A DNA stretch of 64,000 bases from Verrucomicrobiota bacterium (GTDB lineage: Bacteria > Verrucomicrobiota > Verrucomicrobiia > Chthoniobacterales > UBA6821), in contig JAIOPL010000013.1 in assembly GCA_021413925.1 (NCBI GenBank), positions 141,888 to 205,887 of the forward strand, read 5' to 3'. A model generated the notes under the pieces. That model ran no database searches. It had not been told where the DNA came from and worked only from the letters and a program-made list of their open reading frames with translations. Both the position numbers and the translations under genes were made by a program. Shown piece after piece: positions 1 to 64,000 of this stretch; the stretch's first letter is position 1, and every line of letters starts with the position of its first letter.

Positions 1-1
1 C

Positions 2-526
2 GACTGCCAGCATGTCGTGCTCACTGGCGGGGAGCCGATGGTGGCATCCGGCATCCGGGAGTTGGCCGCAGCACTCCGCGCTGAGGGTAAGCACATCACA
101 ATTGAGACTGCGGCGACAATTCCTCCCGATGTCGACGGAATGGGAGTGGTATTTGATTTAGGCTCTTTGAGTCCCAAGCTTGCTAACTCCACTCCTGATG
201 CGGAAGTCGCTGGTCCTTGGAAAGAGCGCCATGAGAAGACCAGACTCCAGCCGGATGTGATCCGCAAGTGGTTGGAGGCCGGTCCGTGCCAGCTGAAGTT
301 CGTGGTTTCTCAAGTCGAGGATCTCCCAGAAATCGAGGAGTTGCTCAATGAGGTGGGCGCTGTTCCCGGATTCACTCGGGATCGTGTCCTGCTCATGCCT
401 CAGGGAACCGATGTCGAGACCCTGCGTCAGAAAGGGCCATTGCTTGCCGAGATGTGTCTCGAACATGGATTCCGTTTTGCGCCGCGAATTCACATTGAGC
501 TCTTCGGCAACACCCGTGGGACTTAG
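2..526 (+). CDS. queE: 7-carboxy-7-deazaguanine synthase, C-terminal part (cut by left edge)
   Basis: Radical-SAM enzyme that makes 7-carboxy-7-deazaguanine, a precursor of queuosine and related 7-deazapurines. The open frame runs in from base 2, so the cluster-binding cysteines lie outside the window. The SAM-contacting TGGEP motif follows directly (VLTGGEPMV), and the C-terminus has the family ending HIELFGNTRGT. A GTG at 17 could be misread as a start, but the frame is open upstream and TGGEP is internal in this family. The next gene starts 66 bases downstream and is unrelated in function. Confidence 0.85.
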   Translation, partial: DCQHVVLTGGEPMVASGIRELAAALRAEGKHITIETAATIPPDVDGMGVVFDLGSLSPKLANSTPDAEVAGPWKERHEKTRLQPDVIRKWLEAGPCQLKFVVSQVEDLPEIEELLNEVGAVPGFTRDRVLLMPQGTDVETLRQKGPLLAEMCLEHGFRFAPRIHIELFGNTRGT

Positions 527-592
527 ATCTCCTAGGAAACCGCATGACATCGGGGTTTGAAAATTTCTCTGACCTGCTACAGTTCTTACTTC

Positions 593-1510
593 ATGCAAGC
601 GCTACGACTCATTCTTCTCATGGCCATGATGGTCGGCGTTCTCCGCGCTGAGAGCTCGATTATCGTCGACAATCAGACCGGTCGTGTACTCGAAGGTATC
701 GCTGAGAACAGGAAGCTGCCCACCGCCAGCCTGACGAAACTGGCGCTTGCGATGGTGACCATCGACTGGTCCCAGATCAAGAAAGGGAACCTGGATGAAA
801 CTGCCATTGTTCCCGAGCAGGCCATCACTTCCACCGGCGGGATCAATCCTCTCGGTCTCCAGGCCGGAGATGTACTGACGCTCCGCGATCTACTCTATTG
901 CTGTCTGCTGGCTTCCGACAACGTGGCGGCCGTCACGCTGGCCGATCATATCGGACGTAACCTGCCTAACCCCACCGGCCTTGATCCCGCGGGCAACACC
1001 GTGGCCAACATGAATGCCCTCGCCCGTCAGCTTGGGATGCGGCACACCCTCTTCCTTAATCCCCACGGTCTGGATACACCCGAGGGCCAAGCTCGTCCCT
1101 ACTCCACCGCCGCTGATCTGGCCCGGCTCACCCGCTACGGCTATTCCAAATCGGGTCTCGCGTTCTATGTCTCCCAGACCTCACGCGAGATCCATATCCA
1201 GCGCGGCGCAACAAATCTCGCCTTTCAGATCGCCAACACCAACAAGCTCCTCGGCACCGACCACATCGACGGGGTGAAGACCGGCCGCACCTCGAGTGCC
1301 GGCGACTGCATCATCCTGACTTCCGAGCATACACCCGACGTGGTTCATCAGGGTGACACCATCCTGACGACTCCCCGCCGTATTATCGTCGTTCTGCTGG
1401 GTGGGACGAATCGCGAGCAGGAAGGGCTGGGCCTTATCCAGCACGGCTGGGCACTCTACAACGACTGGGCCGTTAAGGGCCGTCCGGCCAAGTCTTCCAA
1501 CTGCCTCTAA
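593..1510 (+). CDS. D-alanyl-D-alanine carboxypeptidase (PBP5/DacA family, S11)
   Basis: Secreted serine D,D-carboxypeptidase that trims the terminal D-Ala of peptidoglycan stem peptides. All three penicillin-binding motifs are present: SLTK (S46-K49), SDN (108-110) and KTG (229-231). I start at the ATG at 593, which begins a clean signal peptide (MQALRLILLMAMMVGVLRA, cleavage before ES); a TTG 36 bases upstream would put charged and polar residues in front of it. At 305 residues it is shorter than PBP5 (about 400) and lacks the C-terminal beta domain and amphipathic anchor, so it is probably periplasmic and soluble. A second S11 enzyme lies at 7827-8708. Confidence 0.88.
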   Translation: MQALRLILLMAMMVGVLRAESSIIVDNQTGRVLEGIAENRKLPTASLTKLALAMVTIDWSQIKKGNLDETAIVPEQAITSTGGINPLGLQAGDVLTLRDLLYCCLLASDNVAAVTLADHIGRNLPNPTGLDPAGNTVANMNALARQLGMRHTLFLNPHGLDTPEGQARPYSTAADLARLTRYGYSKSGLAFYVSQTSREIHIQRGATNLAFQIANTNKLLGTDHIDGVKTGRTSSAGDCIILTSEHTPDVVHQGDTILTTPRRIIVVLLGGTNREQEGLGLIQHGWALYNDWAVKGRPAKSSNCL

Positions 1511-1515
1511 CGCCG

Positions 1516-2598
1516 ATGTCTTCCAAGCGCATCGGCGTCCTCACCAGCGGGGGCGACTGTCCCGGCCTGAACGCGGTCCTGCGCGGAGTCTATTCCGCAG
1601 CCACGGAGTTGGGCTGGGAGGTTCTCGGTTTCCGTGACGGCTTCGAGGGGATGCTGGTCGAAGGGGGAGATACCATGGTGCTGAATCGCGAGAACACGGC
1701 CGGAATCATGCAGGTGGGAGGAACGATCCTCGGTACCACCAACAAGGGACATTTCACTTCCAAGATTGCCGGGGGCGAGCGGTCCATGATTCCCGAGGAG
1801 GTGATCGCCAAGGCTTCCAAGACCTGCCGCGAGCTGGATCTCTCGGCCATCATTGCCATCGGTGGGGACGGCTCGATGAGCACGGCCTTGCAGCTCTACC
1901 GTGCCGGCTTCCCCATGATCGGCGTGCCAAAAACGATCGACAACGATCTCGAGGCCACGGCGATGACCTTCGGCTTCGACTCCGCCGTGGCTTGCGTCAC
2001 CGACGCGCTCGACCGACTTCACACCACGGCAGCTAGCCACAAGCGTGCCATCGTCGTCCAGGTGATGGGGCGCCATGCCGGATGGATCGCTCTCTGGGGA
2101 GGCCTCGCGGGAGCCGCCGACGTCATCCTGATCCCGGAGATCCCCTTCTCTCTGGAGAAAGTCGCCGAGGTGGTTCAGAAACGCGATGAAGCTGGATTCA
2201 AGAGTACCATGATCGTGGTGGCCGAAGGGGCGCGCACCTCGCATGGCCAGCAGTTTCGCAAGCAGTCCGCCAGCGGCGAATGGAGACTCGGCGGTATCGG
2301 GGAAATGCTTGCCCAGGAAGTCGAGGCGCGCAGTAAAAAGGAGACCCGCGTCTGCGTGCTCGGCCATCTGCAGCGTGGTGGCGACCCCACGACATTGGAC
2401 CGTATCTTGGGCATTAGCTTTGGCGTGAAGGCTGTCCAGCTAGCCCGGGAGGAACGTTTCGGAACCATGGTGAGTTACCAGAATTACGAGGTGCTCGACG
2501 TGCCGATCGCTGAGGCGGTTCATCATCTCAAGAAGGTTTCTCCGGACTGCCAACTCGTGGGGACAGCCCGCGCCTTGGGAATCAGTTTCGGGGACTAG
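1516..2598 (+). CDS. pfkA: 6-phosphofructokinase (ATP or PPi donor unresolved)
   Basis: Phosphorylates fructose 6-phosphate at C1 in glycolysis. The N-terminal GVLTSGGDCPGLNA, GGDG (116-119), PKTIDND (138-144) and a later MGRHAGW block identify the PFK-A superfamily; 360 residues is normal. The donor-selecting positions are mixed: Gly in GGDG is the ATP-type residue, while Lys in PKTIDND (in place of PGTIDND) is typical of PPi-dependent and group III/X enzymes. The donor therefore cannot be read from the sequence. It starts 5 bases after the carboxypeptidase stop, so the two are probably co-transcribed. Confidence 0.9.
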   Translation: MSSKRIGVLTSGGDCPGLNAVLRGVYSAATELGWEVLGFRDGFEGMLVEGGDTMVLNRENTAGIMQVGGTILGTTNKGHFTSKIAGGERSMIPEEVIAKASKTCRELDLSAIIAIGGDGSMSTALQLYRAGFPMIGVPKTIDNDLEATAMTFGFDSAVACVTDALDRLHTTAASHKRAIVVQVMGRHAGWIALWGGLAGAADVILIPEIPFSLEKVAEVVQKRDEAGFKSTMIVVAEGARTSHGQQFRKQSASGEWRLGGIGEMLAQEVEARSKKETRVCVLGHLQRGGDPTTLDRILGISFGVKAVQLAREERFGTMVSYQNYEVLDVPIAEAVHHLKKVSPDCQLVGTARALGISFGD

Positions 2599-2619
2599 GA
2601 ATTCTCTATCAACCTGCGA

Positions 2620-3147
2620 ATGCAAGCCGACGATCTCCGAAGCGCGATCCGCTCGATCCCCGACTTTCCAAAGCCGGGCATTCTCTTTCGCGACATCTCA
2701 CCCGTGCTCGAGAGCGCGTCGCTTTTTCACGCCTCAATCGATCTCCTTGCTGCAGAGTGCGTGGATCTTGCACCTACAAAGGTTGTCGGCCTCGATGCGC
2801 GGGGGTTCATCTTCGGTGCCGCCCTGGCCTACAGGATCGGCGCGGGATTCGTTCCCGTCCGTAAGAAGGGGAAGCTCCCCTTCCGCACCATCTCCCATGC
2901 CTACGATCTCGAATACGGTTCCGCCGAATTCGAGATCCACTGCGACAGCATCCTTCCCGGTGAACCCGTCATCCTCGTGGATGACCTGCTTGCCACCGGG
3001 GGAACGGCCCGTGCGGCGCTTCACCTGCTGCGGCAGCTCGGGGCGAATGTCCTGAGGACGCTTTTCGTCGTGGAGCTGGAGGGTCTTGGCGGCCGTGATC
3101 AACTCGCCCCGATGGAAGTTTGCTCCCTCGTTCGGTTCAAAGAGTAA
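2620..3147 (+). CDS. apt: Adenine phosphoribosyltransferase
   Basis: Purine salvage enzyme: adenine plus PRPP gives AMP and pyrophosphate, in the cytosol. The family opening DFPKPGILFRDISPVL, the segment LDARGFIFG and the PRPP loop VILVDDLLATGGTA (about residues 116-129) are all intact in 175 residues. The ATG lies 21 bases after the phosphofructokinase stop on the same strand. It is the last conserved housekeeping gene before the cassette array that begins near 3277. Confidence 0.95.
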   Translation: MQADDLRSAIRSIPDFPKPGILFRDISPVLESASLFHASIDLLAAECVDLAPTKVVGLDARGFIFGAALAYRIGAGFVPVRKKGKLPFRTISHAYDLEYGSAEFEIHCDSILPGEPVILVDDLLATGGTARAALHLLRQLGANVLRTLFVVELEGLGGRDQLAPMEVCSLVRFKE

Positions 3148-3292
3148 TCGGAAGGCAGAAATTACGATGGAATGAAAAATGACTCTCCGCGATTTGACGG
3201 GGCGCCTATGAAGATGCCCCATCCAAAACAAATCTCTTCCATTAATGCAATAGAATGACACGTTGTCCCTAAATATGTTCGGCGGAAACATC

Positions 3293-3721
3293 ATGAAACT
3301 CCTCGCCCTCTTTGCCTCGCTCCTCGCAGTCTTACCGGCTCGTGGCGACTCCGGTGACGATACTCTGAAGTCTTTCCTGTCCAAGTCAGACCTCGTGGTG
3401 ATGGGCAAGATCACGTCCGAGCCGATTGGCATCATTTCCGAGTCGGGCGTTCCCAATTACATTTGTGAGTTTCGCGTTCAGGATGTTCTCAAGGGCGACG
3501 GCAAGCTGAAGGACCAAGTTCTCAAGGTCAACATCATGCGTTTCGAGATGGATGCTAAAGACAAGCATCCATTGATTAAGAAGGATGGCGAGTGCACTCT
3601 CTTCTTGAAGAGTGCCACACCGAACACTCCTGCGTGGGTCACGGCAGACTTTTGGTTTGGAGTGCAGCATCCGAGTCCTTGGATGGCGCGTTCCCTCAAG
3701 CGATTGGCCACAGAGAAATGA
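3293..3721 (+). CDS. Cassette 1: secreted hypothetical protein
   Basis: Not recognised. A 142-residue protein with a clear signal peptide (MKLLALFASLLAVLPARG) and a mature domain of alternating short strands ending in PSPWMARSLKRLATEK. The ATG at 3293 is chosen because it begins the signal peptide; upstream in-frame TTG (3263) and ATG (3275) would add a polar leader. A GTTCGGC lies 16 bases before the start, the same spacing as the other cassette junctions, and attC site 1 begins 2 bases after the stop. Confidence 0.75.
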   Translation: MKLLALFASLLAVLPARGDSGDDTLKSFLSKSDLVVMGKITSEPIGIISESGVPNYICEFRVQDVLKGDGKLKDQVLKVNIMRFEMDAKDKHPLIKKDGECTLFLKSATPNTPAWVTADFWFGVQHPSPWMARSLKRLATEK

Positions 3722-3722
3722 A

Positions 3723-3797
3723 GTCGAACAATACGATGGAGCTAACCGAGTCCCGCGCTGGCACGCGTGCCTCGGTAGCTCATCTTGAGCGTTAGGA
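3723..3797 (+). other. attC recombination site 1
   Basis: 75 bp. R'' GTCGAAC (3723-3729) and R' GTTAGGA (3791-3797) bound a hairpin. Left arm ATGGAGCTAACCGAG pairs with right arm CTCGGTAGCTCAT over 13 pairs, leaving two unpaired bases (a G and an A) on the left arm. Such extrahelical bases on one arm are the hallmark by which integron integrases pick the recombined strand. Confidence 0.85.
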
Positions 3798-3812
3798 AAA
3801 GAATACTTCCCA

Positions 3813-4226
3813 ATGCACTTGCTCAGATTTCCACGAATCACAGCGCTAGGGATCGTTTTTTTTAGTTTTCTGCTTCTGATTTGGTCAACAGGTGATTTGG
3901 ACAGGCCCTTTTCATGGGATATGGTCAGCCGCTACTTCAACATTTTGTTCGCAATTATTTTAGCACCATCCTTCGCACTGTTTTTTATGCTCCCCGGAAT
4001 GTCAAAGTGTAGGAGTTCATCTATCGCGAGTATCACAGTATGGATCATCTTGGCGGCTTTTGTTTTAACTTTTGTTGTTACTGCTATAACTGTGCAAGCT
4101 TTGGCCTCGACAACTGCGTTAGCCGGACTTTTTTATTTTCTTGGAGTCGGCATCCAGACTGCCCTCTTGCTATTGCTGTTATATACTTGGATTCGAGAAG
4201 CATTCTTTCAACCAAAGCGATTCTGA
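3813..4226 (+). CDS. Cassette 2: small integral membrane protein
   Basis: Not recognised. 137 residues with about four hydrophobic helices (roughly 10-27, 42-62, 72-95 and 100-125) and a basic C-terminus (FFQPKRF), consistent with an inner-membrane protein. The sequence is AT-rich compared with flanking chromosomal genes and uses codons such as TTT, ATT and TTA freely, which fits foreign cassette DNA. It starts 22 bases after the GTT of attC site 1 and is followed by attC site 2. Confidence 0.75.
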   Translation: MHLLRFPRITALGIVFFSFLLLIWSTGDLDRPFSWDMVSRYFNILFAIILAPSFALFFMLPGMSKCRSSSIASITVWIILAAFVLTFVVTAITVQALASTTALAGLFYFLGVGIQTALLLLLLYTWIREAFFQPKRF

Positions 4227-4252
4227 CTTTGGAGAGCCTCAAAAGGAAACAA

Positions 4253-4313
4253 TCCGAACAAAATCAGACCAGCCAACCTCGCTGCGCTCGGCGGCTGACT
4301 TCGAGCGTTCGGA
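4253..4313 (+). other. attC recombination site 2
   Basis: 61 bp, the most compact site. R'' TCCGAAC (4253-4259) and R' GTTCGGA (4307-4313) are perfectly complementary. The inner arms are built on TCAG...AGCC and GGCGGCTGA with mismatches, closing on a short GC-rich loop. The next ORF starts 13 bases after the GTT. Confidence 0.85.
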
Positions 4314-4319
4314 ATAAAT

Positions 4320-4781
4320 ATGCCTATTATTTCCCTATTTTTTGCAGTTTTCATTCTTGCCGGTGGAATCATGGCAGGATTTGGAGTTCGCAATATTGTT
4401 CACGCCTACGACAGTAGAAGTTGGCCTCATACAAATGGGACTGTTATATACTCGGAAGTCGAGCGTCGCTCCGGCAGTAAACGTGGCTCATCCTATTCTC
4501 CCGGAATCAAATACTCATATTTTATCCAAGGACAACAATACGAGGGAGATATAGTTGCCTTTGGCATGAAGAGCGTTTCAGCAGGACGGGGATTTGCTGA
4601 GCGATTTGTAAAGAAGTATCCAAAAGGGAAAGATATCAAAGTATTCTACGATCCCTCAGTGATGTCCACATCGGTCCTGGAGCCCGGCTTATCGAAGCGT
4701 AGTTTTATTCTTTTTGCTTTTGGGATGTCTTTTATGATTTTCGGAATTTGCTTTGCGACAGTTGCTTGGCTTTTCAAATAA
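4320..4781 (+). CDS. Cassette 3: DUF3592-type membrane protein
   Basis: 153 residues with one N-terminal (about 4-25) and one C-terminal (about 127-150) transmembrane helix around a soluble domain. The domain pattern W-x-x-x-x-G-T-V, then IKYSYFIQGQQYEG, then YPKGKDIKVFYDPS and VLEPG matches the DUF3592 family, whose biochemical role is not known. The start ATG is 13 bases after attC site 2. The domain call rests on this recalled pattern; the cassette location is read directly. Confidence 0.8.
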   Translation: MPIISLFFAVFILAGGIMAGFGVRNIVHAYDSRSWPHTNGTVIYSEVERRSGSKRGSSYSPGIKYSYFIQGQQYEGDIVAFGMKSVSAGRGFAERFVKKYPKGKDIKVFYDPSVMSTSVLEPGLSKRSFILFAFGMSFMIFGICFATVAWLFK

Positions 4782-4789
4782 CAAATACA

Positions 4790-4859
4790 TTCGAACAATG
4801 CGATCCACCGAACACTTACCCGCGTCACGGGCAGGAGCCGGTGATCGGGGACGTTAGCA
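4790..4859 (+). other. attC recombination site 3
   Basis: 70 bp. R'' TTCGAAC (4790-4796) and R' GTTAGCA (4853-4859). Left arm CGATCCACCG pairs with right arm CGGTGATCG, leaving one unpaired C on the left arm. The ORF of cassette 4 begins 14 bases after the GTT. Confidence 0.82.
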
Positions 4860-4866
4860 AAACAAT

Positions 4867-5580
4867 ATGATAAACCTAACACGCATCATCGCAATTTCAC
4901 TCGGCATTTTCCCTATTGCCCTTCTGGCACAACCGACTTCTCCAGAGGAATTCATTGCAGCCTACCGCACGGCGATGCAAGAAAGAAGCGCCGAGAAGCT
5001 CAACCCCCTCACTTATTCCGAAGGCATGAGTGAAGCAGACAAACAACAAGCTACCCAAGTCCAACAGATGATATTCACAGACAAGGAGATCGATTCAATT
5101 ACCCTCGTACCCCTGCCAGCGGATTTTTCGACCGTGTTTATCCAGCGGGGCAAGAAAATCGAGCCGACATATACGCCAATTGGACTTATCCAGACCAAAT
5201 ATAAAGACGCGGGCAATGGGATGAACTCTACAAGTGCACCGTATGCTGTGATTGACGGAAAGTATTTTCTCATTTCCAGCAAAAGCACCGACCTGGGATG
5301 GAGCGGCCCTCCTGATAAGACCATCACTTTCATGGTCATGGGGCGAGGGCAGAACAAGGTTCAGATAAAGGCGAAGTGGAATGCCAGCGGAGTTGATCAA
5401 GAGCGCATATTCAAGTCGCCATCATCAAATTTCATGGGACAGTTTTTTGAGGAAGTAACGGTCACGAGCGCTGAGGATGATACGGATGTCACTCTTACTA
5501 TTCTTGAAGACGGAAAGAAGATCTTTCAGTCTGAACCACTAAAAGGCAAAGGAACCCTTGAATACAAAAGAGAAAGCTAA
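4867..5580 (+). CDS. Cassette 4: secreted hypothetical protein
   Basis: Not recognised. 237 residues with a signal peptide (MINLTRIIAISLGIFPIALLAQ, probable cleavage after LLA). The mature part starts TSPEEFIAAYRTAMQERSAE, a helical opening followed by a mainly beta region (TVTSAEDDTDVTLTILEDG near the end). No catalytic motif is visible. Its stop codon overlaps the R'' of attC site 4 (AGCTAAC), leaving no spacer between gene and recombination site. Confidence 0.75.
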   Translation: MINLTRIIAISLGIFPIALLAQPTSPEEFIAAYRTAMQERSAEKLNPLTYSEGMSEADKQQATQVQQMIFTDKEIDSITLVPLPADFSTVFIQRGKKIEPTYTPIGLIQTKYKDAGNGMNSTSAPYAVIDGKYFLISSKSTDLGWSGPPDKTITFMVMGRGQNKVQIKAKWNASGVDQERIFKSPSSNFMGQFFEEVTVTSAEDDTDVTLTILEDGKKIFQSEPLKGKGTLEYKRES

Positions 5581-5692
5581 CGAGCGCATGCACCTAATCC
5601 CTACCCACCGTCACGCCGGATGCTGGCTCCGCTTCACTGCGCTGGCATCCGTCGCGCCAGCGGTCCGGGATAGGTGATGTGGGACGTTCTGC
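5575..5692 (+). other. attC recombination site 4 (long)
   Basis: 118 bp. R'' AGCTAAC (5575-5581, containing the stop codon of cassette 4) and R' GTTCTGC (5686-5692). Left arm CACCTAATCCC pairs with right arm GGGATAGGTG with one unpaired A on the left arm. The large variable terminal structure carries its own inner palindrome (CGGATGC / GCATCCG). Confidence 0.8.
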
Positions 5693-5698
5693 GATAAA

Positions 5699-6028
5699 AT
5701 GAAAACCATCATATTTGCGATTTTATCCGCTTATCTGATGTCGACAATTCTTGTTGAGGCAAAGGACGCTTCGGTTCCGTCTAGTCAGCCAGATTTATCA
5801 ATCTTAACTTCCATAGACCACATCCAGAAGTTCATTGCGGGAAAAACAAAACAAGATTATTCGAAAATGAAGCTAACAAGGATTTCATCAGAATATTGCA
5901 ATGGAGTTCCACGAAAAGGCGCTGCCTATGTCTACTATTTTAACAGTACTACACTCGGAATTATGAGTGCATTATGTATTTACCACTTTGCTGATGGTGT
6001 GATCATTGAAACGGCTACCGGAGGGTAA
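5699..6028 (+). CDS. Cassette 5: secreted hypothetical protein
   Basis: Not recognised. 109 residues with a signal peptide (MKTIIFAILSAYLMSTILVEA). The mature part has two cysteines (SEYCNG and ALCIYH) that could form a disulfide. AT-rich coding sequence. It starts 13 bases after the GTT of attC site 4. Its own downstream site is degraded. Confidence 0.72.
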   Translation: MKTIIFAILSAYLMSTILVEAKDASVPSSQPDLSILTSIDHIQKFIAGKTKQDYSKMKLTRISSEYCNGVPRKGAAYVYYFNSTTLGIMSALCIYHFADGVIIETATGG

Positions 6029-6072
6029 GCCGATCGCGATTTCTACTCATACAACTTAAACCAAAAATTGCA

Positions 6073-6217
6073 GTACAAGACGAAGGAGCTAACCGTCCAC
6101 AGCGCGGCTGTTTCAAGGGAGGCCAAGAATGATTAAATTACAATCATGCCAAAGCCATGCGCCGCTTCCAGTGGTCGGCAGCGCATCTCCACGTTCGGCG
6201 ACAGCGGAGCGTTCCGT
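6073..6217 (+). other. Degenerate attC site(s) 5
   Basis: At 6085-6095 GGAGCTAACCG copies the left arm of attC site 1, but no matching right arm follows. Further on, a second half-site holds ATGCGC / GCGCAT arms (about 6157-6188) and two possible R' boxes, GTTCGGC (6193) and GTTCCGT (6211). I read this as one or two decayed sites fused end to end. Exact limits are uncertain. Confidence 0.45.
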
Positions 6218-6238
6218 CACATTCACCGTCAAATAGAC

Positions 6239-6592
6239 ATGAAAAGGATCATCGGTTTCCTGTTCATTACGTTTGCGTCGTTGGTTCTGGCAGCCGACGC
6301 AGTTCCGACAAACAAGTATTCACTCTCGGTTGGGCGTGTTTATGAGTCGAAGCCTGAGCGCCCTGAATGGGTGTTCATCTTCGGCGGCACGAGCGCCATT
6401 CGTGGTGGCGAGACCGTGTGCCTGAGTCCTGAGACGTTGAAGAAGCTTTTCAAAGGTTTGCCGCGTGGTTCGACCTTGGATTGCTGGCCTACGTGCGATG
6501 GGGAGTCTGAGGCGCTGGCAGGTCATCTGGACGATTTGAAGAAGATTTGCACGGAGGCCGGCATCGTGTTCACCATTCATCCCGCAGGATGA
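6239..6592 (+). CDS. Cassette 6: secreted hypothetical protein
   Basis: Not recognised. 117 residues. The ATG at 6239 begins a signal peptide (MKRIIGFLFITFASLVLAAD); an in-frame ATG at 6146 lies inside the decayed attC region and is rejected. The mature domain contains a C-x9-C-x3-C type spread (VCLSPETL, LDCWPTCDG, KKICTEAG) that suggests disulfides. It is followed 10 bases later by attC site 6. Confidence 0.72.
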   Translation: MKRIIGFLFITFASLVLAADAVPTNKYSLSVGRVYESKPERPEWVFIFGGTSAIRGGETVCLSPETLKKLFKGLPRGSTLDCWPTCDGESEALAGHLDDLKKICTEAGIVFTIHPAG

Positions 6593-6602
6593 GCGTGATG
6601 CT

Positions 6603-6698
6603 GCCGAACAAGATCACTGGACCGAATGCGGGCGGGCCGCGTCAGTTTCGAATTCGGATGTCACTGGCCGCCCGCGGCGGACAGTTCTGTCGTTAGAG
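6603..6698 (+). other. attC recombination site 6
   Basis: 96 bp. R'' GCCGAAC (6603-6609) and R' GTTAGAG (6692-6698). Left arm GCGGGCGGGCC pairs with right arm GGCCGCCCGC, leaving one unpaired G on the left arm. It is the last clear site of the array. Confidence 0.82.
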
Positions 6699-6720
6699 CC
6701 TTGAAAGGGTTGTCTCCAAA

Positions 6721-6837
6721 ATGATGCTATTGCCCAACTGCGGAGCCATTGTGACCGCAGTGCTCGGCTGCCTCGGTCTGCTATTCCCGAGTGCCGTGGG
6801 CCGCGTTCTTGGCATCGAGCTGAGTCGGACAATCTGA
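6721..6837 (+). CDS. Cassette 7 remnant: 38-residue hydrophobic ORF
   Basis: A short ORF starting 29 bases after the GTT of attC site 6. It encodes one hydrophobic segment (GAIVTAVLGCLGLLFPSAVG) and ends at TGA 6835. No attC site follows, so this is probably the start of a last cassette whose remainder was lost, or a real one-helix protein. Only its position and hydrophobicity support it. Confidence 0.4.
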   Translation: MMLLPNCGAIVTAVLGCLGLLFPSAVGRVLGIELSRTI

Positions 6838-7048
6838 AAATCATCCTCGGTTCGCCCACGAAACCAAGGACTCGGTTTTAAACATCCCTTTTATCCCCTT
6901 GGCTGGCCCGGCCGTTGCTCCGCATCCGTTACGGATCCCTGTAAAAATCTTCAACTTCTTCACCCATCGGTGATCGTGTTCCTCATGCAATCTTTGGGTT
7001 AATTTGCCCCCCGGATCACCCAAGGGCCTATTCCCGAGATCCGATAAC
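6838..7048. other. Gene-free right flank of the cassette array
   Basis: About 210 bases between the last cassette remnant and the convergent PAP2 gene. It contains a GCATCCGTTACGG word (near 6922) shared with 57400 and 61916, and a TATCCCCTATCCCC word family (near 7040) that recurs near 35190 and, in inverse form, near 59215. No ORF, tRNA or clear terminator was seen. Confidence 0.5.
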
Positions 7049-7705
7049 CTATCCCCTATCCCCAAAATCAACCCGGCCCCGGCGGCCGAGGAATTCCCAT
7101 ACCAGCCAGGCGATCCCCAAGGCCACGGTTGCGGCGGTGATCACATCCGATGGGTGGTGGGCGCCGAGCAGAATGCGGGAGATCGCAACGGCAGATGCCA
7201 CAACGATGGCTAGCAAGCCCCACTCTGGGGCAGCAAAAAGGAAAACTCCCGCGAAGCCGAAGGCGGTAGCCGTGTGGCCCGAGGGGAAGCTGTTGAAGTC
7301 GGCTTCGCCGATCAGCCATTTCTCACCGTTTTTAGGTCCATACCATCCCTGTTCCGCAACAGCCCTGGGGCGGGTTCTGCCGGTGGTCAGACGTGAGAGA
7401 TTTATCGTCATGCCCGCTAGCGTGGAGGCAATCATTGCCGCGAGGATCATGCGCTGCCAACGGACATTGCGCAGACGCCAGGCCACTAGGAAACCAATGC
7501 CTCCAAGCACCATCAGCTCTGGCCAGTCTCCGTAGCGACTCAGCAGCTCCGCTACGGGTTTGTGTTTCCAGTGACCGTGATGGGAAGCCTGCACCAATTT
7601 GGAGACGGGATCATCCAGCAGGAAAGATCCTGCAATCGCCACAATCGCGATCAGAAGGTAGAATGAGACCTTCAGCAGAGAATTTTTAGGAATCGGAAAA
7701 TTCAT
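7049..7705 (-). CDS. PAP2-family membrane phosphatase
   Basis: Integral-membrane lipid phosphatase of the type 2 phosphatidic acid phosphatase family, 218 residues with about five to six helices. The three family motifs are complete: R-x6-RP (RLTTGRTRP), PSGH (FPSGHTATAF) and SR-x5-H-x3-D (SRILLGAHHPSD). Likely substrates are undecaprenyl diphosphate, phosphatidate or a lipid A phosphate; sequence alone does not decide. It converges on the cassette array and has no operon partner. Confidence 0.88.
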   Translation of the reverse strand: MNFPIPKNSLLKVSFYLLIAIVAIAGSFLLDDPVSKLVQASHHGHWKHKPVAELLSRYGDWPELMVLGGIGFLVAWRLRNVRWQRMILAAMIASTLAGMTINLSRLTTGRTRPRAVAEQGWYGPKNGEKWLIGEADFNSFPSGHTATAFGFAGVFLFAAPEWGLLAIVVASAVAISRILLGAHHPSDVITAATVALGIAWLVWEFLGRRGRVDFGDRG

Positions 7706-7826
7706 GAAAGGAAAACAAGCAGCAGTTCGGTCTGTGCCGGGCTTCCGGTCAAGTCCGGAAGAGTAGGAAAGGGATAGTTTTGATAGTTTGACTTGCCCGT
7801 GCCGATTTTGCAGTTACGGAAGAGTG

Positions 7827-8708
7827 ATGTCACGACGCCGATTTTTGCCCCTGCTTTTCATTTTGCTTTCCGGATGTGCCCTGGATGATGCTCAACAACC
7901 CCAACAATCAGAGAGCAGGCCTGCTTCGAGCCAACCTGTTGTGGTCGCCCCTGATGCCGCCCGATCACTCTGGCCCGCGGATGCCCCGCCGATCCATGCC
8001 GTCTCGGCGATTCTCATCGATGCCCGGACCGGCCGGACGCTCTACCAGAAGAATGCCGATGAACTGCGTCAGGTCGCCAGCACTCAGAAGCTCGTGACGG
8101 CCCTGATTGTCGCCGAACAGGATCCGCTCGACGCACCGGTTCGCATCGCCCGAGAGGATGCGGCGGTAGAGCCGACAAAGGTCGGGATCCGGGCTGGTGA
8201 GAGCTATCCGCGCCGTCAGCTCCTGAGTGCCATGCTGGTCCATAGCGCGAACGATTGCGCCGCCGCGCTCGCCCGTTCTCATGCCGGAAGCCTTGGTGGC
8301 TTTGCCGGGGAGATGAATGGCTTGGCCGTCCGCTGCGGGGCCACTTGTTCCCATTTCGTGAATCCTCACGGACTGCCAGCCTCACAGCACTCGACGGCGC
8401 GAGATATGGCGCGCATCGCCTTCCGGGCCTATCGCAATCCGGACCTTCGCGATGCCATGGCGATGAGGTCCTACTGCTTCCGCTATGCTAGTGGCCGGCT
8501 CTGCAATCTCGACCCCACGAACAAGCTCCTTCTGCACGATCCCTACTGCAATGGGATGAAGACCGGGTTTACCGAATCAGCAGGCAAGTGTCTTATCACC
8601 AGTTATAGCAAGGGGGGGCGAGACTTCATTCTGGTCCAGCTCGGAAGTCGTGCTCGGTATATCTTCGACGATGCCCAGCGGATGATGCAATGGGCGCAAG
8701 TCCATTGA
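7827..8708 (+). CDS. D-alanyl-D-alanine carboxypeptidase lipoprotein (S11 family)
   Basis: Second serine D,D-carboxypeptidase of the window. Motifs STQK, SAN and KTG are all present. The ATG at 7827 begins a lipoprotein signal peptide (MSRRRFLPLLFILLSGC) with lipobox LSGC, so it should be membrane-anchored at Cys17; an in-frame ATG 39 bases upstream would spoil this, and GGAAGAG sits just before 7827. A proline- and serine-rich linker (about 25-50) separates the anchor from the enzyme. At 293 residues it lacks the PBP5 C-terminal domain, like the copy at 593. Confidence 0.88.
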   Translation: MSRRRFLPLLFILLSGCALDDAQQPQQSESRPASSQPVVVAPDAARSLWPADAPPIHAVSAILIDARTGRTLYQKNADELRQVASTQKLVTALIVAEQDPLDAPVRIAREDAAVEPTKVGIRAGESYPRRQLLSAMLVHSANDCAAALARSHAGSLGGFAGEMNGLAVRCGATCSHFVNPHGLPASQHSTARDMARIAFRAYRNPDLRDAMAMRSYCFRYASGRLCNLDPTNKLLLHDPYCNGMKTGFTESAGKCLITSYSKGGRDFILVQLGSRARYIFDDAQRMMQWAQVH

Positions 8709-8799
8709 AAAAAAGCGCCCTCGTCAGCGGTTCCTTAGGGAACTATCCTGCACAATCCTCGTGACCAGCATGCCTTACAGGGGATAAGGTCAAAAATCC

Positions 8800-9669
8800 A
8801 TGCCATCCCGGAAAAAGACTCCTGCCAAAACTACCAAATCCCCCGGAAAAGAGATCTCCATCGGTTCCGTGACCCTTGGTGGCAAGGAGCCGCTCTTCAT
8901 TCTCGGTCCCTGCGTGATCGAGGGGGAGAAGCCGCTTCTGCGTTCAGCGCGGATAATCAAGGCGATCTGTGATGATCTCGGCGTGCAGTTCATCTTCAAG
9001 GCCTCCTATGACAAGGCTAACCGCACCTCCGGCTCTTCCTACCGCGGGGTCGGGGTTCTCGATGGCTGCCGGATGCTTGCTGAGGCTGGTGAGGCGATCG
9101 GGGTGCCTATAACCACCGACATCCATACTCCCGAGGAGGCGGAGATCGCGGCCGACTTCATCGATCTGCTTCAGATCCCCGCATTTCTCTGCCGTCAGAC
9201 CGACTTGATCGAGGCGGCTGCAAGGGCGGCGGTCTCTGCTGGACGAGCCGTGAATGTGAAGAAAGGACAGTTCCTTGCCCCATGGGATCTAGCCCCGATC
9301 GCCGGCAAGCTGAAGGCGGCGGGATGCAAGCACTTCTGTTTCACCGAGCGCGGCACGACCTTCGGCTATAATAACCTGGTCGCCGACATGCGCTCTCTCT
9401 ACTGGATCCGGGAGCAGGGCTTCCCCGTGATCTTCGACGCCACGCACTCCGTCCAGCGTCCGGGCGGCGGCGGCGGCCATACGACGGGTGACGGGCATTT
9501 GGCTCCCGTGCTGGCACGTGCCGCCATGGCCGCTGGGGTGGATGGGATCTTTATCGAGACCCATGAGAATCCCGCCAAGGCCCCTTCGGACGGGCCGAAC
9601 CAGATTTCCCACGCGCATCTCCCGGCCGTTCTCAAATCCCTTATCGCGATCCGCCGTGCGCTTGTCTGA
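8800..9669 (+). CDS. kdsA: 3-deoxy-D-manno-octulosonate 8-phosphate synthase
   Basis: Condenses arabinose 5-phosphate with phosphoenolpyruvate to give KDO 8-phosphate, the first committed step to the KDO sugar of LPS. 289 residues with family blocks ILGPCVIEGE, FKASYDKANRTS, ITTDIHTPEEA, VNVKKGQFLAPWD and FDATHSVQRPGG. Cys38 in GPCVIE marks the metal-dependent (class II) type; metal-independent enzymes have Asn there. A basic 17-residue N-terminal extension is unusual. It opens a run continuing with lptC-lptA-lptB; kdsD, which supplies its substrate, is at 39770. Confidence 0.93.
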   Translation: MPSRKKTPAKTTKSPGKEISIGSVTLGGKEPLFILGPCVIEGEKPLLRSARIIKAICDDLGVQFIFKASYDKANRTSGSSYRGVGVLDGCRMLAEAGEAIGVPITTDIHTPEEAEIAADFIDLLQIPAFLCRQTDLIEAAARAAVSAGRAVNVKKGQFLAPWDLAPIAGKLKAAGCKHFCFTERGTTFGYNNLVADMRSLYWIREQGFPVIFDATHSVQRPGGGGGHTTGDGHLAPVLARAAMAAGVDGIFIETHENPAKAPSDGPNQISHAHLPAVLKSLIAIRRALV

Positions 9670-10186
9670 TCCCAAGTTTTTCCGCTTTGTGCCGGTTGTT
9701 CTGCTCCTGTCGGTGACAGGAATCCTGGTCGCTGCGCCGGATTCAGCATTCCTGGGCAGCAACACCACCGCACCTTCACCCGTTGCCGCCAAAGTGAAGG
9801 GACAGGGCCAGAAAATCGATCTCCCCATCCCGGTGGGTGAGCCGGTCAAGGGGATCAAGATCCCCCAGTACGACGAGAACGGCAAGCTGACCATGAACCT
9901 GATCGCCGAGACGGCCCGCAAACTGGACGAGAAGCAGGTCGAATTTGGGAAGCTGAAGATCGAGTTCAATGAGAAGGAGGAGAAGACCATTATCGTGGAG
10001 ATCCCCCATAGTATCCTCGACATGGAGTCCAAGGTGCTTGTCGCCGACACGGAGACGACAATCCGCAGGGAGGATTTCGAGATCATCGGACAGGGCGCGG
10101 AGTTTGACACCCTCGCACGATCTGGCACTTTCAAGGGCCGGGTCCATGCCTCCTTCCGCAACGGGGAAACAGCCAACCTACCATGA
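9656..10186 (+). CDS. lptC: LptC-like LPS export protein
   Basis: Probable LptC: a one-helix protein that passes LPS from LptBFG to LptA. It has an N-terminal signal anchor (FFRFVPVVLLLSVTGILVAA) and a beta-rich domain with KIPQYDENGKLTMNLIAETA and a final GTFKGRVHASFRNGE. The GTG at 9656 overlaps the end of kdsA by 14 bases; a TTG at 9662 is the alternative. The longer frame back to 9488 is only a shadow of kdsA. The LptC call is based on domain type and on its place directly before lptA and lptB. Confidence 0.7.
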   Translation: MRLSDPKFFRFVPVVLLLSVTGILVAAPDSAFLGSNTTAPSPVAAKVKGQGQKIDLPIPVGEPVKGIKIPQYDENGKLTMNLIAETARKLDEKQVEFGKLKIEFNEKEEKTIIVEIPHSILDMESKVLVADTETTIRREDFEIIGQGAEFDTLARSGTFKGRVHASFRNGETANLP

Positions 10187-10848
10187 ACTTCCCACGCTCA
10201 CGCCCATTCCCTCTCCACGCTCACATCCGAATCTCCTTTGTTCTGATGGGCATGGGAATCCTTGCCGCCGGCCAAGTGGCTCTGTTGCAAGCGCAGGTTG
10301 CAGGGCCTGTTGGACCTATTGGACCGGTTGGACCGGTTGCAGGGGCTCCGTCAGGCCCGGCGGCCGGTATCTTCGGAATGGCCGGGAATGAGGAGCGCCC
10401 CAAGAACGCACGCACGATCATCGACAGTGATGACGGGGCCAATTTCGAGAATGCCAGCAACTCCGCCGACTTTATCGGGCATGTCATCGTGCGCGACCCC
10501 CAGTTCGACCTCACCTGCGAGAAGCTGCACGTGGTTCTCAGAGCTGACCGCAGGGGACTTCAGCAAGTCATTGCCATGGGCAATGTGATCGTCACCCAGC
10601 AGAAGAAAAACGACCGCGGCGATCTCGTGAAATCGGTCGGCAAGTGCGGCAAGGCGACTTACGACCCCGCTACCGGTGACGTGACCCTGGAGGAGTGGCC
10701 GCAGATCCAGCAAGGCATCAACAACCAGGTCGCCACCCAGAGTACAACGGTGATGATCCTCAACTCCAAGGGCCGCTCACGCACGATCGGTGCCAGCCGC
10801 ACCATGATCATCGATCAAGGTCAGGGCGATAAGCCCGCCACCCCCTGA
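10183..10848 (+). CDS. lptA: LptA/OstA-like periplasmic LPS bridge protein
   Basis: OstA-type beta-jellyroll protein expected to carry LPS across the periplasm. It starts by ATGA overlap with lptC. Residues 1-36 are a signal sequence preceded by a longer basic stretch, then comes a Gly-Pro-rich segment (GPVGPIGPVGPVAGAPSG), then the domain with FIGHVIVRDPQFDLTCEKLH and IAMGNVIVTQQ. The Gly-Pro linker is unusual for LptA and resembles a collagen-like spacer. Only about 150 residues remain for the jellyroll, typical of LptA. Confidence 0.75.
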   Translation: MNFPRSRPFPLHAHIRISFVLMGMGILAAGQVALLQAQVAGPVGPIGPVGPVAGAPSGPAAGIFGMAGNEERPKNARTIIDSDDGANFENASNSADFIGHVIVRDPQFDLTCEKLHVVLRADRRGLQQVIAMGNVIVTQQKKNDRGDLVKSVGKCGKATYDPATGDVTLEEWPQIQQGINNQVATQSTTVMILNSKGRSRTIGASRTMIIDQGQGDKPATP

Positions 10849-10864
10849 TTTTCCCCGAATACGC

Positions 10865-11653
10865 ATGAGCCTAGAAACTGATCCCAAACAAGTCGTCGCC
10901 GACGCAGCCTCCGCAGCAAGTTTGGCTGACGAGCCCATCCTGCGCACCGACGGGCTGATGAAGATCTACGGCGGCCGTTCCGTCGTGAACGGTGTCGATA
11001 TCCACGTGCGCAAGGGTGAGATCGTCGGACTGCTAGGCCCCAACGGCGCGGGCAAGACGACCACCTTTTACATGATCGTCGGGCTGGTCCGCCCCGATGG
11101 TGGCCGTGTCTTCTTTCACGGGAAGGACGTCACGCATGACCCGATGTACAAGCGCGCCCGGCTCGGCATGGGCTATCTGCCCCAGGAAGAGTCCATCTTC
11201 CGCAAGCTCACCGTGAGGCAGAACATCATGGCGATTCTGGAGACCACCTCCCTGTCCAAGAAGGAGCGGGACGAGCGCTGCGACGAGCTGCTCGAGCGAT
11301 TCGGCATCACCCATATCGCCAAGAACGAGGCTCTCACCCTCTCCGGCGGCGAGAAGCGCCGCCTCACCATTGCCCGCTCGCTGGTAACCAACCCGAAGCT
11401 CCTCATGCTGGACGAGCCTTTCAGCGGCGTGGATCCCATCGCCGTATACGACGTGCAGCAGATCATCTCCGACCTACGCGACATGGGGCTGGCCATCCTG
11501 ATCACCGATCACAATGTACGCGAGACGCTCGCGATCACCGACCGCGCTTATCTCATCTACGAGGGGCGCGTCGAGAGCCAGGGGGACAAGGACTTCCTGC
11601 TGCGCGACCCCATCAGTCGCAAGCTGTACCTCGGCGAATCCTTCGCAATGTAG
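10865..11653 (+). CDS. lptB: LPS export ABC transporter ATPase
   Basis: Cytoplasmic ATPase that powers LPS extraction from the inner membrane. Walker A GPNGAGKTT, Q-loop LGMGYLPQEESIFRKL, signature LSGGEKRR and Walker B LLMLDEPFSG are intact. The block YLPQEESIFRKLTVRQNI is characteristic of LptB. An N-terminal extension of about 28 residues precedes the usual start of the domain. It starts 16 bases after lptA and hprK begins 2 bases after its stop, so all three are likely in one transcript. LptF and LptG are not in the window. Confidence 0.93.
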   Translation: MSLETDPKQVVADAASAASLADEPILRTDGLMKIYGGRSVVNGVDIHVRKGEIVGLLGPNGAGKTTTFYMIVGLVRPDGGRVFFHGKDVTHDPMYKRARLGMGYLPQEESIFRKLTVRQNIMAILETTSLSKKERDERCDELLERFGITHIAKNEALTLSGGEKRRLTIARSLVTNPKLLMLDEPFSGVDPIAVYDVQQIISDLRDMGLAILITDHNVRETLAITDRAYLIYEGRVESQGDKDFLLRDPISRKLYLGESFAM

Positions 11654-11655
11654 CC

Positions 11656-12621
11656 ATGGCCCGGACCAAGGATCCATTGCTCAAGTCTCTCACGGTCGGC
11701 AAGTTCTTCGCCGATCACGGACCGGCGCTCGAGCTCGAGCTCATGGGCGACTCGGCCGGCATGGAGCGACCCATCGCCGAGCCCACTATCAATAGGCCAG
11801 GCCTTGCCCTAGCCGGCTTCTTCAGGTACTTCGCCTCCAAGCGCGTCCAGGTCGCCGGGCACGCCGAGCTCAGCTATCTCCGCAGCCTGCCCGCCGAGGA
11901 GCGCGCGACCAGGATCGAGTCTCTTTTCGAGCAGCGGATCCCCTGCCTCGTGATCGCCAGGGGACTTCCTCTCCCGATCGGCCTGCTCGAGTTTGCAGCC
12001 AAATCAGAAACCCCCGTGTTCCGCACGCCCCTGGTGACCATGAAGTTTATCAACTCAGCCACCATTGCTCTGGAGGACGAGTTCGCCCCCGTGGCTTCCG
12101 AGCACGGCAGCATGGTCGATATTATGGGAATGGGAGTCCTGATCCGCGGCGCCAGCGGGATCGGCAAGAGCGAGTGCGTCCTCGGACTCATCGAGCGTGG
12201 CTACAGCCTGGTCAGCGACGACATCACCCGCTTCCGCAATCTCGAGGGGCGCGAGCTCATTGGCAACAGCAAGGAACTCACCCGCTTCCACATGGAGGTA
12301 CGCGGCATCGGCATCATCAATGTGGCCGCCATCTTCGGCGCCGGATCCGTCCGGCCCGAGAAACGGCTCGACCTCATCGTTACTCTAAAGGATTGGCACG
12401 ACGTCGAGGAGATTGATAGGTTGGGACTCGACCGGGATACCTATGAGATCCTCGGCATTCCCATCCCGCATGTCACCATTCCCGTCAGACCAGGCCGTGA
12501 TCTCGCCCGACTCGTGGAAGTCGCGGCCCTCAATCAAAAACTCAGGGGAATGGGCCATGACACGGCCCGGGAATTCAACGACCGCCTCCTGCGCGCGATG
12601 AAACCCGCCAGGGATCACTAA
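11656..12621 (+). CDS. hprK: HPr kinase/phosphorylase
   Basis: Bifunctional enzyme that phosphorylates and dephosphorylates HPr on a regulatory serine. 321 residues: an N-terminal MurF-like domain (about 1-140), P-loop GASGIGKSE (about 165-173) and the HprK signature EVRGIGIINVAAIFG. A basic C-terminus closes the protein. It lies between lptB and ptsH; in many Proteobacteria the lpt cluster is followed by rpoN, ptsN and related genes, so this is a variant of that neighbourhood. Confidence 0.95.
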   Translation: MARTKDPLLKSLTVGKFFADHGPALELELMGDSAGMERPIAEPTINRPGLALAGFFRYFASKRVQVAGHAELSYLRSLPAEERATRIESLFEQRIPCLVIARGLPLPIGLLEFAAKSETPVFRTPLVTMKFINSATIALEDEFAPVASEHGSMVDIMGMGVLIRGASGIGKSECVLGLIERGYSLVSDDITRFRNLEGRELIGNSKELTRFHMEVRGIGIINVAAIFGAGSVRPEKRLDLIVTLKDWHDVEEIDRLGLDRDTYEILGIPIPHVTIPVRPGRDLARLVEVAALNQKLRGMGHDTAREFNDRLLRAMKPARDH

Positions 12622-12649
12622 GAATATTTTCACGGAACTCTTTCAAGAT

Positions 12650-12940
12650 ATGACCACTCAAGCAGACGACTCCAAGGCCACCAAGGATCTCACCATAGAG
12701 AACCGGAACGGTCTCCATGCCCGCCCCGCAGCTCTCTTCGTGAAGACTTCCAGCCGCTTCCGCTCCGAGGTCTGGGTTGAGAAGGATGGAGAGCGCGTCA
12801 ATGGCAAGAGCATCATGGGACTCATGATGCTGGCCGCTGGCAAGGGATCGGTTCTGCGTGTCACCGCCGAGGGCGACGATGCAACGACGGTGATGACGGA
12901 ACTGGAGCAGCTGATAAGGACCCGCTTCGGCGAAGAATAA
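12650..12940 (+). CDS. ptsH: Phosphocarrier protein HPr
   Basis: 96-residue HPr. The active histidine is in GLHARPAA and the regulatory serine in GKSIMGLMMLAA, which is the site used by the HPr kinase encoded just upstream (28 bases). No enzyme I or sugar permease gene is near, so this may be a regulatory rather than a transport HPr. The ATG has no clear Shine-Dalgarno (leader ACTCTTTCAAGAT). Confidence 0.94.
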   Translation: MTTQADDSKATKDLTIENRNGLHARPAALFVKTSSRFRSEVWVEKDGERVNGKSIMGLMMLAAGKGSVLRVTAEGDDATTVMTELEQLIRTRFGEE

Positions 12941-13117
12941 GAGGCGGCTTGGGATTTCGGCGCAGTGCGTTGTTCGCCTGCACTCGCAGTATAAGATATA
13001 CAGCTTCGCTTGGCGGCCTAGCGCTGCATCCAAACTTCCAAGCCCTGGAAGTCCTCAAATGAAAACGAGACTCGGGCCTTCATAATTCTGCCCCAACAGC
13101 CTTCAGTCTAAACCGCT

Positions 13118-13972
13118 TCAGCCTTTTTTCATCATCACCGCGGCCCATTTGCCGCGCTTGAGTGTCTTGATGTGGCGGAGTTTTGAGAAAGTCTTGAGGA
13201 TGGCTTTTTCTTCCACAGCTAGGATGCCGGAGAGGATCAGGACTCCGCCGGGTTTGATGGCTGTGATGATCATCGGGGAGGCCGCTGTGAGGACAGTCGA
13301 GTAGAGATTTGCCGTGACGATGTCGTAGGCGCTACCCATCTCACTGGCATTCCACTTGAGGACGTCGGCCTTGATAAAGCGAGGTGCGGTTAGCTTGTTG
13401 AGTTTAGCATTCTCCTTGGAGATACGGACGCAGGCTTCATCGAAGTCGCAGCCGAGGACTTTCCCGGCGCCGAGTGTTTCGGCGGCAAGAGCCAGGATTC
13501 CCGAGCCACAACCGAGGTCGAGCAACGACCACGGCTTGCCAGCTATGCGCAGAGGAGCAGAGGCCTGAACGAGAAGCTGGAGACAGCGGGTCGTGGTGGC
13601 ATGGTCTCCGGTGCCAAAGGCCATGCCGCTGGGAATGAGCAGGGGCAGACCTTTGCCGGTATTGTGTTCCTTCGCGAAGAGAACCTTATCGCGATAGATG
13701 CGCAGCATTCCGCTGATGCGGAGAGGATCGATCATCTTGGATGCAGGAGGCTGCCATCCCTTGGCGTCAAAAGGGCGCAGGGTGCCACCGAATGCCTTGA
13801 TCAGTTTCTTGCCGTTAGTGGCATCGGTGTAGAGATCGAGCTTGATAGAACGGGAGGCGGGGAACTTCTTGATGACCAGGTTCTGCTCACCGGCAAAGCG
13901 CAGTCGCTCGACCCAGGCGTCCTCCCATTTGACAGAAGAGAGACGTGTCCAGAGGTGGGTGATAGGGAGCAT
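13118..13972 (-). CDS. prmA: Ribosomal protein L11 methyltransferase (PrmA-like)
   Basis: SAM-dependent methyltransferase that trimethylates ribosomal protein L11 in the PrmA family. Motifs: GMAFGTGDHATT (family GMAFGTGxHxTT), LLDLGCGSGILALAA for SAM binding, and IVTANLYSTVL in place of the usual NIL motif. I choose the ATG at 13972 (MLPITHLWTRLSS) because the longer frame to 14026 runs into a dispersed repeat that has a second copy at 29672. 284 residues is normal. Confidence 0.85.
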   Translation of the reverse strand: MLPITHLWTRLSSVKWEDAWVERLRFAGEQNLVIKKFPASRSIKLDLYTDATNGKKLIKAFGGTLRPFDAKGWQPPASKMIDPLRISGMLRIYRDKVLFAKEHNTGKGLPLLIPSGMAFGTGDHATTTRCLQLLVQASAPLRIAGKPWSLLDLGCGSGILALAAETLGAGKVLGCDFDEACVRISKENAKLNKLTAPRFIKADVLKWNASEMGSAYDIVTANLYSTVLTAASPMIITAIKPGGVLILSGILAVEEKAILKTFSKLRHIKTLKRGKWAAVMMKKG

Positions 13973-13993
13973 GATGAGATAGGATGAATTCTG

Positions 13994-14082
13994 AACCAAG
14001 CTCGTGGGAACGAGCACGGAAGACAACGACAGAGTCGTTGTCCGAAGGGTGGCACCGTCCGCCGGGAGGCGGATGCCATCAA
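13994..14082 (+). repeat. Dispersed 88-bp repeat, copy A
   Basis: Nearly the same sequence recurs at 29672-29758. Shared blocks are AACCAAGCTCGTGGGAACGA, then CGGAAGAC, then GGGTGGCACCGTCCGCCGGG and GGCGGATGCCATCAA. Internal inverted words (GCTCGTGGGAACGAGC and GTCCGCCGG / GGCGGAT) suggest REP-like hairpins. Both copies are intergenic. Confidence 0.8.
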
Positions 14083-14217
14083 ACCTGAAACTTGAAAGCT
14101 GAATCTAGCCCCGTGTCTTTTTTGTGTTTCTTGTGCCTTTTGTGGCAAATGCCTTCACACCGAACGTTGATTTCGTGCGTTCCTGATTTTTGAAATGCTG
14201 ATAAAGGTCATTTCTAG

Positions 14218-15234
14218 ATGGATTTCTACCAACGCTTCCTTCGTCCGATCTTCTTTGCCCTGGATGCCGAGCAGGCCCATGACGCCGTGATGAGTCTTCT
14301 GGAGGCTGGATCGCAGCATCCCGGTCTGCTCCGGTTAACCGCAGGCAAGCCCATGGCTACAAGCCCCCGATGCCCCCGCTCCATAGCGGGAATCGAGTTT
14401 CCAAATCCGATCGGTCTTGCTGCCGGGATGGACAAGAACGGAATCGCTCTTCCCGCTTGGGAGGCCCTGGGATTTGGTTTCATGGAGATCGGTACGATCA
14501 CCGCGCTGGCCCAGCCGGGCAATCCGAAGCCCCGTCTCTTCCGCTATCCCGAGCAACATGCCCTGATCAACCGGCTGGGATTCAACAACGAGGGAGCCGA
14601 GTCGGTTGCAACGCGTCTGGAGGGACTTCGAGCCGCAGGTCGCTGGCCGCGCATTCCCGTGGGACTGAACATCGGCAAGTCGAAAGTGACGCCTGCGGAG
14701 CAGGCCCATGAGGATTACCTGGCCTCCTTCAAGCGCCTGCATGGTCTGGGCGATTATTTCGTGATCAATGTCAGCTCACCCAATACTCCAGGTCTGCGCG
14801 ATCTGCAATCGACCGAGGCTCTGGGCCGGATCATACGCACACTGCGTGATTGGGAGGGGACCCCACGTTGCCCGCTCTTCGTGAAGGTGGCCCCCGATCT
14901 TGCGGAGGAGGATCTGATCGCAATCGTCCAGCTTGCCGAGACGGAGCAACTTGCTGGCCTGATCGCCACCAATACCACGCTCGACCACTCTGGGATTCCT
15001 CATTCCCAAGATCAGACAGGAGGGCTGAGCGGGGTTCCTGTTCGTATCCGCTCTCTGGCCGCACTGCGCACGATCCGTCAGCAAACAAAAATTCCGGTCA
15101 TCGCCTGCGGCGGAGTCAGTGATGCCGCCTCGGCCAAGGAGCGCCTGGATGCCGGAGCCGATCTCTTGCAAGTCTATACCGCCTTCATCTACCAAGGCCC
15201 CAGCTTACTTAGGAATCTAGCCGCCAGCTTTTAA
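14218..15234 (+). CDS. pyrD: Dihydroorotate dehydrogenase (quinone), class 2
   Basis: FMN enzyme that oxidises dihydroorotate to orotate in pyrimidine synthesis, passing electrons to quinone. 338 residues with the class 2 N-terminal membrane-docking helices (MDFYQRFLRPIFFALDAEQAH), then NPIGLAAGMDKNG, the FMN and substrate blocks, and the catalytic serine in NVSSPNTPGLR. It ends with the family segment GADLLQVYTAFIYQGP. It stands before mqnD, a menaquinone gene, which fits a quinone-linked enzyme. Confidence 0.95.
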   Translation: MDFYQRFLRPIFFALDAEQAHDAVMSLLEAGSQHPGLLRLTAGKPMATSPRCPRSIAGIEFPNPIGLAAGMDKNGIALPAWEALGFGFMEIGTITALAQPGNPKPRLFRYPEQHALINRLGFNNEGAESVATRLEGLRAAGRWPRIPVGLNIGKSKVTPAEQAHEDYLASFKRLHGLGDYFVINVSSPNTPGLRDLQSTEALGRIIRTLRDWEGTPRCPLFVKVAPDLAEEDLIAIVQLAETEQLAGLIATNTTLDHSGIPHSQDQTGGLSGVPVRIRSLAALRTIRQQTKIPVIACGGVSDAASAKERLDAGADLLQVYTAFIYQGPSLLRNLAASF

Positions 15235-15313
15235 TCTTTTTTCTGGCAGTTGTCCCCCACGAGACACCTTTTATCTTTTAGCCTTTAGACTTCAGCCTTC
15301 ATACTTTTCATCC

Positions 15314-16192
15314 ATGTCCCACGCACCCGACACCACGCTTCTCTTAGGCCACTCGCCCGATCCCGACGACGCCTTCATGTTCTATGCCATGGCGGCCGAG
15401 AAGATCGACCTGATGGGCTACCGCTTCCAGCACATCCTCCAGGACATCCAGACTTTGAATGAGCGCGCGATGCGCGGTGAACTCCACCTCTCTGCCGTCT
15501 CGATCCACGCCTATGCCCACCTGCTCGACAAGTATGCCCTACTGCCGTGTGGCGCCAGCATGGGTGACGGCTACGGGCCGATGTTCGTGGCACTTCAGAA
15601 TCAAGGGCCTGCTGCCGATGCCTCGCTTGAGGAGAAGAAGACCTGGCTCCGATCCAAAAAGATTGCTATCCCAGGCCTCATGACCAGCGCCTATCTGAGC
15701 GCACAGCTCTTTCTTGGACCTGTTTTCAACCATGTGGTCGTTCCTTTTGACGAGATCTTCGACGCGATCCGCTCTGGTTCCGTCGATGTCGGCCTGATTA
15801 TTCACGAGGGACAGCTCACCTATGCCAACGAGGGCTTCGAGAAAATCGCCGACATGGGCGAGTGGTTCAAGGCCGAGACGGGTCTCCCGCTTCCGCTCGG
15901 CGGCAATGTCATCCGCAAGGACTTCGACTCCGATCAGCGCCGTGAGCTCAACATTATCATGAAGGAAAGCATCCGCTACGGCCTGGAGCATCGCCGCGCC
16001 GCCGTCGACCACAGTATGGCCCATGCACGCGGTATGGAAGTGCCCCTCGCCGATGAATTCATTGGGATGTATGTTAACGACTACACCCTCGATTATGGCG
16101 AGAGCGGTCGTGCGGCGATTCGGGAGTTCCTGGGGCGGGCAGCAGACCAAGGACTTGTCCCTCGTCTCGACAAACTCGAGTTTGTGAGTTGA
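15314..16192 (+). CDS. mqnD: 1,4-dihydroxy-6-naphthoate synthase (futalosine pathway)
   Basis: Converts cyclic dehypoxanthine futalosine to dihydroxynaphthoate in the futalosine route to menaquinone. The N-terminus LLLGHSPDPDDAFMFYAM follows the MqnD pattern (S-P-x-D-D-x-F-x-F), and HLSAVSIHAYAHL, GDGYGPMFVA and LIIHEGQLTY are typical of this periplasmic-binding-protein-like enzyme. 292 residues. The leader is almost purely pyrimidine-rich words with no Shine-Dalgarno. Confidence 0.88.
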   Translation: MSHAPDTTLLLGHSPDPDDAFMFYAMAAEKIDLMGYRFQHILQDIQTLNERAMRGELHLSAVSIHAYAHLLDKYALLPCGASMGDGYGPMFVALQNQGPAADASLEEKKTWLRSKKIAIPGLMTSAYLSAQLFLGPVFNHVVVPFDEIFDAIRSGSVDVGLIIHEGQLTYANEGFEKIADMGEWFKAETGLPLPLGGNVIRKDFDSDQRRELNIIMKESIRYGLEHRRAAVDHSMAHARGMEVPLADEFIGMYVNDYTLDYGESGRAAIREFLGRAADQGLVPRLDKLEFVS

Positions 16193-16242
16193 GCCTTTTT
16201 ATTGTTGCCAAGTGGCTCTCACTCTGAAATCTTCCACCCCCC

Positions 16243-16458
16243 ATGCCAAAAGCAATCGCACGTAGCAAAACCAAGAAGTCCGTGGCCAAACGGTTTAAGA
16301 TCACCGCCACGGGCAAGGTCGTTCGTTCGAAGGCTGGTCGGCGCCACTTGCTCGAGTGCAAAAGCTCCAAGAGCAAGCGTAAGCTTGGCAAACAGGTAGT
16401 CGTTGAAGACTGCGATGTGAGCCGAGTGAAGCTGAATCTGCCTTTCGGCCTGCGATAA
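16243..16458 (+). CDS. rpmI: 50S ribosomal protein L35
   Basis: 71-residue basic protein with the L35 start MPKAIARSKTKKSVAKRFK and the KAGRRHLL block. It opens the rpmI-rplT-pheS-pheT order; infC, which usually precedes rpmI, is absent here and mqnD lies upstream. The leader (CTTCCACCCCCC before ATG) lacks a Shine-Dalgarno. Confidence 0.95.
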   Translation: MPKAIARSKTKKSVAKRFKITATGKVVRSKAGRRHLLECKSSKSKRKLGKQVVVEDCDVSRVKLNLPFGLR

Positions 16459-16473
16459 AAGGTTAAAAAAATA

Positions 16474-16582
16474 CGATCCGAGGATCTGGCCGGAAGATTT
16501 CCGGCCTTCCCGGGCGGGTGAGATCCCGGATCGAACAACACAAACAGCCAGCCCGACGAGGTCCACCGTGTCACAGCGGTGG
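16474..16582 (+). promoter_or_regulatory. Structured RNA between rpmI and rplT (candidate autoregulatory leader)
   Basis: Three nested or adjacent stems occupy the spacer. Outer stem: 16474-16487 pairs with 16521-16533 over 13 pairs with one bulged A. Inner hairpin: GGCCGGAA (16488-16495) with TTCCGGCC (16499-16506), loop GAT. Third hairpin: CCACCG (16563-16568) with CGGTGG (16577-16582), 9 bases before the rplT ATG. L20 is known to control its own operon in other bacteria by binding mRNA that mimics its rRNA site; that role here is inference. Confidence 0.55.
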
Positions 16583-16591
16583 AAATAAGAG

Positions 16592-16987
16592 ATGCCAAGA
16601 GCCACCAATTCACCCGCCAGTCGCGCACGTCGCAAGCGGGTCATCGTAGAAGCCAGCGGATACCGCGGCCGCCGTTCCAAGCTTTACCGTTATGCGAAGG
16701 ATGCACGGATGAAGGCCAAGTACTGGGCCTACCGTGATCGTAAAACACGCAAGCGCAACGTCCGTTCCCTCTGGATCGTCCGTCTGAATGCAGCTGTCCG
16801 CGCTCAGGGACTGAGCTACAACCGCTTCATCGAGGGCCTGAAGGCCGCCAACATCCTGCTCGATCGCAAGGTCCTCTCGGACATCGCGATCACGGATGAG
16901 GGTTCCTTCACCCAGATCGTCGCCAAGGCCAAGGCTGCCCTCGAGGCAAAGCCTAAAGTCAAGGCGCCGCAGGCTGTCGCAGCCTAA
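16592..16987 (+). CDS. rplT: 50S ribosomal protein L20
   Basis: L20, an assembly protein of the large subunit and translational repressor in several bacteria. 131 residues: a basic N-terminal tail (MPRATNSPASRARRKRVIV) and the globular part with NVRSLWIVRLNAAVRAQGLSY. The C-terminus carries an extra Ala/Lys/Pro tail of about 14 residues compared with the usual 117. It follows the structured spacer after rpmI and is 24 bases from pheS. Confidence 0.96.
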   Translation: MPRATNSPASRARRKRVIVEASGYRGRRSKLYRYAKDARMKAKYWAYRDRKTRKRNVRSLWIVRLNAAVRAQGLSYNRFIEGLKAANILLDRKVLSDIAITDEGSFTQIVAKAKAALEAKPKVKAPQAVAA

Positions 16988-17011
16988 GGCCGGTTACCGG
17001 GATTTCCCTAA

Positions 17012-18046
17012 GTGGAGACCCAGACACCAGCGCTTAGCAGCCAGATTGACCAGCTTCGCATCGAGGCGCTCTCCGCTATTGCGGAGGCGTCCGATGCTTT
17101 AGCTCTTAAGGAAGCTCGCGTCCGCTACCTCGGCAAGACCGGATCGGTCTCCCTGCTGAGCGAAGGGATGCGCACTCTCTCCAAGGAAGAGCGCCCTGTC
17201 ATGGGTAAGCTTCTCAATGACTTGCGGACTGCTGTCACAGTAGCGCTCGATGAGAAGGAATCGGCTCTCACCGCGCAGGCCGATACAGCCGCTCTATCGG
17301 CAATCGATGCTTCCCTGACAGGGACAGGTCCCGAGGCCGGATCACTCCACCCGCTCACCCTCCTGGTGGACCGTGCCGTACAAATCTTCCGCAGGCTAGG
17401 ATTTGCCATCGCCGATGGTCCTGACATGGAGACCGAGTGGCACTGCTTCGACGCGCTGAACACCCCCGCTGACCATCCGGCCCGGAACGAGCAGGATACT
17501 TTCTATCTTCCCGACGGACGTCTGCTCCGCACGCATACGTCGTCCATTCAGATCCGGACCATGGTGGCGAGTCCTCCCCCGATTCGCATCATCGCCCCTG
17601 GCGCCGCCTACCGCCGCGACGAGGTTGATGCCACCCATCTCGCTCAGTTCACCCAGATGGAGGGACTCTATGTCGCTCCGGGCGTGAGTTTGGCCGATCT
17701 CAAGGGAACCATCGAATTCTTCTTCCGCGAGCTTTTCGGCGCCGGCACCGAGATTCGTTTTCGCCCCCATTTCTTCCCCTTCACCGAGCCGAGTTACGAG
17801 ATCGATCTCCGCACCGAGGCCCTTGGCGGGAAGTGGATGGAACTCGCAGGATGCGGAATGGTCGACCCCGCCGTCTTCGAGGAAGTGAACAAAAAGCGCG
17901 GCGACAACGCCTACGATCCCGAGAAGGTGAGCGGCTTTGCCTTCGGCTTCGGTCTCGACCGGCTCGCCATGAATCTCACGGGCGTCTCCGACATCCGGAT
18001 GCTGACCGAGAACGACCTGCGCTTCCTTTCCCGATTCACCGCCTAA
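17012..18046 (+). CDS. pheS: Phenylalanine-tRNA ligase alpha subunit
   Basis: Catalytic subunit of the alpha2-beta2 synthetase charging tRNA-Phe. 344 residues: N-terminal coiled coil (about 1-95), then class II motifs with GPDMETEWHCFDALN, motif 2 region RRDEVDATHLAQFTQMEG and motif 3 GFAFGFGLDRLAM. It begins with GTG at 17012. pheT follows after 19 bases. Confidence 0.96.
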   Translation: METQTPALSSQIDQLRIEALSAIAEASDALALKEARVRYLGKTGSVSLLSEGMRTLSKEERPVMGKLLNDLRTAVTVALDEKESALTAQADTAALSAIDASLTGTGPEAGSLHPLTLLVDRAVQIFRRLGFAIADGPDMETEWHCFDALNTPADHPARNEQDTFYLPDGRLLRTHTSSIQIRTMVASPPPIRIIAPGAAYRRDEVDATHLAQFTQMEGLYVAPGVSLADLKGTIEFFFRELFGAGTEIRFRPHFFPFTEPSYEIDLRTEALGGKWMELAGCGMVDPAVFEEVNKKRGDNAYDPEKVSGFAFGFGLDRLAMNLTGVSDIRMLTENDLRFLSRFTA

Positions 18047-18065
18047 TTTCACAGCCTAAACGCCT

Positions 18066-20450
18066 ATGAAGATCTCCCTTTCCTGGCTGCGGGACTATCT
18101 CCGCACCGACAAGCCGGCCGCCGAGATCGCCCGCATACTGACCGACGCCGGCCTCGAGGTCGGTTCGATCGAGTCGACAGGCGTTGCCATTCCAAAGGTT
18201 GTCGCCGCCCAGATCCTTGAGTCAATCCAGCATCCAAATGCCGACCGACTCAGCGTCTGCAAGGTCGATGATGGCAGCGGCACGCCGCGCCAGATCGTCT
18301 GCGGAGCCAAGAATTACAAGGTCGGTGACAAGGTGCCTCTCGCCCAGCCCGGCGCCGTGATGCCGGGTGATTTCAAGATCAAGGTTGGCAAGCTGCGTGG
18401 CGTCGAAAGCGAGGGGATGATGTGTAGCTCGAAGGAGCTCGGACTCGGCGAAGGAGCTGATGGGCTACTCATCCTTTCTCCCGAGACCGCAATCGGAACC
18501 CCGCTTTGCGAACTTTTCCCTGCCGAGGAAGTCTTTGAGATCGAGATCACGCCGAACCGTCCCGACTGGCTAGGTCATGTTGGTGTGGCCCGTGAAGCCG
18601 CCGCTTTCGGCTGCGGGGAACTGATCAGTCCCACCCCCGCCCTTCCTTCCACGAAAGAGGATGCTTCCGTCGCCGCCATTGCCGCTCCTGCCGCCGCATC
18701 CTTCTACAGTATCCACCGCATCGACGGGGTGAAGGTTGGGCCTAGCCCCGAGTGGCTCCGCAAACGTCTGGAGTCCGTCGGCCTCCGCTCCATTAACAAC
18801 ATCGTCGACATCACGAATTTCGTGATGTTCGAGACGGCTCAGCCTCTGCACGCCTTTGATGCCGGTAAGATCGAGGGGGCTCTGACCGTCCGCTTTGCGA
18901 ACGAAGAAGCCCTCACCTCGCTCGATGGCAAGGAATACAAGCTCACCGCTCACGATCTTGTGATCGCCGATGCCAAGGGCCCCCAAGCAATTGCCGGCAT
19001 CACCGGAGGTGTTGAAAGCGGGGTTTCTGAAACGACCACATCGATTCTTTTGGAAAGCGCCCTCTTCGAGCCGACCGTGATCCGCAGATCGAGCCGAGCA
19101 CTCGGTATCTCGACTGACTCCAGCTACCGCTTCGAGCGTGGCGTCGATGCCCAGGGAGCGCTGGCGGCTTCCGCACGGGCTGCGGCCCTGATCGTGGAGT
19201 TGGCAGGAGGAATGCCATCTGCGGAACTCGTCATCGCCGGATCGCTTCCCGCAACGCGTGTGGTGGCACTACGCTGCGATCGTGTGCGCTCGCTTCTCGG
19301 CATCGATCTGGAAGACGACTCCATTGCCATACTCCTCACGAAGCTGGGGCTGAAAAAGATCGCAAGTGAGGCTGCTTTGGGATTTGAGATTCCCTCCTGG
19401 CGGAATGACCTGACCCGCGAGGTCGATCTGATCGAGGAGGTCGCTCGCCTGCATGGGATCAACTCCATCACCGCAAAATGTGCTGGTATACCTGCTCATT
19501 CGAGCGATGCCGACAAGGCTTATGACTTCGCCCACGGTCTGCGACGTCGCCTCTCGGGCGGAGGATTTCACGAAGCCCGTAGTGGAACCCTGACCGGCAG
19601 CCGCGATCAGGAAGCCTTCTCCACCGGAGGCGTGATCGCCGTCCGCAACCCGATGGGTGAGGAGCACTCTACCCTGCGAGCCAGCCTGATACCCGGACTT
19701 CTGGAGGCCGTTTCGCGCAATCTGCGCCATGGAACTAATTCGATACGACTCTTCGAGATCGGCAAAGTCTACCAGCAGGAGCAACCCGAGGAGTCGATGC
19801 AACTCGGTCTTGTCATGACGGGCCGCACAGCGCCGGAGAATTGGCGTGGGAAGGAGGAAGGGGAGCGGTCCCTGGATCTCTATGATCTCAAGGGCGTCAT
19901 CCAACTGCTAGGTACTCGTCTGGAACCGATCACCTTCCGCGCTGCAACTCATGCCTCGTTACCTCTGGCTCTCGAGATCCTGATCGCGGGCAAACCCGCC
20001 GGCATTCTCGGCGTTCTTTCTCCATCTGCCACGCGCGAGTTGATGGTCGGCGGGCATCAGGGTCAGATCGTTGTAGCCGAGCTCGACCTCCACGCACTCC
20101 AGGCTGCTAGCGGTATTGGGCTCTCCAAGGATCCGAAGAAGCATGGTTTGCTTCACAAGTTCCCGGCGGTTCGCCGCGATCTGGCCCTACTGATGGATGC
20201 GGCCACTCCCTACACCGTAGTCGAGCAGGCGGTTCTGGCAGCGCAGGAAGAGTTGCTCTCGGCCGTCACTCCTTTCGATGTCTTCAGCGATCCCGAGGGC
20301 GTCAAGGTGCCGCTTGGCAAAAAATCTCTGGCCATCGCCTTGACTTTCCTGCATCCCGAAAGAACCTTGACCACGGAAGAGGTGAACGCGGCGGTCACAC
20401 GCATCGTCGCCCAGCTTCGGGAAGCGGCGGGAGCCGAGGTCCGCGGCTGA
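18066..20450 (+). CDS. pheT: Phenylalanine-tRNA ligase beta subunit
   Basis: Partner of PheS, holding the editing domain and tRNA-binding parts. 794 residues: N-terminal EMAP/OB-like domain (about 40-150, with NADRLSVCKVDDG), B3/B4 editing region (NNIVDITNFVMFETAQPLHAFD), B5 domain and the C-terminal anticodon-binding FDX-ACB domain (KFPAVRRDLALL...). Full length and uninterrupted. Last gene of the rpmI operon. Confidence 0.96.
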   Translation: MKISLSWLRDYLRTDKPAAEIARILTDAGLEVGSIESTGVAIPKVVAAQILESIQHPNADRLSVCKVDDGSGTPRQIVCGAKNYKVGDKVPLAQPGAVMPGDFKIKVGKLRGVESEGMMCSSKELGLGEGADGLLILSPETAIGTPLCELFPAEEVFEIEITPNRPDWLGHVGVAREAAAFGCGELISPTPALPSTKEDASVAAIAAPAAASFYSIHRIDGVKVGPSPEWLRKRLESVGLRSINNIVDITNFVMFETAQPLHAFDAGKIEGALTVRFANEEALTSLDGKEYKLTAHDLVIADAKGPQAIAGITGGVESGVSETTTSILLESALFEPTVIRRSSRALGISTDSSYRFERGVDAQGALAASARAAALIVELAGGMPSAELVIAGSLPATRVVALRCDRVRSLLGIDLEDDSIAILLTKLGLKKIASEAALGFEIPSWRNDLTREVDLIEEVARLHGINSITAKCAGIPAHSSDADKAYDFAHGLRRRLSGGGFHEARSGTLTGSRDQEAFSTGGVIAVRNPMGEEHSTLRASLIPGLLEAVSRNLRHGTNSIRLFEIGKVYQQEQPEESMQLGLVMTGRTAPENWRGKEEGERSLDLYDLKGVIQLLGTRLEPITFRAATHASLPLALEILIAGKPAGILGVLSPSATRELMVGGHQGQIVVAELDLHALQAASGIGLSKDPKKHGLLHKFPAVRRDLALLMDAATPYTVVEQAVLAAQEELLSAVTPFDVFSDPEGVKVPLGKKSLAIALTFLHPERTLTTEEVNAAVTRIVAQLREAAGAEVRG

Positions 20451-20494
20451 ATCTTCGAACCATAAACATGGTTATCGTTCTCTCCACATTTTGA

Positions 20495-20675
20495 ATTTGC
20501 CCTGCGGTGTTCGGGATTCGGTCTGTATGCTCCCGATCCGATGTGATCAAACCGGAGGCTGACCGGGCGGAACAATGACAGGCCTTCACTGGAGGTCAGC
20601 GGTCCGCACGGAGGTCTCCACCCTAACCTATATTGGGAACGGGATCGCGACCTAACGGCATCGCGGGGCATCTCT
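20495..20675 (+). ncRNA. ssrS: Probable 6S RNA
   Basis: About 180 nt, the usual 6S length. The ends close in an 11-pair stem: GCCCTGCGGTG (20499-20509) with CATCGCGGGGC (20659-20669), two of the pairs being G-U. The 5' part CTGCGGTGTTCG and the following CTCCCGATCCGAT resemble the conserved 5' strand of 6S RNA (E. coli GATGTTCG and CCCTGAGCCGAT). A CGGTC/GATCG stem, an open central region and a long imperfect apical stem (GGAG...CTCC) fit the rod with a central bubble that imitates an open promoter for RNA polymerase. Not tested with a covariance model. Confidence 0.65.
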
Positions 20676-20767
20676 TTCCTCGTCCTTCGGGCGAGGAAGG
20701 TGTATAGACTGAAGACTGTTAGACTATTAGGTCTGAGCAAACAGGGGCCTTCGGCCCCCGGCACCAT
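20676..20767 (+). other. Spacer with two UUCG-loop hairpins and a dispersed repeat word
   Basis: Downstream of the putative 6S RNA: a hairpin CCTCGTCC-TTCG-GGCGAGG (about 20678-20698), a copy of the TAGACTGAAGACTGTTAG repeat (20705-20731) and a strong GGGGCC-TTC-GGCCCC hairpin just before the ATG at 20768. Neither hairpin has a clear downstream T-run, so terminator function is uncertain. Confidence 0.5.
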
Positions 20768-21022
20768 ATGAACTGTGAACAAAAGAAAAAGCAGATCTGG
20801 TTTCCAGCCAAGCGCTACGGATGGGGTTGGGGGATCCCCTGCTGCTGGCAGGGATGGGTGGTTCTAGGGGTTTGGATCCTGCTGATGAGCCTAGCGGCGT
20901 GGGGTTTGCTTCCCCGGCACCCCTGGCTATTTCAGGGTGCTGTCTGGACTTTAGCTGGGGCCTTGATCACCGTTTGCTGGTGGAAGGGGGACAAGCCGTA
21001 TTGGCGCTGGGGTAAGGATTGA
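20768..21022 (+). CDS. Small two-helix membrane protein, conserved hypothetical
   Basis: 84 residues with two hydrophobic helices (about 29-46 and 53-70). The pattern YGWGWGIPCCWQGW near the start and WWKGDKPYWRWGK at the end resembles a widespread uncharacterised family with the same Trp/Gly-rich ends. Function unknown. It ends 33 bases before the rseP ATG on the same strand. Confidence 0.7.
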   Translation: MNCEQKKKQIWFPAKRYGWGWGIPCCWQGWVVLGVWILLMSLAAWGLLPRHPWLFQGAVWTLAGALITVCWWKGDKPYWRWGKD

Positions 21023-21055
21023 TTTTTGAAGCGCCTCGGGCGAGGCTTCAGGTTC

Positions 21056-22537
21056 ATGTTTTTCGGAACCCTCAAAGTCATCAGCATCCTTCTCGAGGTG
21101 GTGCTGCTTTTTAACCTCCTCATCGTCGTCCATGAGTTGGGTCATTTTTTCGCCGCCAAGTGGCGGGGTCTGAAAGTGGAGAAATTTGCTATCTGGTTCG
21201 GCAAGGCGCTCTGGTCCAAGACAATCAACGGGGTGGAATACAGACTCGGCAGCATTCCTGCCGGAGGATTCGTGGCCATTCCCCAACTCGCACCCATGGA
21301 GGCCTTGGAAGGTGAGACCAATGAGAGGGGTGAGGCCTTGCCGCCGGCACGCCCCCTCGACAAGATCATCGTCGCCCTTGCGGGTCCCGCCGCCAGCCTC
21401 GGACTAGCTTTTCTGATTGCCTGCGTGGTTTGGTATGTCGGCCGCCCTGTCAGCGAGGCCGAGACGACCAACATGATTGGCTATGTCCTTGAGGGAGGAC
21501 CCGCCGCCAAGGCTGGACTTCAGCCGGGAGACAGGATCCTTGCCGTCAACGGACATACGGTCACTCGGATCAATGGCATGGGCCGGATGAGTGACAGCGT
21601 TGCCTGGAATCTAGCCATCAGCTCGGCTCCCGTGGTGCCTATCCGGTTCGAACGCGCCGGCAAGCAATCGCTGGTCGAGGTGGAGCCCTTTGTCGAGCCT
21701 ACCAAAGGTTGGGGGCGGAAGAACCTGCGCCAGATCCAGATTATTCCGGCCATGACCCCGTTGATCGCACGGGTCATTCCTAACAGCCCTGCCGAGGAGG
21801 CGGGTCTTCGCGCAGGGGATCTCGTGATTGCGGCAAATGGTCAGACACTCTACAGCGGCCAGACTCTTGCAGAGGTTCTGAGCGCCACCAAGGGAGCCCC
21901 GGTGACTCTCACGATCCGGCGGGGAGGAGCTGACTTCCCCATTTCCATCACCCCGCGCATCCCTGTGGGAGAGAAGCAGGTCCGACTCGGCATCCAATGG
22001 GATCAGCGCGGGCTTGTCAGGCTGGTCCATCCGGATCCCATCACCCAGATCAAGTCGAGCCTTCTGACCATGTGGGAGACCATCTCGGCCGTCACGGCCC
22101 GCCATTCCGAAATAGGCGTCCAGCAGCTCAGCGGGCCCGTCGGGATCATGAGGATCTACTACCTTCTCTTCCAGAGCCCGATGGGGTGGCAGCTGGCCCT
22201 CTGGTTCAGTGTCGTTCTGAACGTCAACCTAGCCGTGATGAATATGCTCCCACTGCCTGTTCTCGACGGCGGGCATATCCTGCTGGCCTTTATCGAATGG
22301 ATTTGCGGGCATCCGATCCATCAGAAGACACTGGAGATTGTCCAGACCACCTTTGCCATGCTGCTGATCGGAACCATGCTCTATATCTCCTTTTACGATG
22401 TCAGTGACTTAGTGAGGGGACAAAAATCTGGAGCGGCAGCTACGGGTGACAAGACAGCGGAGATCATGACCTTCTCGCCAAAATCTCCTGCTGCTAATGT
22501 TGCGGCCCCATCGCCGGTTTCCCCGGTCAAGCCATGA
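21056..22537 (+). CDS. rseP: RseP-type site-2 zinc metalloprotease
   Basis: Intramembrane protease that cuts single-helix substrates such as anti-sigma factors. The ATG at 21056 precedes the first helix; a TTG 30 bases upstream adds only a basic leader. Active site HELGH (VVHELGHFFAAKW), then two PDZ domains (PAAKAGLQPGDRILAVNG and PAEEAGLRAGDLVIAANG) and the third zinc ligand motif NMLPLPVLDGGHI. 493 residues, slightly longer than usual because of a C-terminal Ala/Pro/Ser tail. It overlaps ispG by ATGA. Confidence 0.93.
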   Translation: MFFGTLKVISILLEVVLLFNLLIVVHELGHFFAAKWRGLKVEKFAIWFGKALWSKTINGVEYRLGSIPAGGFVAIPQLAPMEALEGETNERGEALPPARPLDKIIVALAGPAASLGLAFLIACVVWYVGRPVSEAETTNMIGYVLEGGPAAKAGLQPGDRILAVNGHTVTRINGMGRMSDSVAWNLAISSAPVVPIRFERAGKQSLVEVEPFVEPTKGWGRKNLRQIQIIPAMTPLIARVIPNSPAEEAGLRAGDLVIAANGQTLYSGQTLAEVLSATKGAPVTLTIRRGGADFPISITPRIPVGEKQVRLGIQWDQRGLVRLVHPDPITQIKSSLLTMWETISAVTARHSEIGVQQLSGPVGIMRIYYLLFQSPMGWQLALWFSVVLNVNLAVMNMLPLPVLDGGHILLAFIEWICGHPIHQKTLEIVQTTFAMLLIGTMLYISFYDVSDLVRGQKSGAAATGDKTAEIMTFSPKSPAANVAAPSPVSPVKP

Positions 22538-24339
22538 GAAGTGCGGGTGATGCCGCTGTCAAAACGGGAGTGCCGCTCAGCTACGCGGCCGATCTCTTCT
22601 CCTACGCACGACGTCCCAGTCGGGAAGTGATCATCGGGGGCTTGGGATTTGGTGGGGCCAATCCGATCCGGATCCAGTCGATGATCACCAGCGACACGAT
22701 GGATACGGAGGCCTGTGTCCGGGAAACGCTGCGACTGGTCGAGGTGGGATGTGAAATGGTTCGCATCACGGCACCGACCGTGAAGGATGCCGCCAATCTC
22801 CAAAAAATTCGTGCGGAGTTGAATGCGCGCGGTTGTACCGTTCCTCTCGTCGCGGATATCCATTTCAAGCCGGATGCCGCGCTTGAGGCTGTCAAATGGG
22901 TGGAGAAGGTGCGGATCAATCCCGGCAACTTCGCCGATTCCAAGAAATTCAATGTGCGCGACTACAGCGACGCCGAGTATGCGGCCGAGTTGGAGCGGAT
23001 CCGTAAACGCTTTACCCCGCTGGTGAAGCTCTGCATTGAGCGTGGCGTGGCGATGCGCATCGGGACCAACCACGGCTCGCTCAGCGACCGGATCATGAAC
23101 CGCTTCGGCGACTCACCTCTCGGCATGGTGGAGAGTGCCCTGGAATTCGCCAGGATCGCCCGTGATCTCGATTTCCACGCGCTGATCTTCTCCATGAAGG
23201 CCTCGAATCCGAAGGTCATGATCGCCGCCTACCGGTTGCTGGTGGCGAGGCTGAATGCGGAAGGGCCCGACTGGAACTATCCCATCCATCTCGGTGTGAC
23301 GGAGGCGGGTGACGGCGAGGATGGGCGGATCAAGAGCGCTATTGGCATCGGGTCACTCCTCTCGGATGGAATCGGCGATACCATCCGCGTCTCCCTCACC
23401 GAGGATAGTGAGCATGAAATCCCCGTGGCGCGTGCCTTGGTGGCTCCGTTTGCAGCACGAATCGCCGCCGTCTCCCCAGTTTCCGGAATCAAGGCCAACT
23501 GGCCGCTATTCGACTACCAAAGGCGTGCTGCTGAACGGATCGTCCTGGAGGGCATCACTCGGCCGATCGCTCTAGGAGGAACAGAAACGGTCGCTGTTAC
23601 TGTGCCGCGTCGCGTCGATGAGGCCGTGGCTCACAAGCGTGACGCTCTCGGCGACTATAAGCCGGAACTGATCCTTGAAGACTTGTCAGTGGTGGAAGTG
23701 GACCCCCTCTCTCCCGAAGAGGTCGCCGCAGTGAACGCGGTTTCGGAGCCGCGCCTTATCACCGTGCGCGATGGAGTGTCTCTGGATCCCATCGTTGCCT
23801 TCCGACTGCTTGCTGCACAGGTGAATTCGCGTCATCCCATTCTGCTGAAGGATATATTCACTCCTGCTTCAGGCGGGGAGTTTCTGGATCACCTCCTCAC
23901 CTCCGCGACCGTCCTGGGATCGCTCCTCTGCGACGGCATCGGAGATGCCATCCTGCTGCGAAGCGAAGAGGCGCCCGGTCAGTCACTGCGCCTTGCCTAC
24001 AACATCCTCCAAGCCGCTGGCGTCCGCATCTTCAAGACCGACTACGTAGCCTGCCCTTCCTGCGGCCGCACCCTCTTCAATCTCCAGGAGACCACGGCTC
24101 GTATCAAGGCCTCGACCTCTCATCTCAAGGGTGTCCGCATTGCGGTCATGGGTTGCATTGTTAACGGCCCGGGAGAGATGGCAGACGCCGACTTCGGCTA
24201 TGTCGGCGGAGCTCCTGGCAAGGTGAACCTCTATGTCGGCAAGCAAGCGGTGAAGTTCAACATTCTCGAAGTGGAAGCTGTCGATCGCCTGGTGGATTTA
24301 ATTAAAGAGCACAACAAGTGGGTTGAGCAACCGGCTTAG
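22534..24339 (+). CDS. ispG: (E)-4-hydroxy-3-methylbut-2-enyl-diphosphate synthase, long form
   Basis: Penultimate step of the MEP isoprenoid pathway; a 4Fe-4S enzyme. At 601 residues it is the three-domain form known from plants, Chlamydiae and Bacteroidetes, with a large insert (about 290-480) between the TIM barrel and the cluster domain. Cluster ligands are in ACPSCGRTLFN and GCIVNGPGE. Its coupling to rseP by ATGA overlap matches the common dxr-rseP-ispG order, though dxr is not here. Confidence 0.95.
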   Translation: MRSAGDAAVKTGVPLSYAADLFSYARRPSREVIIGGLGFGGANPIRIQSMITSDTMDTEACVRETLRLVEVGCEMVRITAPTVKDAANLQKIRAELNARGCTVPLVADIHFKPDAALEAVKWVEKVRINPGNFADSKKFNVRDYSDAEYAAELERIRKRFTPLVKLCIERGVAMRIGTNHGSLSDRIMNRFGDSPLGMVESALEFARIARDLDFHALIFSMKASNPKVMIAAYRLLVARLNAEGPDWNYPIHLGVTEAGDGEDGRIKSAIGIGSLLSDGIGDTIRVSLTEDSEHEIPVARALVAPFAARIAAVSPVSGIKANWPLFDYQRRAAERIVLEGITRPIALGGTETVAVTVPRRVDEAVAHKRDALGDYKPELILEDLSVVEVDPLSPEEVAAVNAVSEPRLITVRDGVSLDPIVAFRLLAAQVNSRHPILLKDIFTPASGGEFLDHLLTSATVLGSLLCDGIGDAILLRSEEAPGQSLRLAYNILQAAGVRIFKTDYVACPSCGRTLFNLQETTARIKASTSHLKGVRIAVMGCIVNGPGEMADADFGYVGGAPGKVNLYVGKQAVKFNILEVEAVDRLVDLIKEHNKWVEQPA

Positions 24340-24350
24340 GCTCTCTTTCT

Positions 24351-24911
24351 CTAGCGCGAGGCCGGCAGTGGCACAGGACAGATACCGCCGGCGGGGAAGA
24401 CCGGTTCGGGTGGGGGAGTGCGGAACCACGATTTGATCTCGGTCATCATCCGTCTGACATGTCGGTAGGAGCGGACGCAGATCATCTTGCGATAGCTCTT
24501 CCAGGGATCGCCCCACTTGAGGATTTCGATCGTCACACGTCGGACGCCCCAGGCACGCATTTCCCTCTTCGTGGGCTTATACAGATCGATGGTATTCACA
24601 CCAGAGAGAGCGAAGCCGTAGTCATCCACTTCATAAAGCTCACCCGTGGCCCTGATCCGGAAGATCGTGCCGCAGGGCCAGCGCGCCCAGTCCGCCGCCG
24701 CACTATTCACTATGCCGCGACGCAGCGTCGTGCCGATCGCTGTTTTGTCTCCGTAGCGGATATGGTCGCTCTCGCTATGGGTGTATGCAGTCGTTCGGAC
24801 TTTCTGAACAGCGGCACGTTGGAGTGGCGGTTCATAGCGCGGAAGCGGATGAAGACAGCCCGCCAGCATCAGAGGAAGAAGCAGGCAAAGAAATAAGCAG
24901 AGACGCTTCAT
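24351..24911 (-). CDS. 3D-domain lipoprotein
   Basis: 186 residues with a lipoprotein signal (MKRLCLFLCLLLPLMLAGC, lipobox LAGC). The core has VRTTAYTHSESDH, CGTIFRIRATGELYEVDDYG and NTIDLYKPTKREMRAWG, matching the 3D (double-psi beta barrel) domain with its conserved aspartates that occurs in MltA-like and YabE-like cell-wall proteins. A role in peptidoglycan cleavage is plausible but the catalytic partner domain is absent. Convergent with ispG (11 bases apart). Confidence 0.78.
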   Translation of the reverse strand: MKRLCLFLCLLLPLMLAGCLHPLPRYEPPLQRAAVQKVRTTAYTHSESDHIRYGDKTAIGTTLRRGIVNSAAADWARWPCGTIFRIRATGELYEVDDYGFALSGVNTIDLYKPTKREMRAWGVRRVTIEILKWGDPWKSYRKMICVRSYRHVRRMMTEIKSWFRTPPPEPVFPAGGICPVPLPASR

Positions 24912-25141
24912 TAGAATGTTTCTTCGCAGAAAATCAGCGAAAAGGAAAGTTTCGCGCAGGCTCGCCCAAGAATCGTCAGAAGGAATTATTGAATGATAAA
25001 AGGCCGTCTCTGATTGGGGATGCGTCCTAGCTACTTATGCGATCTTGCCCTCATCGCTTGTCTTTTTCCTCCGCGTCTCTGCGCGAGTCCTTTTATGGTT
25101 GAGATGATTTCACCAAGACACGCCAGATTAACTAGGACGTT

Positions 25142-26248
25142 TTAGTGCTTGGCGTAAGTATTTCCGAGAATGAAGGCGGCAATATCCCGGCTCGATGAGG
25201 GCTTGGAAATAGAGCGGATATTCTTCTTCCACCGCTTCCAGGTGACACCATGATCCGCGAAAACTTCCTCAACCGAGGAGGCAATCGCCGCAGGATAGTG
25301 GGCTGCCAAGCGGCCGACATCATGACGCTCGATCATTTCGATGTTCCCCTCTTCCTGACCGGGGACAACATGGCTGACAAGGATCGGACAGCTGGTCGCG
25401 ATAGCCTCCTGGACGATGGCTCCGCCAGCCTTGCCGATGTAGAGATGATGGGACGAGAGCAACTCGGGTACCTGATTGGTCCATCCGATCAGGTGGTTCT
25501 GAATTCCGTCGATCAGCCCAGAGGCTTCGATCGCGGCGTGCAGGGCCTTCAGTCTCCCCGTCACGACGGTCAGTTCCGTGCCGGGAAGCTCTTGTAGCTT
25601 GCGGATCACCGCGAGAGTATGCGCGACGCGTGAGGAGGGGAAATACAGGAGCTTGATGGATCCCTGAATCGTGGGTTCAAGCGGCTGCAGGGAGGCGATC
25701 CGAGGCGACACCGGAAATCCGAGCGCCTGAATAATCCCGGGATCGACGCCGCCGCGAACGAGGACCTGGGCCGTCTCCTTATCGGCCACAATGAATGCCT
25801 CGCTACCGGCACGGAACCAGGAACTGTTGATAGCAATGGAATCGGTGACAACCGTTAGCAGGGGAACCTTGGACGGTGTATGACCGCGCTTCCGCAGTTC
25901 CCTCAGGAGGAATGCGTAAAGAGGGTAGGTGGAGACAATCGCATCCGGCTTGAACTCCTCGACAATCCGACGGAGCGCCTCACGCAGGTTGCCGGCGAGC
26001 GGAAGAGTCGACTCGAGATTGCCCGGTGTTTCAAGCAACGAAAAGATGGCGCTCCAAATAAAGGGGAATTTATTGATGGCCAGTCCATAGCCCGACTGGA
26101 GGACTTTAGTGATCCCGGGCATGGTCTCTTGGTAGACATCCACGACCCTTGCCTCGACTTCGGGATGCTCATGCAGGGCCTCAGCCAGACAGTAAGAAGC
26201 GGTGTTGTGGCCTTCGCCAAATCCGGCGGTGAGGATGAGGATGCGCAT
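25142..26248 (-). CDS. MGDG-synthase-like glycosyltransferase (GT28)
   Basis: 368 residues in the monogalactosyldiacylglycerol synthase/UgtP family. N-terminal LILTAGFGEGHNTAS is the acceptor-side loop of these enzymes, and the C-terminal half has HLIGWTNQVPELLSSHHLYIGKAGG and the donor-binding EAIATSCPILVSHVVPGQEEGN. Probable role: adding a sugar to diacylglycerol at the inner membrane. The donor cannot be read. Nearby lipid-modification genes (26421-29575) on the same strand support a membrane-lipid role. Confidence 0.8.
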   Translation of the reverse strand: MRILILTAGFGEGHNTASYCLAEALHEHPEVEARVVDVYQETMPGITKVLQSGYGLAINKFPFIWSAIFSLLETPGNLESTLPLAGNLREALRRIVEEFKPDAIVSTYPLYAFLLRELRKRGHTPSKVPLLTVVTDSIAINSSWFRAGSEAFIVADKETAQVLVRGGVDPGIIQALGFPVSPRIASLQPLEPTIQGSIKLLYFPSSRVAHTLAVIRKLQELPGTELTVVTGRLKALHAAIEASGLIDGIQNHLIGWTNQVPELLSSHHLYIGKAGGAIVQEAIATSCPILVSHVVPGQEEGNIEMIERHDVGRLAAHYPAAIASSVEEVFADHGVTWKRWKKNIRSISKPSSSRDIAAFILGNTYAKH

Positions 26249-26420
26249 GAAGAGAAAGGTGAAGCTTGAAACCTGAAACCTGAACGAAATGCAATCAGGA
26301 GAAAAGGATCCAACTTGGGGTTATCTTGTACCTTGTGTTTCGCTGATTGGGAAAGTTAGTAAGCGGATCGCTTTGGGATTTCTTCTTCAGGTCTCAGCCT
26401 TCAGGTTTCCAATCTTCTTT

Positions 26421-27455
26421 TCACTTCGTGAAGAGATAGTGCGAGACGATCCACTCCTCTCCCCCCCGATAACCCCAGAGCTCGGCGCAGGACATGAAGA
26501 AGGTGCGCCAGTAGGCCCTCCACTTGGCCGCCTCGGCTCGCCCGTAGGTTTTTTCCAGAATCGGCGTGATAACCTTCTGGTTCGCATCCATGGACTGCAA
26601 CCAAGCTTCCGAAGTCCGGGCATAATGGGTGCCGTTGACCCTCCAGTGACGCTCGATTTTAAGGTCATCCTGAAAGTAGAGAAGCAGATCATGGGAGGGC
26701 ATGGTCCCTCCCGAGAAGAAGTAGCGGGTGATCCAGTCCGAGGGGTCCTTACCCTCGAAGTGATAGGAATGCTCCCGATGGGTGAAGATATGGACGAAGA
26801 GTTTGCCCTCCGGCTTAAGCCAGCCGGCAATCCTCTTCATGAGCTCGCGGTAGTTCTTCATGTGTTCGAACATCTCCACCGAAACAGCGCGATCATAGGT
26901 GCCGGGTTCGGGAGGCGAAAAAGTATTCATGTCCGCCGTGATGATTCGGACATTGAAGAGTTCACGACGATGGGCTTCAGCTTCGATATGGAGGCGCTGC
27001 GTGTAGGAGTTGGAAACGGCAGTGATGGACGCGTTGGGATAATGCTCCGCCATCCAGAGGGTCAGGGAGCCCCAACCGCATCCGAGTTCGAGGATCTTCT
27101 GCCCATCTTTGAGTTCCGCGCGCTGACAGGTGAGTTCCAGCATCGCCTCCTCGGACTCCGCAAAGGTCGTGTTGGCGGTCGGCCAGTACCCGCTGCTGTA
27201 CTTCAGCCTGGGGCCGAGGACATTGAGGTAAAACTCGGTCGGAACCTGATAATGCTGCACGTTGGCATCGACGGTATTGATGGCGATCGGAGAGGCATCC
27301 AGACCCGCGCGAAAAGCCTCGAATCTGGCATCCCTCTCCTCCAAGTCACCACGCTCCTCCTCCCTGAGTTTGGCTGCCAGAAGACGGCGGATACCGTGAC
27401 GAACGAGAGCATCAGGAATGAAGCCACGGGCGAGAAGGGAGTCGAGACTGCTCAT
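26421..27455 (-). CDS. Cyclopropane-synthase-related SAM methyltransferase
   Basis: 344 residues. SAM site [20 protein letters not shown]; preceded by [25 protein letters not shown], the CFA-synthase-like substrate segment; C-terminal [20 protein letters not shown] resembles the branch that includes plant coclaurine N-methyltransferase-like proteins. The substrate is therefore open: a phospholipid acyl chain or a small amine. It is the last gene of the three-gene minus-strand operon, 21 bases after the DUF1295 gene. Confidence 0.8.
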
Positions 27456-27476
27456 TTCAAAATCAGAAAGGGGAAA

Positions 27477-28280
27477 TTATGCCACATTTTTTCTCTTAAA
27501 CCACGGAACAAAAGCACTCGTGCTCTTCTGGTACCGGCGGTAAGCCTCTCCGCGGGAACGGAGAGACTGCTCTTCAGTGTACGGAATGCCGGTGACGCGT
27601 AGGAGGAAAAAGAGCATCAGGGCCGGAGCGAAGATCGTGGTCCAGCCCCAGGCCGCCGGGAAAGCAAACAGGAAAAAGGCGACCCAGATCAGCCATTCGA
27701 AAAAATAATTGGGATGCCGGGAATAATACCAGAGCCCCTGTTCGCAAACCTTGCCCCTGTTCGCAGGATCCGCCTTGAAGGCATCCAGTTGCCGGTCGGC
27801 CAAGGATTCTCCGCAAATAGCGATCAACCAAACTGAAAATCCGAGGAGATCACACCAGCCCAGTTGGACGCGCGTGTCGAAATTCAGCAGCAGCACCGGA
27901 ATGCTCAGCAGTGCTAACAGCAAGGCCTGCGCCTGAAAGAACCAGAAGAAGAAAAAGTTCTCGTGTCCCGCAACGGCACGGCGCAGTTCACGGTAACGGC
28001 CATCCTCCTCGGGATGATGGCCCATCACCCTTTTCCAGAGATGGATGCCCAGCCGGATACTCCAAACCACAACCATCAAGGTGATCAGGTTCTGTCGCTT
28101 TGGCTCACCATCCCCGAACACACGGTAAAGCAGAGCCAGCGGAGCAAAACCCATAGCCCATGCAATATCGACGATCCCCGCATTCTTGATGCGGACGGCT
28201 ATGACCCAGATTGCCACCATCAGGAGACTCGCAATACCAAGTCCCGTCAAAAAAAGCTGAAAACCACTCATCAAACTCAT
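27477..28280 (-). CDS. DUF1295 membrane protein (steroid 5-alpha-reductase-like)
   Basis: 267 residues with about six to seven membrane helices. The C-terminal block EQGLWYYSRHPNYFFEWLIWV with Y-S-R-H-P-N-Y-F-x-E is the signature of DUF1295/isoprenylcysteine methyltransferase-like enzymes, where it binds a nucleotide or SAM cofactor. Its start overlaps the stop of the upstream cfa gene by 4 bases (ATGA), so translation is probably coupled. In other bacteria DUF1295 genes sit with cfa-like genes involved in unusual fatty-acid modification. Confidence 0.82.
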   Translation of the reverse strand: MSLMSGFQLFLTGLGIASLLMVAIWVIAVRIKNAGIVDIAWAMGFAPLALLYRVFGDGEPKRQNLITLMVVVWSIRLGIHLWKRVMGHHPEEDGRYRELRRAVAGHENFFFFWFFQAQALLLALLSIPVLLLNFDTRVQLGWCDLLGFSVWLIAICGESLADRQLDAFKADPANRGKVCEQGLWYYSRHPNYFFEWLIWVAFFLFAFPAAWGWTTIFAPALMLFFLLRVTGIPYTEEQSLRSRGEAYRRYQKSTSAFVPWFKRKNVA

Positions 28281-29575
28281 GAACCCGAAAGGGCGCGATG
28301 GGCCTGAGGGATCTGCCGCTCCCGATGATGACCCAGATCGTAAGCGGGTGAATGGATGTCGAGGTTGTCAGGTCGCGTGTAGACAATCTGAGCCACCGCG
28401 ATATGACGGGTGCCGAATCCCGCCTCGCAGTAGCAGAGGTAGTAGAGCCACTTGCGGATGAAAGCCTCGTCGTATCCCTGAGCTTTGACCTTCGGAAGTG
28501 CCTTCATAAAAGCCTCCCTCCACTCCTTCAATGTCCGCGCATAAAATGGCGTCATATCCTCATAATCCAAGAGATTCAGGTCGCCGGTAGCATTCAGAGC
28601 CTCGGTGATACGGCGCATCGAGAGCAGAAGGGAGCCTGGGAATATGTGCTTCTGGATGAAGTCCACCCCATCGCGAAGGATCGGAAATTGATTATCGGGA
28701 CAGAGAATCGTCTGAATGCCCACCATCCCTCGCGGGGCCAGCAGCTCGGAGACCTTTCCGAAGAAGGTCTCGGCGTAACGATCACCCACGGCTTCCAGCA
28801 TCTCAATCGAGACGATCTTGTCGAATCGGCCCGCAAGGTCGCGGTAGTCGCAGAAGATCACCTCCACCAGATCGGCGACACCAGCCTCCTCGACACGGGC
28901 GGCAGCCTCGCGGAACTGCTCCTCGCTGATCGTGGCCGCCGTGACGCGGCATCCGTAGTTCTTCGCGGCATGGATGGCGAATCCTCCCCAACCGCATCCA
29001 ATCTCGAGCACCATGTCGTGACTGGAGAGTTGCAGCTTCCTGCAGAGCTGATCCCACTTCTTCCGCTGAGCCTCCTCCATTGCAAGCTCCGGCGGGTCGT
29101 AATACGCCGCCGAGTAGGTCATGGTCGGATCGAGCCAGAGTTTGAAGAAATCGTTTCCCAGATCGTAGTGCTCGCTGATGTTATCACGGCTTTTGCTCTT
29201 GCTGTTTGGGCGGAGCGCGTGACCGATCCGGTTAATCATCCCCAGGAGATCAAAAGCACCAGGAGTGTGCGATTCACGGGTTTTGATCCCGGCGAGGTAA
29301 TCGCCGTTCAGGACAAACCATGCAAGCGTCCGGGTCAGGTCCTCCGTCTCCCATTCCCCGGCGAGGAACGATTCAGCAAATCCGATCGGTCCGAAGAGCA
29401 CGCACCGCCGGTAGAAGTTTTCGTCCCGGACAGTCAGTTCCGCCTGAAGTTCCTTTCCAAGGCCTCCAAAAAGGCGACGAGATCCACCGGGCATCGTCAG
29501 CTTTAGTTCCCCTCGACGTGCACGTGAAAACGCATCGATCACGAGTTTGCGGAAAAATTTATCGGTGAAAGCCAT
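28277..29575 (-). CDS. cfa: Cyclopropane-fatty-acyl-phospholipid synthase family protein
   Basis: 432 residues. N-terminal lipid-binding region (about 1-130), then NISEHYDLGNDFFKLWLDP, SAM motif LEIGCGWGGFAIHAA, and C-terminal YDEAFIRKWLYYLCYCEAGF with the cysteine and Gly/Phe typical of CFA synthases. Adds a methylene from SAM to unsaturated acyl chains at the membrane, or a related modification. First gene of the cfa-DUF1295-methyltransferase operon. Confidence 0.88.
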   Translation of the reverse strand: MAFTDKFFRKLVIDAFSRARRGELKLTMPGGSRRLFGGLGKELQAELTVRDENFYRRCVLFGPIGFAESFLAGEWETEDLTRTLAWFVLNGDYLAGIKTRESHTPGAFDLLGMINRIGHALRPNSKSKSRDNISEHYDLGNDFFKLWLDPTMTYSAAYYDPPELAMEEAQRKKWDQLCRKLQLSSHDMVLEIGCGWGGFAIHAAKNYGCRVTAATISEEQFREAAARVEEAGVADLVEVIFCDYRDLAGRFDKIVSIEMLEAVGDRYAETFFGKVSELLAPRGMVGIQTILCPDNQFPILRDGVDFIQKHIFPGSLLLSMRRITEALNATGDLNLLDYEDMTPFYARTLKEWREAFMKALPKVKAQGYDEAFIRKWLYYLCYCEAGFGTRHIAVAQIVYTRPDNLDIHSPAYDLGHHRERQIPQAHRALSGS

Positions 29576-29649
29576 AGATGGGTGCAGGATCTTCCCTGAT
29601 TAGGGGGCTGAGAGCCAGCCTTCAGTCAGGGGGGGGAGGAAGAGAGGGG

Positions 29650-29669
29650 TTTAGGCTGAAGGCTGTTAG
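29650..29669 (+). repeat. Dispersed short repeat, GCTGAAGGCTGTTAG family
   Basis: TTTAGGCTGAAGGCTGTTAG, placed directly before repeat copy B. Related words occur at 13094-13113 (inverse), 20705-20731, 35152-35171, 45509-45537 and 45581-45604 (inverse), all intergenic. Confidence 0.7.
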
Positions 29670-29671
29670 TC

Positions 29672-29758
29672 AACCAAGCTCGTGGGAACGAGCGCGGAAG
29701 ACTGACGAAGTTAGCCCCGAAGGGGTGGCACCGTCCGCCGGGTGGCGGATGCCATCAA
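29672..29758 (+). repeat. Dispersed 88-bp repeat, copy B
   Basis: Second copy of the element at 13994-14082, same orientation. The ends are nearly identical and the middle differs (CTGACGAAGTTAGCCCC here against ACAACGACAGAGTCG there). It lies in the divergent gap between cfa and the solenoid protein. Confidence 0.8.
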
Positions 29759-29829
29759 TTAGGAAGAGTAAGATGGGGAACTTGTCTTTTGCACGGAAAG
29801 GGCTAGGTATCGAACATTCCTTCCCCGCC

Positions 29830-31776
29830 ATGAACCCTCTTCAGATCCTCCTTGCGATCCTGCTCTTCGGAGCGGGAGCCACCGTCGGTGGCGTTGCCGG
29901 TTTCCGTTACGCGAAATCCTCGCCAATGACATCCCCGGCGGCTCCCCGATCCGACGCATCCGTTCCACCGCCGGGGTCTGGTACCCACGAAAATAACAAG
30001 ACGATCAATCTTGCCACGGCTGACAGGGAGGCAGTCGCAACCAATGCAACTTCTTCGGGGCTGGGGTTCATGGAAAGCATCACGAAATCGAAGTCGGAAG
30101 GAAATCAGATGAAGCGTTTTGCGGCCTGGAATGAAGCCGTACAGGCGCTTGATCCCGCCCGGATAGGCCAAGCTCTCTCCGAGGTCGAGGCCATGAGGGA
30201 TTCCCAGGAACGGATGCAGCTGCGGATCATGCTCCTCTCCCGATGGGGGGAGAGCGATCCCAGGGCGGCGCTCGCCTACGCACAGGGGCTTGGAAACGCG
30301 ATGGAAAAACAACAGGCCATCAGTTCCGTGGTGAGCTCATGGGGCTCGAAGGATTTACCAGCGGCAAAAGCCTGGGTGGAGGGGCTTCAAGCCGGGCCGC
30401 TTAGGAATCAGGCCCTGAAATCCCTTGCTTTTAGTCTGGCCCAAAATGACCCTGCGGCAGCCGTGGAATTGTCTTCCTCACTTCCTGGCGCAGAGCGGGA
30501 CGGGGCTCTCGCCATGGCGATTAACTCCTGGGCCTCAAAAGACGCAGGGGCGGCGATCGCCTATGTCACCCAACTCCCCGAGGGTGCCAAGAAGAAGAGT
30601 GCGTTCCGGTCTTTGTTCAACACGCTTTCCCAGAAGGATCCTGCCAAGGCGATTACCCTGCTCGACCAGATCCCTTCCGGACAGCAACTCGACCAGTCCC
30701 TAACTCAAATCGGATCCTCTTGGGCCCGAAACGATCCGCAAGCTGCTCTCGCCTGGGCCAACAAGCAGAGCGATCCCCAAGTGAAGTCCTTGATCCTCCA
30801 AGGAGTGATCCAATCCATGTCCCAGAATGATACGAAGGGTGCATTGGGGCTGGCTCAGTCGCTCCCGGCCGGCAATGCGCGGGATAACAGCATCCAATCC
30901 GTCCTCTTTCAAATGGCCCAAAGCGATCCTCAGGGTGCGCTGGGCTACGCGTTGAATCTCCCTTCCAGCGACAATAGGAACAACCAGATCAGCAACATGG
31001 CGGCCCAGTGGGCGGGAAACGATCCGCAGGGTGCCCTCGCCTGGGCCAACCAGCAGAGCGATCCCCAGATCAAGTCTCAGGTTCTCCAAGGAGTGATCCA
31101 ATACATGTCACAGAATGATCCTAAGGGCGCATTGGAGTTGGCTCAGTCTCTCCCTGCCGGTAACGCCCGGGATAATAGCATTCAATCCATCCTTTTCCAA
31201 ATGGCTCAAAACGACCCGCAAGGTGCTATCGGCTACGCGGTGAATCTCCCACCAAGCGACAACAAGAACAATCAGATCAGCAATCTGGCATCACAATGGG
31301 TGAGGAATGATCCCCAAGGTGCTTTGGCGTGGTTTAACTCCCTGACTGATCCACAAATCAAGGGTCAGGTCGTGGGCAACCTCATCGGCAGTCTCTACTC
31401 CAACGACCGGCAGACGGCGATGAGCATGCTCAACTCCCTCCCGGAGGGATCTCCCGGTCGCATGAACGCCACAACCAGCATCGCCTCTTCAATGATGCGA
31501 AGCGATCCCCAAGGAGCCGCTACTTTTGTCCAATCCCTGCCCGCAGGAAAATCCAAAGATCAAGCGGCATTGAACCTGAGCAGGAACATCGCCCGGAACG
31601 ATCCTCAAATAGGCATTACTCTGGCCTCGGGGATCACGGATGCCAACCAGCGTTCCATGGCACAGCAAAACATCGTGAGAACCTGGATGAGGAACGACTC
31701 TGCAGCAGCAACCCAATGGGTCAATTCCTCCTCCCTGCCGCAAGATGTGAAGAACCGTCTTCTCCAGCCGAAATAA
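29830..31776 (+). CDS. Secreted/anchored solenoid-repeat protein
   Basis: 648 residues. The ATG at 29830 begins a signal anchor (NPLQILLAILLFGAGATVGG); the longer upstream frame passes through repeat copy B. From about residue 100 to the end it consists of roughly 32-residue helical repeats with core N-D-P-Q-G-A-L-A-W-A and L-P-x-G-x-x-R-D. No enzyme motif. Three consecutive repeats are duplicated at DNA level: 30720-31007 and 31008-31295 are about 288 bp apart and highly similar. Probably a protein-interaction scaffold in the periplasm or envelope; function unknown. Confidence 0.75.
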   Translation: MNPLQILLAILLFGAGATVGGVAGFRYAKSSPMTSPAAPRSDASVPPPGSGTHENNKTINLATADREAVATNATSSGLGFMESITKSKSEGNQMKRFAAWNEAVQALDPARIGQALSEVEAMRDSQERMQLRIMLLSRWGESDPRAALAYAQGLGNAMEKQQAISSVVSSWGSKDLPAAKAWVEGLQAGPLRNQALKSLAFSLAQNDPAAAVELSSSLPGAERDGALAMAINSWASKDAGAAIAYVTQLPEGAKKKSAFRSLFNTLSQKDPAKAITLLDQIPSGQQLDQSLTQIGSSWARNDPQAALAWANKQSDPQVKSLILQGVIQSMSQNDTKGALGLAQSLPAGNARDNSIQSVLFQMAQSDPQGALGYALNLPSSDNRNNQISNMAAQWAGNDPQGALAWANQQSDPQIKSQVLQGVIQYMSQNDPKGALELAQSLPAGNARDNSIQSILFQMAQNDPQGAIGYAVNLPPSDNKNNQISNLASQWVRNDPQGALAWFNSLTDPQIKGQVVGNLIGSLYSNDRQTAMSMLNSLPEGSPGRMNATTSIASSMMRSDPQGAATFVQSLPAGKSKDQAALNLSRNIARNDPQIGITLASGITDANQRSMAQQNIVRTWMRNDSAAATQWVNSSSLPQDVKNRLLQPK

Positions 31777-31824
31777 TTTTCCCAATCCTCTGCGTCTCAG
31801 CGCCTCTGCGGGAAACCTGCTTCC

Positions 31825-32742
31825 TTAGCCCTGTCGTTTGAGTAGCGACTGACCGATTTCGCGGAGTCGTCCCCCACGCACACCCAGAAGATCGAGTGCC
31901 CGAAGGGCAGCACGGGTCTGTTTCACTGCTTCCTTGCGCGAGGCCTCCAGACCGATCACGGCTGGGTAGGTCGCCTTGGAGGCCTTGAGATCCTTGCCGG
32001 CGCTCTTGCCGAGCTGTTCGCTTGTCGCCGTCACATCGAGGATGTCGTCGAGAATCTGGAAGGCGAGGCCGAGCGCCTGACCGAATTTGGTGAGCGCCTT
32101 GAGTTCGGCGGGCGTGGCGTTCGCCACCATGGCACCAAGGCGGATCGGTAGGACGATCATCGCGGCTGTCTTCCTTTCGTGAATGAAGCGAACCTCGCGG
32201 ATCGTGGGTTTCTTTCCCTCGGCCTCAAGGTCGGCGACCTGACCGGCGATGAGTTGCAGGCTGCCTGCAGCGTCGGCCGTCTCCTTGAGGAGAACGGAGA
32301 GAGGATAGCGCTTTGCGGGTTTTACCAGAGTCAGAAGGCCAAAGGCCCGGGTGAGCAGGGCATCGCCGGCAAGAACGGCCACGCCCTCGCCGAAGACCTT
32401 GTGCGAGGTGGGGCGGCCGCGACGGAGATCGTCGTCGTCCATGCAGGGAAGATCGTCATGGATGAGCGAGTAGGTGTGAATCAGTTCCACCGCGCAGGCG
32501 GCCGGCAACACACACGTCGGATCCTTGGCACCACACGCCTCAGCAGCCGCCAGGGCGAGGATGGGCCGCAGGCGCTTGCCTCCCGCCAGGAGGCTGTAGC
32601 GCATCGCCTTGTGGATGGTCGCAGGTCGGACGGAGGCCGCAGGTACGACGCGGGCCAGCGCCTGCTCGACAAGCTTCCGACGCCGTTCCAGATAAAGGGA
32701 AAGGCCGTCCGCTTGTGTGCGGACGGCCTTCCGGGAAGTCAT
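31825..32742 (-). CDS. ispA: Polyprenyl diphosphate synthase (FPP/GGPP type)
   Basis: Builds C15-C20 prenyl diphosphates from IPP and allylic primers. 305 residues with the first Asp-rich motif DDLPCMDDDD and second DDILD, plus GGKRLRP at the IPP site. The extra residues in the first motif (DDxxxxD) and the LPCMDDDD wording are the bacterial IspA type; product length is not certain. 31 bases before it on the same strand lies the aminotransferase. Confidence 0.9.
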   Translation of the reverse strand: MTSRKAVRTQADGLSLYLERRRKLVEQALARVVPAASVRPATIHKAMRYSLLAGGKRLRPILALAAAEACGAKDPTCVLPAACAVELIHTYSLIHDDLPCMDDDDLRRGRPTSHKVFGEGVAVLAGDALLTRAFGLLTLVKPAKRYPLSVLLKETADAAGSLQLIAGQVADLEAEGKKPTIREVRFIHERKTAAMIVLPIRLGAMVANATPAELKALTKFGQALGLAFQILDDILDVTATSEQLGKSAGKDLKASKATYPAVIGLEASRKEAVKQTRAALRALDLLGVRGGRLREIGQSLLKRQG

Positions 32743-32773
32743 GATGAGAGACCCCTTAGGGAATCGCGCTTAC

Positions 32774-33937
32774 TTAGAGGGTCTTGCAGAAGTCCTCGAA
32801 GCGGTCGAGGCCGGGTTTGATGATATCAAGGCCGGTCGCGTAGCTGAGGCGGACGACGCGGTCGTCACCGAAGGCGATGCCGGGAACGACGGCGACATTG
32901 GCCTTGCTGAGCAGGCGGTCGGCGAAGTTCGTGGAGGTCATGCCGAGCTTCGAGATATTCGCCAGCATATAGAAGGCACCCTTCGGCTTCACGGCGGTGA
33001 CGTTGTGGATCGCGGAGAGGCGCTCGAACATGTACTCTCGGCGGATATTGAACTCTTCGCGCATGTCGGCGACGCACTGCTGGCTGCCGGTGAGGGCGGC
33101 GAGACCACCCTTCTGGGCGAAGGAGCAGGGGCCGGAGGTGCTGTGGCTCTGCATGGAGTCGATTGCCTTGGCGATCTTCTCGGGAGCTCCGAGGTAACCA
33201 AGGCGCCATCCGGTCATGGCATAGGCCTTGCTGAAGCCGTTGACGGTGATGGTCAGATCCTTGGCCTCAGGCGTGAGGGAAGCAACGGAGACATGCTCTG
33301 CTCCGTCATAGGTAAGACTCTCGTAGATCTCGTCGGAGAGGATCGTGATCTCCTCTTCGGCGGCTACCTCGACAAGGGCTCGAAGCTCTTCCTTGGTGTA
33401 GACGGAACCCGTCGGATTACCCGGGGAGTTGATGATGACCATCTTGGTGCGGGGGCTCATCGCCTCCTCGAACTGCTGGGGAGTCATCTTCCAATCATTC
33501 TCCTGGGTCGTCTGGACGATGATCGGCTCGGCGCCCGCAAGACGGACCATGTCGGGATAGCTGAGCCAGTAAGGAGCAGGGATGATGACCTCGTCACCCT
33601 CGCCGCAGACGGCCATGATGGCGTTGAAGCAGCTCTGCTTGGCACCGTTGCTGACGATGATCTCGCTCGGCTTGTAGTCGAGCCCGTTGTCACGCTTGAA
33701 CTTCTCGCTGATCGCGGCACGAAGCTCGGGCATTCCGGAGCTGGGGGTGTACTTTGTGAATCCGGCATTGAGGGCCTCGATGGCGGCCGCCTTGATATGC
33801 TCTGGTGTGTCAAAATCGGGCTCTCCGGCTCCGAAGCTGTAGACATCGACTCCCTCGGCGCGCAGGGCCTTGGCCTTGCTGTCGATGGCGAGAGTGAGGG
33901 AGGGGGTGAGTTCGCTGACGCGTGTTGCGAGATCCAT
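32774..33937 (-). CDS. aspC: Aspartate aminotransferase (class I, PLP)
   Basis: Transfers amino groups between aspartate and 2-oxoglutarate. 387 residues, subgroup I-gamma: YSFGAGEPDFDTPEHIK near the start, SPGNPTGSVY, the PLP lysine in NGFSKAYAMTGWRLGY and the C-terminal VRLSYATG with the carboxylate-binding Arg. Some enzymes of this subgroup also accept prephenate; that cannot be told here. Confidence 0.9.
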   Translation of the reverse strand: MDLATRVSELTPSLTLAIDSKAKALRAEGVDVYSFGAGEPDFDTPEHIKAAAIEALNAGFTKYTPSSGMPELRAAISEKFKRDNGLDYKPSEIIVSNGAKQSCFNAIMAVCGEGDEVIIPAPYWLSYPDMVRLAGAEPIIVQTTQENDWKMTPQQFEEAMSPRTKMVIINSPGNPTGSVYTKEELRALVEVAAEEEITILSDEIYESLTYDGAEHVSVASLTPEAKDLTITVNGFSKAYAMTGWRLGYLGAPEKIAKAIDSMQSHSTSGPCSFAQKGGLAALTGSQQCVADMREEFNIRREYMFERLSAIHNVTAVKPKGAFYMLANISKLGMTSTNFADRLLSKANVAVVPGIAFGDDRVVRLSYATGLDIIKPGLDRFEDFCKTL

Positions 33938-33991
33938 GGGAAGAGTTGGGTTAGGTTGTTGGGTTGCTAGTGAAAATGGTACTAAAGAAAA

Positions 33992-35005
33992 TCAGAGAGC
34001 GGCGGCTATCTTCGTTTTGAAGTCATTCTCCTCGAGTCGGATGATCCCGGTCTCGCGGGCGACATTCTCGACGGAATCGGAAGCATGGGCTCCATTGATC
34101 ATGATTGTGGTCCCGAACTCCTTGCGAATCGTACCATGGGCAGCGTTGGCGGGATTCGTTGAGCCAAGGGCCTCACGGATCTTAGCGACGGCGTTCGCTC
34201 CTTGATAGATCATGGCAACGCAGGGCTGGGAGCCGGGCAGCGTCTTTTCCTCAGGTGTGCATTCGGAGGGGCGCTTGCCTGACATGAAGGCGACGATCGA
34301 CTCCCACTGGGCTCGGCCATCGGGGAGCTTCTCTACTAGAAAGTCGAGGACCGGTCCGTAGAACTCTTCGCCTTGAGCCACCGACAGGTGAAAAGGCTTG
34401 AACCCTACCAATGCCAATCCCGTGCGGGCAAAGAGATCGATCACCCCGCCCGGACGGGTGTTAGGGAAAGCAAAGTTGTCGGGCTTGATCAGCACGAGTG
34501 TCTTCTCCGTGGGAGAGGAGAACGATGTGGAGGCATCGAGGATTCCGCCCTCGGCATCAGAGGCGTCCGCCAGCAACTTGAGTCCAGCTGCGGCCTCGGC
34601 GGCACTAGCGGGAGCGATCACGCCCGGTTCGAAATAGACAGCCTTTCCACCTTCCTCGGCGCTTTCCACAAGATCCCCGAAGGTATCGCGGAGCGTCTCA
34701 CCACGGCCGTTCATGGAGTCATCGTTGCCGACGATCGAGGCGACTTTTGCGGCCGCATCCTCACCCTTGAGAACCAGCACAAGACTCTGTGAACCGGCAG
34801 AAAGCCCCTTTAGGTAGGCTGCTGTCTTGGCCTGCCCGGAAAGAGTTGCAGCAAGTTCTCCAAGAGTCTTTGCGGAGGGAGCGAAAACGCGGCCGGTATG
34901 AAGCTCGAGTCCGCTGCGCGAAATCAAACGGCCAAGAATGCCACCGGCGCGACCCTTGCGGAGTGCGGCGGGAGTGATGAATGCGTAAGAAAGCTGATCA
35001 GCCAT
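33992..35005 (-). CDS. Tandem-domain nucleoside diphosphate kinase, first domain degenerate
   Basis: 337 residues, about twice normal NDK length. C-terminal half (about 190-337) is a full NDK: KTLVLIKPDNF, GSTNPANAAHGTIRKEFG and active histidine in NGAHASDS. N-terminal half (about 1-150) has the same order (SYAFITPAALRKGRAGGILGR, then GNDDSMNGRGETLRDTFGDL) but no histidine motif. The ATG at 35005 (MADQLSYAF) is preferred; an upstream frame to 35107 adds unrelated residues. Balances NTP pools, with the first domain perhaps structural. Confidence 0.8.
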   Translation of the reverse strand: MADQLSYAFITPAALRKGRAGGILGRLISRSGLELHTGRVFAPSAKTLGELAATLSGQAKTAAYLKGLSAGSQSLVLVLKGEDAAAKVASIVGNDDSMNGRGETLRDTFGDLVESAEEGGKAVYFEPGVIAPASAAEAAAGLKLLADASDAEGGILDASTSFSSPTEKTLVLIKPDNFAFPNTRPGGVIDLFARTGLALVGFKPFHLSVAQGEEFYGPVLDFLVEKLPDGRAQWESIVAFMSGKRPSECTPEEKTLPGSQPCVAMIYQGANAVAKIREALGSTNPANAAHGTIRKEFGTTIMINGAHASDSVENVARETGIIRLEENDFKTKIAAAL

Positions 35006-35121
35006 GGAATGAAGAGGAGTAAAAGAGGATTTGCCGCCCAAGAGGGCGCAGCATAATGGCGTTCCAAGGCGGACGGGAAGGGTAGAAGCCATACCCTTAG
35101 GAGTCAAAGGCTTTCTCTGAT

Positions 35122-35138
35122 GCCCGGCAAAGCCGGGC
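35122..35138 (-). terminator. Perfect hairpin downstream of rarA
   Basis: GCCCGGC, AAA loop, GCCGGGC: seven perfect pairs, 70 bases after the rarA stop on its strand. No T-run follows, so it may be a weak or factor-dependent terminator or a mRNA 3' end stabiliser. Confidence 0.4.
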
Positions 35139-35151
35139 AGGCGGTTAGCGG

Positions 35152-35171
35152 TTTAGACTGAAGGCTGTTAG
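35152..35171 (+). repeat. Dispersed short repeat, GCTGAAGGCTGTTAG family
   Basis: TTTAGACTGAAGGCTGTTAG, followed by the CCTATTCCCCATAGCCTATC word family that also occurs near 7030 and, inverted, near 59214. Confidence 0.7.
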
Positions 35172-35207
35172 GGACTGACGCCCCTATTCCCCATAGCCTA
35201 TCCCCTA

Positions 35208-36557
35208 TCACCGAATCTTGGCTTCCTGAAACTGCTGTCTCCATACCTCCAGCCGGTCGGCAATCCGTGCCTCGGCACCATGGCGAGTCGGCTTGTAGTA
35301 GGTGCGCCCTTCCGGAAGATAGGCTTGGGGGACATAACCTCCCTCGTAATTGTGAGCATATTTGTAGCCCTCGCCGTGACCTAGGGACTTGGCTCCCTTG
35401 TAGTGGGCGTCGCGAAGATGCGGGGGAACCTCTAAGGTTCGCCCCTGAGCCAGATCCTTCTCCGCATTCCCCAATGCCGCATAGGCACTGTTGCTTTTTG
35501 GCGCGGTCGCCAGGTAGACGGTCGCATGGGCAAGCGTGATTCGGGCCTCGGGTAATCCGACAAACTCAACAGCCTGCTGAGCGGAAATAGCAAGTGGCAG
35601 CGCTAGCGGATCGGCAAGCCCCACATCCTCACTGGCGAAGATCACAAGGCGTCTCGTGATGAAGCGCAACTCCTCACCCGCATGGAGCATCTTGGCCAGC
35701 CAGTAAAGCGAGGCATCGGGGTCACTGCCCCGCAGGCTCTTGATGAAGGCGCTGATTGTGTCGTAGTGGTCATCACCGGTCCCGTCGTAAACAATGGCCT
35801 TCTTCTGGATGCTCTCGGAGGCGGCTTCCAGGCTAATATGAATCCTGCCGTCAGGACCGAAAGGGGTGGTCCTGGCTGCGATCTCCAGGGCATTCAAACA
35901 CTTGCGGGCATCACCATCGGAAACTGTGGCAAGATGACGGGCCGCATTCTCAGCGAGATCAATCGGGAGCGTTCCGAGCCCGCGGTCCGGATCTGCTATC
36001 GCACGTTTCTGCAGGTAAATCAGATCCTCCTCGGTCAGGGGTTGCAGTTGGAAAATCTGGGAACGTGAGACCAGCGGGCTGTTGATCGAAAAGAAGGGGT
36101 TCTGGGTGGTCGCCCCGATCAGGCGCACCGTTCCGCGTTCCACATCGGGAAGGAGGGCATCCTGCTGGGCCTTGTTGAAGCGGTGAATCTCGTCGATGAA
36201 GAGCAGCGTCCGCCCGCCATTCCGCGCCTCGATGGCAGCTATGCCGACAGCCTTCCTGATATCGGCGACCGAACCCTCCACTCCGCTCAATTCGATGAAG
36301 CGACTCTTTGTCCGACTGGCAATCACCTTTGCCAGGCTGGTCTTTCCAGTGCCGGGCGGACCATAAAAGATCACCGAGGAGAGGCGATCCGCTTCGATGG
36401 CACGCCGCAGGAGTTTCCCCTCACCTAGAATGTGGCTTTGGCCGACATATTCCTCGAGCGTACGAGGACGCATCCGGGCCGCCAGAGGCGCATCGGCAGG
36501 CAGGGAAACCTCCTCGCCCAGCCGAGGGGAAGCGGCACTGCCGAAAAGATCATCCAT
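35208..36557 (-). CDS. rarA: Replication-associated recombination ATPase RarA/MgsA
   Basis: AAA+ clamp-loader-like ATPase acting at stalled replication forks. 449 residues: N-terminal SSB-interaction/linker part, MRPRTLEEYVGQSHILG, Walker A GPPGTGKTS, Walker B LLFIDEIHRFNKAQQD, sensor region GATTQNPFFSINSPL and the C-terminal tetramerisation domain with KSNSAYAALGNAEKD. All motifs intact. Monocistronic on the minus strand. Confidence 0.94.
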   Translation of the reverse strand: MDDLFGSAASPRLGEEVSLPADAPLAARMRPRTLEEYVGQSHILGEGKLLRRAIEADRLSSVIFYGPPGTGKTSLAKVIASRTKSRFIELSGVEGSVADIRKAVGIAAIEARNGGRTLLFIDEIHRFNKAQQDALLPDVERGTVRLIGATTQNPFFSINSPLVSRSQIFQLQPLTEEDLIYLQKRAIADPDRGLGTLPIDLAENAARHLATVSDGDARKCLNALEIAARTTPFGPDGRIHISLEAASESIQKKAIVYDGTGDDHYDTISAFIKSLRGSDPDASLYWLAKMLHAGEELRFITRRLVIFASEDVGLADPLALPLAISAQQAVEFVGLPEARITLAHATVYLATAPKSNSAYAALGNAEKDLAQGRTLEVPPHLRDAHYKGAKSLGHGEGYKYAHNYEGGYVPQAYLPEGRTYYKPTRHGAEARIADRLEVWRQQFQEAKIR

Positions 36558-36623
36558 TTGCTTACTCTAAGGAAAGCGCATTTGACTGGCAAGGCAACCG
36601 CCTCCGTTCCATGCTAAAGCCGT

Positions 36624-37073
36624 ATGAAAACCCTCCTGACAGCACTTGATTTCAGCCCGATCTCCCAGAAAGTCGTGGATGGTGCGGCTGAACTGGCCAC
36701 CGCCATGAACTCGCGCCTCGTGCTCCTGAATGTCGTTGAGCCCGTGGCCGCGTATGTTCCGGTGGGTGCTGCCATGGATGTGATCACAGCGCCGATTCCG
36801 ATAGAGCCTGCCGACCTGAATCTGGTCAAGGAGCGCCTGGAGCAGTTCGCGGCCCCACTCCGTGCCAAAGGGCTGACTGTCGAGACCATGGCTGTCGTCT
36901 CGCTCCCGGCCGCTGAGATCTTGAACCAGGCCGCGTCGACCCAAGCCACGATGATTGTCCTCGGCTCCCACGGCCATGGTGCGGTCTACCAACTCTTCAG
37001 CGGAAGCGTGGTGACCTCGGTGCTGCACAAGTCGCGTGTCCCGGTTACTGTGATCCCGGTTCACTCCCTCTAA
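36624..37073 (+). CDS. Universal stress protein (UspA family)
   Basis: 149 residues, one Usp domain. Nucleotide-binding motif G-x2-G-x9-G is present as GSHGHGAVYQLFSGSVV near the C-terminus. Likely binds ATP; biological trigger unknown. It is followed 18 bases later by the heptosyltransferase-like gene, with which it may be co-transcribed. Confidence 0.85.
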   Translation: MKTLLTALDFSPISQKVVDGAAELATAMNSRLVLLNVVEPVAAYVPVGAAMDVITAPIPIEPADLNLVKERLEQFAAPLRAKGLTVETMAVVSLPAAEILNQAASTQATMIVLGSHGHGAVYQLFSGSVVTSVLHKSRVPVTVIPVHSL

Positions 37074-37091
37074 TCAGGGGCAAGAGCAGGC

Positions 37092-38144
37092 ATGCCGATG
37101 CGGATTCTTTTTACGAAGCTACTGCATATTGGCGACAATCTCCTACTCACGCCGACACTCGTCGCGACCAAGGAAAAATTTCCGAACTCCGAGATCTGGG
37201 TCGCCGTACGCCGCGGCACCGAAGGTATTCTGGCCGGATGCCCCGAGATAGACAGGATCGTCACGACAGCCCGACCCGAGGAGGGGCGCCGTACCTGGAG
37301 TGATTTTGGCAGAGACCTCCTGACGCTTGCCGAGATCGCCTGCACGCGCTTCGACTATGCCTTCGAGTTGGGGGATAATAACAGGGGTAGGATTCTAGCA
37401 ACGGCCAGTCGCGCCAAGATCTGCTGCACCAACAGCTACGAGCGCCCTGAGGGAATCCCTCTCTCCATGGCTTGGGAAAAACGCTTCAACCGACTTATCA
37501 CGACCGGCCATGGTCCGGTGCATCAGGTGCGCCGCGACTACAACGCTGTCCGGGAAACACTGGGACTTCCAGAAGAGCCTCCCCCGATGCGTTTCGCGTG
37601 GGAAGCCATGCGGCCATCACAAATGGAGGGTGCGCTTGAAGGTGCCATCTCCGGTTCCTACGGGGTAGTCCATGCGGCCACCCGCTGGTCCTCGAAATCC
37701 TGGCCTTTGGATCGCTGGAAGCAGGTGATCGCCGCACTCCTGAAAAGATTCCCGCAGGTCGTGATCAGCTGTGGCCCGAGCCCACATGAGATCGCGGAGG
37801 CCGTAATACTCTGCGAAGGCTTCGAGGGCCGGGTTCTCTCCACGGAAGGGAAGCTCTCCTGGGCACAGCTTGCGACTCTGCTCGGCTCGGCCTCCCTGTT
37901 TGTCGGCGTCGATACAGCAGCAATGCATCTGGCATCGGCTGTCCAGTGCCCCTCCGTTGTCCTCTTTGGTCACCCGCCCGCGTATCAGTTCCAACCTTGG
38001 AAATGCCCGCACCGAGTTGTCCGCTCCAAAGACAGCATGCTGGAGACCCAGCGTTACAAGCTTCCTGGCGAACAGCTCATGGAAGAAATCAGTGTCGCCA
38101 TGGTCACGGAAGCCGTTGAGTCGATACTTTCAGAGAGAGCTTAG
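37092..38144 (+). CDS. Heptosyltransferase-like glycosyltransferase (GT9)
   Basis: 350 residues of the ADP-heptose:LPS heptosyltransferase family. The start RILFTKLLHIGDNLLLTPTL is the GT9 N-terminus, and the C-terminal half has ATRWSSKSWPLDRWKQVI and FVGVDTAAMHLASAVQCPSVVLFG, the donor site. Fits LPS core assembly, consistent with kdsA, kdsD and the lpt genes. The ATG six bases downstream is an equally good start. Convergent with the GT4 gene, 3 bases apart. Confidence 0.85.
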   Translation: MPMRILFTKLLHIGDNLLLTPTLVATKEKFPNSEIWVAVRRGTEGILAGCPEIDRIVTTARPEEGRRTWSDFGRDLLTLAEIACTRFDYAFELGDNNRGRILATASRAKICCTNSYERPEGIPLSMAWEKRFNRLITTGHGPVHQVRRDYNAVRETLGLPEEPPPMRFAWEAMRPSQMEGALEGAISGSYGVVHAATRWSSKSWPLDRWKQVIAALLKRFPQVVISCGPSPHEIAEAVILCEGFEGRVLSTEGKLSWAQLATLLGSASLFVGVDTAAMHLASAVQCPSVVLFGHPPAYQFQPWKCPHRVVRSKDSMLETQRYKLPGEQLMEEISVAMVTEAVESILSERA

Positions 38145-38147
38145 AGC

Positions 38148-39281
38148 TCAGGCCTTGGCGGCGAGCCGCGTGTAGAGCTCCGCGAGCTGCAGACTCAATT
38201 TGGGCAATGATGGCCTTGGCAGCTTTTCTTGGAACTCGAGTAGCGATTGCCTGAAGGCCTCATCGGTAACAGCCCGCTCCAGCAGACCCGCATAGGCCAC
38301 ATGGTCGGTCGGCTCAAAAAGACCGGGATGTTCACCGGTAAGCAGAGCTGTATTCCCCTCAATGCGGCTGGCCAGAATAGGAATCCGGCAATCGAGTGCC
38401 TGCAGCAGGGCTAGCGGCTGACCCTCCCAGTGGGATGCCAGAACGAAGAGATCCAGAGACTGGAGCCACGGGGCCACGGGCCTCTTCCTTCCGGCAAGAA
38501 TCAGTCGACCCTCAAGCTGATGCTCCCGAATTCCCTTCTCCAGAACCGGGCGGTCCTGTCCCTCTCCTAATAGCAGGAATTTCGGCAGAACGTCTTTCCG
38601 CTGGGCAAGCAAAGCCATCGCTTCGATTGTAGCCTGATGGTTCTTGGTTGGATGAAGGGAGGCCACGGAGCCGGCTAGAAATTCCTTGGGATCGAGTCCA
38701 AGAGCAGAGCGAACCGCCAACCTATCCTCAACCGGACGGAAAACCGCGGGATCGATAGCATTAGGAACAACGGAAACCTCCTTAGGATCGAGATCGAAAG
38801 CCGCGATCAGATCGCGCCGAGTCTCCTCCGAGAGGGCGATCACATGGTCGGCCCAACGGTAGATATGTCGCATGAAAAACCCCTTCCTTCCCTTGAGCTC
38901 CAGAAAGGTCTTCTGCTGATGCACGATCGATCGGATGCCAGCCAGTTTGGCCGCAATCACGCCGAAGAGTTGATCGTGATAGGACTGGGCATGAACCACC
39001 TGGATCCCGTGCTCACGGAACCACTGGGCAAGCCGCAGCATCCCGAGGGGGTTCATTCTCTTGGTGGGGAAGACAGGAACCACATCGATCGGAAGACCTG
39101 CCAACTTGGCTTCCTCCCCGAGCACTCCGAGATTTCGCAGGCAGACAAAGCGCGCCTCAATATCCGGCGGAAGGTATTTGCTCGCGGAGAGGAGAAAATC
39201 TTCGGCACCTCCGACCGGCATCGAGACGAAAAGAAAGGCAACCCTTACCGGTGTAGCCGGCTGCTGCGTGGCCTGCTTCAT
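38148..39281 (-). CDS. Glycosyltransferase family 4
   Basis: 377 residues. N-terminal Rossmann domain with FLFVSMPVGGAEDFLLSASK, and a C-terminal donor domain with GSVASLHPTKNHQATIEAM, LAGRKRPVAPWLQSLDLFVLASHWEG and the E-x7-E region. Retaining GT-B enzyme, probably cell-surface polysaccharide or LPS. ATG at 39281 (MKQATQQPATPV) is preferred; the frame to 39422 overlaps the next gene. Confidence 0.83.
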   Translation of the reverse strand: MKQATQQPATPVRVAFLFVSMPVGGAEDFLLSASKYLPPDIEARFVCLRNLGVLGEEAKLAGLPIDVVPVFPTKRMNPLGMLRLAQWFREHGIQVVHAQSYHDQLFGVIAAKLAGIRSIVHQQKTFLELKGRKGFFMRHIYRWADHVIALSEETRRDLIAAFDLDPKEVSVVPNAIDPAVFRPVEDRLAVRSALGLDPKEFLAGSVASLHPTKNHQATIEAMALLAQRKDVLPKFLLLGEGQDRPVLEKGIREHQLEGRLILAGRKRPVAPWLQSLDLFVLASHWEGQPLALLQALDCRIPILASRIEGNTALLTGEHPGLFEPTDHVAYAGLLERAVTDEAFRQSLLEFQEKLPRPSLPKLSLQLAELYTRLAAKA

Positions 39282-39321
39282 AACTATCCGACCGTGCCCG
39301 CCTTGCCCGTAACCAACAACC

Positions 39322-39645
39322 CTACCACTGGAGACCGAACAGGATGATGCCCTTTGGTTTCTCAGGATTATCGGGATCCCAAGTGACAGTGTCATGGCCA
39401 TCGCCATATTTCCTCGGGGCAAGAGGATTCACCAACTGAAGCGGATGCTTCATCTTGAAAGCCTGAGCCACCACACCGGTGATGTCATAGGGAGCTGGAT
39501 TCTCGATCGGGTTGGACTCGATCTTGGTTTTTTTGGGCTTGGGAGCCACAAAGGAAGCATCCGAAGCAGCCTGCTGGGCAATGCCGGTAGCAGCCATCAG
39601 AAGGGCGACAACGGGGAAAATTGGGCGAAAGAGCTTGCCGTTCAT
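39322..39645 (-). CDS. Secreted hypothetical protein
   Basis: Not recognised. 107 residues with a signal peptide (MNGKLFRPIFPVVALLMAATGIAQ). The mature part is rich in Pro and Lys, contains PYDITGVVAQAFKMKHPLQL and ends in GIILFGLQW. No catalytic pattern. It lies 40 bases upstream of the GT4 gene on the same strand, so the two may share a transcript. Confidence 0.65.
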   Translation of the reverse strand: MNGKLFRPIFPVVALLMAATGIAQQAASDASFVAPKPKKTKIESNPIENPAPYDITGVVAQAFKMKHPLQLVNPLAPRKYGDGHDTVTWDPDNPEKPKGIILFGLQW

Positions 39646-39769
39646 GAACGTACCTTAGCCGCCTTTTGGAGCAAGGGGCAAGCCTCCCGCGCCAACCCCT
39701 TCCATTCTATCTAACGACATTGCTGCTTCAGCGTTGATCATTGGCCACGGAACCATTCAGACTGCGTGG

Positions 39770-40741
39770 ATGGATTCCCTCGAGCGTGCACGGCGCGTTC
39801 TCTCAATCGAAATCGACGAACTGCAGCGCCTCTCCGAGCGTCTGGACGGAGGCTTTACTGCAGCGGTGACCCTCCTGCGCGAGGCGATTGAACGCCGGGG
39901 AAAGATCGTCGTCCTGGGGGTAGGTAAGTCAGGTCATATCGGTGAGAAAATCGCGGCGACCCTGACCAGCACCGGCGCACCTGCCGTGGTGCTCAATTCG
40001 CTCAATGCCCTCCATGGTGATCTCGGAATGATCTCCGACGGGGATGTCATCCTGACACTCAGCTACAGTGGGGAGACGCAGGAACTGCTCCGTATCCTGC
40101 CTGCCCTAACCCGATTCAATGTCAAAAAGATCTCGTTGACCGGAGGAAAAACCTCCTCGCTTGCGAAAGCCAGCGACGTCGTCCTCGATGTCTCCGTCAC
40201 TCAGGAGGCCTGTCCCCACAACCTCGCTCCCACCTCCAGCACGACCGTCATGCTGGCTTTGGGTGATGCGCTTGCCATGGTTCTCCTTGAGGAGAGGGGC
40301 TTCACACGGGAGGATTTCGCGCGATACCACCCGGCCGGTCAACTCGGGCGCTCCCTCCTGCTCAAGGTCCGTGATATCATGCGAGGCGGTGAAGAAGCGG
40401 CGATCGTCAAGATCAGCGACCCTGTCGTCGCGGTCTTGCGTGAACTCACCAAGAAACGGGCCGGCGCAGCCCTAGTCGTGAACGCAGATGGTCAGCTTGC
40501 CGGCATCTTTACCCATGGTGATTTTGCCCGCAGGTTCCCCACCGATCCGCATATCGGAACCAGGCCCGTCGGCGAGGTGATGACCCAAAGCCCAGTTACC
40601 ATCCATGCCGACAAACTTGCCGCCGAGGTTCTGATGGTGCTAGAACAGCATCGGATAGACGATCTCGTGGTCACGGATACTAAGGGGAACCCCTTGGGCG
40701 TGGTCGACTCTCAGGATCTTGCCCGACTCAAACTCATTTAA
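39770..40741 (+). CDS. kdsD: Arabinose 5-phosphate isomerase
   Basis: Makes arabinose 5-phosphate from ribulose 5-phosphate for KDO. 323 residues: SIS domain (about 30-180) with VLGVGKSGHIGEKIA, LHGDLGMI and CPHNLAPTSSTT, then two CBS domains (from about 200). ATG at 39770 (MDSLERARRVLSIE) is preferred to the TTG at 39734. It supplies the KdsA substrate. efp begins 25 bases after its stop. Confidence 0.9.
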   Translation: MDSLERARRVLSIEIDELQRLSERLDGGFTAAVTLLREAIERRGKIVVLGVGKSGHIGEKIAATLTSTGAPAVVLNSLNALHGDLGMISDGDVILTLSYSGETQELLRILPALTRFNVKKISLTGGKTSSLAKASDVVLDVSVTQEACPHNLAPTSSTTVMLALGDALAMVLLEERGFTREDFARYHPAGQLGRSLLLKVRDIMRGGEEAAIVKISDPVVAVLRELTKKRAGAALVVNADGQLAGIFTHGDFARRFPTDPHIGTRPVGEVMTQSPVTIHADKLAAEVLMVLEQHRIDDLVVTDTKGNPLGVVDSQDLARLKLI

Positions 40742-40766
40742 TCCCCACCCCTTACTCCACGACATC

Positions 40767-41324
40767 ATGGCACTCGCAAACGACCTCCGCAAAGGAATGG
40801 CAATCAAGTACAACAGCAACGCTGCCATCGTCCTTGAAGTCACCCACCGCACCCCCGGCAACCTCCGCGCTTTTGTTCAGCTTATCATCCGTTATATCGG
40901 CACCGGCAAGTCGGCGGATGTCCGTTTTGCCTCAACGGAGAAGGTCGACCTTGTCGAAGTCCATCGTACCAAGCTGGACTTCAGTTACGCCGACCAAGAC
41001 GGCTATAATTTTATGGACCCCGATACCTTCGAGACCATCACCCTTCAGGCTTCCCTGCTCGGTGACGCCAAGGACTTCCTCGTCGAGAACATGCAGGTAG
41101 AAATCCTCTATGTCGAAGGACGCGCGGTCTCCGTAGAGCTTCCCGCCTCAGCCAATATCAAGGTGACCGAATCTCCCGAGGGAGTGAAGGGCGACTCTTC
41201 CAGCAATGTGATGAAGACTGCCACCCTCGAGACCGGCAAGGTGATCCAGGTTCCTCTCTTCATTAAGGAGGGTGAGATCGTCAAGGTCGACACCCGGACC
41301 GGCGCCTACATGGGCCGCGCGTAA
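40767..41324 (+). CDS. efp: Elongation factor P, PGNLRA-loop type
   Basis: EF-P relieves ribosome stalling at proline runs. 185 residues, three beta-barrel domains, with NDLRKGMAIKYN at the start. The tip loop of domain I, PGKGxA with the modified lysine in E. coli, reads PGNLRAFVQ here, so the modifiable lysine is replaced by Asn. No EpmA or EarP gene is in the window. The ATG at 40767 is chosen; the upstream frame overlaps kdsD. Leader CCCCACCCCTTACTCCACGA has no Shine-Dalgarno. Confidence 0.92.
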   Translation: MALANDLRKGMAIKYNSNAAIVLEVTHRTPGNLRAFVQLIIRYIGTGKSADVRFASTEKVDLVEVHRTKLDFSYADQDGYNFMDPDTFETITLQASLLGDAKDFLVENMQVEILYVEGRAVSVELPASANIKVTESPEGVKGDSSSNVMKTATLETGKVIQVPLFIKEGEIVKVDTRTGAYMGRA

Positions 41325-41345
41325 TAGGCCCAACCTCACCGACGC

Positions 41346-42281
41346 GTGGCACGCCCTTCCTCTCCTCAGAGAAAGGGCGACGGCAGATCAACGGGAAAAA
41401 ATACCCGTAATCCACCCCGTCGCGTCCGCGTCTCGGCATCAACGCACGACTCTCCGGATCTCTTCGACCGGGAGGAACTCATTCTTGCTCGCGATCAGCC
41501 GCTTAACCCAGATCTCTCAGGGCAAACATCCGCGACCATTCCCAAGTCCTGGGTTAAGTTCATCATCGCTCTTTTCCTGTTGCCGGTTGCACTGATCCTG
41601 ACCGCGACGTTTTTCCAAGCATTCACGGCTTCCATGCAACATGGTCTCCTGGCCACGCAGTCATTCGGATGCTTTGCCGCTGGGATGATCCTTTTTGGCA
41701 TCCTGTTCTTTATCGTTCCCCGTGAAATCCTGATGTGGCCCTATGTCTTCGGACATGAGGTGACCCATGCGATCTGGGTGAAGCTCTTCGGCGGCAATGT
41801 AGCCGATCATTTTCATGTCAGTTTGGATGGGGGCCACGTCCTTACCGACAGGGTGAATACTTGGATCGCCCTCGCCCCATACTTCTTCCCCCTCTACAGC
41901 CTTCTGGTCGTGACCCTTTACGGGGCGGCATCCCTAGCGGCGGACCTCAGCCCTTACCGATGGGTGCTGTTTCTGCTACTGGGATTCACGCTCGCTTTTC
42001 ATCTCGTCTTCACCTGCCTCCTGATCGCTAAAGGCCAGCCGGATCTCCACTACGGAGGAACGTTCTTTTCCCTGACAGTCATCTACTTGATCAATCTCCT
42101 CATCATCACCGGGTTGCTCCTGCTGACCGGAAAGGAGATTTCGCTGAAATCACTTGGGCATGATTTCGTCGAGAACATGATCAGCTTTGTGGAGATCACC
42201 CGCATTATCACGACATGGTTCGCGGATTGGATCAGCGACCTTTGGAAAGGATTCGGCTACGGCCAATCTTCCAAGCCATAA
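41346..42281 (+). CDS. Polytopic membrane protein with HEVTH motif
   Basis: 311 residues starting with GTG at 41346. A basic, Ser-rich N-terminal 65 residues precede about six helices. FGHEVTHAIWVKLFGG contains HExxH, the zinc motif of metalloproteases such as M50, placed at the end of a hydrophobic segment; a later conserved acidic or NxxPxxxLDG motif is not seen. It could be an inactive or divergent site-2-protease-like protein. The first ~50 residues may not be translated, as the start is weakly supported. Confidence 0.65.
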   Translation: MARPSSPQRKGDGRSTGKNTRNPPRRVRVSASTHDSPDLFDREELILARDQPLNPDLSGQTSATIPKSWVKFIIALFLLPVALILTATFFQAFTASMQHGLLATQSFGCFAAGMILFGILFFIVPREILMWPYVFGHEVTHAIWVKLFGGNVADHFHVSLDGGHVLTDRVNTWIALAPYFFPLYSLLVVTLYGAASLAADLSPYRWVLFLLLGFTLAFHLVFTCLLIAKGQPDLHYGGTFFSLTVIYLINLLIITGLLLLTGKEISLKSLGHDFVENMISFVEITRIITTWFADWISDLWKGFGYGQSSKP

Positions 42282-42283
42282 AT

Positions 42284-43642
42284 CTAAGCCCCGATAGCCG
42301 CGGTTAGCGCGGCGGCTATTTTATCCGCCCATTGATTGATCATCACCTCGTCAGCTCCCTCAATTAGTAGGCGCACTTTGGGTTCGGTTCCGGAATAACG
42401 CAGCAGGAGGCGTCCCTTTCCTGCCAATGCCGACTCAGTTTGGCTGACCAGGGAGGAAACCTCATTCAGTGAGTCGATCGGGGGCTTTTCCTTCACGCGG
42501 AGATTCCGCTGCGCCTGCGGGTATTTCTTCAGGACTCGACGGAGTTCGCTGAGGGGCTTGCCGCTCTCCGTCATGATGCGGATGATCTGAAGGGCGGCTA
42601 TCAGGCCGTCACCCGTCGTCCCGTGATCGCGGAAGATCATGTGGCCGCTCTGTTCTCCACCGACTGAAAAGTTTCCGGCTCTCATCGCCTCGACCACGTA
42701 ACGATCCCCCACTGCCGTGCGGATGACCTTCCCGCCGCCGGCGGCGATCACTTCGTCCAGGCCCAGATTGCTCATCACCGTGGCCACGAGGGTCTTGCCA
42801 GCCAGCGTTCCGCGACGGAGTGCATCGAGCCCCGTCATGGCAAGGAGTTCATCCCCGTCCAGAACTTCCCCACGCTCATCACAAAGAAGGAGACGATCGG
42901 CATCTCCGTCATGGGAGATTCCGATATGAGCCCCGGTCTCCCGCACCAGGCGACTGATCTCCTCCGGATGGGTGCTCCCGCATTCCCTGTTGATGTTCAT
43001 ACCATCGGGCTCCGCATGGAAAACAGAGAGAGTTGCCCCGAGATCCTTCAGAACCTGAGGGGTCGTCCGAAACGAGGCCCCGTTGGCGCAATCAACAGCG
43101 ATCTTCAGGCCGTGAAGGGACATTCCGGGGACGCTCGCCCTTGCCGCCGCCTCGTAATGCCTCGAGGCATCGGAAATGATTGATGTGGTTCCAAGCGCCT
43201 CGCCTAGAGAGCGTTCGTTATCAATCTCATTTGTCAGGATCAGTGCCTCAAGGCGTTCTTCCAATGCGTCATCCAGTTTGTAGCCATCACTTCCGAAAAG
43301 CTTCAGCCCATTGTCCCCCGCGGGATTATGGGAGGCGGAGATGACGATCCCTCCGGCGGCATGGAGTTCCGTGACCAAACAGGCAACGGCAGGCGTGGGG
43401 ATCACTCCCGCAAGCAGGACATCGGCACCGAGAGAGTTGAGACCTGAGATGAGAGCTGACTCGAGCATTGCGCCGGAGCGACGGGTATCGCGTCCGATCA
43501 CGAAACGGGGGCGCTCCTCATCTTTTCCCCTCATCAGGTAGCCGGCGGCTCGACCCAGTCTCAGCGCGATTTCGGGGGTGACGGGATGGCAGTTTGCAGA
43601 TCCGCGGATGCCATCCGTTCCAAAAAGCTTTCTGACTGCCAT
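42284..43642 (-). CDS. glmM: Phosphoglucosamine mutase
   Basis: Interconverts glucosamine 6- and 1-phosphate for UDP-GlcNAc. 452 residues: RKLFGTDGIRG start, phosphoserine in ISASHNPAGDNG (Ser104), Mg loop SHDGDADRLLLCD, and C-terminal LRYSGTEPKVRLLIEG. It ends the folP-cdaA-mini-cdaR-glmM order; in many bacteria cdaA-cdaR-glmM forms a c-di-AMP control unit, and CdaA and GlmM can interact. Confidence 0.95.
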   Translation of the reverse strand: MAVRKLFGTDGIRGSANCHPVTPEIALRLGRAAGYLMRGKDEERPRFVIGRDTRRSGAMLESALISGLNSLGADVLLAGVIPTPAVACLVTELHAAGGIVISASHNPAGDNGLKLFGSDGYKLDDALEERLEALILTNEIDNERSLGEALGTTSIISDASRHYEAAARASVPGMSLHGLKIAVDCANGASFRTTPQVLKDLGATLSVFHAEPDGMNINRECGSTHPEEISRLVRETGAHIGISHDGDADRLLLCDERGEVLDGDELLAMTGLDALRRGTLAGKTLVATVMSNLGLDEVIAAGGGKVIRTAVGDRYVVEAMRAGNFSVGGEQSGHMIFRDHGTTGDGLIAALQIIRIMTESGKPLSELRRVLKKYPQAQRNLRVKEKPPIDSLNEVSSLVSQTESALAGKGRLLLRYSGTEPKVRLLIEGADEVMINQWADKIAAALTAAIGA

Positions 43643-43654
43643 GAGAAAGGAACG

Positions 43655-43861
43655 TTATTTTTTCGAGTTGTGGGCCTTGTGCTGTGCGTGAGACAGCGCA
43701 GCCTTCTCCTCAGAGCTCTGAGAGTTCTGAGAGTTCGCCGCGTTGCGCGACTTGTGTTCCGGGAGAGGGCCGAGGTTTTGATGAATGAGATACCAGAGCG
43801 CCCCCCCCAGAAGCAGGCAGACCAGTTTCTCCTTCCAGTTGTGCAGCAGGATCGTTCGCAT
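43655..43861 (-). CDS. Miniature CdaR-like membrane protein
   Basis: 68 residues. One N-terminal transmembrane helix (NWKEKLVCLLLGGALWYLI) of the type that begins CdaR/YbbR proteins, then a polar Ser/Asn/Lys tail with no YbbR domain. It occupies exactly the cdaR position between cdaA and glmM (12 bases before glmM). It overlaps the 3' end of the cdaA frame by 152 bases in another frame. Confidence 0.6.
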   Translation of the reverse strand: MRTILLHNWKEKLVCLLLGGALWYLIHQNLGPLPEHKSRNAANSQNSQSSEEKAALSHAQHKAHNSKK

Positions 43862-44636
43862 GATTTTCTTCGCGGATCAGAAGCTGTGACAGGCGCTTCC
43901 GGAACCGCTCGACGTTCAGGTTGCGCTCGATGGACCCCGAGTGACAAATCGAAACTTGGCCGCTCTCTTCGGAAACCACCAGGGCTATGGTGTCGCTCTC
44001 TTCGGAAAGCCCAAGTCCCGCACGATGCCGTAGTCCGATCGTTCGGTCGAGATCGTCGCGCTGGGTGAGGGGAAAGATGCAGCCCGCCGCCACGATCCGG
44101 TCACCGCTCAGGATCACTCCACCGTCATGGAGGACCGTCTTGGGTTGAAAAATCGTCAGCAGCAGTTCCTTGGAAAATTCGGCATCGATCTCGACTCCGC
44201 TCTCGGCAACGGACTTCAGGCTCAGATCACGCTCGAGCGCGATCAACGCCCCGAATCCCTTGCTTGAGAGATCAAAGACCGTATCCGTGATCTCCTCGAT
44301 GGCTTCCCGGCGCTGAAGAGCCGTGGAGAAAAAGCGGTGACTACCCAGCTCGTTCAAGGCACGGCGTAGTTCCGGCTGGAAGAGAACTACCAAAGCGATC
44401 GCCATGAAGACCGAGAAGCTTCGGAGAAGCCATCCCAGCACGGCGAGATCCAGTACTTGGGAGATGAAGGTGAGTGTGAGAAAAACCAGTGCAAGCCCGA
44501 TCAGGATCCGTGCCCCATGTGTGCCCCGCAGATAGAGATAAATATAATAGAGGATCGTCGAGAGGATCAGTATCTCGAGTCCGGAGGTCCAATACGCCGC
44601 GATCAGCGAAAGAATCCTGTGAAAGAAATCAGTCAT
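43710..44636 (-). CDS. cdaA: Diadenylate cyclase CdaA (c-di-AMP synthase)
   Basis: Makes c-di-AMP from two ATP. 308 residues: three N-terminal membrane helices (about 1-75), then the DAC domain with DGA region (TVLHDGGVILSGDRI) and RHR motif (IGLRHRAGLGLSEESD). After about residue 255 the tail is low-complexity (up to QRGELSELSEL) and is encoded within the mini-CdaR gene. It starts 4 bases after folP. Confidence 0.9.
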   Translation of the reverse strand: MTDFFHRILSLIAAYWTSGLEILILSTILYYIYLYLRGTHGARILIGLALVFLTLTFISQVLDLAVLGWLLRSFSVFMAIALVVLFQPELRRALNELGSHRFFSTALQRREAIEEITDTVFDLSSKGFGALIALERDLSLKSVAESGVEIDAEFSKELLLTIFQPKTVLHDGGVILSGDRIVAAGCIFPLTQRDDLDRTIGLRHRAGLGLSEESDTIALVVSEESGQVSICHSGSIERNLNVERFRKRLSQLLIREENHANDPAAQLEGETGLPASGGGALVSHSSKPRPSPGTQVAQRGELSELSEL

Positions 44637-44640
44637 GACA

Positions 44641-45495
44641 TCAGCGGTTCCCTACCAGGGCCTCCGCCATGCGGAGGGCCTCAAGATGGGGTTGGACTTC
44701 ATGGACACGGAAGAGCCTGGCGCCCAGTGAGCGGGCAATCGCAGTCAAAGCCAGACCAGATGAAAGACGATTGCCTGTTGTGATCCCATCCTCTCCGCCG
44801 GAGACTTTTCCAAGAAACGACTTTCTGGAATGTCCGAGTAAGATGGGAGAGCCTATTTCCATGAACCGGGGGATGCCGCGGATCAACGCCAGGTTATGCT
44901 CCACGGTTTTTCCGAAACCAAGGCCGGGATCGAGAATGATGGAGGCGGAATCCACGCCATAGCTTAGGGCCGCCTCACGGCGCCCTGAAAGATATTTTGC
45001 CACATAGTTCACCACATCGTCCTGCGGATAGGAGGGATCGGCCTGCATGGTTTCAGGGGTTCCCTGCATGTGCATGAGAATCAGTCCGGCGCGGTTCTCG
45101 GCAACCACCTTTCCCATCCTCGGATCACCTGAGAGGGCCGTCACATCATTGATGATATCGGCCCCTTCGCCCAGACAGGCCTCGGCCACAGTGGGCTTGG
45201 AGGTATCTACGGAAATAGGGGCATTGGTCCGAGCCCTCAGCGACTTGATCACAGGCAAAACTCGCCGCAGTTCCTCCTCCGCGGAAACAGGAAGTGCTCC
45301 CGGTCGGGTCGATTCGCCACCGACATCGAGTAGTAAGGCTCCTTCCTCAAGAAGCTTCAGCCCATGCTCACAGGCCGCCAACGGATCCAGAAACGCCCCG
45401 CCATCAGAAAAGGAATCGGGTGTTACGTTGACGATGCCCATGATCGCCCCTCGCAAGGAGAGATCAAACCCGTGATTGCGGAACTTCCAGAGCAT
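44641..45495 (-). CDS. folP: Dihydropteroate synthase
   Basis: Joins p-aminobenzoate to the pterin diphosphate in folate synthesis. 284 residues with MGIVNVTPDSFSDGG, DVGGESTRPGA, ISVDTSKP, DPGLGFGKTVEHN and LLGHSRKSFLG, all canonical. First of four tightly packed minus-strand genes ending with glmM; folP next to cdaA/glmM is a common bacterial order. Confidence 0.95.
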   Translation of the reverse strand: MLWKFRNHGFDLSLRGAIMGIVNVTPDSFSDGGAFLDPLAACEHGLKLLEEGALLLDVGGESTRPGALPVSAEEELRRVLPVIKSLRARTNAPISVDTSKPTVAEACLGEGADIINDVTALSGDPRMGKVVAENRAGLILMHMQGTPETMQADPSYPQDDVVNYVAKYLSGRREAALSYGVDSASIILDPGLGFGKTVEHNLALIRGIPRFMEIGSPILLGHSRKSFLGKVSGGEDGITTGNRLSSGLALTAIARSLGARLFRVHEVQPHLEALRMAEALVGNR

Positions 45496-45508
45496 GCTTG
45501 GGAGGTTG

Positions 45509-45604
45509 TTTAGGCTGAAGGCTGTGAGACTATTAGGGAAGAATCGTACAATCGGGAGCCGATCCTTCAGGTTAGAAACTAAAGGCCTTCAGCCTTCAGT
45601 CTAT
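45509..45604. repeat. Inverted pair of GCTGAAGGCTG repeats between folP and hisD
   Basis: A forward copy (TTTAGGCTGAAGGCTGTGAG..., 45509-45537) and an inverted copy (AGGCCTTCAGCCTTCAGTCT, within 45581-45604) face each other about 45 bases apart. The right copy overlaps the hisD stop region. A hairpin could form in the transcript. Confidence 0.6.
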
Positions 45605-46905
45605 TTACCTAGGGAAGCGCGCTTCCCTAATCGAAGGCTGACCGAACGCCCGTGGGCATCGAGCCCCTCGATTTCGCAGAAGGTCTCGATAATCGGAAGA
45701 GACTTTTTGAGCGACGCGGCATCGTACCGGACGATGCTGGTGCGACGCTGGAACTGCTCAGCTGTGAGGCCGGCAAAGGCCTTGCCGGCACCCCCAGTAG
45801 GAAGTTCGTGGCTCGGTCCCGCAAGGAAGTCCCCTGCGGCCACGGGGGAGATGTCGCCAAGGAAGATGGCTCCGGCGGAGTTCAGTTTGGTTGCCAGCAA
45901 CTCCGGCTTGCGCACAGCCAGAGAGACATGCTCCGCGGAGAATCCGTTGGCTATCTCCACCGCCTGACTCATGTCACGGACGTGGACAAGCACCGCATTG
46001 GCCATGGCCTTCGCGAGATGTTCGGGACGACTGGAGAGCCGGGACTGGCTTGCGATCTCCTTCTGCACGGAGGAGATGAGCTTGGTGGAATCACTCAACA
46101 GCACGACGACACTTCCGGCGCCATGTTCGGACTGGGCCAGCAGATCGGCGGCCACCCAGCCGGGGTTAGCTTTCGCGTCAGCAATCACAAGGACCTCGCT
46201 GGGTCCCGGGAGCAGGTCGATGCCTACTCGCCCGAAAACCTGCCGCTTCGCCTCCACGACATACGCATTGCCCGGCCCGAAGATCTTGGTAACGGGACGG
46301 ATGCTCTTCGTGCCATAGGCCAGGGCCGCAATCGCCTGAGCTCCGCCCACGCGGTAGATTTCCGTAGCACCGCAGAGATCAAGTGCCGCGAGTAGGGCGG
46401 GAGCTACAGTTCCATCGGGCGCGGCGGGGGTGACAGCCACGATTTCGGGAACGCCGGCCGCCTTTGCGAAGCCGCAGGTCATGATCGCGCTTGAGACAAG
46501 CGCGGCCGTGCCCCCGGGAATGTAGAGTCCCACCCGGGGAAGCGGATCGAAGCGTTCCCCCACAAGCGCCCCCTGGGCATTCTTCATCGACCAGTTCTTG
46601 CGTAGGCTTTTCTTGGCAAAGGCGGTGACATTCGTAACCGATGCAGCCAACGCTTTTTTGACCTGTGGTGACAGGGACGCTCTCGCCTTTTTGATCTCCT
46701 CCGGAGAGACTCGGATCTTGGTGGCCGTGATTTTCGGTCCCCCGAATTTCAGGGTGTAGGCGAGAAGGGCAACGTCCCCCTTCTTCCGGATATCGGCAAT
46801 GATTTCTGCGACCGTCTCGCGAACCTCGGCTCGTGGTTCGGCCTGGCGGTTCAACTCTGCAAGGGAGCGGTTAAAGCCGCGGTCTTTATAGGAAATCAAG
46901 CGCAT
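45601..46905 (-). CDS. hisD: Histidinol dehydrogenase
   Basis: Last two oxidations of histidine synthesis, NAD and zinc dependent. 434 residues with YIPGGTAALVSSAIM, GGAQAIAALAYGT, KIFGPGNAYVVEAKR, DLLPGPSEVLVIAD and LLAQSEHGAGS, and C-terminal GPSHELPTGG. All family blocks are present. No other his gene is nearby. Confidence 0.95.
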   Translation of the reverse strand: MRLISYKDRGFNRSLAELNRQAEPRAEVRETVAEIIADIRKKGDVALLAYTLKFGGPKITATKIRVSPEEIKKARASLSPQVKKALAASVTNVTAFAKKSLRKNWSMKNAQGALVGERFDPLPRVGLYIPGGTAALVSSAIMTCGFAKAAGVPEIVAVTPAAPDGTVAPALLAALDLCGATEIYRVGGAQAIAALAYGTKSIRPVTKIFGPGNAYVVEAKRQVFGRVGIDLLPGPSEVLVIADAKANPGWVAADLLAQSEHGAGSVVVLLSDSTKLISSVQKEIASQSRLSSRPEHLAKAMANAVLVHVRDMSQAVEIANGFSAEHVSLAVRKPELLATKLNSAGAIFLGDISPVAAGDFLAGPSHELPTGGAGKAFAGLTAEQFQRRTSIVRYDAASLKKSLPIIETFCEIEGLDAHGRSVSLRLGKRASLGK

Positions 46906-46969
46906 CCCGGCATCCTAACGCGAGATCCCCTCGGGGTCAAAACCCGTGCGAAATACTCGCTTGGCATTC

Positions 46970-48193
46970 TTATTTCCAGATCGGTCGGCCGATCCAGAAG
47001 GGATTGTTCACACCCTCCCGGTAAGCCCGCAGGGAGGCGCGGGAGGAATTCACCCGCAGATTACTGTAGGAGCCGTCACTGTTCTGCCAGCGCTCGTGCC
47101 AGAAAATCGCGGCCTTGAGCCTTGGGTATTTAGCGGCATTTCCCATTTCACGAAAGGCTTCCGCGACCCATGCTCCCTTGTCCTCACGGGGCTGATGGGA
47201 TTCAGCGACGCCCCACTCGGTCAGCATGATCGGCTTGTCGGGATCCAGGGCGCACATCTCCGCATAGGGCCACTCGAGCAAACTGGCAAAGCCGCACCAC
47301 GTATTATCCTCCAGATTGCTGGTCTGCTTGCCGTAGACGCTGAGCCCGAGCCAGTCGACATACTTCGACCCGGGATAGTAGGCGGCCGGTTGGTTCCACG
47401 ATATGTAACCGGGAGGGTCGGAGTAGTTGTTGGGCTGGAAGACCCAGAGGACATTGGTCGCACCTCGGGCACGCACGCGGTCGACGACATGTCGCCAAGC
47501 TTTCTTGAAGGTCTCCGGGCCTTCCCAGGTGGCGGGGTTCTTGATGTCTCCCTTGCCGAACCAACTGTTCTCGGGTCCGTCATCCGTTCCCGTGAGCTTG
47601 GCAAGCGCTCCAGTGACAGTAGTGGCAGTAGTGGCGCCAGGGGATGAAGATGAGCCCGGTTTTTTCGGGGGTGCCGGATCTCGGGGACCCTTGCCATAGA
47701 ACCATCCCGACCAGGGAAACCAGGTGCCGTTCATCTCGCAGGCAAAGGAGACAAAGAACTGGCAAGGCACTTTGGCCGCCTCGTCGGCCCAGCGGTCGAT
47801 ATAGGTATCCCATTTCCCTGCAATAATCTCAGTGAGGGCGAATTTATCAGGCCCATGTTTTTCATCATACGGAGCATCCCAAGGAGACCAGAAGAGGAGA
47901 GGCACGGCTCCGTAGGAGCGGACACGCTGCACCTGGTCGGAGGGAAATGTTCCTCTTCCCCAGAAGGAACCAAGGGCAACAAGTGCCATCGGTTTGCCTG
48001 TGAGTTGCTGGAAGTTCTCGAGTGCCTCATAGGTGACTTGATCCTCCCCGTCTCCGAAATCGCAGTAGGCCCCTGTGTAGGCACCCTGCTCGGGAATCTG
48101 AAGCTGCTGGTAGGGCGTGGCGGCGCTCAGATCTGAAGTCGCCGCGCCTAACAGTAATACTGAAAGAGGGATTTTGATGGAGCTATACTTCAT
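46970..48193 (-). CDS. GH26-like secreted glycoside hydrolase
   Basis: 407 residues with a signal peptide (MKYSSIKIPLSVLLLGAATS). The fold pattern matches glycoside hydrolase family 26: acid/base glutamate in CEMNGTWFPW (usually HEMNG) and nucleophile in IMLTEWG; VLWVFQPN lies between. A Pro/Ser/Thr/Ala-rich insertion (about 175-200) interrupts the barrel. Substrate may be a beta-1,3/1,4-linked polysaccharide. Its start overlaps the stop of the synthase gene upstream by 4 bases, so it may process the polymer that enzyme makes. Confidence 0.78.
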   Translation of the reverse strand: MKYSSIKIPLSVLLLGAATSDLSAATPYQQLQIPEQGAYTGAYCDFGDGEDQVTYEALENFQQLTGKPMALVALGSFWGRGTFPSDQVQRVRSYGAVPLLFWSPWDAPYDEKHGPDKFALTEIIAGKWDTYIDRWADEAAKVPCQFFVSFACEMNGTWFPWSGWFYGKGPRDPAPPKKPGSSSSPGATTATTVTGALAKLTGTDDGPENSWFGKGDIKNPATWEGPETFKKAWRHVVDRVRARGATNVLWVFQPNNYSDPPGYISWNQPAAYYPGSKYVDWLGLSVYGKQTSNLEDNTWCGFASLLEWPYAEMCALDPDKPIMLTEWGVAESHQPREDKGAWVAEAFREMGNAAKYPRLKAAIFWHERWQNSDGSYSNLRVNSSRASLRAYREGVNNPFWIGRPIWK

Positions 48194-51100
48194 GCGTCGG
48201 GTGAAACGTGCGGGGCGGTCTTGGCGGGGATCGCAGGGGACAATGGCGCCCTTTGTTCCTTCTGGAAGATTGCGGCGGCTGTGCGGTCGAGCTTAGACCA
48301 GCGCACCCAGCTTCCGCCGAGAGCCTTGAGAATGCATTTCCAGACGACATAGCCGAGTAGGGGTCTGTAAAGAAGCCTCATCGGAGCACTCCGCCATGCT
48401 ATCCGCAGTGGCCGTCCGGCCATCGAGAGCGCGATAACGCCAAGAAAAACATCAAGGAGCAGCGAGGCGACAAAATAGGGCCAGATCGCAACGCCCCGGC
48501 CAAGCCAGAGCGACCAGAGCACGATCAGGTCGAGCACAGGAGTCAACGCCACCACGCCCATCTGAAAGACCCAGACCGAGGGAAGCGCGAACCACCCGAG
48601 CCAGCCGGAACCGGGATTGAATGTCAGGTCGCCGTGCTTCCAGAGACACTGAAGCGTTCCGAAGGCCCAGCGGAAGCGCTGCGAAACAAGCGCCTTGATG
48701 CTCTCGGGTGCTTCGGTATCGGCAAAGGCCTTCGAGGCAAAAACAACCTTCCATCCCAAGCGATGGAGCTGAAGGGTGAGGTCGGTGTCCTCGGCCAGCG
48801 TGTTGTTGGTGATGGGGCCCGCTTCCATGAGTGCCTTGCGGCGGAAGGCGCTGAGTGCTCCCGGTGCCACGGTGATACAGCCGAGGAAATCTTGGGCACG
48901 TCGGTCGATCTCGAAGGCGGCCGTATACTCCAGATCCTGAAAACTACCCAGCCAGTGCTTTGTGTTGCCGACACGGATATAGCCGGAAACCCCGCCCACT
49001 TGCGGATCGGAGAGACAGGTCACCAGCTGGCGGATACCGTCGGGTGCGACCATGGTGTCCGCATCAATCATGACGATAGTCTCATGACTTGCGAGGCCTA
49101 GGGCGCGCTCGAGAGCGGAGGCTTTGCCACCATTCTGTTGGCTTATCAACCGGACGCGGGGTTCAGTTGCCGCGATAGCTGCGACTACTTCCGCCGTGCG
49201 ATCCTTCGACCCATCATCCACCACGATGATCTCGATCGGCGCGGGATAATCGGAGTCCAGCAGATGACGGATGGTGGAGGCGATCACCCGTTCCTCGTTG
49301 TAGGCGGCCAGTAGGATGCTGACCGGCGGATAAGAAGCTGGTAAAGGCTGTGGATGCAATCTCTCGTGCTTTCGCTGACGCCGGGCGCAGAGGCAGTAGA
49401 AGAAAACACGGAGCAGTGAGAGCAGTGTGACGATGACAAGGAGGGTCCAGGCGGTATTCTCCAGGAAACGCAGGAACGAGAAGGCCCCATAGACATAACG
49501 GGTTGAGAGGGGCTGGTTCTCCTCGCGGAGCGGAGGCATGACAGTGTCGCGGGAAAGGTTGATGATATCCCCGAGCGGCACGATCAGATCACCTCGGCTT
49601 CGCAGCCAGTCGATGATCTTCGGAAGGGCCTCCACCGTCTGGGAGCGATCCCCTCCGCCATCATGCATCAGGATAACCGACCCCGTGGCGCGCTGGTTCT
49701 TAACCCGATCTAAGATTGCCTGGGCCCCCGGCCTCTCCCAGTCATCGGGATCGATCGATTCGGCAACAGTGAGGTACCCGAGATCCCGAACCACCCTGAG
49801 AGATCGGACCTCACCGGGCTGGATGGGGGTTCCGTCAATACCGAAGGGCGGGCGAAAGTACGCCGTGGACCGGCCGGTCACCGCCTCGATCAGACGGGTC
49901 GTGGCGTTGAGTTCCAGCTCGATCTGCTTGTCGCTCTCCTCGGCGATATTCTGGTGGGTGTAGGTATGGTTGCCAATCTCATGTCCGTCACGCACGATCC
50001 GCTCCAGCAGATCCGGATAATGCTGTGCCTGCGTCCCGAGGACAAAGAACGCGGCGGGTGCGTTCTTCTCCTTCAGAATCTCCAGGATCTTGGGAGTCCA
50101 TTTCGGGTCAGGACCGTCATCGAAGGTCAGCGCCACCTTATGCGGTCCGGGATCACCCTGACGCATGATACTCTCGGGCATTGGGAGTTTGGTGTATTGC
50201 TCCACCACTTCGTTGTCGGGGTGGATCTCCAGATGCCGCTCTCCCGCATGGGGATCCCCGCCGCCGGAGATAAAGTCTCCCGTGCCGCTGGAGGCGATGA
50301 GTTCGTCGAGGTTCAGCTGAGAGAGCTTGGCAATGGATGGGAGATCCGGCGACTTCTCGGGATTCATCCTCAAGACATCCCAGACAGCTGGATCTTCCTG
50401 CCCGAGCCGGTAGAGGCCTATGCCTCCGGGATGGAACGGGGCGATCAGGCGGCGCTGGTTGAAGAGAGTGACGGCATCCAGGAACCAGAGCTCGTGCTCC
50501 TCGTTCTGATCGGGGCCCGAGAGGTAGTTGAAATTCGGCGAGCTATCCTCGCAATCGATACCATTCACCGGATCGATTCCTGCAAGCGAGGCCCGAGCCA
50601 TGGCATCGGTGAAGCCGACCTGCTCGACGGTGAGGTTGTCCTTCCTCCAGTCGTTGGCATAAGTGCCGAGACCGATTATCCACTGGGAAGGCTCCCCATA
50701 GACCATCATTGTTTTCAGCCAACCTTGAAACCATTCGCTGCTGGCTAGAGGGCCCGGGTCATCGGGTTCCGAGTTCTCGTCGTAGAGCGTAGCGACCAAC
50801 CTGTCGACGGACTCGGCGATGGCATCCAGATCAAAGGAATCGAAATCAGCTCCCGTAGGAGCGGCAAACCAGAGCTCTTTCCCCTCGGCGTGCAGACGAT
50901 CGGCCATCTCCTTGATCAGCCGCGAATACTCATCCTTGTAGGTCGGATCGAGCTGGCTCAATTCCAGAATCAGTCCCGTCGAACCCGGCGGCAGACGGCT
51001 CACCAGCTTGTCCAGGAAGGCTCTCCTCTCCGCCTGCGATTCATGGGCCAGCTCATCCACAGCCTCGGGCTGCCATGTATCCCCATCCAGGTTGCGGAGA

Positions 51101-51594
51101 ATCGGTAGGAATCCGAGGCCCTTCCTCACGCAGAGGAGCCGGGCCTTGTCGCTCGCATCCTCCTTGAGCGTTCCCTCCACGCCGGTGAGAGTAAACCAAT
51201 CGGCTGCCACATGGGTCAACTGGTCGGCATGACGCTCCAGGGAGAGGAGTGAGGCTGGATCCCAGGGTGAGACATAGCCGAGCACGATGCCTGTATTCTT
51301 GGGAACGCTGGGAAAGGTGGATTGGCCGCGATCTTTCTGGCCGAGTTGAATGCGGCGCCAGTCATCCTTGGCATTCAGGAGAGGAATCTTGGCCGGGGGA
51401 AGTGCTTTGAACCGGGCGTGGAACTCCCGCACCACCGAGGGAAGCTGTAGCTGCGGTCCAATCAGCAGGCTCCAGATGAAATAACCGGTGGCGCTGATAA
51501 GGAAGAGCCCACCCACAACAGCCGTGAGCTGAAGCACCCGACGCCTGATCCCACGGGAATCGGCAAAGACGCTCTGTTCCTGATCAGAGGCCAC
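48190..51594 (-). CDS. Three-part polysaccharide synthase: GH18-like, NodB deacetylase, GT2
   Basis: 1134 residues. A helix at about 20-43 precedes a GH18-like domain (about 95-430; the DxxDxDxE centre is replaced by LILELSQLD, probably inactive). Next is a NodB polysaccharide deacetylase (about 480-690) with TFDDGP, HTYTH and RPPFG. After a membrane helix (about 710-735) comes a processive GT2 domain (about 750-1000) with VDDGSKDR, DAD, EDTDL and QRFRWA (QxxRW), then membrane helices. The layout implies synthesis and partial deacetylation of a beta-linked amino-sugar polymer at the inner membrane, with both extracytoplasmic domains fused in. Confidence 0.88.
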   Translation of the reverse strand: MASDQEQSVFADSRGIRRRVLQLTAVVGGLFLISATGYFIWSLLIGPQLQLPSVVREFHARFKALPPAKIPLLNAKDDWRRIQLGQKDRGQSTFPSVPKNTGIVLGYVSPWDPASLLSLERHADQLTHVAADWFTLTGVEGTLKEDASDKARLLCVRKGLGFLPILRNLDGDTWQPEAVDELAHESQAERRAFLDKLVSRLPPGSTGLILELSQLDPTYKDEYSRLIKEMADRLHAEGKELWFAAPTGADFDSFDLDAIAESVDRLVATLYDENSEPDDPGPLASSEWFQGWLKTMMVYGEPSQWIIGLGTYANDWRKDNLTVEQVGFTDAMARASLAGIDPVNGIDCEDSSPNFNYLSGPDQNEEHELWFLDAVTLFNQRRLIAPFHPGGIGLYRLGQEDPAVWDVLRMNPEKSPDLPSIAKLSQLNLDELIASSGTGDFISGGGDPHAGERHLEIHPDNEVVEQYTKLPMPESIMRQGDPGPHKVALTFDDGPDPKWTPKILEILKEKNAPAAFFVLGTQAQHYPDLLERIVRDGHEIGNHTYTHQNIAEESDKQIELELNATTRLIEAVTGRSTAYFRPPFGIDGTPIQPGEVRSLRVVRDLGYLTVAESIDPDDWERPGAQAILDRVKNQRATGSVILMHDGGGDRSQTVEALPKIIDWLRSRGDLIVPLGDIINLSRDTVMPPLREENQPLSTRYVYGAFSFLRFLENTAWTLLVIVTLLSLLRVFFYCLCARRQRKHERLHPQPLPASYPPVSILLAAYNEERVIASTIRHLLDSDYPAPIEIIVVDDGSKDRTAEVVAAIAATEPRVRLISQQNGGKASALERALGLASHETIVMIDADTMVAPDGIRQLVTCLSDPQVGGVSGYIRVGNTKHWLGSFQDLEYTAAFEIDRRAQDFLGCITVAPGALSAFRRKALMEAGPITNNTLAEDTDLTLQLHRLGWKVVFASKAFADTEAPESIKALVSQRFRWAFGTLQCLWKHGDLTFNPGSGWLGWFALPSVWVFQMGVVALTPVLDLIVLWSLWLGRGVAIWPYFVASLLLDVFLGVIALSMAGRPLRIAWRSAPMRLLYRPLLGYVVWKCILKALGGSWVRWSKLDRTAAAIFQKEQRAPLSPAIPAKTAPHVSPDA

Positions 51595-51740
51595 AAGTGA
51601 AATTGGTCATAGCCAGAGATTTCGGCATCGATCACCGATACCATCTGCTCAGATCACGGTATAGAGGAATGATCTGGAAAAAACGACGGCGCATCGCCAC
51701 AATACTTATGCGCCCCTCCCTGTCACAGCTTTTGAAAAAG

Positions 51741-52829
51741 CTACCCCTGCCCAGAAGGAGGCGTCGGCGTAGGCACAGGCGTAGGGAGAGGAGTTGGTGC
51801 GGGTGTCGGAGTCGGCGTCGGAGGAACCGGCGGAGGGTTAACGAAAGCAGGGTTATTGTATCCAGGCGAATTACCCTGCATCGTCGAGGATTGGCCCGGA
51901 GCGGCGGAGTTCGGTGCATTCTGGGTGCCGCTCTGAGTCTGCTGCTTGGTGATCGTGTCAGTCGACGCGGTGACCTCTGCAGCCACCTGCGCGGCCACCT
52001 GCGCGGCTACCTGACTGGCTACCTGACTGGCTACCTGACCGGCCACCTGACCGGCCACCTGACCGGCTACCTGTGGAGATGCAACCTTGGTTGTAGAATC
52101 CGTTTTCATTTGAGCGGCAGCAGCCAAAGCAGCAGCGCCGGCGGTATTGATAGCCTGAGCCATTTCCTGCGCGCTGAACCCGAGCTGCGTGCCTGCCGCT
52201 TCAGCCGCAGCCACAAAAGTTTTTGCAACAAGTGCCCCTGTTTCAGCACTATCCATCGGAGGCTCGTTATTCTCATTGAGTTTGCCTGTCTGCTTTAACT
52301 CGGCAGTCATTCCGGCCTGATTCCCAGCTTCTTTGATAAGCTCGACGGCAATCGCCGAACAGATCGTCGTAAACGTGGCAATATCGAGGTTCCCACTCGA
52401 TCCTTGGATAGCGCCACGCGTGATGGCTTCGATCGACTGTGCGTAACCTTGAACAGCCGTGATGCTAAGTGCGGCGGGGAGCGATTTGGTCTGATCAGCG
52501 GTGGTGGAGTTGGGCACTCCCTGCCCAGCCTTAGACTCTGCAAGAGCCGCCGTGGACACTGCGCTCAAGGAGGCTGTGACTATTTGGGCTGCGAGATAAG
52601 GGGCCGATCGTGTCGCTTGCTGGACGATACCCTGCAACAGCGCACCTGCTTGTTGCCCTGTCAAGCCTGACTCGGGGGAGAGAACAAACGTAATGGCTCC
52701 TCCAGTAATCTCGGGTGTAGCCGGGCAGGTCGAGATGGCACCCAGCCCACCACCTCCATCTTGAGCGTGTAGGCTCGTGGCTAACAGAGTCACCGAGAGA
52801 CCGAAGTGGAGGAATTTCCGAGAAATCAT
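51741..52829 (-). CDS. Secreted Ala-rich protein with QVAx repeats and Pro-rich tail
   Basis: Not recognised. 362 residues: signal peptide (FLHFGLSVTLLATSLHAQ), an Ala-rich helical region, a tetrapeptide tract QVAG/QVAS/QVAA repeated about eight times, a Thr/Gln/Ser-rich linker and a final PTPTPTPAPTPLPTP-type tail. The tract is encoded by 12-bp tandem repeats at 51985-52068. Starts by ATGA overlap with the upstream secreted gene. Likely an envelope or extracellular structural protein. Confidence 0.7.
   Translation of the reverse strand: MISRKFLHFGLSVTLLATSLHAQDGGGGLGAISTCPATPEITGGAITFVLSPESGLTGQQAGALLQGIVQQATRSAPYLAAQIVTASLSAVSTAALAESKAGQGVPNSTTADQTKSLPAALSITAVQGYAQSIEAITRGAIQGSSGNLDIATFTTICSAIAVELIKEAGNQAGMTAELKQTGKLNENNEPPMDSAETGALVAKTFVAAAEAAGTQLGFSAQEMAQAINTAGAAALAAAAQMKTDSTTKVASPQVAGQVAGQVAGQVASQVASQVAAQVAAQVAAEVTASTDTITKQQTQSGTQNAPNSAAPGQSSTMQGNSPGYNNPAFVNPPPVPPTPTPTPAPTPLPTPVPTPTPPSGQG
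51985..52068 (-). repeat. Seven 12-bp tandem repeats inside a gene
   Basis: On the plus strand the unit is ACCTG(A/C)(C/G)(C/T)GGC(C/T), seven units in 84 bases, several identical to their neighbour. Each unit encodes Q-V-A-(G/S/A) on the minus strand. Because the unit is a multiple of three, gain or loss of units keeps the frame. Confidence 0.9.
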
Positions 52830-53536
52830 ACGCTAATCCGTGGACGCAGAGAGATCACAATGGAGCCTTTGTCGCCTTCTTTTTCTCCGTGTGTCTTGGC
52901 GGCGCGGGGTCGGGAGTTCCCGATGATACCCCCCTTGCTGACATTGATTGTCTGCATAATGCCCTCTTGCTTGGCCAGGATTGGGAGTTCCTTTCCGTTG
53001 ACAAGCAATGTCACGATCTTGTCTCCGATATGGACCAGATCTCCCGGATGCTTGTGCACGGCGATGACCTTGGCTCCCATCGGGGCTGGGATGTCATGCT
53101 GGATACTGTTGTCAGTGATGACTTTGCGTACTGCGGCGGCTACCGCCCGATTGCTCGTGAGCTTTCCTTCGTCCTTCAGCTTCTGCATTTCAGCAGTCAT
53201 CGCCATGGCTGCTGGAGAGTTCGTGGAGTTCGTGGAAGACGTGGCCTGGTTAGTGCCGGAGGGCTGAGCAGAGGGATTGACGGATGGTGCCGCGGGATTG
53301 GTAAGCGGATCATTAGTACCCGCAGTGGAAGGAACGGGAGGATGGCTGGACGATAGGGCGGGATCCGTGCTGGAAGATGGCCCCGGTGTAGGCATTGCAC
53401 TCGGTGCGGGTGATATGCCCGGAGCCGGCGCCGGGGGTGTGGCATTCTGTGCCTGAAGAGCCAACGGCATCAGGAGGGCCAGCAATACAATAGCTGAACC
53501 TGACCAAATGAAACCGGTTCTCTTCGAGAAGATCAT
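52826..53536 (-). CDS. Secreted protein with biotinyl/lipoyl-like domain
   Basis: 236 residues: a signal peptide (MIFSKRTGFIWSGSAIVLLA...), a Pro/Ser/Thr/Asn-rich linker of about 100 residues, a short helical part, and a C-terminal half-barrel IPAPMGAKVIAVHKHPGDLV, IGDKIVTLLVNGKELPI, GIMQTINVSKGGII. This is the swinging-arm or hybrid-motif fold, without the MKM lysine context, as found in membrane-fusion proteins. The ATG at 53536 is preferred to an in-frame TTG at 53554. Confidence 0.68.
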   Translation of the reverse strand: MIFSKRTGFIWSGSAIVLLALLMPLALQAQNATPPAPAPGISPAPSAMPTPGPSSSTDPALSSSHPPVPSTAGTNDPLTNPAAPSVNPSAQPSGTNQATSSTNSTNSPAAMAMTAEMQKLKDEGKLTSNRAVAAAVRKVITDNSIQHDIPAPMGAKVIAVHKHPGDLVHIGDKIVTLLVNGKELPILAKQEGIMQTINVSKGGIIGNSRPRAAKTHGEKEGDKGSIVISLRPRISV

Positions 53537-53697
53537 CCTTATGCTACTTTCCAACGGTCCTTAATGGTACGCAAGTAGGAAAAGCCGACTGCAAGTGACA
53601 TTTTCGTAATGAAGTTGTTTCCCTCATCGGATCGTTTGAGTGGGTCAAAACCGGCTTTACCTGAAGCCCGTTAGTCGGAATGATGCAGGGCTGCTTT

Positions 53698-54990
53698 ATG
53701 AAGACGATCGGCATCGGATTGGCCGGCTTCGGCACCGTGGGTGCCGGGGTCTATGAGAATCTGGAACTACACCGTGAACTGATCACGGAGCGTTCCGGGT
53801 ACGCATTTGCCGTGCGTCGGATCGTCGTGCGCGATCTGAAGAAGACGCGCGATGTCTCGGCCCCCGCCGCTCTCTTCTCCAGCCGGTGGCAGGATCTGCT
53901 GGAGGATCCCGAAATCAAGATCGTCGTCGAATTGATAGGCGGGACGACGGAGGCCTTCGACCTGACGATGGCGGCGATCCGCTCGGGACGCATCGTCGTC
54001 ACGGGTAACAAGGCGCTTCTGGCCGAGCGCGGAGCCGAGATTTTTGCCCTGGCAAGCGAGTGCAAGGTTCCCGTCTTCTTCGAGGCGGCGGTAGCAGGCG
54101 GCATTCCGATCATCCAGTCGCTCCGCGATGCCTTCGTCGGCAACCGCATCGAGTCGGTTCACGGCATCCTTAACGGCACGAGCAATTATATCCTGACCCG
54201 CATGCAGGAGGCGGGGCTCGACTACCCTGAGGCCCTAGCCGAGGCAGTGAAGCTGGGCTATGCGGAGGCTGACCCCACGCTCGATATCAATGGATGGGAT
54301 GCCGGTCACAAGGCGATCATCCTGGCCGCCCTAGCCTATGGCTTCTGGGTCGATCCCTCCACGATCCGTGTCGAGGGGATAGATCGCGTGAGCGCGGCCG
54401 ACATTCATTTCGCCAGGAGCCTCGGATACTGCATCAAGCTACTCGGCTCGATCCGTGAGAATGATGACAAGGTCGAGGTCGGCGTGGCCCCGACACTCAT
54501 CCCTCTCGGGAATGTCCTAGCCTCGGTGAATGGGGTCTTTAATGCCGTTGCCGTCCGTGGCGATCTCGTTGGCGACAGTCTCTTCTACGGACGCGGTGCG
54601 GGACGCGGCCCCACCTCCACCTCGGTGATAGGCGATCTCGTGGAGGCGGCCCATGTACTCGATGCTCCCAGAGGCACCTTCGGATTCGCTCCGCATGCAC
54701 TCTATGGCAACAGCCGTTCGTCACCCGAGATCGTGGGATCCTACTACCTGCGCCTCTCGGTGGATGACAAACCGGGCGTCTTGGCCCTCATCGCCGGAGT
54801 CCTCGGTGAGGCAGCCATCGGCATCTCTTCGGTGGTACAGCCTGAGTCGATTGCCGGGGTTGAAACCCCACTCGTGCTGATGATCCACGAAGCCGCCTAC
54901 GGAGCCATGTGCGCTGCCCTTGCGAAGATCGCCGCCCTCGGCTGCGTGAAGGGAGAGCCCGTTCTCTTCAACGTGGAGACTTTTTCTTGA
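53698..54990 (+). CDS. hom: Homoserine dehydrogenase
   Basis: Reduces aspartate semialdehyde to homoserine. 430 residues: NAD(P) motif [64 protein letters not shown], and a C-terminal ACT domain ([26 protein letters not shown]) for feedback control. ATG at 53698 gives the family start [10 protein letters not shown]; an in-frame ATG 18 bases upstream is less likely. First gene of hom-thrC-lysC. Confidence 0.95.
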
Positions 54991-55009
54991 TTTACTGATT
55001 CCCGACACG

Positions 55010-56113
55010 ATGAACAAGACCTTCAATGATTGCGGCGTGATCGAGCGCTACCGAGAGTTCCTGCCCGTCACCGATGCTACGCCCGTCATCTCGCTGGGCG
55101 AGGGTTCCACGCCGCTGATTCATTCGCCCAAACTGAGTGCGATCACCGGCGGTGAGGTCTATGTCAAATACGAGGGGCTGAATCCAACCGGCTCATTCAA
55201 GGACCGCGGCATGACCATGGCCATCTCCAAGGCTGCCGAAGAGGGAGCCCGCATTGTGCTCTGCGCTTCAACCGGCAATACCTCTGCCGCGGCCGCTGCC
55301 TACGCCGCACGCGCCGGAATGAAGTGTGCGGTGCTGCTTCCCGCCGGCCGTATCGCGGGGGGGAAGATGGTTCAGGCCTATATCTACGGGGCGACTGTCA
55401 TTGCCATTCGGGGCAACTTCGACGACGCCCTCCGACTCGTGCGTGAACTGGGCGAGACGGGTGAATTCGCTATCGTCAATTCGATCAATCCTTACCGAAT
55501 CGAAGGCCAGAAGACTGCTGCCTTCGAAATCATCGAGGAGCTGGGGAATGCCCCCGACATCCACATCCTGCCTGTCGGGAATGCCGGCAACATCACTGCC
55601 TACTGGAAGGGCTACAAGGAGTTCAAGGATCTGGGCCGCAGCCACAAGCTTCCGAAGATGCTCGGCGTTCAGGCTGCCGGATCAGCGCCCCTCTATCATG
55701 GTGCCCCGATGGACAATCCCGAGACCGTGGCCACGGCCATTCGGATCGGACGTCCGGCAAGTTGGGACGGGGCCATCAATGCCGTTTCCGAATCGGGAGG
55801 CTGCTTTGAGATCGTCGAGGACTCTGAGATCCTGGCCGCCCAGAAGTGGCTGGCCTCGAACGAGGGCATCTTTGTGGAACCTGCCAGCGCCGCCCCCGTG
55901 GCCGCGCTCTTCAAATGCTTCAACCGCAGCGGAAAGATCACGCAGTGCGACTGCTGTCCCTTCCGCCAGATCCACCCTGGAGCCAAGGTGGTACTCACAG
56001 TCACCGGTCACGGACTCAAGGATCCCGATACGGCGAAGCACGCGGTCACTGCACCAATCGAGACCGAGGCCACGGCAGCAGCAGTCCGCGAAGCCCTGGC
56101 AAAGATAGGCTGA
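55010..56113 (+). CDS. thrC: Threonine synthase
   Basis: PLP enzyme making threonine from phosphohomoserine. 367 residues: [13 protein letters not shown] lysine in [29 protein letters not shown] and [13 protein letters not shown]. 19 bases after hom and 42 before lysC, forming an aspartate-family operon. A second, different threonine-synthase-like gene lies at 63055. Confidence 0.94.
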
Positions 56114-56155
56114 TCCCAAGCCCTCGACTCTCGTCCCTCGACCCTCGATTCACCC

Positions 56156-57382
56156 ATGCCCCTCATCGTCCAGAAATACGGCGGAACTTCTGTCGGTAAT
56201 CCCGAGCGCATCCTGAATGTCGCCCGTCGTCTGCTGGAGACTCAGCGCGAGGGGAATTCCGTCGTCGCTGTCGTTTCTGCAATGTCGGGGGTCACCGATT
56301 CCCTGATCAAGCTGGCCAAAGAAGTCTCCTCCAAGCCTTCCAAGCCAACTGAGCGCGAGATGGACGTCCTGCTCTCCACCGGCGAGCAGACCACGATGGC
56401 GCTCACCGCCATGGCAATCCAGAGCTTGGGTGGCAAGGCTGTCTCACTGACGGGGGCCCAGGCTGGCATTGTCACCAACGGCGTCCATACCAAGGCCAAG
56501 ATCAGCAACGTCACTCCCGACCAGATCAAGAAGCATCTCGACGAGGGAGCCATTGTGATCGTGGCCGGCTTCCAAGGAGAGACCAGCGAAGGCGCCATCA
56601 CAACGCTCGGCCGCGGCGGCTCTGACCTCACTGCCATCGCGCTGGCCTCTGCTCTGGAGGCCGATGCCTGCCAGATCTTCACCGATGTGGACGGCGTCTA
56701 CACCTGCGATCCTCGCATCGTCCCGACAGCCAAAAAGATCGAAGCCATCTCCTATGACGAGATGCTCGAGATGGCGAGCAGCGGCTCCAAGGTCATGCAG
56801 TCGCGCTCGGTAGAATTCGCCAAGAAATTCGGCGTGACCTTCGAGGTCCGCAGTAGCTTCAACAACAAACCAGGAACAACCGTGAAAGAAGAATCCGAAG
56901 GAATGGAACAGGTCGTCGTGCGCGGCGTCAGCGTCGAGCGCAATCAGGCCAAGGTTACCGTAACCCAAGTCCCCGATAAGCCGGGATGCGCTGCCAGGCT
57001 CTTCACCGCGCTAGCCGATGCCCATGTCATGATCGATGTCATCGTCCAAAATGTTTCGGCAGCGGGATCCACGGACATTTCCTTCACGATGAACCGCGAC
57101 GAACTCGAGAAGATCGGCGATCTCGTCGACCGCGTCGCCGCAGAGATCGGGGCAGGCAAGGTCAGCAAGCAGGACGGCATCGCCAAGCTCAGCGTCGTCG
57201 GCATCGGCATGCGCACCCATTCGGGCGTTGCGGCCAAGCTTTTTGAAGCCCTTGCCAAGGGCGGCATCAACATTCAGATGATCTCCACCTCGGAGATCAA
57301 GATCGCCGTCATCCTCGATGAAGAAAAAATAGCCGAAGCAGCCAAGCTGGCCCACACGGCCTTCGGCTTGGACGTGGCATAA
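56156..57382 (+). CDS. lysC: Aspartate kinase
   Basis: First step of the aspartate family. 408 residues: KYGGTSVGNPERI start, TTLGRGGSDLTAIALA catalytic block, and two C-terminal ACT domains (VTVTQVPDKPGCAARLF and VVGIGMRTHSGVAAKLF) for allosteric control by lysine or threonine. The leader is a run of CTCGACCCTCGATT-like words and no Shine-Dalgarno. A bidirectional terminator follows. Confidence 0.96.
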   Translation: MPLIVQKYGGTSVGNPERILNVARRLLETQREGNSVVAVVSAMSGVTDSLIKLAKEVSSKPSKPTEREMDVLLSTGEQTTMALTAMAIQSLGGKAVSLTGAQAGIVTNGVHTKAKISNVTPDQIKKHLDEGAIVIVAGFQGETSEGAITTLGRGGSDLTAIALASALEADACQIFTDVDGVYTCDPRIVPTAKKIEAISYDEMLEMASSGSKVMQSRSVEFAKKFGVTFEVRSSFNNKPGTTVKEESEGMEQVVVRGVSVERNQAKVTVTQVPDKPGCAARLFTALADAHVMIDVIVQNVSAAGSTDISFTMNRDELEKIGDLVDRVAAEIGAGKVSKQDGIAKLSVVGIGMRTHSGVAAKLFEALAKGGINIQMISTSEIKIAVILDEEKIAEAAKLAHTAFGLDVA

Positions 57383-57461
57383 GATTTAGATTTTCGCGCA
57401 TCCGTTACGGCTGCGCGACACCTTTCTTCTTTGCATGCTTGCCACGCCATTCCCGCAAAAG

Positions 57462-57490
57462 AAAAAGCCCCGGATTACTCCGGGGCTTTT
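57462..57490. terminator. Bidirectional intrinsic terminator lysC/rplQ
   Basis: AAAAGCCCCGGA (57463-57474), loop TTAC, TCCGGGGCTTTT (57479-57490): twelve perfect pairs with A/T tails on both sides, placed between convergent lysC and rplQ. Confidence 0.92.
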
Positions 57491-57513
57491 CATTGATTGA
57501 TTGAAGAGGAGTT

Positions 57514-58038
57514 TTATTCTTCGCTCTTCTTATCTTTCTTCGGAGCGGCTTTCTTTTTAGGAGCTTCGCCTTCGGCTTTCTCTGCCTTAGGGGCTTTAGG
57601 GGCCTTCTCAACCTTAGCCTTCTTGGCGGGCTTCTCAGCTGCCTCAGGGGTCTCATTGCCCTCTTCCTTCTTGATCTCGATTGCGTAATCAACCCACTCG
57701 AGGTAGGCCATCGGCGCGCTGTCACTCTGACGAGCTCCGAGCTTCACGATGCGGGTGTAGCCTCCCTTGCGGTCGGCGGCTGCCGGAGCGATCTCGGTGA
57801 AGAGCTTCTTCACGATGTCCTTGTGCTTGAGATAGGCGATCGCGATGCGCCGGGCATGGAGATCTCCTTTCTTGCCCAAGGTGAGCATACGCTCGGCCAG
57901 AGGCTTGGTGGCCTTGGCTTTGGCCAGGGTGGTTTTGATGCGGCGGTGCTCAATCAGGCTGCAAACCTGGTTCGCGAGAAGCGAATCACGGTGTGCCTGG
58001 CTACGGCCGAGTTTGACGGTTTTTTTCCGGTGACGCAT
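57514..58038 (-). CDS. rplQ: 50S ribosomal protein L17
   Basis: 174 residues. The first ~118 match L17 (MRHRKKTVKLGRSQAHRDSL, LEHRRIKTT-like block, GDLHARRIAI). The rest is a Lys/Ala/Glu-rich tail (EKAEGEAPKKKAAPKKDKK) typical of lineage-specific extensions. It follows rpoA after 25 bases, the usual rpoA-rplQ pair. Confidence 0.95.
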   Translation of the reverse strand: MRHRKKTVKLGRSQAHRDSLLANQVCSLIEHRRIKTTLAKAKATKPLAERMLTLGKKGDLHARRIAIAYLKHKDIVKKLFTEIAPAAADRKGGYTRIVKLGARQSDSAPMAYLEWVDYAIEIKKEEGNETPEAAEKPAKKAKVEKAPKAPKAEKAEGEAPKKKAAPKKDKKSEE

Positions 58039-58063
58039 GGCGTTAGAGTCCTTCTAAGGTTCC

Positions 58064-59071
58064 TTATTCGGCAACGGGTGCCAGATTGTCAACAAGGCCT
58101 GGCTCGAACTTCATGCCAAGGCCCAGACCGAGCTGGACAAGCTTGTCCTTGATCTCGTTTAGCGACTTCTTGCCGAAGTTGCGGTACTTGAGCATCTCAG
58201 CCTCGCTCTTGAGGGCGAGCTGTCCGACAGAAGTGATGTTCGCGTTGTTGAGGCAGTTCGCCGCGCGGACAGAGAGTTCGATCTCGTTCACGCTCATGGC
58301 GAGCAGCTTCTTGAGGCGGTTGTTCTCCTGGCTGACTTCGACCGGGGTCTCGTCAAACTCGATCTGCGTGTCGTCGAAGTTGACGAAGACGTCGAGGTGA
58401 TGGCGGAGGATCGCGGCGGACTGAAGCAGGGCTTCGTCCGGAGTGAGTCGTCCATCAGTCCAGATATCGAGGATCAGCTTGTCGTAATCGGTGCGCTGGC
58501 CGACGCGGGTCTGCTCGACAGCGTACTTGACCTTGGTGACGGGCGAGAAGATGGAGTCGATAGCGATGACCCCGATCGGCTTGTCGGGGGACTTGTTCTC
58601 GTCACCTGTAGCAAATCCACGGCCGACCTTGACCTCAAACTCTGCCTCGAACTTCATTTTCTTATCGAGGGTGCAGATGTGCTGCTCAGGATTGAGAACC
58701 TCGCACTGGGCGGTTGATTGGATGTCACCGGCTGTGATCGCGCCCTGCTTGTTGACCGAGAGGATTAGGTTGCGGACCTCGTGGTCGTGGGCCTTAAACT
58801 TGACCTTCTTGAGGTTGAGGATGATTTCGACAACATCCTCGACGACTCCGGGGATGGCGGTGAACTCATGGGGAGCCCCCTCGATCTTGACCGAGGTGAT
58901 GGCTGCTCCCTCAAGGGATGAGAGAAGTGTGCGGCGAAGTGAATTGCCGATCGTGTGGCCGTAGCCAGCCTCAAAGGGCTCTGCAACGAACTGCGCGTAG
59001 GTTTCTGTAGCGGTTTTCTCGTTCTTAACGAGGGTCTTCGGCATTTCGAAGCGACCGAGGCGGATAGGCAT
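58064..59071 (-). CDS. rpoA: RNA polymerase alpha subunit
   Basis: 335 residues. Alpha N-terminal domain with EPFEAGYGHTIGNSLRRTLLSSL (dimerisation) and the C-terminal domain with LSVRAANCLNNANITSVGQL, which binds UP elements and activators. Normally rpoA follows rpsM-rpsK-rpsD; here glnA with its own terminator lies upstream, so rpoA-rplQ form a separate unit. Confidence 0.96.
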   Translation of the reverse strand: MPIRLGRFEMPKTLVKNEKTATETYAQFVAEPFEAGYGHTIGNSLRRTLLSSLEGAAITSVKIEGAPHEFTAIPGVVEDVVEIILNLKKVKFKAHDHEVRNLILSVNKQGAITAGDIQSTAQCEVLNPEQHICTLDKKMKFEAEFEVKVGRGFATGDENKSPDKPIGVIAIDSIFSPVTKVKYAVEQTRVGQRTDYDKLILDIWTDGRLTPDEALLQSAAILRHHLDVFVNFDDTQIEFDETPVEVSQENNRLKKLLAMSVNEIELSVRAANCLNNANITSVGQLALKSEAEMLKYRNFGKKSLNEIKDKLVQLGLGLGMKFEPGLVDNLAPVAE

Positions 59072-59316
59072 AATGTCTTGTGGTTCTCGTTGCCGGGTTT
59101 CCCTTGTCGCGTGTTGATGCCCAGCAAGCGCTGATCACCCAAGGACCGACGGCAAATTTTTGATGCGCGGTTGGTCACTTTACCCGTCCTTGCCAAAGAG
59201 GCAAGGGATAAAGTGGGGAATGGGGAATAGGCTATCGGGTCTCGGGAAGAGACATGCAGATTTTTGTAACCCCAGATCCCATCACCGATTACCGATCTCC
59301 CATCGCGACGGAAAAG
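59072..59316 (-). other. rpoA upstream region
   Basis: About 245 bases that must hold the rpoA-rplQ promoter on the minus strand. It contains the GGGGAATGGGGAATAGGCTATC word family (near 59214) shared in inverse form with 7030 and 35185, and short GATTACCGAT words. No ORF or RNA gene was seen and I could not fix a promoter with confidence. Confidence 0.5.
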
Positions 59317-59349
59317 AAAAACCGCCACCCCTTTCGGAATGGCGGTTTT
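59317..59349 (-). terminator. Intrinsic terminator of glnA
   Basis: AAAAACCGCCA (59317-59327) pairs with TGGCGGTTTT (59340-59349) around a C/T-rich loop. On the minus strand it lies 23 bases after the glnA stop and ends in a T-run. Confidence 0.9.
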
Positions 59350-59372
59350 CTGAATGATGCTGACCGTCGCTA

Positions 59373-60395
59373 TTACTTGGTCGGAACGGTCTTGATCGTC
59401 TGAAGAACGCGGCTGGAGATCTTGTACGGGTCGCCCTGAGAGTTCGGACGGCGATCCTCGAGATATCCCTTGTAATCGTTGTTCACGAAACTGTGAGGAA
59501 CACGGATCGAGGCGCCGCGGTCGGCAATGCCGTGGCTGAACTTGTCGATCGACTGGGTCTCATGGAGGCCGGTCAGGCGGAAGTGGTTATCGGGTCCGTA
59601 GACGGCGATGTGCTCGTCCTTGTACTTGTCGAAGGCTGCCATGAGCTTCTCGAAGTACTTCTTGCCACCCTTCTCACGCATGAACTTGGTGGAGAAGTTG
59701 CAGTGCATGCCGGAACCGTTCCAGTCGACATCCTTGCCGAGGGGCTTGCAGTGGTATTCGACATCGACGCCATACTTCTCGCACACGCGCTGGAGGACAT
59801 AGCGGGCCAGCCAGATTTCGTCGGCGGCCTTCTTGGAGCCCTTACCGAAGATCTGGAATTCCCACTGGCCCTTGGCTACTTCGGCATTGATACCTTCATG
59901 GTTGATACCCATCTCGAGGCAGATTTCGAGGTGCTCCTCGACGATCTCGCGGGCGATGTCACCGACGTTGGAGAAGCCGACGCCGCAATAGAACTTGCCC
60001 TGGCCTTCGGCCGGGAATCCGCCCTTGGGAAAACCGAGTGGCGCACCGTCTTTCCAGAGGAAGTACTCCTGCTCGAAGCCGAACCAGGTGTCGGGATCGT
60101 CATGGATGGTGGCGCGGGAGTTGGAAGGATGCGGCTTGCCGTTGGGAAGCAGAACCTCACACATAACGAGATAGCCGTTCTCGCGTGTTGGATCGGGGTA
60201 GCTGGCAACTGGCTTAAGAAGGCAATCAGAGCTCTTTCCTTCGGCCTGACGGGTTGAGCTGCCGTCGAAACCCCACATTGGGAGATCCTTCAGAAGGGGG
60301 GTCTTGGTGAACTCTTTGATGGCCGTCTTGCTGCGGAGGTTCGCGACGGGTTCGTAACCGTCGAGCCAGATATATTCGAGTTTGTACTTCGCCAT
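59373..60395 (-). CDS. Glutamine synthetase, type II (eukaryote-like)
   Basis: Makes glutamine from glutamate and ammonia. 340 residues, far shorter than bacterial GSI (about 470). Blocks LEYIWLDG, PMWGFDGSSTRQAEG, PDTWFGFEQEYFL, GQWEFQIFG, DWNGSGMHCNFSTK and the late RGASIRVPHSFV are those of GSII, which lacks the adenylylation loop. Such genes occur in some bacteria besides plants and animals. Monocistronic, with its own terminator. Adenylylation control is not expected. Confidence 0.92.
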   Translation of the reverse strand: MAKYKLEYIWLDGYEPVANLRSKTAIKEFTKTPLLKDLPMWGFDGSSTRQAEGKSSDCLLKPVASYPDPTRENGYLVMCEVLLPNGKPHPSNSRATIHDDPDTWFGFEQEYFLWKDGAPLGFPKGGFPAEGQGKFYCGVGFSNVGDIAREIVEEHLEICLEMGINHEGINAEVAKGQWEFQIFGKGSKKAADEIWLARYVLQRVCEKYGVDVEYHCKPLGKDVDWNGSGMHCNFSTKFMREKGGKKYFEKLMAAFDKYKDEHIAVYGPDNHFRLTGLHETQSIDKFSHGIADRGASIRVPHSFVNNDYKGYLEDRRPNSQGDPYKISSRVLQTIKTVPTK

Positions 60396-60652
60396 GGGAT
60401 TGGGGTGGTTGTGGTGTGTCCTATGTCCTGTGTCTTTTTTTGATCACCTTCCGCGTTTCGGACGACCGTCGAAAGGTAATGTCCCAACTTTAAGATCGGG
60501 CACAATAGGATCAAGCAACTTCAATGCCAAACTGATAAAATCTTCTAACGAGGAATTTCGAGTGAAAAGTAGGAAAGTAAAAAGTCAGAAGGTAGAATAA
60601 AGAGGGCCCGCCAACCTTTCACTTTTCCACCTTTTACCTTCTCACCCTCATC

Positions 60653-61873
60653 ATGCTCACCGTCAAGGACACTCAGCGCGCCACCGTCCAGGTCTGCTTC
60701 GATGGGAGCGTGCGCAAGGCGTTCCATGGGCCGAAGGCCAAGGAGCGCTTCACCAACGAAGTCCGAGTCCTGCGGTATCTTGAAAAAGCCGGATGCGATT
60801 TTGTCCCGCGGGTGATCTCGGCGGAACCGGAGAAGCTCCTTCTTGTCACGACGAACTGCGGTTCACGCGTCGACCAGCTTGACCCAAAGCGTTGCAAGGA
60901 ACTCTTCGCAGAACTCGAACACTACAGCGTCCGACACGACGATGCCGACCTCCGCAACGTCACCTATCGTCAGCAGGACGGGCGCTTCTGCCTGATCGAT
61001 TTTGAATTTGCGACGATCTTGAAAAGGGATGGCGTGTCGATCGCGACGCCCCCGGAGGTATCGGCCCCGAAGCTTTCTCTCACATGGTCCGGGTACTCCG
61101 ACACTGGCAGCATAAGGTCAAATAACGAAGATTCTTTCCTCGGACTGGCGATCGATGCGGCAGAGGTGCGTCATCTGGGAAAGGTCGGCGCTGCATCCCA
61201 TGCAGAGGACGATCTGCTGTTTGCCGTCAGCGATGGAATGGGTGGCGCGAATGCGGGTGAATTCGCCAGCCGGATCGTTGTTGATAAAATCACCCGCATG
61301 CTCCCCCCGCTGATCCGGCAACGAGCCAGCGGCAAGCCGATCGGCTATGAAGGAGCCTTCGAAGCGCTTTTCTCGGAAATCAACAAGGCTCTTCAATATC
61401 TGGGCGACAGCTATGAGGAGTGCCGCGGCATGGGAGCCACCCTTAGCCTCTGCTGGTTTTCCGGCGACATGATGCACTTTGCTCACATCGGCGATACCCG
61501 CATCTACCACCTGTTCAAAGATGGAAGAATCCTTCAACTCACCAAGGACGACACGCATGTTGGATGGCTGAAACGCACGGGTCAGATCGGTGAACTGGAG
61601 GCGCGGATGCACCCGGCAAAGAATCGCCTACAAAAGGCGCTTGGTGCCGGCAATCAATTCGTCAACCCGCAGATCGGCGAGATCGCCTGCCATCGGGGCG
61701 ACCGCTTTCTGATCTGCTCGGACGGAGTTACCGATGGACTCTCGGATCAACGAATCGTCGAGGTCTTGAAGGAATGTCCAAAGCAAAGCACTCCCGCAGA
61801 GCATCTCGTGGCTGAAGCGGTGGAGTCCTCAGGGAAGGATAATGCAACTGCAGTGATGGTGACTATTTCATAG
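60653..61873 (+). CDS. Fusion of a kinase-like domain and a PP2C protein phosphatase
   Basis: 406 residues. N-terminal ~125 residues look like a reduced protein-kinase/Rio-like fold: a lysine-bearing strand (VRKAFHGPKAKERF), catalytic-loop-like HDDADLRN (95-102) and metal-loop-like LIDFEFA (DFE 116-118). Residues 145-406 are a PP2C phosphatase with SDTGSIRSNNED, VSDGMGGANAGE, FAHIGDTRIY, ICSDGVTDGL and GKDNATAVMV, all metal-binding aspartates present. No glycine loop is clear, so kinase activity is uncertain. Monocistronic. Confidence 0.82.
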   Translation: MLTVKDTQRATVQVCFDGSVRKAFHGPKAKERFTNEVRVLRYLEKAGCDFVPRVISAEPEKLLLVTTNCGSRVDQLDPKRCKELFAELEHYSVRHDDADLRNVTYRQQDGRFCLIDFEFATILKRDGVSIATPPEVSAPKLSLTWSGYSDTGSIRSNNEDSFLGLAIDAAEVRHLGKVGAASHAEDDLLFAVSDGMGGANAGEFASRIVVDKITRMLPPLIRQRASGKPIGYEGAFEALFSEINKALQYLGDSYEECRGMGATLSLCWFSGDMMHFAHIGDTRIYHLFKDGRILQLTKDDTHVGWLKRTGQIGELEARMHPAKNRLQKALGAGNQFVNPQIGEIACHRGDRFLICSDGVTDGLSDQRIVEVLKECPKQSTPAEHLVAEAVESSGKDNATAVMVTIS

Positions 61874-61948
61874 CCACAGGCTGAAGCAGTTTAGAACAAG
61901 CAACCGACTCTCGTGCAGCCGTAACGGCTGCGAAAAACTTTCTTTCCT

Positions 61949-62401
61949 CTACTGCATGGGAAGACCGGCTTCGTACTTAGCAAGTTCTTCAATACGCTTG
62001 AGGTGGCGGCCACCCTCGAACGGGGTGGAGAGCCAGAGATCAACCAGTCGCTTGGCCGTCTCAAGCGAGACCATGCGCTCGCCAATCGAGAGGACATTCG
62101 CGTTGTTGTGCTGGCTGGCGAGCTTGGCGGTCTCATCGCTCCAGGCGATGGCACAACGGATCCCCTTCACCTTGTTGGCGGCGATAGCCTCCCCGTTGCC
62201 GGAGCCGCCGACGACGATGCCCTTCTCGGCTTCACCGCTAGCAACTTTCTCAGCGGCAGGAATGCACCAGAGAGGATAGTCGGTGGAGTCGGCGGAGTGC
62301 GTGCCGCAGTCGATGACATCATGCCCCTGCGTGCGGAGCATCTCGGCCAAAGCCTGCTTGTATTCAAATCCAGCGTGGTCACTGCCGAGGGAGATTTTCA
62401 T
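61949..62401 (-). CDS. rpiB: Ribose 5-phosphate isomerase B (actinobacterial-type active site)
   Basis: Interconverts ribulose 5- and ribose 5-phosphate. 150 residues with SLGSDHAGFEYK and GIRCAIAWSDETAKLASQHNNANVL. The active-site loop reads VVGGSGNGEAIAANK: the catalytic Cys of the E. coli enzyme is absent and a Glu follows, as in the mycobacterial enzyme. Last gene of the minus-strand group beginning with the partial threonine synthase. Confidence 0.9.
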   Translation of the reverse strand: MKISLGSDHAGFEYKQALAEMLRTQGHDVIDCGTHSADSTDYPLWCIPAAEKVASGEAEKGIVVGGSGNGEAIAANKVKGIRCAIAWSDETAKLASQHNNANVLSIGERMVSLETAKRLVDLWLSTPFEGGRHLKRIEELAKYEAGLPMQ

Positions 62402-62428
62402 GATACAGCGGTATTGGGTTGGAGCGAA

Positions 62429-62671
62429 TCAGCCCTCGATCGTGTTGATCTCAACCGGCTCGACCTTCACTCCCAGCTCTTCGAGCCAGGCGATCGAACG
62501 CTTGATTTCGCCGCGCTCGCCGATGAGCTCTAGACAGACAAGGCCGATTTCGTTCGTGACACTGGCCTGGCGGACATTCGTCGTGACGGAGAATTTGTGT
62601 CCCAGTTCGTAAACAAGCGGGCGGGTGATGAGCTTCGCCGGATACATGAGCCAGAGGCGGGTCGTTTCCAT
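62429..62671 (-). CDS. NIL-domain protein
   Basis: 80 residues, a single ferredoxin-like NIL domain (LMYPAKLITRPLVYELGHKF, then VTNEIGLVCLELIGERGEI and AWLEELGVKVEPVE). The same domain forms the C-terminus of methionine ABC-transporter ATPases and occurs alone beside MoaD-like sulfur carriers. No cysteines for a cluster. Likely a regulatory or sulfur-metabolism accessory, inferred from context. Confidence 0.8.
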   Translation of the reverse strand: METTRLWLMYPAKLITRPLVYELGHKFSVTTNVRQASVTNEIGLVCLELIGERGEIKRSIAWLEELGVKVEPVEINTIEG

Positions 62672-62734
62672 AAGAGAAAAGATCGGAGTTTAGAGTCGCG
62701 AAGGCAAGAGGACTATCAGGTGGGGCCTGTCGGA

Positions 62735-63007
62735 CTAGCCTCCGGCGATAGCTGGAACGATAGAGACGACATCGGCCTCTTGGATCGGGGTCTCTTTTTC
62801 CTGAAGGAAGCGGACATCCTCGTCGTTCACAAAGATGTTCACGAAGCGACGGATAACGCCGTTTTCATCGACGATGCGCTCGCTCAGACCGGGATAGGTG
62901 GCATTGAGCTCGTCCAGCACGACGCCGAGCGTGGCACCAGAGACCGTGACCTCCTCGAGATTATTGGTCAGCTTGCGGAGTGGGGTGGGGATGCGGACGA
63001 TGGGCAT
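62735..63007 (-). CDS. MoaD/ThiS-family sulfur-carrier protein
   Basis: 90 residues with the beta-grasp fold pattern and a C-terminal GG (VSIVPAIAGG), which is adenylated and thiocarboxylated in this family. No moa or thi gene is near. It sits between a threonine-synthase-like PLP enzyme and a NIL protein, an arrangement that in other bacteria accompanies protein-thiocarboxylate routes to cysteine or homocysteine. The M67 peptidase usually needed to expose GG is not seen, and none is needed since GG is already terminal. Confidence 0.85.
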   Translation of the reverse strand: MPIVRIPTPLRKLTNNLEEVTVSGATLGVVLDELNATYPGLSERIVDENGVIRRFVNIFVNDEDVRFLQEKETPIQEADVVSIVPAIAGG

Positions 63008-63054
63008 GGGAATTAGGTAATAGGGTTTGGGTGATAGGTAATGGGTAATGAAGA

Positions 63055-64000
63055 TTAGCTTTTTGCCGCGACCTCGTCGGCGACTAGGGCTTCGAACTCA
63101 CGCAGGCTGGCCCCGATGACGCGGGGATCTCCGACCTTGCCGACGATTGCTTCCTGGGTCTTGAGGCCGTGGCCGGTGATGCAGAGGACGGCGCTCTCAT
63201 CACTGGGGATTTTGCCAGACTCAATGAGCTTACGAGCGCAGGCGACGGTCACGCCGCCGGCCGTCTCGGCAAAGATGCCGGTGGTCTCGGCAAGCAGCTT
63301 GATCCCCTCGACGATCTCTTCATCGCTGCAATCCTCACAGCTGCCTCCGGTCTCCCGCATGCTGCGGATCGCATAGTAGCCGTCAGCCGGGGTGCCGATC
63401 GCGAGGGACTTGGCAATGGTGTCGGGATTTTGAACGGGCTTCACCATCTCCGAACCGGCCTTGAAGGCCGTGCTGATTGGCGAGCATCCGGAGGCCTGCG
63501 CCCCGTGGATCGTGAAATCGCTCTTCGTAACGATGTCGAGATCGATGAATTCCTTGTAGGCCTTGTGGATCTTGGTGAGCAGCGATCCGGATGCCATGCA
63601 GACCACGGTGTGGCGGGGAAGCTTCCAGCCGAGCTGCTCGGCAATCTCGAAGCCCATGGTCTTGGACCCTTCCGCGTAGTAAGGCCGGAGGTTCACGTTC
63701 ACGAAACCCCAGCCGTACTTGCCGGCGATCTCGGAGCAAAGGCGGTTCACCTGGTCATAGGGGCCTTTGATCGCGATGACGTTGGTTCCGTAGACCAGCG
63801 AACCAAGCACCTTTCCCTGCTCGAGATTCGACGGGATCAGGACATAGCTCTTGAGTCCGGCATTTGCAGCGTTGGCGGCGACCGAGTTAGCCAAATTGCC
63901 CGTGGAGGCGCAGGCGACCACCTCGAAGCCGAGCTCGCGGGCACGGCTGAGCGCCACGGAGACCACGCGGTCCTTGAAGGAAAGAGTCGGGTAATTGACG
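63055..64000 (-). CDS. thrC: Threonine-synthase-like PLP enzyme (cut by right edge)
   Basis: C-terminal ~315 residues of a threonine synthase family protein. The frame is open to base 64000 and reads NYPTLSFKDR just before the first internal GTG, so the PLP lysine is present and the true start is outside. CASTGNLANSVAANAANAG and ITGHGLKTQEAIVG fit the family. It differs from the thrC at 55010. Next genes are the sulfur carrier and NIL protein, which raises the possibility of a sulfur-transfer role rather than threonine synthesis. Confidence 0.82.
   Translation of the reverse strand, partial: VNYPTLSFKDRVVSVALSRARELGFEVVACASTGNLANSVAANAANAGLKSYVLIPSNLEQGKVLGSLVYGTNVIAIKGPYDQVNRLCSEIAGKYGWGFVNVNLRPYYAEGSKTMGFEIAEQLGWKLPRHTVVCMASGSLLTKIHKAYKEFIDLDIVTKSDFTIHGAQASGCSPISTAFKAGSEMVKPVQNPDTIAKSLAIGTPADGYYAIRSMRETGGSCEDCSDEEIVEGIKLLAETTGIFAETAGGVTVACARKLIESGKIPSDESAVLCITGHGLKTQEAIVGKVGDPRVIGASLREFEALVADEVAAKS

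Follow-up and report, generated by a model that had tools for sequence, protein, structure and literature searches.

The window analysed here, i.e., the whole stretch of 64,000 nucleotides, lies on contig C13 of a 2.4-Mb MAG (G000, 95.5% complete) and carries, between apt and a PAP2-family phosphatase gene, six complete integron cassettes (3277-6692) followed by a truncated seventh, all on the + strand (Table 1). We consider this array very probably to be a decayed chromosomal integron in which an attI leads six complete cassettes and a final truncated one; the locus lacks an integrase, and none that is intact was found in the genome. It is a CALIN with an attI, one among several dispersed integrase-less attI platforms, and of the integrase that once existed, all that is left is a remnant in another part of the genome. 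The array itself is confirmed as a real feature, borne out by attC models and by the differing content of relatives, and the original prediction of an integrase-less cassette array is supported. Two of its details needed amendment. Seven genes had been counted, of which six belong to complete cassettes while the seventh is only a 38-aa 5' fragment of a DUF4345 cassette; and the AT-richness ascribed to the genes holds for the array as a whole (GC 0.486, vs 0.600 on both flanks) and for cassettes 2-5 (GC 0.43-0.49) but not for cassettes 1 and 6 (0.54 and 0.57).

Table 1. Features of the apt-PAP2 locus (positions in the window)
Feature	Position	Strand	Description	Evidence
apt	2620..3147	+	Adenine phosphoribosyltransferase; left core-gene flank	ORF; present in 16/16 genus genomes
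attI	3227..3277	+	Conserved leader up to G^TT; cut between 3277 and 3278	Homology to C32 attI
Cassette 1	3278..3791	+	Gene 3293-3721, 142 aa; predicted signal peptide	ORF, boundary analysis, Kyte-Doolittle/inspection
attC 1	3723..3797 (R2 match 3723-3798)	+	Two extrahelical bases	R1 E 3.2e-5; R2 E 2.9e-8
Cassette 2	3792..4307	+	Gene 3813-4226, 137 aa; four predicted membrane segments	ORF, boundary analysis, Kyte-Doolittle/inspection
attC 2	4253..4313 (R2 match 4253-4314)	+		R1 E 3.8e-4; R2 E 5.9e-5
Cassette 3	4308..4853	+	Gene 4320-4781, 153 aa; DUF3592 membrane protein, two predicted segments	Pfam 2.4e-15; copy in G081:C44
attC 3	4790..4859 (R2 match 4790-4860)	+		R2 E 2.3e-5
Cassette 4	4854..5686	+	Gene 4867-5580, 237 aa; predicted signal peptide	ORF, boundary analysis, Kyte-Doolittle/inspection
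attC 4	5575..5692 (R2 match 5576-5693)	+	Long; two extrahelical bases	R2 E 1.1e-3
Cassette 5	5687..6193	+	Gene 5699-6028, 109 aa; predicted signal peptide	ORF, boundary analysis, Kyte-Doolittle/inspection
attC 5	6070..6199 (R2 match 6070-6200)	+	Degenerate	R2 E 0.79 (weak); R'' GCAGTAC vs own R' GTTCTGC 6/7
Cassette 6	6194..6692	+	Gene 6239-6592, 117 aa from that start; predicted signal peptide	ORF, boundary analysis, Kyte-Doolittle/inspection
attC 6	6603..6698 (R2 match 6603-6699)	+		R2 E 5.6e-4; R'' vs own R' 7/7
Truncated cassette 7	6693..6838	+	DUF4345 cassette 5' fragment, 38 codons (6721-6837); attC absent	90% identity to intact G081 cassettes
PAP2 gene	7049..7705	-	PAP2-family phosphatase; right flank	Pfam PAP2 1.2e-22; present in 16/16 genus genomes

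Two covariance models, built from sites outside the array, recovered the attC junctions. With R1 (10 class-1 plasmid attCs plus five from the genus, none from the array locus), three array junctions rank first in the window, and nothing else in the 2.4-Mb genome matches the model at E<=10; R1 is insensitive, having missed the attC on contig C32. With R2, built on 29 attCs of relatives and on none of the window's own, the five best matches in 64 kb fall on five of the six cassette ends (E 3e-8 to 1e-3), i.e., five attCs at E <= 1.1e-3 cluster within 3 kb, all in + orientation, where a CALIN calls for at least two. The one-sided unpaired bases that had been noticed by eye are real at attC 1 (ATGGAGCTAACCGAG against ATGAGCTACCGAG) and attC 4 (CATGCACCTAATCCC against CATCACCTATCCC), as read from the sequence. 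A two-box scan requiring R''/R' complementarity within the array missed the sites because the two boxes of a junction come from different cassettes, and a test of each R'' box against the R' of its own cassette was therefore devised. This pairing matches at 37/42 positions, vs 28/42 against the following box, and 6/5040 permutations were equally good. Together with shared cassettes bounded by G^TT, it identifies excisable units, in each of which the 5' bases of the cassette itself complete the attC. In a stem-strength control that is only partly discriminating, attC 1 and attC 6 exceeded all 274 control pairs and attC 2 did not; an Rfam search of the window returned no match.

The products of all six complete cassettes look exported or membrane-bound. 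Calls made by inspection and a Kyte-Doolittle scan agree with the four signal-peptide proteins (cassettes 1, 4, 5, and 6) and two membrane proteins (cassettes 2 and 3) originally described, and these predicted features are compatible with the suggestion that the array serves mostly envelope functions. Also as proposed, the proteins are unrecognised apart from the DUF3592 member (cassette 3); searches of Pfam, PHROGs, NCBIfam, and PADLOC gave nothing further. AlphaFold models were too poor for structure search (mean pLDDT 45 for cassette 4 and 38 for cassette 1), no convincing solved-structure relative was found for cassette 1, and its possible relatives in other arrays share only 26-29% identity over a gappy alignment. 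The terminal DUF4345 cassette is intact (114 aa) in G081 and truncated in G090 as in G000, with homology beginning at G^TTAGAG in four copies.

As in a complete integron, an attI precedes the first cassette, recognised here by sequence homology only; this putative site is an addition to the original prediction, in which it went unnoticed. Without gaps it matches the C32 attI at 41/53 positions, both ending at G^TT (0/20000 shuffles equal). The motif occurs at no fewer than 17 loci in seven genomes of the genus, with none in a reversed control: at least four in G000 and three or four each in G069, G081, and G094. Its sequence is far better conserved than its left flanks. The apt copy departs from the attI consensus, and G^TT is lost in the G081 and G090 copies. 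The consensus contains a TTGCAA-18-TAAAAT match; at the array, a sigma-70 consensus scan gave promoters and terminators in no greater number than in shuffles. The palindrome TAGAATGACATGTCATTCTA of attI was considered as a general regulator site (e.g., a LexA box), a reading left unsupported because within two mismatches it occurs at only two attI loci in all of G000.

Relatives show that the apt-PAP2 interval is variable. In 11/16 genus genomes, the apt and PAP2 matches are only ~30-190 bp apart (an empty site), whereas G000, G081, and G090 carry differing cassettes there. The gene order that a conserved operon should keep among relatives is thus absent, the locus being empty or different across the genus. 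Neither observation that would tell against the predicted array, i.e., a lack of covariance-model attCs or a gene order fixed as a block, was made: attCs are detected, cassette content differs between related genomes, and order is not conserved. Cassette 3 recurs in another array (G081:C44) at 96.6% identity, starting at G^TT. PFK is ~82% identical between the genomes sharing this 97%-identical cassette; integrase activity would therefore have persisted somewhere until recently, and cassette movement is, by this sequence measure, apparently recent. Moreover, apt switches from G057-like to G081-like sequence at a breakpoint inside the gene (~2650-2800), and PAP2 and the gene downstream are G057/G069-like; by these affinities, the apt-array block is a recombination mosaic.

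That the window holds no integrase was upheld by profile search: TIGR02249 (integron integrase) has no match on contig C13, window included. The genome-wide intI search proposed alongside the prediction yields, in G000, no intact integron integrase and one remnant on C32, where a second array has its attI beside an internally deleted integrase gene. Full-length relatives in G000 are XerC/XerD-like only, and a fragment on contig C5 that resembles an integrase comes from a different tyrosine recombinase. Intact integron integrases were likewise not found in G081 or G090, and none of the attI-motif loci examined has one alongside. Of the functional intI beside attI that marks a complete integron, the window has none and G000 only the C32 remnant. 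The long-form integrase of the array-attI family (~460-480 aa in the order's other families) is truncated or stop-riddled in every genus copy seen; where an integrase is intact in the genus, it is of a shorter type, with a differing attI of its own. G094 has three array-type attI loci and, on a different contig, an intact integrase.

An integron integrase once captured circular cassettes through attC x attI recombination at G^TT, and the junctions record the resulting row of genes on one strand. The long-form enzyme has since been lost in the copies seen; it would formerly have stood at, or served, the apt-PAP2 locus, where attI and cassettes are what remains. Homologous recombination inside apt then brought the 3' half of that gene, the attI, and probably the array into this lineage, with a G081-like donor as the source; the left breakpoint of this transfer is visible, and the right one is presumed. 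Expression of the cassettes would probably depend on a promoter inside attI or on readthrough out of apt, and their products would be exported or membrane proteins. Without an integrase acting in trans, the array should be frozen, changing only through homologous recombination, deletion, or IS insertion. Several observations count against a decayed integron: (i) an integrase might be absent from the data because G000 is an incomplete MAG; (ii) G000 and G090 differ in content at the locus; (iii) cassette 3 moved recently when gauged against PFK; (iv) attC 5 is degenerate; (v) the apt attI is off consensus; and (vi) G^TT is lost in G081 and G090.

A live platform, in which an integrase that the MAG lacks or that is periodically imported acts in trans on several attI sites of one genome, is possible but unlikely. 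The multiplicity of attI loci per genome, the conservation of attI relative to its flanks, the arrangement in G094, and the different cassettes at one locus in three genomes would all suit such a multi-site integron. Against it, G000, G081, and G090 have no intact integrase; the intact enzymes of the genus are shorter and have a differing attI, and an attI paired with a non-cognate IntI generally works inefficiently (PMC8946536); drift is under way in the apt attIs; and array swapping at the locus is explicable by homologous recombination. It is equally doubtful that the genus as a whole runs a multi-platform integron, with attI copies lacking an adjacent integrase, one integrase acting in trans, and cassettes placeable at several loci.

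Improbable, in turn, is off-target capture at a random attG-like non-att site between apt and PAP2 where no attI was ever present. This is one proposed origin of CALINs (PMC8618304) and would suit a locus without an integrase remnant, but the attI of C32 and those of 16 other loci share homology, and the same G^TT end, with the 50 bp leading into cassette 1. An ordinary operon of small genes with merely attC-like intergenic hairpins would fit the same-strand genes, the commonness of such hairpins, and the unremarkable attC 2 stem, and it is refuted, to a degree that leaves it scarcely credible, by the independent attC models, the own-R' permutation, the G^TT-bounded shared cassettes, and the finding that the locus is empty or differently filled in relatives. 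G000 is a MAG, and assemblies are often broken or confused by arrays (PMC9024848), but an assembly or binning artefact splicing in another organism's cassettes is just as implausible, given arrays with the same leader at this locus in G081 (on one contig) and G090 (on both sides of a contig break) and a left flank continuous through apt.

A decayed integron at this locus bears on a common class of element: CALINs are about as numerous as complete integrons (2961 vs 2760; PMC9024848), and ideas on their origin have mostly been guesswork, since recognition of attI outside class 1 is rare. In this one genus, attI is recognisable at 17 or more loci, and the integrase may be absent, fragmentary, stop-riddled, or intact but of another type, so that both an origin through integrase loss and the spread of the platform become testable. 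The locus also points to a way for such an array to cross from one species to another, namely homologous recombination within a core gene at its flank, with no integrase needed.

By the IntegronFinder definition (at least two same-orientation attCs, no nearby intI), the array is a CALIN, differing in its attI homologous to copies elsewhere; CALINs are usually described without attI, and IntegronFinder detects none outside class 1 (PMC9024848). Class 1 integrons (attI1, IntI1) are alike in the R/L boxes and extrahelical bases of attC and in the attI right end, which here resembles theirs with a CTAAAA...G^TT simple site, whereas our array has no integrase, unrelated cassettes, no recognised resistance genes, and a different left part of attI. 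Integrons of the genus with an intact shorter IntI (G102:C123, G075:C154) share related attC sites and show the classical divergent intI and cassettes; unlike our array, they have an integrase of ~330-340 aa, and their attI and chromosomal loci differ. The Xanthomonas chromosomal integrons (PMC12444791) likewise combine lost or truncated integrases with persisting arrays and have integrase-less arrays at several chromosomal loci. There the platform is at one locus (ilvD), and attI is not described at the other CALINs in the part of the account drawn on here, whereas in our genus one attI family occupies many loci, with at least some copies beside the core genes apt and rfaD.

The interval between apt and the convergent PAP2 gene holds six complete small genes and a seventh, truncated DUF4345 cassette, all on one strand; of the seven consecutive genes in the original prediction, six thus stand and the last is only a fragment. 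In real cassettes, the 3′ R″ box should match the R′ box at the 5′ end of its own cassette, since both formed one site in the cassette circle, the R′ box next along the array being part of the following cassette. Here, R″ matched its own R′ at 37 of 42 bases versus 28 of 42 for the following R′; across permuted R″/R′ assignments, 37 was reached by 6 of 5040 and exceeded by none, the boxes having been picked by eye beforehand, such that the test is not fully blind.

Positions of the array, its flanks and related features (window, G000:C13:141888-205887; G000, source genome; other G handles, genomes of the same order, with G036-G130 belonging to its genus except where noted; C, contig; L, extracted stretch)
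Feature	Position	Remark
apt	2620-3147 (window)	left flank
G^TT cores	3277, 3791, 4307, 4853, 5686, 6193, 6692 (window)	
Degenerate cassette end	6070-6200 (window)	R2 E 0.79
GC-rich dispersed repeat	6884-6952 (window)	right end of array
PAP2 gene	7049-7705 (window)	convergent, right flank
Second attI-led array	G000:C32:43746-44080 (L148 3746-4080)	beside internally deleted integrase gene
Near-perfect palindrome	G000:C32:43750-43769	within attI
Further attI copies	G000:C21:968 (L153), G000:C1:10358 (L154)	more diverged
Phage-type tyrosine recombinase gene	L006 (G000:C5:1-1921)	contig end
Transposase-like gene	L030 1-1150 (G090:C9), L029 1-40 (G090:C19)	contig end

Two attC covariance models ranked the junctions first, in keeping with the attC-like sites originally described between the genes. 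R1 (ten class-1 plasmid attCs and five genus-integron attCs, none of this locus) gave array junctions as its top three window matches, and these were its only matches at E<=10 across G000; it overlooks the C32 attC, so absence of attCs elsewhere in G000 cannot be claimed from it. R2, from 29 attCs of relatives, placed five of the six cassette ends at ranks 1-5 in the window, the remaining end being degenerate. Paired cells in its alignment amounted to 88.6% versus 73.7% in shuffles, and double changes to 60 versus 20.6, both figures being biased upwards since the alignment had been fitted to structure. The GC-rich repeat at the array's right-hand end (core GGCCGTTGCTCCGCATCCGTTACGGATC) also occurs in G090 and close to attI of G081:C44 and C35.

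By inspection and Kyte-Doolittle scan, cassette proteins 1, 4, 5 and 6 have predicted signal peptides and proteins 2 and 3 membrane segments, as first proposed, and Pfam recognises only DUF3592 among them, again as expected. Signal peptides occur in 10-30% of cassettes (review, PMC8618304), against which six of six predicted exported or membrane proteins is high, albeit in a small sample.

The 50 bp ahead of cassette 1 match the leader of the C32 array (41/53, ungapped, same G^TT end), a match equalled by 0 of 20000 shuffles; by this homology, the leader is a putative attI. Seven of the 16 genus genomes carry its motif, at 17 places in total (reversed control, 0); in a search of 213 genomes of the order, a stricter version did not occur outside this genus. 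Nine loci keep the integrase 5′ side; the other eight, the three apt arrays among them, have only attI, and their left flanks are unrelated (0.49 mean conservation, versus 0.77 for attI). No intact integrase adjoined this attI at any locus examined. The palindrome, TAGAATGACATGTCATTCTA in the consensus, overlaps a possible promoter (TTGCAA-18-TAAAAT), lies just upstream of the integrase start and is possibly an operator or integrase-binding repeat.

At C32, the N-terminus and the last 22-25 codons of a long-form integrase are joined in a 90-codon open frame, whose N-terminal portion aligns with intact 460-480-aa IntIs from other families of the order, in the stretch immediately preceding their TIGR02249 matches. 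The C32 cassettes include a YefM/YoeB-type toxin-antitoxin pair common to the G081 apt array. The C21 and C1 attI copies precede cassette-like genes with attC-like ends (model support weak); the C21 cassette (RelB/RelE-like pair) is found also in G090:C113, and a site behind rfaD is common to G000:C1 and G081:C108.

Beyond the window, for which the lack of an integrase was first noted, nothing in G000 (a metagenome-assembled genome of 2.4 Mb in 32 contigs, 95.5% complete) exceeded the 265-bit TIGR02249 cut-off either. The best single match scored 76 bits, and both full-length genes underlying the top matches resemble XerC/XerD. The phage-type tyrosine recombinase gene in the table is apparently frameshift-split. 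All long-form integrase copies found in the genus are truncated or stop-containing. G090 retains an integrase C-terminus of ~113 aa beside attCs; intact shorter integrases occur in G075, G094 and G102 (two of three checked). Integron integrases exceed the cut-off in 65 of 197 genomes of the order, and integrons are thus native to it. N-terminally extended forms (~460-570 aa) are common in several of its families (e.g., G105:C43, G033:C107, G018:C38).

Among the 16 genus genomes, all drafts or MAGs, apt and PAP2 are always present, and adjacent in all 15 having both on one contig. Comparison of relatives revealed the anticipated cassette change, with the locus empty or differently filled: (i) the apt and PAP2 matches lie ~30-190 bp apart in 11 genomes; (ii) the gaps of G075 (359 bp) and G094 (972 bp), read by eye, displayed nothing cassette-like; (iii) in the closest named record retrieved, that of 'uncultured Spartobacteria bacterium isolate C24_bin-1875' (PFK 93% aa), both genes are adjacent without an array; (iv) the 3.66-kb G081 gap carries one TauE/SafE cassette, two DUF4345 cassettes and one with the toxin-antitoxin pair; and (v) G090 (PFK DNA 97% identical) has an assembly break inside the locus, the visible part containing a cassette unlike those of G000 and a transposase-like gene. 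The latter lies at the contig end splitting the array, which is thus probably interrupted by an insertion sequence. Only the terminal cassette is common to arrays at apt; in four copies, whose left neighbours differ, its homology starts at G^TTAGAG. Cassette 3 has a counterpart of 96.6% identity (524 nt) in another array, G081:C44; the match starts at the G^TT boundary and the neighbours differ, despite only 81.5% PFK identity between these genomes.

The window shares 93-98% identity with G057 up to ~2650, a point within apt; at ~2800-3056, it is 96% identical to G081, while G057 drops to 64-68%. Further upstream, G081 identity is 67-87%. Resemblance to G057/G069 (89-94%) returns in PAP2 and the gene after it. 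The switch within apt is sharp (window 2620-3276), the 5′ half being G057-like and the 3′ half and leader G081-like. From these alignments, apt reads as a recombinant core gene, and the switches indicate that a G081-like donor gave the apt 3′ half, attI and, probably, the array by homologous recombination. This also constitutes a route for swapping arrays without integrase, which may explain the difference between the G000 and G090 arrays.

In the open-licence literature, we found no description of one genome carrying a single attI at several scattered loci that lack an integrase. Verrucomicrobiota integrons and three proposed origins of CALINs (attC clusters lacking an integron-integrase) are already known (PMC8618304). 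For Xanthomonas, PMC12444791 describes arrays that persist after loss of the integrase, CALINs at multiple loci and mobilisation in trans. Minimal attI sequences have been reported (PMC12901181). The consensus right end of the genus attI, CTAAAATACG^TTAGC, is similar to that of class-1 attI, CCCTAAAACAAAG^TTAGGC.
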